A stretch of DNA of 36,061 nt from Deltaproteobacteria bacterium (GTDB taxonomy: Bacteria; Desulfobacterota; Syntrophia; Syntrophales; Smithellaceae). The first letter of the stretch is position 1. Each line of letters begins with the position of its first letter. Under the pieces are notes generated by a model. The model worked only from the letters and a program-made list of their open reading frames with translations, did not search any database and was not told where the DNA came from. Location: assembly GCA_012729055.1 (NCBI GenBank), contig JAAYDW010000089.1, forward strand, positions 1 through 36,061. The letters are read 5' to 3'. This document shows positions 1 through 36,061 of this stretch, piece by piece. Made by a program: the position numbers and the translations under genes.

Positions 1-1463
1 ACGGGGTCGATGGTGTAGGCCGATATCGTTTTGGAAACCGCGTTAAACGCGTAGAGAAAATTTCCCGCCGGATCGATGGCGAGGGCGTAGGGCTTGGTGC
101 CGGCGGCAAAAGGAGAACCGGCGATTCTGGTTAACGTCCCTCCGACTGCCTTGACGGCATAGGCCGAAATCGAGTTGGACTGGATATTGGCCACGTAGAT
201 GAAGTTTCCGGTCGGATGCATGGCCATCATGTAAGGCTTTGCTCCTGTGGCGATACTGCTGGCGGATGTCAGGGTTCCCGTGTTGGCAATGCTGTGTGTC
301 GTAATCCTATTGGCTCCCGTACGAGATATGTAGGCAAACGTTCCCAAGGGATTGATGACCATATGTGTGGCATCCCCGCTTGTCGCCACGCTGGGGCCGG
401 CGATGAGGGCTCCCGTGGCGCCGATGGTGAAGACGTTAACGCTGCTGGAGCGGGTATTAAGCACATAGGCAAAACGACCCGTGGGGTCTATGACCAGGGG
501 GCAGGGCATCCTTCCGGTTGAAACGGATGCGCCGGCGGTCAGAACGCCTGTCAACGGATCGATTGTGTAAGCGGAGATATTCTTGGAGCCGGAATTGGTC
601 GCATAGGCAAACTGCCCGGAGGGATCAATCGTTACGGCAAAGGGCTGCGTGCCGGCCGCAAAGGGTGATCCGGCGACTTCCGTCAGGATGCCGGTAACCC
701 CGTCGATGGCATAAGCCGAGATATCGCCGGAGGTGATGTTGGCTGCGTAGGCGAAGGTTCCCGTCGGATCGATCGTAACTGTGTGGGGCAGTGTGCCGGC
801 CGCGAAAGGCGATCCGGCGACTTCCGTCAGGATGCCGGCGACTCCGTCGATGGCGTAAGCCGAAATGCTGCCGTCAGTGATGTTGGCCGTGTAAAGAAAC
901 CGGCCCGCTGCATCGATCGAAAGGGAGTTCGGATGGGTGCCGGCCGCGAAGGGCGATCCGGCCACCGGTGTGAGCGATCCACTTGCCGCGTCGATGGTGT
1001 AAGCGGAAATATTTCCGGAAGCATAGTTGGCCGCATAAACGAACCGGCCGGACGGATCGACCGTCAGGCGGGGCGGAGGAGGAACGCAGCTGATGATGAC
1101 GTTGCCCACCGGTTTCGTGTTGATAACGCCGGTGGCGTTGCTCACCATGCACGTCTGGGAAAGGGTGGGCGGCTGCGTCTTGATGGTGACGTTATACGCG
1201 GCGCCGTCGGCGATGGCCTTGGAAAACGTAAAGGTGCCGTTGGCGTTTATCAACAGATCGTCCGCGCCGTTGTTTTGCAGGATCAGCCCTCCGCCGATCA
1301 TGCCGTAAACGACGCCGCGGACCGTGTAACTGTATCCCTTGTCGTCGCTGCCGCCTCCGCCGCAGGAGATGAGGATGGCCGCCAGGCACAAGGCCAGCGC
1401 CGCAAGCGAAATGCCCGGTCGGGTTTTTCCGGTTTTCTTTTTACCTTCGGACAGCGCCACCAT
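1..1463 (-). CDS. Beta-propeller (lactonase/YVTN-like) lipoprotein, partial
   Basis: This gene starts with ATG at 1463 and runs off the left edge, so 487 codons are visible and the C-terminus is missing. A textbook Shine-Dalgarno (AAGGAGGGG) lies just upstream. The N-terminus has a basic stretch, a hydrophobic segment and a lipobox ending ILISC with Cys34, followed by Gly-Gly-Gly-Gly-Ser, so it is probably a lipoprotein. A linker domain (about residues 45-135) is followed by at least eight repeats of roughly 40 residues with the pattern I-D-P-x-G-x-F-x-Y-x-x-N ... I-S-A-Y-x-I-D ... G-x-L-T-x-V-x-G-S-P-F-A-A-G-T. These are blades of a 6-phosphogluconolactonase/YVTN-type beta-propeller. Such propellers bind ligands or partners at the cell surface; an actual lactonase activity is not indicated. 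The near-identity of several blades suggests recent internal duplication. Confidence 0.85.
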   Translation of the reverse strand, partial: MVALSEGKKKTGKTRPGISLAALALCLAAILISCGGGGSDDKGYSYTVRGVVYGMIGGGLILQNNGADDLLINANGTFTFSKAIADGAAYNVTIKTQPPTLSQTCMVSNATGVINTKPVGNVIISCVPPPPRLTVDPSGRFVYAANYASGNISAYTIDAASGSLTPVAGSPFAAGTHPNSLSIDAAGRFLYTANITDGSISAYAIDGVAGILTEVAGSPFAAGTLPHTVTIDPTGTFAYAANITSGDISAYAIDGVTGILTEVAGSPFAAGTQPFAVTIDPSGQFAYATNSGSKNISAYTIDPLTGVLTAGASVSTGRMPCPLVIDPTGRFAYVLNTRSSSVNVFTIGATGALIAGPSVATSGDATHMVINPLGTFAYISRTGANRITTHSIANTGTLTSASSIATGAKPYMMAMHPTGNFIYVANIQSNSISAYAVKAVGGTLTRIAGSPFAAGTKPYALAIDPAGNFLYAFNAVSKTISAYTIDP

Positions 1464-1535
1464 TTTCCCCTCCTTAAACCAGCGGATTGACGGATGATTG
1501 ACAGATCGGATCGTCGTTTTTCTTTTCGTGGCGGA

Positions 1536-1564
1536 TATATATGTAGATTTGACGGCGATGTCAA
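1536..1564 (-). promoter_or_regulatory. Sigma70-type promoter of the beta-propeller lipoprotein gene
   Basis: Read on the minus strand: TTGACA (1564-1559), 17-nt spacer, TATATA (1541-1536). This is a near-consensus sigma70 promoter about 73 nt upstream of the lipoprotein ATG. It lies next to, and points away from, the msrAB promoter. Confidence 0.65.
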
Positions 1565-1581
1565 TCAAATATTGGGCGGAT

Positions 1582-1609
1582 TTGACATCCAACGGATCGT
1601 CGTTACACT
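1582..1609 (+). promoter_or_regulatory. Sigma70-type promoter of msrAB
   Basis: TTGACA (1582-1587), 16-nt spacer, TACACT (1604-1609), ending 37 nt before the proposed GTG start of the Msr fusion. The -35 elements of this promoter and the divergent one are only 17 bp apart, so the two genes could be co-regulated or could compete. Confidence 0.6.
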
Positions 1610-1646
1610 TAAAGACAACGGCTTTAGGGCCTTCGGGAGAAAAAAA

Positions 1647-2738
1647 GTGAAACGTTCATGGATCGGCAAAACAGGATTGGGGCTGCTGTGCCTGTGTATT
1701 GCCGGGGCGGCGCAATCCGGAGAGGGCAAAACAATGAAGATCAAAAACGAAACGCAGCAAACGGTCGTGGCGACGCTGGCCGGCGGATGTTTCTGGTGCG
1801 TGGCGGCCGATATGAAAAAACTTCCCGGCGTCATACGGGTGATTTCCGGTTACACGGGCGGCCGGGGTGAGAATCCGACGTATGAAACCTATGAAGTCAG
1901 GGGGCATGTGGAGGCAGTGCAGGTGCATTACGATCCCCGACAGGTATCGTACGAGCAGATTTTAACGTATTTTCTCGAGCACATCGATCCGACGGATTCG
2001 GGCGGCCAGTTTGCCGACCGAGGCTCCGGTTACGTTCCGGCGATTTTCTACAACAACGCCGCAGAGCAGGAGACCGCCCGGTCTGTGCTTACGGCGTTCG
2101 GCCGTTCGGGGAAATTTAACCGGCCCCTGGCGATGAAACTGCTTCCAGCGGCCGGCTTTTATCCGGCCGAGGCGTATCACCAGAACTACGATGAGAAGAA
2201 TCCCCTGCGTTACCGTGCGTATCGCAGCGGGTCGGGACGGGAGCGGTTTATTGCCGAACGCCGGCAAAACGATAAAAACGCGGCTGGGCCTGCCGCTCCA
2301 TCCTTTGTGAAGCCGGACCAAGCGGCCCTGAAGAAAAAGCTGACCCCGCAACAGTATGAGGTGACGCAGCACGGCGCCACAGAGCCGCCGTTCTCCAATG
2401 CCTATGTGAACAACAAAAAAGACGGCATTTATGTGGACATTGTTTCCGGCGAGCCGCTGTTCAGCTCCCATGACAAGTACGATTCCGGATCCGGCTGGCC
2501 CAGTTTTATCCGGCCGCTCGAGCCGGAAAACATTGTAAAGAAAGAAGACCGCAGCCACGGCATGGTGAGAACCGAAGTGCGTTCCCGGCTGGCCGATTCG
2601 CATCTGGGGCATGTGTTTCCGGATGGTCCGGGGCCTTCCGGCGCGCGCTACTGCATGAACTCGGCTGCTTTGCGTTTTATTCCCCGGGAAGATCTGGAAA
2701 AGGAAGGTTACGGGCGGTATCTGAAGCTCTTCGAATAA
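1647..2738 (+). CDS. msrAB: Exported methionine sulfoxide reductase MsrA-MsrB fusion
   Basis: This bifunctional repair enzyme reduces methionine-S-sulfoxide (MsrA) and methionine-R-sulfoxide (MsrB) in proteins. I chose the GTG at 1647 (363 aa) because GGGAG lies 8 nt upstream and the first ~25 residues form a signal peptide (basic start, [12 protein letters not shown] core), implying a periplasmic enzyme; an internal ATG at 1734 would give a cytoplasmic form. MsrA spans about residues 40-195 with GCFWC (nucleophile Cys48, second Cys51), SGYTGG and GHVEAVQV. MsrB spans about 225-350 with [19 protein letters not shown] and the catalytic [11 protein letters not shown] (Cys336). The MsrB zinc CxxC pairs are absent, and the usual resolving-Cys position (SGCGWPSF in E. 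coli) is Ser282. The stop lies 12 bp from the convergent 744-aa gene. Confidence 0.93.
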
Positions 2739-2750
2739 AGAGGAGTGTTC

Positions 2751-4985
2751 TCAAGAGCGCCGCAAACGCGCGATGATCGGATTCGGATAGGTTCGGTCCA
2801 GATCCGCAAGCAAAAGACTGCTTCGCCGCGATTTTCCGGTCCTGCCTGATTTCCCGCAGGCAGCGTCGGCTGCGGAAGAACACTCCGGGGGCAGGCAGAG
2901 GCGGACCTGATCCGCCGCGTTTTGGACATTGGCCAGAAAGGCTTCCACGCCGATGTTGCCGCAGACGACGGAGTAAACGGAAAGATTGTCCGCGGTCAGC
3001 TTTTCCGCCGCATTTTGCGCGCATCCCAGCCAGGACAGAATGCCCCGGCATAATTGCGGAGTTCTTGCGGGGGCGAAATCCCAGAGAATCAGCGCAAACA
3101 TATAGTACATGTGCGGAATGTTGCTGCGGCACATCACCAGATTTTCATAGCGGGCAATGAAGAGGGTGATCGTGGCCAGGAGATCCTGCAAACTTTTGTT
3201 TTGGGTCCCGCCGCTCCGGGCGCTGGAATCCGCAAGCCAGCCGATATTGCGGAAAACGCGATTGCTCACCCGATTGAATATGCCGCCGACATCGACGGAG
3301 TTCTTCCTGCGGCCGTCCTCACCCGCCAGCAGATCGAGCAGGCACAACGTGTAGCCGAACATGTACAGGGAGTTCAGGGCCTTTCCCCCGGCGGAAACGC
3401 TCATGCTCCTGACGAAGGCGTCTTGCGCCTGGTCGAGGAGCGCCAGAATATCCGCCAGCCCGATCTGCCGGCGGCCCGCGGTTTGCTTTCGACAGGTGAA
3501 TTGCAGATATTTGACGGCCTGGCCGAAGTGCAGGACGCCGATTTCATGCCAGATGTCGCTTTCCGGCTCGCAATGGCCGACGATAAAATCTCCCTGCGCC
3601 CGCGCGCGGGCAAACCCGATGGCGGCGGTTTCCGCGTCGGCCTGCCCGTGGGCGATGGACGCGTAAATCTGCATCCGCAGGAGTCTGGCCGTTAAATTGA
3701 GCGGGTGGGAAAGGAGCAGGTTGGCAAGCACAGCATCCGCTTCAAAAGGCATTTGCCTTGCAAACAGCGCCCGGGCGATTTCCGTAAGCAAAAGCGCGCT
3801 TTGCGGAAAACGGTGCATGGCCGCGATGGCGCCAAAGGAAGAGGCGCCGGCTTGTTCCGGGAAGTGAAGCGCCCGCCGGAAATCTTCGTAGGAAGGGTCG
3901 GACACACAGCGGGGCAGCATTTTTTCGTCGAACAGGCAGGGGATGAGATCGTAATACCGGAACGAGAGAAAATGGGTGACGAGCCAGATGTTGCTGCCGG
4001 CGCCCGTCGCGCGGTAAGCGTTCGGCGCGTAAAGCGCGAAGCCCGCCTTGACGGAAGCGGAAAGCGCGCACAGGTGGGCGAAATCCGTGAGGTAGATGCC
4101 CGATTCGTTGCTGATGCGGAATCCCACAATGCGTTGGATGGCCGCAGGGGCTTCTTCCAGCGGACCGGCGTGGATAATGATCAGCAGTTTCTTCCGGGGA
4201 TCGCCCTGATCGGAAAGCAGCCAGCGGGCGGACATCTGATGGGCGATGGCCATGAGATTCCGGACGGCTTCGTTGTACAGCCGCGGTTCGTCCGCGGGGC
4301 CGGGCTTTTTCGGCGCCCGGAGATTGAAAGAAGTCGCGCCGATCGTTTCCAGCGTTTTTTTGTGGATGAGGTTTCCCAGGCACAGATAATCGATGCACAG
4401 CGAAAGCTCTTTTTTCAGCCAGGCGACATCCGCAGGAACGATGACGGCGCCTTCGCCCTGCAGGTGAAAGGTAATGGTGACGCCGGAAGTTTCCTGAGGG
4501 ATTTGCGTGGAATCGGCCGATCCGGCCGGCAGCTGCACGAGCACATCGTAGCGCCAGTTCAGCTCCGGACGCTTCTGCCCCAGCTTGAAGGCCAGGAGCC
4601 GCAGAAGCGCGCGTTTTTTAGGCGTGTTGACGACAAACCTCTTCTTGAGCCTGGTAATCATGGAAGCCCCGACGGAGGGCAGACACAACTCGCGGGCGGT
4701 CACCTCCAACTGCGCGATGAGAGCGTTTACGGACAGAGGGCCGGCCAGCGTGAGAAGGACGTCGGGAAAGGTCAGGCCGGCGGGCGTTTTCGTCTCGCGG
4801 CGGTCGTCCTGCTTTTTGAGAAAAGCCGCGAATGCCGCTTCGGTCGGGGTTTCGATCACCGAATGGTTATACGCGTACCGGACGATGCCGGGGATCGCAC
4901 GGCGGGAAATCTCCCGGTCGTTGTCCCTGAAATCATAAAAACTTGCCGCAGTCGGAAAAGCGGAAAGTAAGGCATCGACGATCAT
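2751..4985 (-). CDS. Unrecognised 744-aa protein, helical C-terminal half
   Basis: I do not recognise this family. The proposed start is ATG at 4985 (744 aa); the frame stays open to an ATG at 5096, which would overlap the upstream amidohydrolase by 23 bp and add 37 residues. No signal peptide or membrane segment is obvious, so it is probably cytoplasmic. The middle (about residues 190-400) has alternating strands and helices with phrases such as KKLLIIIHAGPLEE. The C-terminal ~300 residues are Ala/Leu-rich helices, including a stretch like AVLANLLLSHPLNLTARLLRMQ, reminiscent of TPR-type solenoids but without clear repeat consensus. It is the last gene after tamA-tamB-amidohydrolase and is probably co-transcribed with them. 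A regulatory or scaffold role is possible but unsupported. Confidence 0.75.
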   Translation of the reverse strand: MIVDALLSAFPTAASFYDFRDNDREISRRAIPGIVRYAYNHSVIETPTEAAFAAFLKKQDDRRETKTPAGLTFPDVLLTLAGPLSVNALIAQLEVTARELCLPSVGASMITRLKKRFVVNTPKKRALLRLLAFKLGQKRPELNWRYDVLVQLPAGSADSTQIPQETSGVTITFHLQGEGAVIVPADVAWLKKELSLCIDYLCLGNLIHKKTLETIGATSFNLRAPKKPGPADEPRLYNEAVRNLMAIAHQMSARWLLSDQGDPRKKLLIIIHAGPLEEAPAAIQRIVGFRISNESGIYLTDFAHLCALSASVKAGFALYAPNAYRATGAGSNIWLVTHFLSFRYYDLIPCLFDEKMLPRCVSDPSYEDFRRALHFPEQAGASSFGAIAAMHRFPQSALLLTEIARALFARQMPFEADAVLANLLLSHPLNLTARLLRMQIYASIAHGQADAETAAIGFARARAQGDFIVGHCEPESDIWHEIGVLHFGQAVKYLQFTCRKQTAGRRQIGLADILALLDQAQDAFVRSMSVSAGGKALNSLYMFGYTLCLLDLLAGEDGRRKNSVDVGGIFNRVSNRVFRNIGWLADSSARSGGTQNKSLQDLLATITLFIARYENLVMCRSNIPHMYYMFALILWDFAPARTPQLCRGILSWLGCAQNAAEKLTADNLSVYSVVCGNIGVEAFLANVQNAADQVRLCLPPECSSAADAACGKSGRTGKSRRSSLLLADLDRTYPNPIIARLRRS

Positions 4986-5073
4986 GGTCTGTCCGTTCAC
5001 TATTCGGTTGTTGAATGTAGGGCATGTGTTGCACAAAACCCGGCGGCTTTCAACCAATTTTTGCACAGGCCTG

Positions 5074-6408
5074 TCAACGGACCACGACCCGGTCATGTTC
5101 CGCAGCGATTCGTTTTCCGATTACGCGGACCTTTTCCATGGCCGCGCCGAGGTCGATGGTCAGGAGCCGGCGGTTTTCCATGACGATTCGGCCGTCGATG
5201 ACGCTGGTTTTCACGTCCGCGCCGCGCGCGGCGTAAACCAGGTGGGAGTACGGATTGTAAAGCGGCGTCAGATGCGGCTGGTTCATATCCACCAGGATCA
5301 GGTCGGCCCGTTTGCCCGTCTCGATGGAGCCGATGAGCGCATCTTGCCCCAGCACGCGCGCGCCTTCGATCGTGGCCATTCGGACGACGGTTTCAGCGCT
5401 CATCACCGTCGGGTCGAGCTGCGTGACTTTGTGAATTTTGGCCGTGAGATCCATTTCCTGAAACAGGTCCAGATCGTTGTTGCTGGCGGAGCCGTCCGTG
5501 CCCAGACCGACGGCGATACCGGAGGCGAGCATGTCCGGAACGGGCGCAATGCCGGCGGCAAGCTTCATGGAACTTGCCGGATTGTGGGAGACGCTCACGC
5601 CCAGGTCGGCGAAGAGCGCAATGTCGTCGGGCGACATCCAGTTGCAGTGCACGGCGATGGTCCGCTCGTCGAGCACGCCCAGATCATAAAGGTGTTGTAC
5701 CGGCTTTTTGCCGTAGCGGTTTTCGATGATGTCGATTTCGCCCCGGTTTTCCAGAAGATGCGTGAAATACAGAATTCCCGCGGCGCGGGCCGCCGCTTTG
5801 ACGTTTGTGAGCGTCTGCGGCGAACAGGTGTAGGGAGAGTGGCAGAAGAAAGCCGGAGTAATGAGCGGAGCGTGCGGCAGCCAGCGCGCGACGAACCGGT
5901 CCGCCGCCGCCATCATTTTTTCATATTGAGGATTGTCCGGCGTCGCGAAATCCGCGAAGCCCTGGGAGACCACCGCGCGCAGGCCGCAGGACAAGGCGGC
6001 TTCGGCGATTTGATTCTCGAAGAAATACCCGTCGCAAAACGTGGTGGTTCCCGACAGGATCATCTCGGCCATGGCCAGCAGCGCGCCGTCGTAAACCATT
6101 TGTTTGTTGACGAAGCGCGCCTCCATGGGAAAGATGTGGCGCTGCAGCCAGTCCATGAGCGGCAGATCGTCCGCAAGCCCCCGAAAGCAGACCATCGGCA
6201 GATGCGTGTGCGTGTTGACAAGCCCCGGCAGAACCAGGCAGCCGGTCGCGTCGACGGTCCGGGAAGCAGCGGGGCGGCAGCCGGCGTCGACCAGCGCGAT
6301 ACGCCCGTCGCGGACGCCGATCGTTGCGTCTTCGATGATTTTCATGTCGGCGGACAGAGTGAGCAGTGTTCCGCCCGCGATGACCAGGTCGAAATGTTCG
6401 GATGGCAT
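5074..6408 (-). CDS. mtaD: Amidohydrolase of the MTA/SAH deaminase (TRZ/ATZ) family
   Basis: This 444-aa protein is a metal-dependent TIM-barrel hydrolase of the group that deaminates S-adenosylhomocysteine or 5'-methylthioadenosine. Visible site residues are the HxH pair (His67, His69 in NTHTH), His217 and Glu220 (THLLEN), His254 (VHCNW) and Asp305 ([12 protein letters not shown]). Their order and spacing match the known enzymes of this family. A small beta-sandwich made of N- and C-terminal ends (GGTLLTL..., ...[15 protein letters not shown]) completes the fold. The start is ATG at 6408 with GAGAGGGA upstream, only 12 bp after tamB ends, so it sits in the tam operon. The probable role is recycling of SAM-cycle nucleosides in the cytoplasm. 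Related deaminases (guanine, hydroxy-triazine types) cannot be fully excluded, so the symbol is by family resemblance. Confidence 0.88.
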
Positions 6409-6420
6409 AAGCTTTCCCTC

Positions 6421-9400
6421 TCAGTTGAATTCGATTTTATAGTAGATGTCGACGCCGCTGGTCTGCCCCGTTTGCGTTTCCACCTGCCAGTTTTTGTAAA
6501 TGTCGTAGCGCAGAAAAAACAAATTGCCGCCGGAAAAAAGCGAACGCCCGTAGCTTATGTACAGCTGCGGCGTGAGATATTTGCCGACGACCAAAAGCGT
6601 TTCCGGAACGCTCTGCCCGCTGCCGGCGGCGCCCGAACCGGCGGGTCCGACGGGAATGCGCTTGTACCCCATGTGGCCGTTTTGCGTCAAGACATCCGAT
6701 TTGATGTCGAACGTATCAAGACCCAGGCGGTCTTTGATCTGGCGCTGGATCGATTCGGACTGTTGCGAAGTGAGCAGCGCGCCGGCCGCCATGACCAGCA
6801 GGTTGGCCTCTCCGGTGTCGGCGCCCAGCGGATGCCCCAAAACGATGTAAGCCAGCACATCCATGTCCGGCATGGGCGGCTCCGAATACAGTTTAACCAA
6901 GGGATGCGGCAGCGTGCCGCTGACCGTCACGCCCGCGCGGATGTCGCCAATCTTGCGCCAGGCTAAAAGATCCACCGCCGGCCGGTCGATCGGTCCGCCG
7001 GCGTAAAAGATGCGTCCGCGGTCAATATCCAGGTTGACGCCGTACGTTCGGAAGCGTCCTTTGACCACGCGGATTTCACCCCGTCCGTAAATCCGTTCCG
7101 GATCGCGAAATTGCAGGTCGACAGCTCCGCCCAATTGCGCGTCGATGCCGGCGGCTTTGATGAAGACGGCATCGCCCAGCGTCACTTTTGCCGCCACGTC
7201 CAGATCCACCGCCCCCTTGGAGGCCGCGGGCCGGGTTTGTCCTTCGCGGATCACGTCCGAACTTGCCTCGACGGGACCATCCGACTGCATGCCGACGATT
7301 TGCACCACGGGCAGCAGCACTTCGCCGCGGACCGATACTTTTTCCATCGTTCCCGCAAACGAAAGCCTGGGGGAACTTTGCACCTGAAGCTCGGGAAAAT
7401 AAATGGTTTGAAAACGGTCGCCCTGCAGGCGGCCTTCAAAACCGGCGATCCGCCACCCCGAAAGACGGATTTGCGCGGACCCCTCCAGGTGGCCGGGACC
7501 GGACACCGCCCGGAAGGAATCGATAAAGATAGTCTCGTCCTCCAGCCGGGCGGAGATTTGCGTGTCCTGAAGCAGGATACCCGCCGTCGGCAGATACGCG
7601 CCGGCCTGGGACAGGTTTGCCCGCCCCGCGAGCCGGGGAGCGGCCGGTGTGCCGTTTGCCTGCACGTCGAGCGTCAGTTCTCCGCGGCTTTCCTGCACCA
7701 GCCCCGGAAACAGCAGGCCCAGCGCGCCTTTTTCCCGGACTTTTCCCGCAAGCGATGCGTCGAAAGGTTTGTGGCGATCCAGCGCGACCGGCCAACGCGC
7801 AGGCAGGGGCAGGCGGAAGCGGCCGTCCAGCTCGCCGTACTCGGCCAGAGCCAGCGTAAGATTGCCGTGGAGCGTTTCCCCCTCCCAGGTAAAATCGAGC
7901 GCCGCATCGCGCAGATTCATGCGGACATCACCCCGCGGACCGCGCCAGGAAAGACGCGACCGGGCAAGCTCCGCGCGGCCGGCAAGCGAAAAGCGGCCCT
8001 CCGGCAGAAGCTTTCCTGCCGCCTCGCCGCGAATCCGTCCTTCCAGTCCGGCGCGGCCGGGCAGCGCCGTCGCCAGCGGACCCGGATCCAAGCCGTCCAC
8101 CTGCAGCTGAAACCGCCCCGTTTCCGGCAGGGCCAGGCGCGCGGGATCGGAGGAGACAAATTGCCCCTGTACACGGCCTTCTTCGGCCAGCAGAAGGTTT
8201 GCCCGGACCAGAGTGCCTTTTTCATCGGCCTTTAGGCTGATGTCGCCCCGGCGGACGGCAAACGTCTTTCCTTCCGCTTGAAGCGCGCCCGCGAGCGTGA
8301 CGTTTCCGGAGAGCGTCACGCGTTCGTCGTTGTAGACCTGGAGGGACATTCGGCCGCTGGTCGTTCCCGCGAGCGTCTGTGCCTCAAGCCAAAAGTTGGC
8401 CCGGGCGAGATTCAGATCGCTCCAGTCGATGGCAAGCGATGCCGTGAAAGGATCCAGCGAAGCGGCGCCGGACAACCGGAGGGTTTCCCGGCCCGCGCCC
8501 TCGATGCGCAGGGGCGCGAGTACAACGCGCTGCGGCGTGACGGACAGTGAGGCGGGCAGGGCCAGCCGCCAGGAGCCGACGCCGTCCTGGCCTTCCAGCT
8601 TAAGAATTTTTCCCTGCCAGGTCTCCTTGTCGTAAGATCCGGAAAGCGCAAGAAGGATCGTCCGGGAGCGCCCCCGTCCCAGCGAGACGCTGACGGTGTG
8701 CGCTTTTGCCGTACCGCCCGCTTTGATCGTTCCGGTGTCGGCCGCAAGCCCGCCCCAGCGGACGTGCCCGAAGACGGCGTCGAGCGTGGCGGACAGGGGA
8801 GTCTGATCTGAAACAACGGCGGACAGTTGCGCCCGTCCCAGCGCCAGCGGCCCGGCCTGCCAGTTGCGGGCGCGCAGCGTGAGGGCGCCGCCGGGCTTTT
8901 CGCCGCGCCAGCGCGCCCACCCGTCGGCTTCGAAGGATCCTGCGGTTTGCGGGATCAGGCGCGACGAATCGTCGACGCGCGCTTGGAAGGTCACTTTGTT
9001 TTTTACCGAACCGGCGGCGCTAAGAGAAAATCCCTTTCCCGCAAGCGTAAGGCGCGCAATCCGGATATCTTTGCCGTCGAAAGCGGCGTCCAGATTGCCT
9101 TTGAGCTCCCGGCCGTGCAAACGGCTTTCCCGCAGCAGACAGGCGATTTCACCACGGGGAGGATGGTTTTCCCGGAAAATCGCCTTCCCGGACAAATCGA
9201 AATTGATGGCGCCGGTCCAGGACGGATCGATGGCGGCAGGATTGAGATTCCGGCCGCTCAGCGCTCCGGTAACGGCGGGAGCTTCCCGCCAGTCGATCGT
9301 CAGGCCGCCGGCCAGAACGCCGTCGAGCGCTTTTCCCCGGAGATCGGAAAGCGCGAGGCCCTCGGTATTTCCCCGGAAATTGCTCTCCAGGTGAAAGGCT

Positions 9401-10413
9401 TGCGGGCCCCGGACGTCGTTCGTCAGCGCGAGAAGGCCCTGATAGTCACCGGGAGTTCCCGACAAAGAAACGACGCCGGACAGACGCGTGGGAACGTTTA
9501 TTTCCGGATACAGATCAATGCCGGAGGCGCGGGCTTCGAGCGCCAGGACCGGTTCGGGACCGCCGAGCGTAAGCCTGCCGTTTGCCGTGACCAGGCCTGG
9601 TTTCCCCGGACGGGTCAGGCGGACATCCGCAAAGGGGAATCCCTCTTTGGTCATGCCGGCGCGGCCGGTCATCTTCCAGAGCGGCAACGGGCCGCCCGGC
9701 TGCCTGCCGGCGGTAAGCAGAAAATTCCCCTGCAGGTCGCCCGCCTCTTTTCCCGGTCCGAATTTCCCGCCGAGGCGGAAAACATTCAGGCCGGCGGGCG
9801 CAAAGGACAGAACGGCGGCGAGGTTGACGTCCAGCGCAGGGCGGCCGAATCCCGCCACAACGCTTCCGTTCAGGGCAAACGGATCGGTGAGGACAGACAC
9901 GTCGCCCAGCGCCAGCTGGGCGTCTTTCCAGACGACGCCGGCGGTAGCTTTCTCAATAAGCAGGGGCTCCTGATCCGGCCGGGTGTACGACAAACGGTAT
10001 ACCTCCAGCCGTTCGATCCTGCCGCTTGCCAGGCGGATCAGTCCGGAGGCCCGGGGCCAGACAAGGTTGGGCGGCGCGTCGGGCGTGTTGTCCAGAATGG
10101 AGACATCCTGCACGATCAGATGCTGGACGGTGATTGAGCCGGCAATCCAGTCGCGCGGATCGGTTTGCATGGAAAGCGTCCGGATGCGGATTTTTCCCGC
10201 AGGCCACCCGATGTCCAGGCCCTCGAGGCGAAGAGCGCCGGCCAGCTTTCCTTCGATTTTCTGCGCGCTGATCCGGACGTCCGTATGGGAAGAAACCGTT
10301 TCCATGAGCCACCGGACACCGTCCGCCGTCGTGATGAGCCAGATGACGCCGGACAGACCGGCGACAAGCACTGCCGCAAACAGGAGGAGAAAAACTTTTA
10401 TGGTGCGCTTCAA
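6421..10413 (-). CDS. tamB: TamB, inner-membrane-anchored translocation and assembly module protein
   Basis: The 1330-aa product has an N-terminal membrane anchor (about residues 6-28, VFLLLFAAVLVAGLSGVIWL), a very long repetitive beta-rich body typical of AsmA/TamB lipid-groove proteins, and a C-terminal DUF490/TamB domain (about 950-1330) with DLQFRDPERIYGRGEIRVVKG-like sequence and PMPDMDVLAYIVLGHPL. It ends in ...IYYKIEFN, a beta-strand end. The length is close to E. coli TamB (about 1260). TamB spans the periplasm, partners with TamA in outer-membrane protein assembly and is implicated in phospholipid transport. The start codon is TTG, not ATG: TTG at 10413 overlaps the TGA of tamA in the four bases TTGA, with GGTGGGG upstream, so translation is probably coupled. 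It is followed by the amidohydrolase after 12 bp. Confidence 0.92.
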   Translation of the reverse strand: MKRTIKVFLLLFAAVLVAGLSGVIWLITTADGVRWLMETVSSHTDVRISAQKIEGKLAGALRLEGLDIGWPAGKIRIRTLSMQTDPRDWIAGSITVQHLIVQDVSILDNTPDAPPNLVWPRASGLIRLASGRIERLEVYRLSYTRPDQEPLLIEKATAGVVWKDAQLALGDVSVLTDPFALNGSVVAGFGRPALDVNLAAVLSFAPAGLNVFRLGGKFGPGKEAGDLQGNFLLTAGRQPGGPLPLWKMTGRAGMTKEGFPFADVRLTRPGKPGLVTANGRLTLGGPEPVLALEARASGIDLYPEINVPTRLSGVVSLSGTPGDYQGLLALTNDVRGPQAFHLESNFRGNTEGLALSDLRGKALDGVLAGGLTIDWREAPAVTGALSGRNLNPAAIDPSWTGAINFDLSGKAIFRENHPPRGEIACLLRESRLHGRELKGNLDAAFDGKDIRIARLTLAGKGFSLSAAGSVKNKVTFQARVDDSSRLIPQTAGSFEADGWARWRGEKPGGALTLRARNWQAGPLALGRAQLSAVVSDQTPLSATLDAVFGHVRWGGLAADTGTIKAGGTAKAHTVSVSLGRGRSRTILLALSGSYDKETWQGKILKLEGQDGVGSWRLALPASLSVTPQRVVLAPLRIEGAGRETLRLSGAASLDPFTASLAIDWSDLNLARANFWLEAQTLAGTTSGRMSLQVYNDERVTLSGNVTLAGALQAEGKTFAVRRGDISLKADEKGTLVRANLLLAEEGRVQGQFVSSDPARLALPETGRFQLQVDGLDPGPLATALPGRAGLEGRIRGEAAGKLLPEGRFSLAGRAELARSRLSWRGPRGDVRMNLRDAALDFTWEGETLHGNLTLALAEYGELDGRFRLPLPARWPVALDRHKPFDASLAGKVREKGALGLLFPGLVQESRGELTLDVQANGTPAAPRLAGRANLSQAGAYLPTAGILLQDTQISARLEDETIFIDSFRAVSGPGHLEGSAQIRLSGWRIAGFEGRLQGDRFQTIYFPELQVQSSPRLSFAGTMEKVSVRGEVLLPVVQIVGMQSDGPVEASSDVIREGQTRPAASKGAVDLDVAAKVTLGDAVFIKAAGIDAQLGGAVDLQFRDPERIYGRGEIRVVKGRFRTYGVNLDIDRGRIFYAGGPIDRPAVDLLAWRKIGDIRAGVTVSGTLPHPLVKLYSEPPMPDMDVLAYIVLGHPLGADTGEANLLVMAAGALLTSQQSESIQRQIKDRLGLDTFDIKSDVLTQNGHMGYKRIPVGPAGSGAAGSGQSVPETLLVVGKYLTPQLYISYGRSLFSGGNLFFLRYDIYKNWQVETQTGQTSGVDIYYKIEFN

Positions 10414-12275
10414 AATTCAAACCCCACCGTGAAATGAATGCGAAACCGGGGCTCCTCCACGCCGATCTGCCGGGCCAGCGACAAATTCAACGCGCCGACC
10501 GGCGTGAAGTAGTGAATGCCTGCGCCCGCGGCCTGGTAGAGCCGGACATCGGCGAAGGAATCGAAAGCGTTGCCGGCGTTGTAAAAAGCCGATACCGCCC
10601 AGTTGTCGAAGAGCGCCCGCTGCAGTTCGACGCTGCCGGTGAACAGATGCTTGCCGCCCACCACGTTTCCCAGCGCGTCTTTGGGACCCAGCGACTGATA
10701 GGCGTAGCCGCGGACGCTCTGGTCGCCGCCCGCGAAAAAACGCAGGGACGCCGGAATTTCGTCCAGCGGGTCCGACAGGAAGGTGATGCCGGCCCGGACG
10801 CTTGTTGCCAGGGACAGGCGCCAAGGCAGGGATAGAACGTGGCCGGCTTCGCCGATCAGCTGCAGGAGCTGCGTGGTCGACCCCAGGGCCATGTGCGTGC
10901 CGCGCAAATCCAGAGCGTAACGGAAACCGCGACGGGGGCGGATCAGGTTGTCATAACGGTTCTCCGAAAAGCGGACGCCCGGGAGCACATACCGCGAAGA
11001 GGCATCCTGGAGGCCGATGGTGTATTCCTCCTGCTGAAACCGGACATAAACGCTTCCATCCCTGCGCGGGCCGAAGCTTGTGTTCCGGGCCAGTTCCAGG
11101 GCGATGAGACGGGTCCGGTAGGTCGTGACATCCTCGTGCTGCGCGTTGATCCGGACGGAGGTGAAGGTCCGGATGTCTTTGGCCCCAGGAATGATGTAGT
11201 TTGCGGCGAGCCCCTGCAACCGCTCCGAGATAAACAGATGCGTGTCGAGTTCGTGGCCCCGGTTAAAGATGTTCAGGTCCCGGTAGCGCAGGGCAAACCG
11301 GGCGCCCGTGTCCGTTCCGTATCCCACGCCCGGCCTGAGGCTCCGGCGCGGCGCCTGCTTGAGCAGGACGCGCACCGGAATCCGCCGGTCCTGCGCTTTT
11401 TCCTTATCCGCCAGGATGACGACTTCGCGGAAGCGCTCCGAGTTGTTCAGTTGCAGCTGGGATTCGGCCAGCCGGGCATAGGAAAACGTGTCGCCCGGGG
11501 CGAAGGTCAGGTGGCGCCGCACATAGTCGTCGGGGTAGTCGGGCGCGCCCTCCAGCGTAACGGTGGAAAAATAATACCGCTCGCCGGTTTCCAAAACGAG
11601 CGTCAGCTGCGCGAATTTGGCGTCAGGATCGATCCGGATTTCATGCCTGCTGTAATCGGCGTCCAGGTAACCCAGTTCCTGCGCCCGCGTTTGCAGCGCC
11701 CGTTTGCCCTGCTCGTAGGATTCATGCAGAAGAACGGCATCTTTGGCCAGCGGAAAGGCTTTCGCCAGAGCCACGAGCGACGGTTCGGCTGCGCCGGCCC
11801 CGGAAAGCGAAATCCGGACGTCCGACACGATGACCGGTGGACCCGGCTCCACGCTCACCCGGATGAGATAGACGTCGGGTTGCGGATTTTCCAGATGCAC
11901 CGCGGCACGGGCCGAGTAATAACCGAACGGTTCAAGGGCGGCGAGGATTTTCCGGTCAGCGCGACGGACAAAACGCTCCAGCCAGAGCCGTTCGACTTTT
12001 CCGTCCTTCACCAGACCATACGGCAGCTCCAGCGCTTTTTCGACATTTTTGCGGGCGTCTCCGGAAACGCCTTCGATGACAACGGTGACCGGTTCGGCGC
12101 CGTGCGCAAAGAAGGCAAAGACCGCTGTACACAGGAGACAAAGAAGCAAAAGGGCGCGCGGCGATCGCTTCCCGGCCTGCCGGGCCGAACGGGCCCGTTG
12201 GGCCTGCCTGGGAAGCGCTTCAGGCCCGGGCGGTTTCCTGCGGAGGTTTTTTGCCGGCTCGTTTAATCCATCCAT
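10410..12275 (-). CDS. tamA: TamA, outer-membrane Omp85-family assembly protein
   Basis: The 621-aa protein has a basic N-terminus, a signal segment (about residues 40-60, LLLLCLLCTAVFAFFAHGAEP), three POTRA-like domains (about 62-310, the first beginning VTVVIEGVSGDARKNVEKAL) and a C-terminal 16-strand barrel with the Omp85 signature VRGY (GGDQSVRGYAYQSLGP, about residue 515) and a final Phe (FTVGFEF), the usual barrel signal. TamA is the outer-membrane partner of TamB; adjacency to tamB supports TamA over BamA. The 40 residues before the signal segment are unusually long, so the true start may lie downstream of ATG 12275, but no better ATG with a ribosome-binding site is seen. This is the first gene of a four-gene minus-strand operon. 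Confidence 0.9.
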   Translation of the reverse strand: MDGLNEPAKNLRRKPPGPEALPRQAQRARSARQAGKRSPRALLLLCLLCTAVFAFFAHGAEPVTVVIEGVSGDARKNVEKALELPYGLVKDGKVERLWLERFVRRADRKILAALEPFGYYSARAAVHLENPQPDVYLIRVSVEPGPPVIVSDVRISLSGAGAAEPSLVALAKAFPLAKDAVLLHESYEQGKRALQTRAQELGYLDADYSRHEIRIDPDAKFAQLTLVLETGERYYFSTVTLEGAPDYPDDYVRRHLTFAPGDTFSYARLAESQLQLNNSERFREVVILADKEKAQDRRIPVRVLLKQAPRRSLRPGVGYGTDTGARFALRYRDLNIFNRGHELDTHLFISERLQGLAANYIIPGAKDIRTFTSVRINAQHEDVTTYRTRLIALELARNTSFGPRRDGSVYVRFQQEEYTIGLQDASSRYVLPGVRFSENRYDNLIRPRRGFRYALDLRGTHMALGSTTQLLQLIGEAGHVLSLPWRLSLATSVRAGITFLSDPLDEIPASLRFFAGGDQSVRGYAYQSLGPKDALGNVVGGKHLFTGSVELQRALFDNWAVSAFYNAGNAFDSFADVRLYQAAGAGIHYFTPVGALNLSLARQIGVEEPRFRIHFTVGFEF

Positions 12276-12430
12276 TTGTCACCAACCTTGTTTTCCGTTG
12301 CCGGTGACGTTCGCCTGGACCAAACGGTAAAACGGGAGGTTCCGAAAGCTTAAGGCATGTATCGGGCGAATGCAACAAGAAGATGTTCTTTCCGGGGCCG
12401 CGCGCCGTTTCGGCGGGGGAAAAGGCGTTG

Positions 12431-12460
12431 CGCCGCCGGCCGAGCGATCGACCGGCGGCG
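12431..12460 (-). terminator. Candidate terminator after the SOR-like genes
   Basis: This is a GC-rich hairpin with arms 12431-12440 and 12451-12460 pairing at 9 of 10 positions around a 10-nt loop. It lies 25 bp past the stop of the 123-aa gene. In the minus direction it is followed by CAACGCCTTTTCCCC, only a short T-run, so efficiency is doubtful. It separates that gene from tamA. Confidence 0.4.
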
Positions 12461-12485
12461 TCCGGCGCGTTCATTTCCACGTGGA

Positions 12486-12857
12486 CTAGGGCTTTCCGGC
12501 GCCGACGGTAAGCGTCGCCGTTTTTTTGCCCGAGATGTTGCAGAAGGCGGTTACTTCCAGAATGTCTCCTGCAGCCGCCGGAACCGCGTACGCATAGGCA
12601 AACGTCACCTTGCCTGTCTGTGAGGAATATTCCTTTTTCTCCGCCGGTTCGCCGTTGCGGCTGATCGACACCTGTTTGATGTAGTGCAGGCCGGTAAACG
12701 TGGACTTGTGCGTGATCGTCACGGTCAGGACTTGCGTCGCAAGGTCGTAGCTGAGGGCGATGTCCCGGGGCGAATCGGCCAGGGCGCCGGGCGGCGCAAG
12801 CAGGACGCCCGCCGTCAGGCAGCAAAGCAGCATCAGCATTGCAAGGGTCTTCTTCAT
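12486..12857 (-). CDS. Exported protein with superoxide-reductase-like fold, incomplete iron site (paralogue A)
   Basis: This 123-aa protein has a clear signal peptide (MKKTLAMLML... cleavage near GALA-DS) and a strong ribosome-binding site (AAAGGAG). The mature ~95 residues resemble the immunoglobulin-like catalytic domain of desulfoferrodoxin/neelaredoxin: a His followed by a His-Tyr-Ile (His50, His58 in TH...LHYI), and a C-terminal CN-x-x-G motif (Cys106). True superoxide reductases bind iron with four His and one Cys, including HPM....H and CNxHG. Here the His after Cys is Ser109, the His-His spacing is 8 rather than 6, and the N-terminal His is not evident. It may therefore bind metal differently or not at all. 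The neighbour upstream is a paralogue with the same architecture. Iron binding is inferred, not shown. Confidence 0.8.
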   Translation of the reverse strand: MKKTLAMLMLLCCLTAGVLLAPPGALADSPRDIALSYDLATQVLTVTITHKSTFTGLHYIKQVSISRNGEPAEKKEYSSQTGKVTFAYAYAVPAAAGDILEVTAFCNISGKKTATLTVGAGKP

Positions 12858-12882
12858 GATTTCTCCTTTGAACAGAAAAATT

Positions 12883-13257
12883 TTAAGGCATCACGGTCAG
12901 CATAGACGATGTCTTGCTGCCGTACATGTTGCAGGTGGCCGTGACCACGAAGGTGTCTTCCTCGATAGCGGGCATTTTATACTCATAGGTGAAGGTTTTT
13001 CCGGTCGGTTGGGAGCCGTACGTGTTGATGCTCACGATGGCGCCGTTTTTCTGGATTTTGACGACTTTGACGTGGTGGGAGCCTTTCAGCATCGTGTCGT
13101 GCGAGATGGTGACCGACAGGGTCTGCGTGGCCAGGTTGTATTTCAGTTGGATGTCTTCCGGTGGTGTGGCAAAAGCCGGCTCAGCCGCCGCCAGTCCGAA
13201 AAAAACAAGAATCAACGCCTGAAAAAACAGCCGGGTTGCTTGGCGATTGCTTTTCAT
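12883..13257 (-). CDS. Exported protein with superoxide-reductase-like fold, incomplete iron site (paralogue B)
   Basis: This 124-aa protein starts at ATG 13257, preceded by AAGGAGGGG; an in-frame ATG at 13314 would overlap the upstream gene and hide the signal peptide (about residues 10-30, ending AEPAFA). It shares its layout with the 123-aa gene 25 bp downstream: PEDIQLKYNLATQTLSVTI matches PRDIALSYDLATQVLTVTI, and both keep a His (His53), a His-His/His-Tyr pair (His61-His62) and Cys109 in CNMYG. As in the other copy, the canonical CNxHG histidine is replaced, here by Tyr112. The pair looks like a tandem duplication followed by divergence. Probable location: periplasm. The neighbouring rubredoxin-like protein supports, but does not prove, a redox role. 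Confidence 0.8.
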   Translation of the reverse strand: MKSNRQATRLFFQALILVFFGLAAAEPAFATPPEDIQLKYNLATQTLSVTISHDTMLKGSHHVKVVKIQKNGAIVSINTYGSQPTGKTFTYEYKMPAIEEDTFVVTATCNMYGSKTSSMLTVMP

Positions 13258-13294
13258 TTCTTCCCCTCCTTGTATTAATTTCTCGGCCGTTCGT

Positions 13295-13855
13295 TTAGCC
13301 GGGGAATTTGGCATCCAGGAGCTTTCCGCCGATCAGGCCCAGAAGACCGCCGCACAGGGAAACGACAAGGGCCAGCAAAAGAAGGATCAGATGCGTCGTC
13401 AAGGTCGTCAGATCTCCCCAAAGGGCGAGAATGGCCAGCGCGGCGGCGGCGGTGAAAAAGATCAGGCTGAGAATCATCTTCTTTTTCAAGAGCGGTGTTG
13501 TGACTTTGCGAAATCTCAGTTTACCGTCCAGAAGACCGGTGGCGACGGCCGCCAGCACGGAAAAAGGCAGCAGAACCGAAAGGACGGTGATGGTTGAATA
13601 AATCGCGGCCGCGCAGCGAGCGAGGGGAAAGAAGGCCACGACGGCAAGCAAAAGCAGCGTGAGAGCGAAAGCCTGCGGAAAATGAACCAACACCGGATGC
13701 GTGTGCAGGTCCAATATTTTTCGTCTTTTGAGGGATACCGGGTGCTTATAGGGCTCAAACATTTTTGCCGGAACGCCGCAGGCCGGGCAGACATCTCCGA
13801 CCTTGCTCTCTTCCGTTACAAATCCGCAGGCTTTGCATCTGACGAAATTTTCCAT
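13295..13855 (-). CDS. Rubredoxin-like metal-binding domain fused to DUF2231-type membrane domain
   Basis: This 186-aa protein begins with a rubredoxin/rubrerythrin-type knuckle pair: CKAC (Cys7, Cys10) and CPAC (Cys23, Cys26), about 36 residues in all, shorter than a full rubredoxin (about 52). It continues with the HPVLVHFPQA motif typical of DUF2231 and four predicted transmembrane helices (about residues 58-78, 84-106, 125-145, 152-175). A membrane redox protein that carries electrons via an iron or zinc centre is the reasonable reading; which metal is bound cannot be told. It is the first gene of a three-gene minus-strand set with the two SOR-like proteins (37 and 25 bp gaps). It is driven by a near-consensus promoter at 13949-13921 and diverges from cydAB. 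Confidence 0.83.
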   Translation of the reverse strand: MENFVRCKACGFVTEESKVGDVCPACGVPAKMFEPYKHPVSLKRRKILDLHTHPVLVHFPQAFALTLLLLAVVAFFPLARCAAAIYSTITVLSVLLPFSVLAAVATGLLDGKLRFRKVTTPLLKKKMILSLIFFTAAAALAILALWGDLTTLTTHLILLLLALVVSLCGGLLGLIGGKLLDAKFPG

Positions 13856-14162
13856 GTTGTCTACCCCTGTTTGGTTGTCTTGGCCGATGCTTGGGGGGCC
13901 GGAGCCAAAAACTCGATCGTAGATTAATGTATGTTACGGCTTTTGTCAAAGAGAACAAAGCAAAAGGCATGCCGACGGCTTAAAGCCGCGCAGTTCCGCA
14001 TCCGGCAAAGGATTGTCGCCGCCGGCGGTTTTCTTCCGGCTGCCTTTTGCGCAAGATGACCCGTTCATTTTGATCACCCTGCGCCGGAGCCGGCCATTTA
14101 GTGATTGAAAAAGTCCCGGGATTTCTATACCCTGATGATACTTCAGCCTTAGGGAGGCGGTT
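13856..14162. other. Divergent intergenic region between the rubredoxin-like gene and cydA
   Basis: This 307-bp gap separates oppositely oriented redox genes. It holds the minus-strand promoter at 13921-13949. For cydA only a weak candidate is seen (TTGAAA 14105-14110, 15-nt spacer, TATACC 14126-14131), followed by a good ribosome-binding site (TTAGGGAGGCGG). No coding region, RNA gene or clear operator is recognised between 13950 and 14100. Confidence 0.6.
13921..13949 (-). promoter_or_regulatory. Near-consensus sigma70 promoter of the rubredoxin-like/SOR-like operon
   Basis: On the minus strand: TTGACA (-35; + coordinates 13949-13944), exactly 17 nt, then TAATCT (13926-13921). It ends 65 bp before the ATG at 13855. 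A strong promoter for this exported redox set is notable, since it suggests substantial constitutive or derepressed expression. Confidence 0.7.
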
Positions 14163-15488
14163 ATGGATGCGTTGCTTCTGGCGCGGTTACAGTTTGCCTT
14201 TACCATTGGTTTCCACATTCTCTTTCCGATGATGACGCTTGGCACCGCGGGGGTCATCCTGCTTTCGGAGACGCTCCATCTGGTTAAAAAAGACGACGTC
14301 TACCGCCGGATCACGGATTATCTGGTTCGTCTCCTGGCCCTCATCTTCGTCGTCGGAGCGGCCACCGGCATCGTCATGGAATTTTCGTTCGGCACCAACT
14401 GGTCTTCCTATGCGCGCACGGTGGGAGACATTTTCGGGCCGCTTTTGGCCGCCGAAGGCATTATGGCTTTCTTTCTGGAATCGGTTTTCATCGGTGTTTT
14501 GCTTTTCGGAAGGAACAGGGTATCGCCACGCGTTTACTGGGTCTCGGCGCTGCTCGTCTTTATCGGCGGACACCTTTCGGCCTTCTGGATCGTCGTGGCC
14601 AATTCCTGGATGCAGACGCCGGCGGGATATGAGATCACGGCCGGCGGGAAGATCCTGCTCGTCGATTTTTCCGAGGCGGTTTTCAACCCGTCCACGATGG
14701 TCCGGCTGGTGCACACGATCATGGCTTCCTGGGTGACCTCCGCCATAATGGTTTCCGGCATCGCCGCCTATTATGTCCGCAAAGGCCTGCACGGAGAAAC
14801 CGCCCGGACGATGCTGAAAATGGGCATCCTTCTCTTCGCGGCCACGCCCCTTTTGCAGTTGGGCGCCGCCCACGCGCACGCCATTCAGGTGATCGACACG
14901 CAGCCGGTGAAGGCGGCGGCCATGGAAGGGCATTTCCAGACCACCCGCGGCGCGGACATCTATGTTTTCGGATATGTGGACGAAGCCGCCGAAAAAACGT
15001 ACGGCCTTTTCCTGCCCGGCGGATTGAGTTTTTTATACAACTTTGATTTCAATTCGGAGATCAAGGGCCTCAAAGAGGTTGAGAAGGATCAGTGGCCGCC
15101 CGTCAATCTGGTCTTTCAATCGTACCACATCATGGTGACGCTGGGGATGGCCTTTATCGGCGTCGGGCTTTTGGGGGCGCTGCTTTTGTGGACCGGCAGA
15201 CTTTACACGACGAAATGGTTTCTCTGGATTCTGCCTTTTCTCATTCCGTTGCCTCATGTTGCGCACGAAACCGGCTGGATCACCGCAGAGGTCGGACGCC
15301 AGCCCTGGATTATTTACGGGCTCATGAAAACGGCCGCCGGCGCGTCTGTCGTCGTCTCGGCCGGCGAGCTTGCCTCGAGCCTGATGATGTTTATCCTGGT
15401 TTATGTCCTGTTGTTTGTCATGTTTCTGATGCTGTTTTTGAAAATCGTGAAAAAAGGGCCGGAGCCGGCGCCGGAAGGGAGGGCGTGA
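14163..15488 (+). CDS. cydA: Cytochrome bd oxidase subunit I
   Basis: The 441-aa membrane protein carries the quinol-binding and heme sites of cytochrome bd, which reduces O2 to water with quinol electrons. Visible ligands and signatures are His18 in QFAFTIGFHILFP (heme b595), the EGIMAFFLES pair of glutamates eight apart (proton/heme-site glutamates), a second His in the VHTIMASWVTSAIM helix (b558), and ITAEVGRQPW near the C-terminus. The region between helices VI and VII is short, so this belongs to the short Q-loop (CIO-like) group rather than the long-loop E. coli type (about 520 aa). The start is ATG 14163 with GGGAGG upstream. It is followed after 2 bp by cydB. In an anaerobe its likely job is oxygen scavenging. 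Confidence 0.95.
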   Translation: MDALLLARLQFAFTIGFHILFPMMTLGTAGVILLSETLHLVKKDDVYRRITDYLVRLLALIFVVGAATGIVMEFSFGTNWSSYARTVGDIFGPLLAAEGIMAFFLESVFIGVLLFGRNRVSPRVYWVSALLVFIGGHLSAFWIVVANSWMQTPAGYEITAGGKILLVDFSEAVFNPSTMVRLVHTIMASWVTSAIMVSGIAAYYVRKGLHGETARTMLKMGILLFAATPLLQLGAAHAHAIQVIDTQPVKAAAMEGHFQTTRGADIYVFGYVDEAAEKTYGLFLPGGLSFLYNFDFNSEIKGLKEVEKDQWPPVNLVFQSYHIMVTLGMAFIGVGLLGALLLWTGRLYTTKWFLWILPFLIPLPHVAHETGWITAEVGRQPWIIYGLMKTAAGASVVVSAGELASSLMMFILVYVLLFVMFLMLFLKIVKKGPEPAPEGRA

Positions 15489-15490
15489 GC

Positions 15491-16501
15491 ATGGACAATC
15501 TCCAGGCGTTGCAAATTCTGTGGTTTGTGCTGATCTTTGGATTGCTTCTGGGCTATGCGCTTCTGGACGGATTCGATCTGGGCGTCGCGTCCCTGCTGCC
15601 GTTTTTGGGCCGGAAGAAGGAAGACAAGGACCTGCTTGTGGCGTCGATCGGTCCGGTCTGGGACGGCAACGAAGTCTGGCTGGTCACCGGCGGCGGCGCC
15701 CTGTTTGCGGCGTTTCCGCATGCCTACGCCACGGCGTTTTCCGGCTTCTACCTGGCGATGATGCTGGTGCTCCTGGCGCTGATCTTTCGCGCGGTTTCCA
15801 TGGAATTCCGCGCCCACGATCCCGCGCGCGCCGGGCTTTGGGAGAAAACCCTGGCCGGCGGAAGCGCGCTGGCGGCGCTGCTGTTCGGCGTGGCCCTGGG
15901 CAATGTGGTATACGGTGTGCCGATTTCCGGCCGCATGGAATACGACGGAAGCTTCTTTACGCTCCTGCGGCCCGTGCCGCTCGTCTTCGGCGCGGCGGGG
16001 CTGGCCGCGGTTTTGCTGCAGGGCGCTTCCTGGGCCGTGAGAAAAACGGAAGGAGCACTGCAGGAGCGGGCGTTCAGGGCTGCGAAAATCCTGCTGGGAA
16101 TAAACGCGGCGACCGCCGCAGTGTACTTTAGCGTCATGGCCGGCGCCTTTGACGGACTTTCGGGGAATATGCTCTTTCATGCTGCCTGGCTGATGACACT
16201 CGCCGGGCTTGCCGGATTGTTTTTTTCGCTTCGGAAGAAGAACGACCGCGCGCCGTTTTGGGAATCATCCTTTGCCTTCGCCGGCCTGTTTCTCGCGGCG
16301 GGCGCGGCGCAGTTCCCCAACCTGATCCGGGCGTCCAACAATCCCAACCTGAGCCTGACGATCTACAACAGTTCGACCGGTCTTTACACACTCCAGGTCA
16401 TGGCCGTCATTGCGCTTGTCGGTCTGCCGATCGTGATCGGGTACACGATTTTCGTCTACCGCTTGTTCAAGGGGAAGGTCCGAAGCGACGATCACTATTG
16501 A
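15491..16501 (+). CDS. cydB: Cytochrome bd oxidase subunit II
   Basis: The 336-aa integral membrane protein matches CydB throughout: LWFVLIFGLLLGYALLDGFDLG near the N-terminus, SIGPVWDGNEVWLVTGGGALFAAFP (about residues 53-77), ALIFRAVSMEFR and a C-terminal FPNLIRASNNPNLSLTIYNSS segment. Eight to nine hydrophobic helices are evident. The start is ATG 15491, two bases past the cydA stop; the frame is open further upstream but that part only shadows cydA. CydB stabilises the heme arrangement of CydA. No CydX-like small gene or cydCD is present nearby. The gene ends facing the 760-aa gene across a 125-bp gap that contains a long inverted repeat. Confidence 0.95.
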   Translation: MDNLQALQILWFVLIFGLLLGYALLDGFDLGVASLLPFLGRKKEDKDLLVASIGPVWDGNEVWLVTGGGALFAAFPHAYATAFSGFYLAMMLVLLALIFRAVSMEFRAHDPARAGLWEKTLAGGSALAALLFGVALGNVVYGVPISGRMEYDGSFFTLLRPVPLVFGAAGLAAVLLQGASWAVRKTEGALQERAFRAAKILLGINAATAAVYFSVMAGAFDGLSGNMLFHAAWLMTLAGLAGLFFSLRKKNDRAPFWESSFAFAGLFLAAGAAQFPNLIRASNNPNLSLTIYNSSTGLYTLQVMAVIALVGLPIVIGYTIFVYRLFKGKVRSDDHY

Positions 16502-16502
16502 A

Positions 16503-16580
16503 AATCGATCGGCGGGCTGCGCGGACATCCGGAGCGCAATCTTTTTCGAAATCCGCCGTGCGCATCCGCGCCGGTCGATT
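16503..16580. repeat. Long imperfect inverted repeat between convergent genes
   Basis: Arms 16503-16522 and 16560-16580 pair over 12 bp with one mismatch, then 8 bp with one mismatch, separated by a single bulged base, around a 37-nt loop. It lies 1 bp after the cydB stop, between convergent genes. A role as a bidirectional terminator or mRNA 3' stabiliser is possible, but there is no T-run directly after either arm. Confidence 0.5.
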
Positions 16581-16626
16581 GCGGCAAGCGGGTGTCGTTT
16601 AACCGGCCGGCAGGAGCATCGGGTTC

Positions 16627-18909
16627 TCACCCGCCGTTTACGGAATCGTAGATCTCCTGGCTGGTGCAGACTTCGTAGTACTTTCGGGGCGTGGGGCGGG
16701 TGATTCCATACGACTCGGGATCGATTTCGTAAACAGGCGATTCCCGGATCACGAGCTGCTGGAAGTGGCCGTTCAAAAGGGGCACTTTACCGGCGTAAAA
16801 CTGAACGCTTTCTCCCCGTCCCGCCTTGCAGTCGACTTTTTTCAGTTTGATTTCGCGCGACAGCTTTTCGAAACTGTCTTCGCTGAGCTCGATGCCGTTG
16901 ACGTTGTAGCGGATCGAGACGTCGTCGACGGTGTCGTCGATTTCTTCCCGGACGTTTTTAAACACGTAGAGATTGTGGGGAAGCGCTTCGTTTGCGTAAT
17001 GCCGGCGCAGCTTCCGATTGCAGGCGGACAGGCGGTCGGCCATGTTGATGGCGGGTGAAATCATGATCCGCGAATCGCCGTCGAAAAGATACGACGGAGG
17101 GCCGGCGCTGCAGGAAATGCCGATGCCGAGTTCCAGGATCGGCAGGCGGTTTTCCTCGTTTTTAACATTGTAACGCTGGACGATCTGCAGGATGCGGACG
17201 GCCAGACCGCAGGCGCGGGCGACGCTGTACCACCCCTCCGGCGTGTTTTCGTTTTCAAAGATCGAAAGGATGATGGCGTCTCCCTCGATGAAAACCTTAA
17301 AGGCGTCGTAAATCCAGAGAATTTCCGAAATCGGATCGAAGAAATTGAGACTGAAGTGCGACGCCGGATTGAGTCCGCGGGTCCGCATGATATGACTGAT
17401 CTGAATCGAACCGCGGATGTCCGCCTTGAGGATGACGTGATTGTTGACCGGCTTTTCCTCTTCCGTGAGGCGCTCCTGGGGCAGGAGGAATTCATACAGC
17501 GACCGGTTGCCCCGCGACAATTGCAGCGTCTTTTCATCGGAGACGAGCAGAATGGCGTCCATCGCGTCATTGAGGATCGAGGCGTTGTAGAGGTCCCGGT
17601 GATACCGCGAGAACTGGCGGAGAAAATTCAGCAGGTGCTTCTTTCTCTCCACGACCGGCGCGGTTTGGATCCAGCGGACGCCCTGCTCAAGCGGGGCCAG
17701 CGGGAAATCTCCGCCCTGGACGGATTTCCGTCTTTTGAGCTGCCGTCTGAGCGACCGCCGCGACCAGAAATCGACCAGATAATCCCGGATTTGCCCGGGC
17801 GCCATCGGCGGACAGTAGATGCCGTAGATGGCTTTGATTTCAAAGGAGGCCGTGATCTTTTTCATCAGGCCGGACTTTTTGAACGCCCGGTAAAAATAAT
17901 TCAGGAAATACTGGCGCGTTTTGATCTGCTCTTCGATCTCGCGGAGCCGGTCTTCGGCGTCTCCTCTGCTGCGGGCGTTTTCCATCTGTTCCTGGGCTTC
18001 AAACACGTTGAACATGAGATCGATATTGCCGGTTTCCATGATCCAGGGATCGTACATCCGCGCTTTGTCGGAAAGCGCCGGTTCTTTGACCGGAGGCGCG
18101 GATTCCGGCCCGGTCGCGCGGCGGGTGAGGTCGGTCTTGGCCAGAAGATCATAGATGATAGACGTGACAGTGGTGTAGCTGTCCGGGTCCCGCGCACGCT
18201 TTCCGATCAGCACGTATTCTTCGATCAGGAAAAAATCGTCCGACGTATTGCCGGTATGGAGAACCGGGTTGTTGAAAAAGACGTCCGGAAGAATCTGTCC
18301 GGCGGAAAAATGCGTTTCGCGCATGTTCCGGAGATGGCGGGTTTGAATGTCCGTCAGGATCTGAAACAGTTCCTTCCCCGCCGACCGAAGAATGCGGTTC
18401 TGGTTGAGTTTGATTTCCGCCAGCTTTTCCCGCGTGCGGAATCCCTCGACGTCGCCTTGCCGCGAGGAGAGCTGGTAGGAGCGGATCCGCTGCTCGAAAT
18501 TCTCCACCAGATTTTTGTACTGGATGCGAATTTCCTCGAGAAACAATTTGGCCAGGGCGACCTGTCCCAGGTAATCGATCTGGGTTTCGGTTTCCATTTT
18601 CGCCCGGTTGATGGCGTGCTGTAAAATTTCCGTGCAGAGATTTCGCAGGATGTCCTTTTCGCTTTCGCAGATGTCGCGCTTGTAATCTTTGAAATAATAG
18701 TCTGTGCGGGTATGCTTGACGAGCACCAGCGACGCCGTTTTCTTGAGGACGTTGTGAAGCTGCGGACTGACGTACACGTCGATGTGGATGTTGTCCACGC
18801 CGCAGGCCAGCCTGTCCAGAGAGAACTGGACGCGATACGGCCTGAAGGGCAGGCCGCGCAGCTCGGGCAGACGGGCGAATAAGAAAAAGAGGTTCAACAT
18901 GCATTCCAT
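16627..18909 (-). CDS. Large protein with C-terminal class III nucleotide cyclase domain
   Basis: The first ~480 of 760 residues are unfamiliar: basic and helix-rich with probable coiled-coil stretches (about 115-190 and 285-330), no signal peptide, no clear membrane segment. Residues ~490-640 fit a class III adenylate/guanylate cyclase fold: Asp497 in ILKADIRGS and Asp544 in FIEGDAIILSIFE would bind the two metals, and Asn622/Arg626 in INMADRLSAC match the N-x-x-x-R pair contacting ribose and phosphate. Their spacing is normal for the family. Substrate-choosing residues cannot be assigned, so ATP or GTP is open. The start is ATG 18909; ATG 18900 is an alternative and neither has a strong ribosome-binding site. 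It stands alone on the minus strand, facing cydB. If active, it would make a cyclic nucleotide signal in response to an unknown cue. Confidence 0.8.
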   Translation of the reverse strand: MECMLNLFFLFARLPELRGLPFRPYRVQFSLDRLACGVDNIHIDVYVSPQLHNVLKKTASLVLVKHTRTDYYFKDYKRDICESEKDILRNLCTEILQHAINRAKMETETQIDYLGQVALAKLFLEEIRIQYKNLVENFEQRIRSYQLSSRQGDVEGFRTREKLAEIKLNQNRILRSAGKELFQILTDIQTRHLRNMRETHFSAGQILPDVFFNNPVLHTGNTSDDFFLIEEYVLIGKRARDPDSYTTVTSIIYDLLAKTDLTRRATGPESAPPVKEPALSDKARMYDPWIMETGNIDLMFNVFEAQEQMENARSRGDAEDRLREIEEQIKTRQYFLNYFYRAFKKSGLMKKITASFEIKAIYGIYCPPMAPGQIRDYLVDFWSRRSLRRQLKRRKSVQGGDFPLAPLEQGVRWIQTAPVVERKKHLLNFLRQFSRYHRDLYNASILNDAMDAILLVSDEKTLQLSRGNRSLYEFLLPQERLTEEEKPVNNHVILKADIRGSIQISHIMRTRGLNPASHFSLNFFDPISEILWIYDAFKVFIEGDAIILSIFENENTPEGWYSVARACGLAVRILQIVQRYNVKNEENRLPILELGIGISCSAGPPSYLFDGDSRIMISPAINMADRLSACNRKLRRHYANEALPHNLYVFKNVREEIDDTVDDVSIRYNVNGIELSEDSFEKLSREIKLKKVDCKAGRGESVQFYAGKVPLLNGHFQQLVIRESPVYEIDPESYGITRPTPRKYYEVCTSQEIYDSVNGG

Positions 18910-19180
18910 CCGGATCGTTTGATTGTTACCTTTGCCGGGATGATCGGTTCCTCCGATTTTGCGTTCTTACTACCTCATTGCACGGCGCAACGCAAGCCGC
19001 AGATCATGGAAGAAAATGATGCACATTGTCCGATGCCGAAGGGCGCGCCATGAAAGGCCTGGCGCAAGAAACTCCTTGCCGGGGCCGGCGATCGGCAACC
19101 GCCGCCGAACCGGACGGCGCCGGAGAATGGATTGGATGAACGCTTCCCGCAGGTTCCAGAGGAAACGGCGGGGCGGGAGG

Positions 19181-20245
19181 TTACTTGACGCCCAGCTGTT
19201 CTTTGAGCTTGCTGCGGTTCCTGATCGCTTCGCCGACGCGGTTAAGCGCGAGCGAGATATCGTCGTCGGGTTTGCCCAAAATGCGGTCTGCCTGCCTGTA
19301 GAGCCCGAGCGCGGCATCGAGATCGCCGCGACTTTCCGCGCAGACGCCCAGATTGTAAATGAGCGCGTAGGAATTGGCGGCCAGATTGCCGGCCTGACCC
19401 CAGAGTTCGCAGGCGCTGTCCATGCGGCCTTTTCCCGCGTATTCCAGACCGCGCTTGAGCTTGTCGATCGCTTCTTTCGATTCGATGCCGTCGGTGGACT
19501 CCATCAGGCGGATCTCCCGTGTGACATAGTAAGGGGCGATGTCGCGGCGGAACTCCTGCTTAACGCGTTCCCTGGCCTGCTCAAGCAGGACCATTTCGCT
19601 TTGGACCGGACGGGTGTCCTCGCAGCCGGCGGAATCGATCATGGCGGAAAGATTGCGTGAGTAAAGCACCCGGCCCGTGGCGACATCGACCAGGCGGGGG
19701 GTGACGGAGAAGTTGGCAACGCGCCGGAGGCAGCGGACCTGATAGTACCGCCACTGAAGGCAGGCGCCGCGGTAGAGGTTTCCCTTCTTGTCCCGTTTCT
19801 GCTCGTAATACGTGCAGGTCTGCCGCCTTTCCGAGTAGGGGCTGTCATCGTAGGCGTTGCGGGTGACGATGCCTGTGTAGATGCCCTGCGCGCCGACGAG
19901 CCGGCCCAGTTTGACGGCTGTTTTTTCATCGACCAGGCCGCTTTGCGAAAATTTCATTTCACTTGTCACCTTGTCGATGGATGCCCGGTCCACCAGCGTG
20001 AAATACGGCTTATCGTCGATGCCGATGCCCGAGAGCACGCTTTCCAGCTCCGCGGCGAAGGCCCGTCCTTCCGGTCCGGCAAAAGGCAGAACGGCGACGG
20101 CCTTGGTGAGCGAGGCTTCATGGTACTGCGCGGGCTTGAGCATGTTCACGCGGACTTTCGTCGCGCAGCCGGAAACGACGGGCACGCCGAGGGCCATCAC
20201 TCCCAGGAGGAAGCAGAACCAGCGGCGGCGTCTTGAACGGATCAT
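19181..20245 (-). CDS. CsgG-like lipoprotein with TPR-type C-terminus
   Basis: The 354-aa precursor has an Arg-rich start, a hydrophobic segment and the lipobox VVSGC (Cys27), so it is probably an outer-membrane-directed lipoprotein. Residues ~45-250 resemble the CsgG/curli-assembly family: AVAVLPFAGPEG, then YFTLVDRASIDKVTSEMKFSQSGLVDEKTAVKLGRLVGAQGIYTG and a strand-rich VTPRLVDVATGRVLYSRN. An insertion containing three Cys (about 140-170) is unusual. The C-terminal ~90 residues form TPR-like helix pairs (LWGQAGNLAANSYALIYNLGVCAESRGDLDAALGLYRQADRIL). It is the last gene of a three-gene operon, 12 bp after the CsgG-family gene. Role inferred: part of an envelope secretion or peptidoglycan-associated assembly, partner unknown. 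Confidence 0.8.
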   Translation of the reverse strand: MIRSRRRRWFCFLLGVMALGVPVVSGCATKVRVNMLKPAQYHEASLTKAVAVLPFAGPEGRAFAAELESVLSGIGIDDKPYFTLVDRASIDKVTSEMKFSQSGLVDEKTAVKLGRLVGAQGIYTGIVTRNAYDDSPYSERRQTCTYYEQKRDKKGNLYRGACLQWRYYQVRCLRRVANFSVTPRLVDVATGRVLYSRNLSAMIDSAGCEDTRPVQSEMVLLEQARERVKQEFRRDIAPYYVTREIRLMESTDGIESKEAIDKLKRGLEYAGKGRMDSACELWGQAGNLAANSYALIYNLGVCAESRGDLDAALGLYRQADRILGKPDDDISLALNRVGEAIRNRSKLKEQLGVK

Positions 20246-20257
20246 GGGATTTTCTCC

Positions 20258-20980
20258 TTATTCGTCGAGCTCGATCGATGATTTGGATCTGTTTCTCCGC
20301 CTCGTGTCCTTGGCGGAGTATTGTTTCAGGCATTCCTCGTCTTTGAGCGCCAGGGAGCATTCCAGATAGTCGGTGATCTCGATGATGCAGCCGCGGATGG
20401 CCTTGCCGGTCGGAGTTTTAGTCTGCCGGCCCAGAGAACCGGAAAGTCCGGGCACAATGGCCGACGATCCGCTGACCCTCATGCCGCCGGAGGTGGACCT
20501 GGCTTCAATGGTCCGTGTGTCGATGATTTCCGCCGTCTCCGCGTCAATGACCTTCAGATCCACGGCGATGTAGGCCGTCTTCTTGCCTCCGCCGAAAGAA
20601 AAGCCGCGGAAATTGACGCCGCCCCCCTCGTCGCCGCTTTCCTCGTAGGCGGAAACCGTGGCGGAGACGAGATACTGCGCGCCCTTGATCCGGCCCGTTT
20701 TGAGCCTTGTGGAAGGATCCGTCAGGCCCGATTCGCTTAACTGCTGTTCGCCAAGCGCTCCCCCAAGCTCCCGCCGTTCCATGATCCGGAAGGCTCTGGT
20801 GGCGGCCAGTTCGTTGATCAGCAGGTCTTGCAGCTCCGTCGCCGTCGAACCCGACCACCAGTGGGCGGAAGTGTTGTTGGAAAAACGCAGCACGGCGATG
20901 CGCGGTTTTTCCTGGGCGAACGCGGCCGAGGCGCAAAGCAGAATCAGGAAAATCAAGCCGCAAGCCAATCCTTTTTTCAT
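20258..20980 (-). CDS. CsgG-family exported protein
   Basis: This 240-aa protein starts at ATG 20980 with GGAGGATACA upstream; the longer open frame to 21133 only overlaps the preceding gene. It has a standard signal peptide ending ASAAFA-QEK. The mature part matches the CsgG domain: KPRIAVLRFSNNTS, ELQDLLINELAATRAFRIMERREL, EQQLSESGLTDPSTRLKTGRIKGAQYLVSATV, and a strand-rich stretch (GGGVNFRGFSFGGGKKTAYIAVDLKVIDAETAEII). Unlike E. coli CsgG it has no lipobox Cys, so it is probably periplasmic or pore-forming without a lipid anchor. It sits between an FlgT-like gene and a CsgG-like lipoprotein, without csgE, csgF or curlin genes nearby, so curli secretion is not indicated. Confidence 0.85.
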   Translation of the reverse strand: MKKGLACGLIFLILLCASAAFAQEKPRIAVLRFSNNTSAHWWSGSTATELQDLLINELAATRAFRIMERRELGGALGEQQLSESGLTDPSTRLKTGRIKGAQYLVSATVSAYEESGDEGGGVNFRGFSFGGGKKTAYIAVDLKVIDAETAEIIDTRTIEARSTSGGMRVSGSSAIVPGLSGSLGRQTKTPTGKAIRGCIIEITDYLECSLALKDEECLKQYSAKDTRRRNRSKSSIELDE

Positions 20981-21008
20981 TGTATCCTCCTTGAGACGTG
21001 GAATGGCG

Positions 21009-22148
21009 TCATTCGCACGGCCTTGTGTATTGCAGCACCAGCGAATAAGGCGAAAAATTGACGAGTTTAAAGTTTCCCTTCTGTTGGATGCTGTTGGCCA
21101 GGTACAGCGTGTTTTCGGGATAGCTGACCACAAAACTGCCCATTTCTTTTTCTTCCACGGCGGAGACCCAGACGATGCTCTGCAGGAGCGCCTTGACGTC
21201 CAGAACCGTATTGAGGTCGCTTACGCCCTCGACCCGGACCGCAACCCTGCGGGTGTTGCCCTGAATGTATTTGCCGATCTTGTCCAGAAGCGCCGGCGCC
21301 AGGTTTTCCGCCAGTTCCTTCATCGCGCGCTCCGCCGCGTCTTCCTTCGAATTGGCCAGCGCCCGGGCCTCTTCTGTGCCGGCGGTGAGAATTTCGATCT
21401 GGCCGGTTTTGTTGTTCTTCGCCAGAATGCGGTACGTGAGCCGGACCGTGACGTTGTTGAACGGCATGGAAAGACCGTAGCCGATGTCTTCGCCCTTGCG
21501 TGTGGAAATGGTGTAGTCGACTTTTCCGATGATGATCAGATTGGACAGGAATTTGTAGATCAGGCTGCGCAGCGCAAACGTGCTTCCCGAGCGCACGGCG
21601 CGCTCGATTTCCCTGGCGTCCACAGCCCGGGTCGGGGCGACATCCACCACCGTGTATCCCTGTTCGATAATTTTGGCGATCAGCGTTTCGGAAAGAATGT
21701 TCGTTTCTTCAAATTCATCGCCGCGGCGGCCGGGTTTTCGGGCGGGAATAAACAGCGCGATGGCGTTGTTCAGCCCCAGCTGCGAGACGGCTTCGCGGGC
21801 CTGGGAGGTCTCCACGCAGGCGTTGATCCGGACATGCAGAATATCATCCGCGACGTTTTCTGCAAGCACGTTGTAACTCTTGACCACGCCGCCCGCCCGG
21901 GTTTTGATGACGTCTTCCACCAGCGTGAAGTTCTGCACGAAGCTGCCGGCCTTCACTTCCGTGCCGGCCACCTGCTCAACGGCCGCCCACTTGGCGCGGG
22001 CGACGGCTTCCATTTTTGCCGACGGCACGTCCTCATTGATGATGGCCGCTTCCCCTCCGGCGTCGACGCATTTGGCCTGCCCGGAGGCGGCAAAAGAGGC
22101 GAAGCAGACCAGGATAATTAAAACAAACAAGGATGAAACGGCTTTCAT
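21009..22148 (-). CDS. FlgT-like exported protein (tentative)
   Basis: This 379-aa protein starts at ATG 22148 (AGAGGGGGAT upstream) with a signal peptide (SSLFVLIILVCFASFAASGQA). Residues ~45-110 (ARAKWAAVEQVAGTEVKAGSFVQ, then EDVIKTRAGGVVKSYNVL) match the N-terminal pattern of the FlgT/LPP20-type periplasmic domain, in which an Ala-rich helix is followed by a strand ending in G-x-V-x-x-Y. A middle domain (about 150-290) has ILSETLIAKIIEQGYTVVDV and FGIAMPFNNVTVRLTYRIL-like strands resembling CsgG/TolB-N type folds. No flagellar gene is nearby, so a flagellar role is not implied. It is first in the operon with the two CsgG-like genes (28 and 12 bp gaps) and is preceded by its own promoter. 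Confidence 0.65.
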   Translation of the reverse strand: MKAVSSLFVLIILVCFASFAASGQAKCVDAGGEAAIINEDVPSAKMEAVARAKWAAVEQVAGTEVKAGSFVQNFTLVEDVIKTRAGGVVKSYNVLAENVADDILHVRINACVETSQAREAVSQLGLNNAIALFIPARKPGRRGDEFEETNILSETLIAKIIEQGYTVVDVAPTRAVDAREIERAVRSGSTFALRSLIYKFLSNLIIIGKVDYTISTRKGEDIGYGLSMPFNNVTVRLTYRILAKNNKTGQIEILTAGTEEARALANSKEDAAERAMKELAENLAPALLDKIGKYIQGNTRRVAVRVEGVSDLNTVLDVKALLQSIVWVSAVEEKEMGSFVVSYPENTLYLANSIQQKGNFKLVNFSPYSLVLQYTRPCE

Positions 22149-22212
22149 GGATCCCCCTCTGAACCGTTTTTTATGGTTACCGGCAAAACAGCGCTCAGGC
22201 AATGCTTGGCCG

Positions 22213-22241
22213 ACACTAGCATAAAGAAGGAGGTTTTTCAA
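22213..22241 (-). promoter_or_regulatory. Sigma70-type promoter of the FlgT/CsgG-like operon
   Basis: On the minus strand: TTGAAA (+ coordinates 22241-22236), 17-nt spacer, TAGTGT (22218-22213), 64 bp before the ATG at 22148. It lies immediately past the mnmE stop at 22243, suggesting the operon is transcribed separately from the rpmH-mnmE block upstream. Confidence 0.5.
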
Positions 22242-22242
22242 T

Positions 22243-23625
22243 TTACTTGCCGATACAGAAGGTGGAGAAAATTTTGGCCAGGACGTCGTCCTGGATTTTC
22301 CGGCCGGTGATCTCATCGACGGCGTCCAGCGCTTCGTGAAGCTCGAAAGCGGCGAATTCCGGCGAGCGGCCCGCGCGGAAATTTTCCAGCGCCGCCGTAA
22401 GGCCGTCCAGCGCTTTTTTTAGCGCCAGTTTATGACGCAGCGAGATGATGATGCCGTCGCCGTCGTCGGTGCCGCGGCCGCCCGCTTGTTCAAGAACCGC
22501 CCGGCGCAGATCGTCGAGGCCGACGCCGAATTTTGCCGAAATGCGCAGCATGCGGGAGCCGGGGGGAATCCTGTCCTGCAGATCACCGGGGCTCCAGGCC
22601 GCGGGCAGATCGGATTTGTTCATGACCAGAAGCGTTTTGTTTGCGCGGGATTGGTTTTGTTCCATAATGAGCCGGTCTTCATCCGTGAGCGGCCGGCTGC
22701 CGTCAAGAAGGATGATCGTGACATCGGCCTCCTCCAGAAGCGCCCAGACGCGGTCGATGCCTTCTTTTTCAATGATGTCCCGGGGGGCGCGGATGCCAGC
22801 CGTGTCCGTCAGATGAACCAAAAGTCCGTTCCAGGTGAGCGTATCCGTGATCAGGTCGCGGGTCGTGCCGGGGATGTCCGTGACGATGGCTTTTTTTCGT
22901 CCGGCGAGGCTGTTGAGCAGACTGGACTTGCCCACATTGGGCTTTCCGGTGATAACGGCGCGGATGCCTTCGGTGGTAAGACGGCCCTGACGGTAGGTGG
23001 CGAGAAGGGATTCGATCTGCTTAGCGGCCTTTGCGATTTGCGACGGCGCGGGCGGCGCTTCTTCCTCGCCAATGTCGTCGGAAAAATCGATGGCGGCTTC
23101 CAGCGACGCCAGGGCGTCGATCAGGAGCGACCGCACGTCCCGGAGTTTATCGCCCAGCGCGCCCTTCAACTGCGCCAGGCCGATTTGCCAGGCCCGTTCC
23201 GACCGGGCGGAAATCATGGCCGCGAGGGCTTCCGCCTGCGCCAGATCCAGGCGACCGTTTTGAAACGCGCGCAGGGAAAACTCGCCGGGACGCGCCGGAC
23301 GGCAGCCTGCGCGCAGGCATTGTTCGAGAACGGCTTCCAGAATGAGCGGATTGCCGTGGCAGGAGATTTCCAGGACGTCTTCGCCGGTGAACGAATGCGG
23401 CCGGCGCATCAGCGCCACGAGCACTTCGTCGAGCACGGTTTTGCCGTCCGCCGTTACGAGATCGCCGTGGTACAGACGGTGGCTTTGCCAGGGGCAGGTT
23501 TTGTGTGCGGGGCGAAAAAGACGGCGTCCGACTTCGGCGGACGCAGGACCGCTCACGCGGATGAGCCCCAGTCCCGCCGCACCCGGCGGGGTTGCGATGG
23601 CTGCGATGGTGTCTGTCTGCGTCAT
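22243..23625 (-). CDS. mnmE: tRNA modification GTPase MnmE
   Basis: The 460-aa protein is MnmE (TrmE), which with MnmG installs the cmnm5 or tau-type carboxymethylaminomethyl group on U34 of certain tRNAs. It has the N-terminal folate-binding domain (about 1-120), the central helical domain, a G domain inserted near residues 215-380 with the P-loop TGKPNVGKSS, DTAG and NKSD, and the diagnostic C-terminus FCIGK, whose Cys acts in catalysis. Length is usual. No mnmG is seen here. Start is ATG 23625. It closes the rpmH-rnpA-yidD-yidC-jag-mnmE block, after a 182-bp gap containing heptamer repeats, and is followed by the FlgT/CsgG-like operon. Confidence 0.97.
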   Translation of the reverse strand: MTQTDTIAAIATPPGAAGLGLIRVSGPASAEVGRRLFRPAHKTCPWQSHRLYHGDLVTADGKTVLDEVLVALMRRPHSFTGEDVLEISCHGNPLILEAVLEQCLRAGCRPARPGEFSLRAFQNGRLDLAQAEALAAMISARSERAWQIGLAQLKGALGDKLRDVRSLLIDALASLEAAIDFSDDIGEEEAPPAPSQIAKAAKQIESLLATYRQGRLTTEGIRAVITGKPNVGKSSLLNSLAGRKKAIVTDIPGTTRDLITDTLTWNGLLVHLTDTAGIRAPRDIIEKEGIDRVWALLEEADVTIILLDGSRPLTDEDRLIMEQNQSRANKTLLVMNKSDLPAAWSPGDLQDRIPPGSRMLRISAKFGVGLDDLRRAVLEQAGGRGTDDGDGIIISLRHKLALKKALDGLTAALENFRAGRSPEFAAFELHEALDAVDEITGRKIQDDVLAKIFSTFCIGK

Positions 23626-23741
23626 GTTTTACACATTATCCTGAAGAAACAGGGAAGATAGTTCAAGGCCAAAGGCCAAGGCGATGGGCAAAGGGTGACA
23701 GGAAAAGAACCCCGGGCTATCAGCTACGATCTACGAGCTGT

Positions 23742-23804
23742 CCACCATCCACCATCCACCATCCACTAGTCACCATTCACCATTCACCATTCACCATCCA
23801 CCAA
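23742..23804. repeat. Nine tandem heptamers in the jag-mnmE gap
   Basis: Nine consecutive 7-bp units with consensus YCACCAT: three CCACCAT, one degenerate CCACTAG, four TCACCAT, one CCACCAA. The tract ends 4 bp before the jag stop. It resembles short tandemly repeated repetitive (STRR) heptamers known from other bacteria. It lies in what is probably transcribed as part of the jag-mnmE mRNA. Confidence 0.9.
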
Positions 23805-23807
23805 GTA

Positions 23808-24788
23808 CTATTGCCGGCTTTTATTCCTGGGAACGCCGTTGCCTTTTTTTGCCGGTAAAACGATCACTTTCCGATATTCGCCTTCACCGCGGCTTTTCGT
23901 GATGAGCGCTTCGTCATCCTGCAGCGCGAGATGGATGATCCGGCGGTCGTGGGCGTTCATGTGGGCCAGCGACAGAGGCTTTTGCGTTTTCTTGACTTTT
24001 TCGCGGATCCGTTCGGCCATTTCGAGCAGGGATTCCTCGCGCCGTTTGCGGTATTCTTCCGAATCCACAAGGATCATTTTACGCTCGGCATCGGATCGGT
24101 TGACGGCCTTGTTGAGCAGGTACTGGATCGCATCCAGATTCTGCCCGCGCCGTCCGATCAAAAGCCCGCTGTCGTCTCCGGCAATGCTGAGAATGACCGT
24201 GTCGTCCGTTTCCGTGGCCGTCACCCGGCATTCAAAGGTCATTCGGGCAAGCAGGCCCTCGAGCAGGTCCCTGGCTTTGAGCGCGGCCGGGCTGGTGGCG
24301 GGCACCGCAGGGACGGGGGGCAGGACGAGAGCCGGCGCCCGGGGCGGCGCTTCCGCTGTGTCCGCCGGCTGCGCAGCAGCGTTGGGCGGGAGGGGACGGG
24401 GCGCGGCCGGCGCAAATTTAGCGGCGCGCGCTTCCGGTCTGGGCCGCGCGTCGCACCGGTTTTCGGATCGGGCGGTTTCCGGCCGGTCGTTTCGTCTTTG
24501 TTCCGGGCGGGGCTCGGGTCGCAGCGCCGATCTTTCTTCCGATCGGGGCTCTCTTTTCGCTTCCGTCCGGATGACGGGTGACTCATTGTCCAGGGAAAAA
24601 TCCATGTCGAAGGAAAGCAGCGAAGCGCGGATTCTGGCCTTTTTGGCCCCCAGTCCCAGAAAACCGTTCGATCCTTCGGAAATAATTTCGATATTCAGTT
24701 TTGCGCGGGTGACGCCGAATTCCCGGCAGGCTTTTTCAATCGCGTTGTCGATGTTTTTTTCTTCTATTTCCAGTGTCTTTGAACTCAT
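23808..24788 (-). CDS. jag: Jag/KhpB RNA-binding protein (KH and R3H domains)
   Basis: This 326-aa protein is the SpoIIIJ-associated Jag (KhpB) protein. The N-terminal Jag_N domain (about 1-55, with EIEEKNIDNAIEKACREFGV and GFLGLGAKKARI) is followed by a long low-complexity linker of ~100 residues rich in Arg, Pro, Glu and Ala, then a KH domain (about 175-255) with GLLIGRRGQNLDAIQYLLNK and a terminal R3H domain (RRIIHLALQDDEALITKSRG). It binds RNA and acts with the cell-envelope/YidC system. The linker is longer and more charged than in most homologues. Start is ATG 24788 (GGAGTT upstream), 24 bp after yidC, so co-transcription is expected. Confidence 0.95.
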   Translation of the reverse strand: MSSKTLEIEEKNIDNAIEKACREFGVTRAKLNIEIISEGSNGFLGLGAKKARIRASLLSFDMDFSLDNESPVIRTEAKREPRSEERSALRPEPRPEQRRNDRPETARSENRCDARPRPEARAAKFAPAAPRPLPPNAAAQPADTAEAPPRAPALVLPPVPAVPATSPAALKARDLLEGLLARMTFECRVTATETDDTVILSIAGDDSGLLIGRRGQNLDAIQYLLNKAVNRSDAERKMILVDSEEYRKRREESLLEMAERIREKVKKTQKPLSLAHMNAHDRRIIHLALQDDEALITKSRGEGEYRKVIVLPAKKGNGVPRNKSRQ

Positions 24789-24812
24789 GTCGAACTCCGT
24801 ATGCCGGCGGTA

Positions 24813-26480
24813 TCACGCCAGCTTCTTGTTGATGTAAAACTGCTGACCGATCTGCAAAATGTTGTTGAACAGCCAGTAAATCACGAGTCCCGCCGGGAAA
24901 TTCAGGAAGAAGAACGTAAAGATCACCGGCATGAGCAGCATGATTTTCTGCTGCATGGGATCGCCCATGGCGGGCGTCATTTTCTGTGTGACGAACTGTG
25001 TCACGCCCATCAGGATAGGCGTGATGTAGTAGGGGTCTTTGGCCGACAAATCCTGAATCCAGAAGAAAAACGGCGAGTGGCGCAGCTCGATGGAATACAT
25101 GAGCGCCTTGTACAGCCCGAAGAATACGGGAATCTGGATGAGGATCGGCAGGCAGCCGGAGAACGGATTGACCTTGTGTTCCCGGTACAGGGCCATGGTT
25201 TCCTGGCCGATCTTGGACTGGTCGTTTTTGTATTTTTCCTTGAGCGCCTCGATTTTCGGCTGCAGCTTCTTCATTGCATTCATGGACTTGTAGCTCATGT
25301 TGCCGAGCGGCCAGAAAATGATTTTGACGATCGTGGTCAGAACGATGATCGCGATGCCGTAATTCAAAACGAAGCCGTAGAGGAAATTGAGAATGTAGAG
25401 GAAGGGAATCGCCAGCCACTTGAACCAGCCGAAGTCGATGGCGTTTTCCAATCCGACGCCGATGGTTTTCAGAAGATTGTATTGTTTGGGGCCCATGTAC
25501 AGCGAGTAGGAAAAGACGCTGTTCTGCCCGCCGGGGATCACTTCCTTGCGGCCCTTCATGCCGACGGCGACCATGTCGTTTTGGTCGCGCGTCATCGCGA
25601 CGTTGGTCAGCGAGGGATTTTCCGGGATCAAGGAGGCGATGAAGTATTTGCTTTCAAACGCGCCCCACAGGACGTTGGGGCCCAGCAGACTTTCGCTGTT
25701 GAGCTTTTTGACTTCCTGTCTCTCAATGCTGCCTCCGACGGAGACGACGGGACCTTCGTGGCCGTAGCTGTCGTCGGTTTTCGTGGGATCGACATACTGG
25801 TACCAGCTGATCCGGGGAATCTGGGTGATCGGAGCCCCTGAAAGATTGTGAACCCGGACGTCGAGCGCGATCGTGTAGCCGGCCGGGTCGAGCGTATAGA
25901 TCTTTTCGATTTTGACCGTGTCATGGGTTTTGGTAAACACCAGCTGCCGCTTTTCTCCCGTTTGGGTCAAATCCAGTTTTTCGGCGGTCGATTCGAAAAC
26001 GGCATCCGGGGCGACATCGGCGCTGGAGTCGGGGAAGGTCACGGTCAACGGATAGGGCATGCCCTCGCGGACATCGACCAGTTCGACAAAGTCCTTGGCT
26101 TTCGGTTGGGAAGCGGCCGGAGCGCCGGTGAAAATTCCTTTGATCTTCGGCCAGATGTCATCGGCGCATTCGGTGCAGTTCTGGGAGTAGTTCTTGAGCT
26201 TCAGGGATTTGAGGGCCGCGCCGCGCGTGGAAAATACCGCGGTGTAATGTGGGGTTTCCACGGCAATGTCGCGGGGCGGTGCTTCCGGCTTTGCCTCGAC
26301 CTGCCGGGGTGCGGCCTTGGCGGCCGGTTCCGGGACGGACACAGCCTCTTTTTTGATTTGCCCGGCGTTTTGCTGCGGGGCCGCGGTTTTTTGCGTCGCC
26401 TGCGGTTTGACGAAGAAAATCTGGTAAATCAGCAAAACGGCCAATGCCAGGACGATGGCGAGAATGGTCCTTTTGTCCAT
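24813..26480 (-). CDS. yidC: YidC membrane protein insertase
   Basis: The 555-aa protein is the Gram-negative long form of YidC/Oxa1. It has an N-terminal helix (about 5-25), a Ser/Pro/Ala-rich region, a large periplasmic beta-domain (about 55-330), and the C-terminal insertase core of five helices (about 345-545) with FKWLAIPFLYILNFLYGFVLNYG, FSGCLPILIQIPVFFGLYKAL and MLLMPVIFTFFFLNFPAGLVIYW. It inserts and folds inner-membrane proteins with or without SecYEG. The start is ATG 26480 with GGAGGTACC, 23 bp after yidD. Flanking jag and yidD confirm identity. Confidence 0.98.
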   Translation of the reverse strand: MDKRTILAIVLALAVLLIYQIFFVKPQATQKTAAPQQNAGQIKKEAVSVPEPAAKAAPRQVEAKPEAPPRDIAVETPHYTAVFSTRGAALKSLKLKNYSQNCTECADDIWPKIKGIFTGAPAASQPKAKDFVELVDVREGMPYPLTVTFPDSSADVAPDAVFESTAEKLDLTQTGEKRQLVFTKTHDTVKIEKIYTLDPAGYTIALDVRVHNLSGAPITQIPRISWYQYVDPTKTDDSYGHEGPVVSVGGSIERQEVKKLNSESLLGPNVLWGAFESKYFIASLIPENPSLTNVAMTRDQNDMVAVGMKGRKEVIPGGQNSVFSYSLYMGPKQYNLLKTIGVGLENAIDFGWFKWLAIPFLYILNFLYGFVLNYGIAIIVLTTIVKIIFWPLGNMSYKSMNAMKKLQPKIEALKEKYKNDQSKIGQETMALYREHKVNPFSGCLPILIQIPVFFGLYKALMYSIELRHSPFFFWIQDLSAKDPYYITPILMGVTQFVTQKMTPAMGDPMQQKIMLLMPVIFTFFFLNFPAGLVIYWLFNNILQIGQQFYINKKLA

Positions 26481-26503
26481 TAGGGTACCTCCAGTTTCAT
26501 GTT

Positions 26504-26731
26504 TTACTTGACGGGATCGTAACCGCCGGGATGCAGGGGATGACAGCGGAGAATTCTTTTTGCTCCCAGATACATTCCCTTCACCGGTCCGTAAAGGCGA
26601 AGGGCGTCAATCGCGTACTGCGAACAGGACGGCGAAAAACGGCAGCAGGGCGCAAAAAAGAATGGTGATATGCATGCCTGGTAGAGACGAATGAAAAAAA
26701 CGAGGAAATTTACCAAAGCTTTTCTGAGCAT
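26504..26731 (-). CDS. yidD: YidD membrane protein insertion efficiency factor
   Basis: A 75-aa protein with the YidD signature [16 protein letters not shown] and an N-terminal amphipathic/hydrophobic helix (about 5-24), then [19 protein letters not shown]. YidD assists YidC-dependent insertion at the inner face of the membrane. The gene lies 3 bp after rnpA and 23 bp before yidC, the usual position. Confidence 0.97.
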
Positions 26732-26734
26732 ATT

Positions 26735-27082
26735 TTATCTGCCGGTCTTGCGGGAGAAGAGTTCGGTCAATTCTCGGGCTGCTTCCGAATAGGTAAGAGG
26801 CGGGATGTTTTTTCTCGTCATGACGACGACGTCATGGCCCGCGGGAAACAAGTCCTTGTTGCGGCGGAAGAATTCTCGAATGAGCCTTTTGAGGCGATTG
26901 CGGAAAACGGCCTTGCCCGTTTTTTTGGTGACGGTGATACCCAGACGTCTGACGCCCATCGAGTTGCCGCAGAGTATGACGGTAAAGAAACGCGAACTTC
27001 TTCTGACCCCCTGTTCGTAAATAATCCGATAGCTGCTTTTGTTAGTGACCTTTTCCGCTCTTCGGAAAGCTTGTGCTTTCAT
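26735..27082 (-). CDS. rnpA: Ribonuclease P protein component
   Basis: The 115-aa basic protein is RnpA, the protein subunit that helps RNase P RNA process the 5' ends of tRNA precursors. The RNR motif region is clear (VFRNRLKRLIREFFR, about residues 59-73), preceded by RLGITVTKKTGKA. Length is usual. The start at ATG 27082 lies 46 bp downstream of rpmH, the normal order; only a weak ribosome-binding site is seen, so coupling to rpmH translation is possible. Confidence 0.96.
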   Translation of the reverse strand: MKAQAFRRAEKVTNKSSYRIIYEQGVRRSSRFFTVILCGNSMGVRRLGITVTKKTGKAVFRNRLKRLIREFFRRNKDLFPAGHDVVVMTRKNIPPLTYSEAARELTELFSRKTGR

Positions 27083-27128
27083 TCATGGAAACCCGCCATC
27101 CGGAAGGGACGATGACGTCCCGGATCAT

Positions 27129-27266
27129 TTATACGGTTAAGCGTTTTCTGCCCTTGGCGCGGCGGCGGCTCAGCACCTGGCGGCCGGTTTTGGTGGCCAT
27201 GCGGACCAGAAAGCCGTGTGATCTCTTTCTTTTGGTATTGGACTTATTGGTCAATGTCTTTTTCAT
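27129..27266 (-). CDS. rpmH: 50S ribosomal protein L34
   Basis: A 45-residue basic protein, from ATG 27266 to TAA 27131-27129, that matches L34: [20 protein letters not shown] followed by [15 protein letters not shown]. It is a structural protein of the large ribosomal subunit. The N-terminal [10 protein letters not shown] differs from the common MKRTFQPS type, but the conserved core is intact. It heads the rpmH-rnpA-yidD-yidC-jag-mnmE block. Confidence 0.97.
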
Positions 27267-27296
27267 GTTCAAACCCCTGAAAGTAATAAGGCATTG

Positions 27297-27325
27297 CGTA
27301 AACCACAGTCATGCCCGTTTGTCAA
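27297..27325 (-). promoter_or_regulatory. Candidate rpmH promoter
   Basis: On the minus strand: perfect TTGACA (+ coordinates 27325-27320), 17-nt spacer, then TTTACG (27302-27297), a poor -10. It ends 30 bp before the L34 ATG. Ribosome-gene promoters often have a strong -35, so this is plausible but the -10 lowers confidence. Confidence 0.4.
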
Positions 27326-27378
27326 GTTTAAAGTCATTTCGCCGAAATATCCGGCCGGTGGATTGTTTTCAACAAAGA

Positions 27379-29262
27379 TCATTTTTTGAACGTCATCGTC
27401 AGGTTGTAGACGCCGGCGTCATTGTGTTTCACGATATCGAAGCCGCCTTTTTCAAAGACATGAAGCATGGGGTGATTTTCTGCCAGAACGTCGGCCGTGA
27501 AGCCCAGAAGCCCCTGGCGTTTCGCGAGATACGTCAGATACGAGAGCAGTTCCGTACCGATGCCCTGGTTGACGTAATCGTCCCGCACGACAAACGCAAC
27601 CTCCGCGACGTGTCTGCTTTCATCGATGAAATATCGTCCCACGCCGACGATTCTCTGCGTCTTTTCATCGCCGATGATCGCCGCGATCGCCGTTTCTTTC
27701 GTATAGTCAATCACGACAAATTCCTGAATCCGTTCGTGGGGCAGGTCTTTGCGCTTGGAAATAAAGCGGCGGTAAAGGCTGTTGTCGGACAAGGAATAGA
27801 GAAAATCCTGCAGACGGTTCTCGTCGCTGATCTTGATGGGCCGGAAGAAGACGCGCGTGCCCGACGGAATGGTGCGGTACGTTTCCAACTCTTCCGGGTA
27901 CCTTCCTTTTTCTCCCGGAATGTAGGCTTGGTCGCTGTAAATGAGATTGGCCTTTTTCGCTTCCTCAATCAGCCAGGCCCGGAACTTCGGATGGGCGATG
28001 GAAATCAGCTCCATGGCCCTTTCTCGGATGTTTTTGCCGTGCAGATAGGCAATGCCGTATTCGGTTACGACGTAATAAACGTCGCTGCGCGTCAGCGACG
28101 CCCCGGCCCCGTAGGTCAACGAGGGGGTGATCCGCGACACCGTTCCTCCGGCCGCTGTCGATTGCAGGGCCAGGATGGGCTTGCCGTTGCGGGAAAGCGC
28201 GGCGCCGCGCATGAAATCATTGTGTCCGCCGACGCCGCTGTAAAAGGTCCGGCCGATCGACGTTGCCGTGGATTGTCCCGTGAGATCGATTTCCAGGGCG
28301 CTGTTGATGGCGACCATGTTGTCATGCTGCGCGATGATCAGCAGGTTGTTTGTGTAATCGATGGGCCTGAAAGCGATACTGGGATTGTTGTTGATGAACT
28401 CGTAGGTATCCCGGTGACCCATGCAGAAGGAGGCGATGGTTTTGTTGCGGTTGATGGTCTTGCGGGTGTTGTCCACTACGCCCCTGCGGATCAGATCCAC
28501 AAGACCGTCGCCGAAAAATTCCGTGTGGACGCCGAGGTGCTTCTTCTCGGACAGTTGCGGCAGAATAGCGTTGGGGATCTTGCCGTAACCCGCCTGGATG
28601 GTATCGCCGTCCTCGACCAGCCTCGCGATATATTTTCCGATCCGCTGAACCACTTCCGTGTCGGAGGCCGGCGCATATTCCAGGAGCGGTTCGTCGTGGG
28701 GAATAATGTAGTCGATCTTGTCGATGCTGACAAACGCATTGCCGTGGACACGGGGCATGTGGGTATTCATCTGGGCGATGACACAGGAGGCGTTCTCCAG
28801 CGCGGCCGGGCCGATATCCACGCTGATGCCGAGGCTTAAAAATCCGTGTTCATCCGGCGGCGACGTCTGGATCAGGGCGACGTCGACTTTCATGAGCCCC
28901 CGGTTAAACAAATCCGGGGCCTGGGACCAGGAGATGGGCGTGTAATCGGCCCGGCCTTCGTTGACGGCGGCGCGGGTGGCGTTGCTGATGAAAAACGAGT
29001 TGTGGCGAAAGTGCCTTTTGAACTTCACCCCCGTGTAGGGGGCGATGCCCAGGGAGTTCATGTGAATGATCTCAGCATCGAAAATGGTTCTTGATTTGGC
29101 CTCGGCGTAAGCGACCATCTGTTTCAGAAGATATTGGGGCTCCGCGCAGGCCGAACTGACAAAGATCGTTCCTCCCCGGTGAATGTGCCGGAAAATATCA
29201 TCTTCGTCGGCAAACTTCTCGGGATATTTGCTTTTCCAGTATTCGAGCGAATAATCGTTCAT
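27379..29262 (-). CDS. Acetyl-CoA hydrolase/CoA-transferase fused to a GNAT domain
   Basis: This 627-aa protein joins two domains. Residues ~1-440 are a 4-hydroxybutyrate/acetyl-CoA-type CoA-transferase: AGYGKIPNAILPQL, HTEFFGDGLVDL (probable catalytic Glu248), SGVGGHNDFMRGA and VTEYGIAYLHGKNIRERA. Residues ~470-627 are a GNAT acyltransferase fold with FVVRDDYVNQGIGTELL and a NHPMLHVFEKGGF helix. It probably moves CoA between acyl-CoA and a free acid in the cytoplasm, while the GNAT part may acetylate a protein or bind acyl-CoA as a sensor. Start ATG 29262 (AAGGAT upstream). It is third in a set with the DRTGG protein and ADP-forming synthetase, after a 193-bp gap that shows no clear hairpin. 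Such CoA-transferase-GNAT fusions are known in Deltaproteobacteria; substrate is not deducible. Confidence 0.88.
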   Translation of the reverse strand: MNDYSLEYWKSKYPEKFADEDDIFRHIHRGGTIFVSSACAEPQYLLKQMVAYAEAKSRTIFDAEIIHMNSLGIAPYTGVKFKRHFRHNSFFISNATRAAVNEGRADYTPISWSQAPDLFNRGLMKVDVALIQTSPPDEHGFLSLGISVDIGPAALENASCVIAQMNTHMPRVHGNAFVSIDKIDYIIPHDEPLLEYAPASDTEVVQRIGKYIARLVEDGDTIQAGYGKIPNAILPQLSEKKHLGVHTEFFGDGLVDLIRRGVVDNTRKTINRNKTIASFCMGHRDTYEFINNNPSIAFRPIDYTNNLLIIAQHDNMVAINSALEIDLTGQSTATSIGRTFYSGVGGHNDFMRGAALSRNGKPILALQSTAAGGTVSRITPSLTYGAGASLTRSDVYYVVTEYGIAYLHGKNIRERAMELISIAHPKFRAWLIEEAKKANLIYSDQAYIPGEKGRYPEELETYRTIPSGTRVFFRPIKISDENRLQDFLYSLSDNSLYRRFISKRKDLPHERIQEFVVIDYTKETAIAAIIGDEKTQRIVGVGRYFIDESRHVAEVAFVVRDDYVNQGIGTELLSYLTYLAKRQGLLGFTADVLAENHPMLHVFEKGGFDIVKHNDAGVYNLTMTFKK

Positions 29263-29455
29263 GGGGTGAATCCTTCATTCTTTATTTTGGACAAAGACGA
29301 ATGTCGTCGGGCAGTGAAGCCGGCTCCTCTTCCCATGGACATGGCATGACCACGGACCCCGATCGGGGCGAGAATACAAATGGGGGCTCCGAACGTTTTC
29401 CGGCGATCTCCACTACGATTTTTTCTCCGGATACCGCGCCGTCAAGACAGCCCGC

Positions 29456-30505
29456 TCATTTCGGCTTTGCCCCGGCGATGCGCTGAAGATCTATATTGTT
29501 TCGCACCATTTTTTCGATAACGGCGATTTTGCCCGTATCGTTTACCGTGGGCAAGGCTTCGATGCTGTCGACCTGTCTGGCCGTCGTATGCGTGTCGGTC
29601 GGAACCAGCAGCAGCGGGACCCCCATGGCTTCAGCCCTGGATATGGTAGCCGAGGATGGTATGATGTTGTTGGTCAGGATGACGGCGGCGATGCCGGCTT
29701 CAATGGCGCTTAAAATCATGTCGCTGCGGTCTCCGCTGACGATCAGGGCTTTGTGGCGGTCGTCGAACAGACCGTTTTGAATGGCCGCTTCGGTACCGAT
29801 GGAGCCGACCACAATATCCCGTATCTGACGGTGCAGCGCGGACTCGCCGGTCAACACCTTGGCGAGGATCCGGTTGGCGAGAAATTCGGTCGTCAGGTAC
29901 GTCAGTTCCGGACAGTAGGGAATGATTCCCAGAAGAGGAACGCCCATCTTCTCGATGATCGGCAGGTAACTGTCGGTGAAATCGCTCACGTTCATGACTT
30001 TGTTGATGACCACGCCCTTGAAATGCTCCTGGTCGACGGGCAGCCGGTCCGCCAGGAAGGCGATATCGTCGGCAACCGTGTTTTCATCGCCGCTGATGAC
30101 GAGAATCATCTGTCCGTCCATGTCCGCCGTCAACGTCGAAGCGTCGAGATAGACGGACGTGCCGTACGAGAAATCTTTTCCGGCCTCCACAAAAACAATT
30201 TCCTTGTCCTCGCTTACGCGATGGAAGGTTTCCAGTAATTTTTCCTTTGTCGATTCTCTGTTCAGCGAATAAAACATCTGGAGATGGTGAAAGCCGATGC
30301 TCAGTTCTTCCGGACCGTCTTCGAGATTGAAGATCCGTGAGATCAGGGCCGCATCATAGTCCCAGAGTCTCTTTTTCTTATAGAGAAACCGTTCACCGAA
30401 AGGTTTCATATATCCCATTTTCATGTTTAATGCCTTCGCCAGTCCGATAATGAGGCTGGTTTTCCCGGCGCTCTGTCTTAAGGAGGAAATAATTAATCGC
30501 TCCAT
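29456..30505 (-). CDS. BioD-like P-loop/DRTGG protein (phosphotransacetylase N-terminal-like)
   Basis: The 349-aa product starts at ATG 30505, with GAGGTG at the right distance; a GTG nine bases upstream is possible. Residues ~1-200 resemble a dethiobiotin-synthetase/cobyrinate-synthase type P-loop NTPase (SSLRQSAGKTSLIIGLAKA as Walker A-like). Residues ~215-330 match a DRTGG domain (IVVGSIGTEAAIQNGLF, KALIVSGDRSDMILSAIEAG, VPLLLVPTDTHTTARQVD). This is the architecture of the N-terminal half of long phosphotransacetylases, but the catalytic Pta C-terminal domain is absent. In that context it senses or regulates acetyl-CoA metabolism; a stand-alone role is inferred. It lies 56 bp after the ADP-forming synthetase. 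Confidence 0.85.
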   Translation of the reverse strand: MERLIISSLRQSAGKTSLIIGLAKALNMKMGYMKPFGERFLYKKKRLWDYDAALISRIFNLEDGPEELSIGFHHLQMFYSLNRESTKEKLLETFHRVSEDKEIVFVEAGKDFSYGTSVYLDASTLTADMDGQMILVISGDENTVADDIAFLADRLPVDQEHFKGVVINKVMNVSDFTDSYLPIIEKMGVPLLGIIPYCPELTYLTTEFLANRILAKVLTGESALHRQIRDIVVGSIGTEAAIQNGLFDDRHKALIVSGDRSDMILSAIEAGIAAVILTNNIIPSSATISRAEAMGVPLLLVPTDTHTTARQVDSIEALPTVNDTGKIAVIEKMVRNNIDLQRIAGAKPK

Positions 30506-30561
30506 GTGAATCACCTCTATTGATATTTCGTCGATTTATTTTTCATACAGGATCCATCCCG

Positions 30562-32673
30562 TCACTCTTTTTTGAGAATGATGCGGACATCCACCGCCTT
30601 GGCGCCCGATCCCTGCTCATAAACCACCAGCGGATTGATTTCGATATCTGAAATATCGGGACAGGCGCGGATGATCATCCCCAGCTTCATGATGGTGTGG
30701 ATGACATCCTCTATATCCTTCCTCTTTTCTCCCCGCACGCCCAGCAGCAGAGGATAGGAACGAATTTCTTTTATCATGCGGAGAATTTCCGTCTTATCCA
30801 GGGGAAATGCCCGGAAGGAAACATCCTTCATGACTTCTACGTAAATTCCCCCCAGCCCGATCATGACGATCGGTCCGAAAATGTGGTCGACGCGAGCCCC
30901 GACAATCAGTTCGGTGCCTTCGCCGACCATTTCCGAAATATCGACGCCTTCAATGACGGCGGACGGGGCGTAGGCCCGGCAGCTCTCCATGATGGCGCCG
31001 TAGGCGTCGATAACCTCTTTGTCGTTTTCGAGATCGAGCGCGATGCCGCCGGCGTCGCTCTTGTGGATGATGTCTTTGGACACCACTTTCATGACGACCG
31101 GATAACCGATGGCATTGGCCGCCGCGACGGCTTCCTTGATGGTTTTGGCCGGCAGGCTTTTCGGAATTCGAATGCCTGCAATATCCATGACCTTCTGCGC
31201 TTCAGGCGCAAGCAGGAAATACCGGCCCTGCTGCCTGGCATTTGCCGTGATCGCCGTGATGGCCGTTGCGTCGAAATCCAGTGCCGGAGCGCTATTATCG
31301 GCTTCACTTCTTTCTTCGAGATACTTCTTGTACTGGTATGCTGCGCCCACGGTGGATACGGAATCGTAGACTTCGTCAGAGACGGGAATCTGTCTTTTCC
31401 GCGCCGCGGTAACGTAGTCCGCCGTCGCCTGGCCGCCCATAAGCGAAAAGACGATCAATTTCCCGCTGGCTTTGATTTTGGCATAAGCGCCCGCGATGGC
31501 CGTCTCCAGGACATCGGCGCTCATGATGGCCGTCTCGCAGAAAATGCCCACAATAGAATCGATGTTGTCCTCGGCAACGGCGGCATCGAAGGCATCCAGA
31601 TATTCCTGGCCTCCTGCCGAGCCGGTCAGGTCGATGGGATTTTTCGTCGAACCGAACGCCGGGACGGATTTGGCGAAGATTGCTTTCAGTCTTTCCGGAT
31701 CATCATAGAGCGTCACGCCGAATTTTTCGCAGGCGTCCGTCGCCATCACGCCGGCGCCGCCGCCGTTCGAGATGATGACCGTGTTGTCGCCCTTCGGCAG
31801 CGGATTGTTGGCAAGAACCGTTGCCCAGTTGAAGGCCTCTTTCAGGTTTTCCGCCCGCAACGCGCCGCACTGTCGAATCAAATCGTCAAAAACTTCATCC
31901 GATCCGGCCAGCGATCCCGTATGAGACGCCGCCGCCCGGCTGCCTTTTTCCGAGCGGCCGGCCTTGATGATGACGACGGGTTTTTCCCGCGTCGTCTGTC
32001 TGACGGCGCGGATGAATTTTTCACCGTCGCGCACGCCTTCGATGTACATCAGGACGACCCTGGTGAAATCGTCACGAACGATGTATTCCAGAAGATCGGA
32101 TTCATCGAGATCGGATTTGTTGCCGACCGATACAATGGTGGACATGCCGATGTTTTCGATGGTTGCCTGGCCGATCAGCGTCAAACCCAGAGCGCCGCTC
32201 TGGGTGATCATGCCCAGATGGCCGGCCGGGATATCCCCTGAAACAAAGGTAGCGTTCAGATGGGAAACGGCGGAATACACGCCGAAGACATTCGGCCCCA
32301 GGATGCGCATGCCTCTTTCATTGGCATATTCCGTAATTTTCCTCTCCTCCCGCAGATTTCCGATTTCCGAAAAGCCTGACGTGATAATGATGCCGTATTT
32401 GACGCCTCTGTCGGCGCACTGCTTTACCGAGTCAAAGACATACTTTGCCGGTATGGTAATGCAGGCGACATCGATGTCGTCTTCTACGTCTGTAATGTTT
32501 TTGTGGGATGGAATTCCGAGGACGTCGCCTCCGGCCGGATTGATCGGATAGATCTTTCCAGAGAACCCGCCGGACTGGATATTGTTCAAAACAGCATAAC
32601 CGATTTTGCCTTTATCCCTTGACGCCCCCACAACCGCGATAGAACGAGGTTCAAAAAGATACTTAATATTCAT
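30562..32673 (-). CDS. ADP-forming acetate/acyl-CoA ligase (fused alpha-beta)
   Basis: This 703-aa protein is an NDP-forming acyl-CoA synthetase. Order: CoA-binding Rossmann domain (about 1-130, IAVVGASRDKGKIGYAVLNN), succinyl-CoA-ligase-like domains (about 145-460), with the phosphohistidine in AASHTGSLAGSDEVF (His251), and a C-terminal ATP-grasp domain (about 480-700, GYPVVMKVVSKDIIHKSDAGG). It converts acyl-CoA, ADP and phosphate to acid, CoA and ATP, an energy-yielding step in anaerobes. Start ATG 32673. A -10-like TG-C-TATAAG lies ~130 bp upstream. It is the first gene of a probable operon with the DRTGG and CoA-transferase genes and diverges from the acyl-CoA dehydrogenase, supporting acid-forming acyl-CoA catabolism. 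Exact acyl chain specificity is not deducible; protein acetyltransferase (Pat-like) homologues share this architecture but usually carry a GNAT domain here absent. Confidence 0.9.
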   Translation of the reverse strand: MNIKYLFEPRSIAVVGASRDKGKIGYAVLNNIQSGGFSGKIYPINPAGGDVLGIPSHKNITDVEDDIDVACITIPAKYVFDSVKQCADRGVKYGIIITSGFSEIGNLREERKITEYANERGMRILGPNVFGVYSAVSHLNATFVSGDIPAGHLGMITQSGALGLTLIGQATIENIGMSTIVSVGNKSDLDESDLLEYIVRDDFTRVVLMYIEGVRDGEKFIRAVRQTTREKPVVIIKAGRSEKGSRAAASHTGSLAGSDEVFDDLIRQCGALRAENLKEAFNWATVLANNPLPKGDNTVIISNGGGAGVMATDACEKFGVTLYDDPERLKAIFAKSVPAFGSTKNPIDLTGSAGGQEYLDAFDAAVAEDNIDSIVGIFCETAIMSADVLETAIAGAYAKIKASGKLIVFSLMGGQATADYVTAARKRQIPVSDEVYDSVSTVGAAYQYKKYLEERSEADNSAPALDFDATAITAITANARQQGRYFLLAPEAQKVMDIAGIRIPKSLPAKTIKEAVAAANAIGYPVVMKVVSKDIIHKSDAGGIALDLENDKEVIDAYGAIMESCRAYAPSAVIEGVDISEMVGEGTELIVGARVDHIFGPIVMIGLGGIYVEVMKDVSFRAFPLDKTEILRMIKEIRSYPLLLGVRGEKRKDIEDVIHTIMKLGMIIRACPDISDIEINPLVVYEQGSGAKAVDVRIILKKE

Positions 32674-32695
32674 TTTTCATCACTCAACATCTTCA

Positions 32696-32709
32696 CCACC
32701 TGAAGGTGG
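32696..32709. repeat. 14-bp palindrome in the synthetase leader
   Basis: CCACCT-GA-AGGTGG, perfect 6-bp arms, 23 bp before the synthetase ATG (minus strand). It could be an operator in DNA or a small hairpin in the mRNA leader near the ribosome-binding region. Confidence 0.5.
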
Positions 32710-32804
32710 ATAAAGAAACATATTTGATTACAAGAGTGTTGAGCCTGTTGTTTTCCCTGCGTAAAAACTTTAAAGGACTTCATGTCTGATGTAACCGCGT
32801 CATT

Positions 32805-32813
32805 CTTATAGCA
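32805..32813 (-). promoter_or_regulatory. Candidate extended -10 promoter of the ADP-forming synthetase operon
   Basis: On the minus strand: TGC-TATAAG, an extended -10, with only an AT-rich TTTTAA-like -35. It would give an mRNA leader of about 125 nt containing the 14-bp palindrome. No better promoter is seen in the gap. Confidence 0.35.
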
Positions 32814-33206
32814 CTTCTGGTCCGATTTAAAAAGAAGAAATTATCGGAAAAGCGGGGTTCCGCTCAGCCCGGTGTGAAAAAGCTTCCGTTATTGTTGACG
32901 AAAAAACAAAACAGGCAGGCTCGCGAAACTGGATTTCGCCGCCGGCCTGGCAATGAGCGGCAAGATCGGGTAAGGCTGCAAAATTATGATGTTTTGATTT
33001 TGCGACGGTTCGACCGGGATCTTTGCTGCCGTCCGAACGCATGAAGAAGAAATTCATAAAAACCGGCAGTCACAGACATGATGACTTTTTTTCACAAGTG
33101 TGCTAGACAGCAAAAACCCTACAATTAGCCGTTCTGGACTTTGCTTTTATGTCAGGCAGTCGGGACAAGCGACGCCTGGGAAAATATTAAACGAAGGAGT
33201 GAAACT

Positions 33207-35075
33207 ATGGCATTAAATCCGTTACTTGATGTACGAGACCAGAGATTTGTTCTGTTTGAAGTATTGGAAGCGGACAAACTCAATCAGTACGAGAAATTCG
33301 CAGATTTTGACCGGGACACTTTTGAGGCGACTCTGGACCTGGCCGAACAGATCGCAATGGAACAGATTTATCCGGCCAATGCTGAAGTCGACAAAATCGG
33401 CGCCCAGTATGATCCGGCGACCAAAACCGTGAAGGTGCCTGAATCCTACCACAAGGCCATGAACAGTTACCGGGAAGCCGGTTTCTCGGGCTTGAGCAAC
33501 GGTTCTGAATTCGGCGGCACAGGCATGCCCGAAACCATCTACCGCGCGGTAATGGATTACATCTTCGCGGCCAGCGTGGCTTTCGGCTCTTATGACACGC
33601 TGAAGGTCGGCGCCTGCAATCTGATCATCAACCACGGTTCCGAAGAGCTCAAAAAGATATACGTGGAAAAAATGGTTTCCGGCCAGTGGGGCGGCACGAT
33701 GTGCCTGACAGAACCGGGTGCCGGCTCCGACGTCGGCGCGCTGAAGACCCGCGCCGTCAAGCAGGCGGATGGGACGTACAAAATCACCGGCCAGAAAATT
33801 TTCATCACCGCCGGCGACAACGACCTGTATGAAAACATCATTCACCCCGTGCTGGCCAGGATCGACGGTGATCCTCCCGGAACTCCCGGCATTTCCATTT
33901 TCATCGTTCCGAAGTTTTTTGTGAATCCGGACGGCTCCATCGGCAAACGCAACGACGTGACGACCACCGGCATCGAGCATAAAATGGGAATTAAGGGATC
34001 GGCCACCTGTTCACTTTCTTTCGGCGACAATGACCAGTGTGTCGGCTGGCTTTTAGGCCAGGAGCGCCAAGGCATGAAAATCATGTTTCAGATGATGAAC
34101 GAAGCGCGCCTTGACGTTTCCCAGCAGGCCCTCGGAACCGCCAGCTCCGCTTACATGCATGCCGTCACTTACGCGAAAAACCGCCTTCAGGGCCAGGATC
34201 CGGCCAAGAAGGGCGATTTTACCTCCGTGCCGATCATTAAGCATCCCGATGTGAAAAGAATGATGATCTGGATGAAATCCCAGGTGGAAGCCATGAGAAT
34301 GCTGACGCTGCTGGCCGCATACTCCGCGGATATGGCGCATGTGAAGAAAGGTTCGGAAGAGGGCAAGGAAGCCGGCGCACTGCTGGATTTCCTGATTCCG
34401 CTTTGCAAGGCCGGCAACTCCGATCTGGCCTGGCTGGTGACGTCGGAAGCCATGCAGGTTTACGGCGGCTACGGCTACTGCTCGGAGTACCCCGTGGAGC
34501 AGCTCGCTCGCGACTGCAAAATTCTGGCGATCTACGAAGGCACCAACGGCATTCAGTCGATGGATCTGGCCATGCGCAAGCTGCTCATGAATCCCGATAT
34601 GTTCAATTTCAAGGTTTTCAAAAAGAGAATCGCCGAGACCTGCGAAAAGGCCAAAGGCATTGTTGAAGACAAGTATATCGCAGCGATGAAAAGCGCCGTT
34701 GACGCGATGGACGCCACCGTGAGGAAACTGACCGAATGGAGGGACCAGAAAAGGATTCTCGACATTCTGGCTGTCGCCCAGCCGCTCCAGCAGGCCATGC
34801 GGATGGTCGCCCATGCCTGGATGCATCTGTGGTCCATGACCGTCGCCGTTCCGAAGCTCAAGGCCGTCGCCGGCGACATTACGGGAGAAAAAGTGGCAGC
34901 GCTGGCGAAGGACAATGCAGAGGCTGCCTTCTACCTGGGCAAAGTCCTGTCCGACAAATTCTATCTGGGCACCGAGCTGAAACACCTCACCGGCTATCTG
35001 GATTATATCGTTGCGGGTGAGACGACCGTTAACGAGTGTTTTGAAGACATCTTCACGGGCGCTCTGCCTCAATAA
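33207..35075 (+). CDS. Large acyl-CoA dehydrogenase
   Basis: The 622-aa flavoenzyme oxidises an acyl-CoA to the 2-enoyl-CoA, passing electrons usually to ETF. I chose ATG 33207 because GAAGGAGTGA precedes it; the in-frame extension to 33141 lacks such a site. Visible parts: the N-terminal helical domain, MCLTEPGAGSDVGAL (FAD/substrate loop, about 170-185), ITAGDNDL, GIEHKMGIKGSATCSL, and the C-terminal YGGYGYCSEYP plus YEGTNGIQSMDL with Glu444 as the likely catalytic base. About 200 further residues form an extra helical C-terminal domain, as in the ~600-aa acyl-CoA dehydrogenase subgroup. It is followed by a strong terminator. Divergent from the synthetase operon, it fits a syntrophic fatty- or aromatic-acid degradation pathway. 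Chain length is not deducible. Confidence 0.93.
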   Translation: MALNPLLDVRDQRFVLFEVLEADKLNQYEKFADFDRDTFEATLDLAEQIAMEQIYPANAEVDKIGAQYDPATKTVKVPESYHKAMNSYREAGFSGLSNGSEFGGTGMPETIYRAVMDYIFAASVAFGSYDTLKVGACNLIINHGSEELKKIYVEKMVSGQWGGTMCLTEPGAGSDVGALKTRAVKQADGTYKITGQKIFITAGDNDLYENIIHPVLARIDGDPPGTPGISIFIVPKFFVNPDGSIGKRNDVTTTGIEHKMGIKGSATCSLSFGDNDQCVGWLLGQERQGMKIMFQMMNEARLDVSQQALGTASSAYMHAVTYAKNRLQGQDPAKKGDFTSVPIIKHPDVKRMMIWMKSQVEAMRMLTLLAAYSADMAHVKKGSEEGKEAGALLDFLIPLCKAGNSDLAWLVTSEAMQVYGGYGYCSEYPVEQLARDCKILAIYEGTNGIQSMDLAMRKLLMNPDMFNFKVFKKRIAETCEKAKGIVEDKYIAAMKSAVDAMDATVRKLTEWRDQKRILDILAVAQPLQQAMRMVAHAWMHLWSMTVAVPKLKAVAGDITGEKVAALAKDNAEAAFYLGKVLSDKFYLGTELKHLTGYLDYIVAGETTVNECFEDIFTGALPQ

Positions 35076-35122
35076 CATCGCCTTTCCGGTGTTCAGGCGC
35101 CGGAGACCTGCAATGACGGATT

Positions 35123-35154
35123 AAAAGCCCCCGGAGACCTCTCCGGGGGCTTTT
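35123..35154 (+). terminator. Strong intrinsic terminator after the acyl-CoA dehydrogenase
   Basis: A perfect 15-bp inverted repeat (35123-35137 and 35140-35154) with a 2-nt CC spacer, GC-rich core GCCCCCGGAGA and A/T ends, continuing into TTTTTT. Located 47 bp past the dehydrogenase stop. It can act in both directions because both arms end in A or T runs. Confidence 0.93.
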
Positions 35155-35160
35155 TTCGTG

Positions 35161-35400
35161 GGGCGGGGACGGATTTCACCGGAGCAAGACGATAGATCAA
35201 GACAAGCGAAACAGAGAGCTCTGCGTCGCTTCCGGTCCTCTGCGGCGGCGGGAAAGAGCCCGGCTGGCGTCCTTCCGCATCCGGCGTTGCAGCAGGAGAA
35301 GCAGGGAGATCCGCGCCGTCCGGGACGGGGTGGATTTTGTCCGGATTGACGCGATTGCCGAAAGATTTTCAATAAAAGAGATGCGCGTATCTTTTTGATA
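35161..35400. other. Gene-free spacer before the rRNA promoters
   Basis: Between the terminator and the AT-rich rRNA promoter region no gene, RNA or repeat is recognised. Short open frames exist on both strands, but they lack ribosome-binding sites and recognisable content. Confidence 0.6.
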
Positions 35401-35483
35401 TTACGCGGATATTAAATTCAATTCATTTTTTTGCAAAATTTAAATATTTTCCGCTTGACAGTTTTGAAGAGAGGGAGTAGAAG
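35401..35483 (+). promoter_or_regulatory. rRNA operon promoter P1 with AT-rich UP-like element
   Basis: TTGACA at 35455-35460, 17-nt spacer, TAGAAG at 35478-35483. The 50 bases upstream are mostly A and T (runs of T and A around 35410-35450), as in UP elements that bind the RNA polymerase alpha subunit. It lies about 285 bp before mature 16S. Confidence 0.65.
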
Positions 35484-35611
35484 CTCACTTCTGTTCGTCA
35501 GAGATGTGCAAGCAGGCAGTTGAAGTTTTCAACATGTTCACCGATGGTAGAACTCGGAGTTGTCGGATGATTCCTCGAAGCTGACGAAATTAAGAAATTT
35601 GAAAATTAAGC

Positions 35612-35640
35612 TTGACAAAAAAATCGAATTGATTTAAATG
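35612..35640 (+). promoter_or_regulatory. rRNA operon promoter P2
   Basis: TTGACA (35612-35617), 17-nt spacer, TAAATG (35635-35640). A second promoter ~157 bp downstream of P1; tandem promoters are usual for rRNA operons. Confidence 0.65.
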
Positions 35641-35659
35641 TCACAGCTCGTTTCACGAA

Positions 35660-35671
35660 GGCTCTTTGGAA
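35660..35671 (+). promoter_or_regulatory. boxA-like antitermination site
   Basis: GGCTCTTTGGAA resembles the rRNA boxA consensus TGCTCTTTAACA, recognised in the nascent RNA by NusB-S10. It follows P2 by about 20 bp and precedes 16S, the expected position in the leader. Confidence 0.6.
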
Positions 35672-35735
35672 ATTGAATAGTGGGAAAAGATATTTGTGGG
35701 TCCTATTAATTTATTGAAATGTCAAGCGAGTTCAT

Positions 35736-35757
35736 AAAGGAAGAGGAATCTTCCTTT
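35736..35757 (+). other. 9-bp leader hairpin with GGAA loop, just before 16S rRNA
   Basis: AAAGGAAGA (35736-35744) pairs perfectly with TCTTCCTTT (35749-35757) across GGAA, a GNRA-type tetraloop. It ends 10 nt before the proposed 16S 5' end and may help processing or early folding of the precursor. Confidence 0.65.
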
Positions 35758-35767
35758 TACAGGATTA

Positions 35768-36061
<294 letters not shown>

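Follow-up and report, generated by a model that had tools for sequence, protein, structure and literature searches.

Superoxide reductase (SOR), or desulfoferrodoxin (PF01880), has a described exported branch: exported SORs are recognized as a small class, TAT-SOR (PMC3116461), and a periplasmic SOR has been listed (PMC10066037). A second route to oxidant defence is the lipocalin–cytochrome b561 pair BcnA–LcoA, presented as a peroxyl-radical system (PMC9113575). Within the literature searched, which included few subscription papers, we found neither a paper joining desulfoferrodoxin with cytochrome b561 nor an SOR branch that has Sec-type signals and fewer ligands and is associated with b561 or cydAB. 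The locus considered here suggests an unrecognized system, located beyond the inner membrane, for protection against oxygen or for electron transfer, because genes related to its central pair often adjoin, and in one case fuse to, heme electron carriers.

The M-A-B gene set and its surroundings

The window, the whole stretch of DNA that was analysed, spans 36,061 nucleotides of a Smithellaceae contig (JAAYDW010000089.1) and contains three consecutive genes, here called M, A, and B, with the following features and neighbors.

13921–13949, minus strand: promoter-like site 5′ of M (TTGACA, 17 nt, TAATCT)
13295–13855, minus strand: gene M, 186 aa, rubredoxin-like head (two CxxC) and four-helix domain
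ATG at 13257 to stop at 12883, minus strand: gene A, 124 aa, SOR-derived, with a predicted Sec-type signal
12486–12857, minus strand: gene B, 123 aa, SOR-derived, with a predicted Sec-type signal
14163–15488, plus strand: CydA, cytochrome bd oxidase subunit I, divergent neighbor (PF01654, 496.9 bits)
10410–12275, minus strand: TamA-like Omp85 protein, downstream of B (PF01103, 95.2 bits)

The genes run in the order M-A-B, separated by 37 nt between M and A and by 25 nt between A and B, and a Shine-Dalgarno-like GGAG precedes both A and B; an alternative, longer reading frame for A begins at 13314. A first-pass annotation of this DNA had described the set as diverging from cydAB behind a near-consensus promoter. 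The divergence holds, with cydA on the opposite strand. The promoter holds in part: the TTGACA element matches at 6/6 positions and is followed by a 17-nt spacer, but TAATCT matches at only 3/6. The window holds two instances of the pattern TTGACA-N16-18-TANNNT where 0.21 would be expected, and a stricter scan of 12300–14300 found no promoter. Downstream of B lie TamA and then TamB, together occupying 6421–12275. In four mapped relatives (L095, L101, L104, and L106) the TamA/TamB genes stand between the A/B gene and an amidohydrolase, and a TamA cluster was seen in 8 loci among the A/B neighborhoods. The TamA-like neighbor probably lies outside the M-A-B system.

A and B are paralogues, identical at 46/99 aligned positions (E 2e-21), whose N-termini, read by eye, resemble Sec-type signals and would leave mature chains of 94 aa for A and 96 aa for B, in agreement with the first-pass description of two secreted paralogues of about 95 residues. 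No twin-arginine pair (RR) occurs in the first 60 residues of either frame. From these features we infer that both proteins are exported to the periplasm. Their duplication is not recent, since in a tree that leaves out 1 short row they fall into different supported sets, A within a clade of 8 rows (support 100/99) and B within a clade of 12 (99/97).

Relation of A and B to superoxide reductase

The first-pass annotation rested on a resemblance of A and B to SOR, which a direct profile search reveals only faintly: B reaches 15.3 bits against PF01880, below the cut-off of 22.2, and a Pfam scan of A returned no match at E 0.05. The connection emerges through comparison of profiles. A profile of 31 homologues of A and B (A5), aligned by hhalign with a profile of 15 SORs of relatives (A4, taken from 15 of the 27 SOR loci over cut-off), gave 68.7% with E 4.6e-5, and the alignment pairs His50, His58, and Cys106 of B with SOR His69, His75, and Cys116, placing Ser109 on His119. 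Five intermediate proteins, found by the family profiles with E 4.9e-13 to 1.7e-8, keep the CNxHG motif, and all five pass PF01880 (29.0 to 36.3 bits). Their profile (A10) matches that of A and B at 98.0% (E 1.6e-13) and that of SOR at 96.0% (E 4.9e-9), as well as the solved putative SOR 2amu (E 7e-5). Among distant homologues, PF01880 matches below the cut-off reach 20.4 bits (L226); of five distant members scanned with Pfam, two gave such matches and three nothing alike. The resemblance thus stands as real homology, and the profile chain leads us to conclude that A and B share remote ancestry with SOR but lie outside the SOR family itself. A PDB sequence search with B alone yielded 0 matches, and a plasmid search with L226 yielded none. 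The sole PDB matches of profile A5, to PI3K C2 domains (E 0.039 to 0.9), were judged to be chance, and the Kinesin, lipocalin, and CopC matches seen in family members all fall below their cut-offs.

The predicted fold is consistent with this relationship. The model of B has seven strands and a mean pLDDT of 85.5, and the Foldseek top 20 comprises 13 SOR chains, counting two titled hypothetical PH1083 that we take to be SOR, together with 5 SoxYZ chains. By VIA-align the best match is 1v8h, presumably SoxZ (Z 11.2, 2.3 A, 89 residues), and SOR 4d7p (Z 9.6) scores on a par with unrelated Ig/Fn3 domains; the fold therefore agrees with SOR but does not decide. Judged by the order of strands in the model, the sandwich should have the N-terminus together with His50, His58, and Cys106 at the same end, an arrangement found in SOR.

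SoxZ was considered as the parent family and rejected: the fold is close, but hhalign against 10 SoxZ sequences gave 7.9% over 14 columns. SOR and SoxZ profiles compared with each other score 3.1%, so this control is blind to very remote links. No Pfam match to SoxZ (PF08770) was found for the window proteins, and a SoxZ search of 118 genomes of the phylum gave 0 matches, its control searches being silent too, and is hence uninformative. One of the five intermediates (L169:5879–6271), which passes PF01880 at 36.3 bits, barely passes SoxY as well (PF13501, 28.5 bits, cut-off 28.4).

Conserved residues and the candidate metal site

The family to which A and B belong is present in 98/155 genomes of the order and in 21/395 drawn over the phylum, and the names on its contigs, where given, are Syntrophaceae, Smithella, Smithellaceae, or deltaproteobacterium. 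Our counts refer to 126 homologue rows with E below 1e-8, drawn from related genomes and hence not independent. Of the 123 loci collected, 118 supply these rows and five had been fetched for M; weaker or unfetched matches (G078, G401, G364, G008 contig 5, G451 contig 183, and G500) were left out. Two members carry the SOR-like domain within larger proteins: at L207:1144–2004 its fusion partner is OmpA (71.0 bits), at L205:485–1363 a Cds6_C NTF2-like domain (63.8 bits).

The most conserved columns in B numbering are His50 (126/126), Cys106 (124/126), and His58 (124/126), followed by Tyr77 and Pro30 (123/126 each) and Gln80 (119/126). The aligned SORs carry CNxHG in 15/15, with the two His spaced by 6, and EKHVP in 15/15; the latter is absent from A and B. 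The two departures that the first-pass annotation had singled out are both present: the His pair is spaced by 8 (His50/His58 in B, His53/His61 in A), and the His after the Cys is replaced, by Ser109 in B (C106-N-I-S109-G) and by Tyr112 in A (C109-N-M-Y112-G). Across the 126 rows this Cys+3 position holds Phe in 38, Ser in 20, Tyr in 18, Trp in 13, Gln in 13, His in 8, and others in 16. The window pair accordingly retains 3/5 SOR ligands, two His and one Cys.

The loss of two ligands makes true SOR activity of the window pair unlikely, and electron transfer or another substrate likelier. That A and B are nonetheless periplasmic superoxide reductases working with fewer ligands strikes us as very improbable. 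The homology itself speaks for it, as do three relatives possessing all five ligand types, and exported SORs are a known class (TAT-SOR, PMC3116461); against it, A and B lack both EKHVP and the His of CNxHG, each invariant in the aligned SORs, and miss the PF01880 cut-off.

A different reading takes the same loss of ligands as a sign of structural re-use, with A and B serving as Ig-like envelope adaptors without metal and the His and Cys residues forming a structural or thiol site. The preference of VIA-align for 1v8h, the parity of SOR with Ig/Fn3 domains, and the SoxYZ chains among the Foldseek matches would fit such a role, and the OmpA and NTF2-like fusions show use as an envelope module. 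The three remaining ligands, however, are the most conserved columns of the family, and they persist among the 40 rows that have M or cydA as a neighbor (His50 in 40, Cys106 in 40, His58 in 39); the SoxZ profile comparison likewise offers this reading little. We consider it unlikely, while giving it more weight than any other competing account.

Small residues occupy positions −1 and −3 relative to residue 28 in 120/126 rows, suggesting cleavage before that residue, and the predicted mature N-terminus so defined is His in 57/126. In B this position is Asp28 and in A it is Thr. Three relatives (L226, L227, and L237), each beside a b561 gene, combine the N-terminal His with His109 for a total of four His and one Cys. 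The N-terminal His accompanies b561, occurring in 38/46 rows with a b561 neighbor against 19/78 without (Fisher p 2e-10, a guide only, the rows being related; 2 rows unreadable at that column are left out). On the tree, each of the two labels, N-terminal His and b561, needs 3 changes.

Two His and one Cys form the core of type 1 copper sites. A and B might on that basis be copper proteins, CopC-like or blue-copper-like carriers whose ligand set the N-terminal His completes in relatives, an account that we hold to be rather improbable. One member does match CopC weakly (E 0.12), and a heavy-metal ATPase cluster recurs near A/B genes at 13 loci, 8 of them with b561 (the single member scanned has HMA and E1-E2 domains); yet the CopC match is far below the cut-off, the ATPase lies on the opposite strand in 11/13, and the N-terminal His is missing from A and B themselves.

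Possible membrane partners

A b561-type cytochrome is the commonest partner found, adjoining 46/126 rows (45 distinct b561 genes), always on the same strand (46/46), nearly always downstream (45/46), and with at most 282 nt between reading frames. Three His are conserved in 44/44 b561 rows and a fourth in 43/44; PF03188 was exceeded in 3/5 tested neighbors, the other two scoring 22.7–22.8 against a cut-off of 23. At L252:5307–6233, beside a b561-type gene, the SOR-like domain is fused to DOMON (PF03351, 98.4 bits). Other genes recur around A/B: a beta-lactamase-fold protein at 30 loci, 22 with b561, and a flavodoxin-like FMN reductase at 18 loci, 16 with b561.

An exported beta protein linked to b561 is also the architecture of BcnA–LcoA (PMC9113575), and scavenging of lipid or quinone radicals, as proposed for that pair, would be an alternative function. 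One family member gives a sub-threshold lipocalin match (18.8 bits, cut-off 23). No lipocalin match over cut-off was found among the members scanned, and radical scavenging leaves the conserved His, His, and Cys and the SOR homology unexplained; we regard it as improbable, somewhat more so than the copper account.

The cytochrome bd gene cydA lies less than 4 kb from 36/126 rows, on the opposite strand in all 30 loci of its cluster, and only 4 of these 36 rows have the N-terminal His. Among rows near cydA that lack the N-terminal His, 14 have no M. M itself is near 22/126 rows, with the N-terminal His in 0 of 21 readable rows and one row unreadable. The remaining 40/126 rows have no b561, cydA, or M neighbor, some of them standing at contig ends. 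A single strand at L096:6594–8138 carries M together with a hemerythrin gene (PF01814, 57.6 bits) and a gene of the A/B family. The first-pass annotation had named two observations that would speak against its reading, a model without SOR-like fold and homologues never near oxygen-handling or rubredoxin-like genes; a SoxYZ/SOR-like fold is predicted, and cydA is a recurrent neighbor. Neither of the two was observed, and the reading was not refuted, but the leading partner is b561 and not rubredoxin.

Protein M has the rubredoxin-type CxxC pair and four membrane helices originally proposed for it: RUBY_RBDX (PF21349) scores 31.5 bits over a cut-off of 26.5, and the model (mean pLDDT 75.7) contains four helices. 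In a fold search the head resembles the rubredoxin domain of rubrerythrin, and the bundle is unspecific. Among 23 M rows the four Cys are kept in 22, 22, 23, and 23, and three His in 23/23. The four-helix part carries a motif, HxHPxxVHFP, also found in DUF2231 proteins, although M against DUF2231 scores 10.5 bits, below the cut-off of 26.4. A cytochrome-b5-like head was recognized by eye in 13 of 14 DUF2231 frames inspected (17 loci), and 3 that were scanned pass PF00173. In the genus, a genome generally has either rubredoxin-headed M or a cytochrome-b5-headed DUF2231 protein and seldom both: across 20 genomes, some only about 67% complete, M occurs in 12, DUF2231 in 9, both in 1, and neither in 0 (loci L264 and L266–L276, and the window at 13295–13855). 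This exchange of heads suggests an electron-carrying membrane module.

Direct donation of electrons by a rubredoxin to A and B, as the first-pass annotation implied, is at best weakly supported. The charge pattern places the head of M probably in the cytoplasm and A and B look exported, and of 18 genomes with M the A/B gene is beside M in 13, elsewhere in 2, and lacking in 3; b561 is also the more frequent neighbor of the two (46 against 22 rows).

There is no b561 gene in the window. The same genome (G000) has one b561 match, on contig C97 (33.2 bits), and the profile built from b561 genes at A/B loci matches it as well (E 2.2e-30). There (L290:1486–2804) a beta-lactamase-fold gene is followed directly by b561; the A/B gene that stands between the two in relatives, L120 among them, is missing, and both A/B genes of this genome are by cydAB. 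The b561 retained on C97 could therefore be available to serve A and B. A DOMON search of the genome came back empty, its control searches being silent as well. On contig C39 (L001:1501–2426) the genome also carries an ordinary desulfoferrodoxin of the Dx type, which includes the N-terminal domain (78.8 and 71.2 bits) and is encoded next to a rubrerythrin (82.4 bits).

A proposed periplasmic redox module and its known counterparts

Of the readings weighed, we favor the periplasmic variant redox system first suggested for this locus, shorn of direct rubredoxin donation. In its general form, that A and B are periplasmic metal-redox proteins which handle oxygen or superoxide and are served by an electron carrier in the membrane, we consider it evenly poised between true and false. 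A and B, derived from an SOR domain, would sit in the periplasm and hold one metal ion, iron or copper, by the near-invariant two His and one Cys, to which many relatives would add the N-terminal His left by signal-peptide cleavage. The site would exchange electrons with a membrane carrier, presumably the b561-type cytochrome in many relatives; for the group that includes the window, the candidates would be M, the b561 encoded on another contig, or the quinol system associated with cytochrome bd. A and B may then clear superoxide or some other oxidant, or shield the envelope, upon leakage of oxygen. The homology, the conserved columns, the signal-like N-termini, the gene order, and the fusions are observed; location, metal, electron flow, and substrate are what this reading adds to them. 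A fuller version is possible and is offered tentatively, as we think it less likely than not: an SOR-derived periplasmic electron-transfer module whose mononuclear site has shrunk to two His and one Cys, joined in some members by an N-terminal His. Electrons would reach this site through the inner membrane, coming from b561-type cytochromes or from DUF2231-like proteins with a rubredoxin or cytochrome-b5 head, and the module would constitute an envelope branch of oxygen defence in syntrophic anaerobes.

If true, an SOR domain, best known from the cytoplasm, has moved outside the membrane, lost ligands, and become linked to heme proteins of the membrane. Among relatives there are members with five, with four, and with three ligand types, from which an order of loss may be read. 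The system would be a candidate for how Syntrophales anaerobes handle periplasmic oxygen by-products and would hint at the role of DUF2231-like membrane modules.

Each of the known systems shares part of this arrangement. SoxZ of the SoxYZ sulfur carrier (PF08770) is among the closest solved folds, yet the profile comparison found no relation to A and B, and 10 SoxZ rows have no conserved Cys. BcnA–LcoA has in common an exported beta protein linked to b561 and a role in envelope oxidant defence (PMC9113575); it belongs to a different protein family, and A and B have a candidate metal site. Cytochrome b561 with DOMON (PF03188 and PF03351) is approached by the relatives that stand beside b561-type genes and by the single DOMON fusion, with the difference that the outer domain here is SOR-derived and that the b561 of the window's genome is on another contig. 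TAT-SOR is likewise exported, and A and B differ from it by their Sec-type signals without RR. SOR/desulfoferrodoxin (PF01880) itself lacks none of the features that A and B have given up, namely the equivalents of His49 and His119, EKHVP, the His spacing of 6 in place of 8, and a score over the Pfam cut-off; it is nevertheless the homologous domain, with His, His, and Cys aligned on His69, His75, and Cys116.
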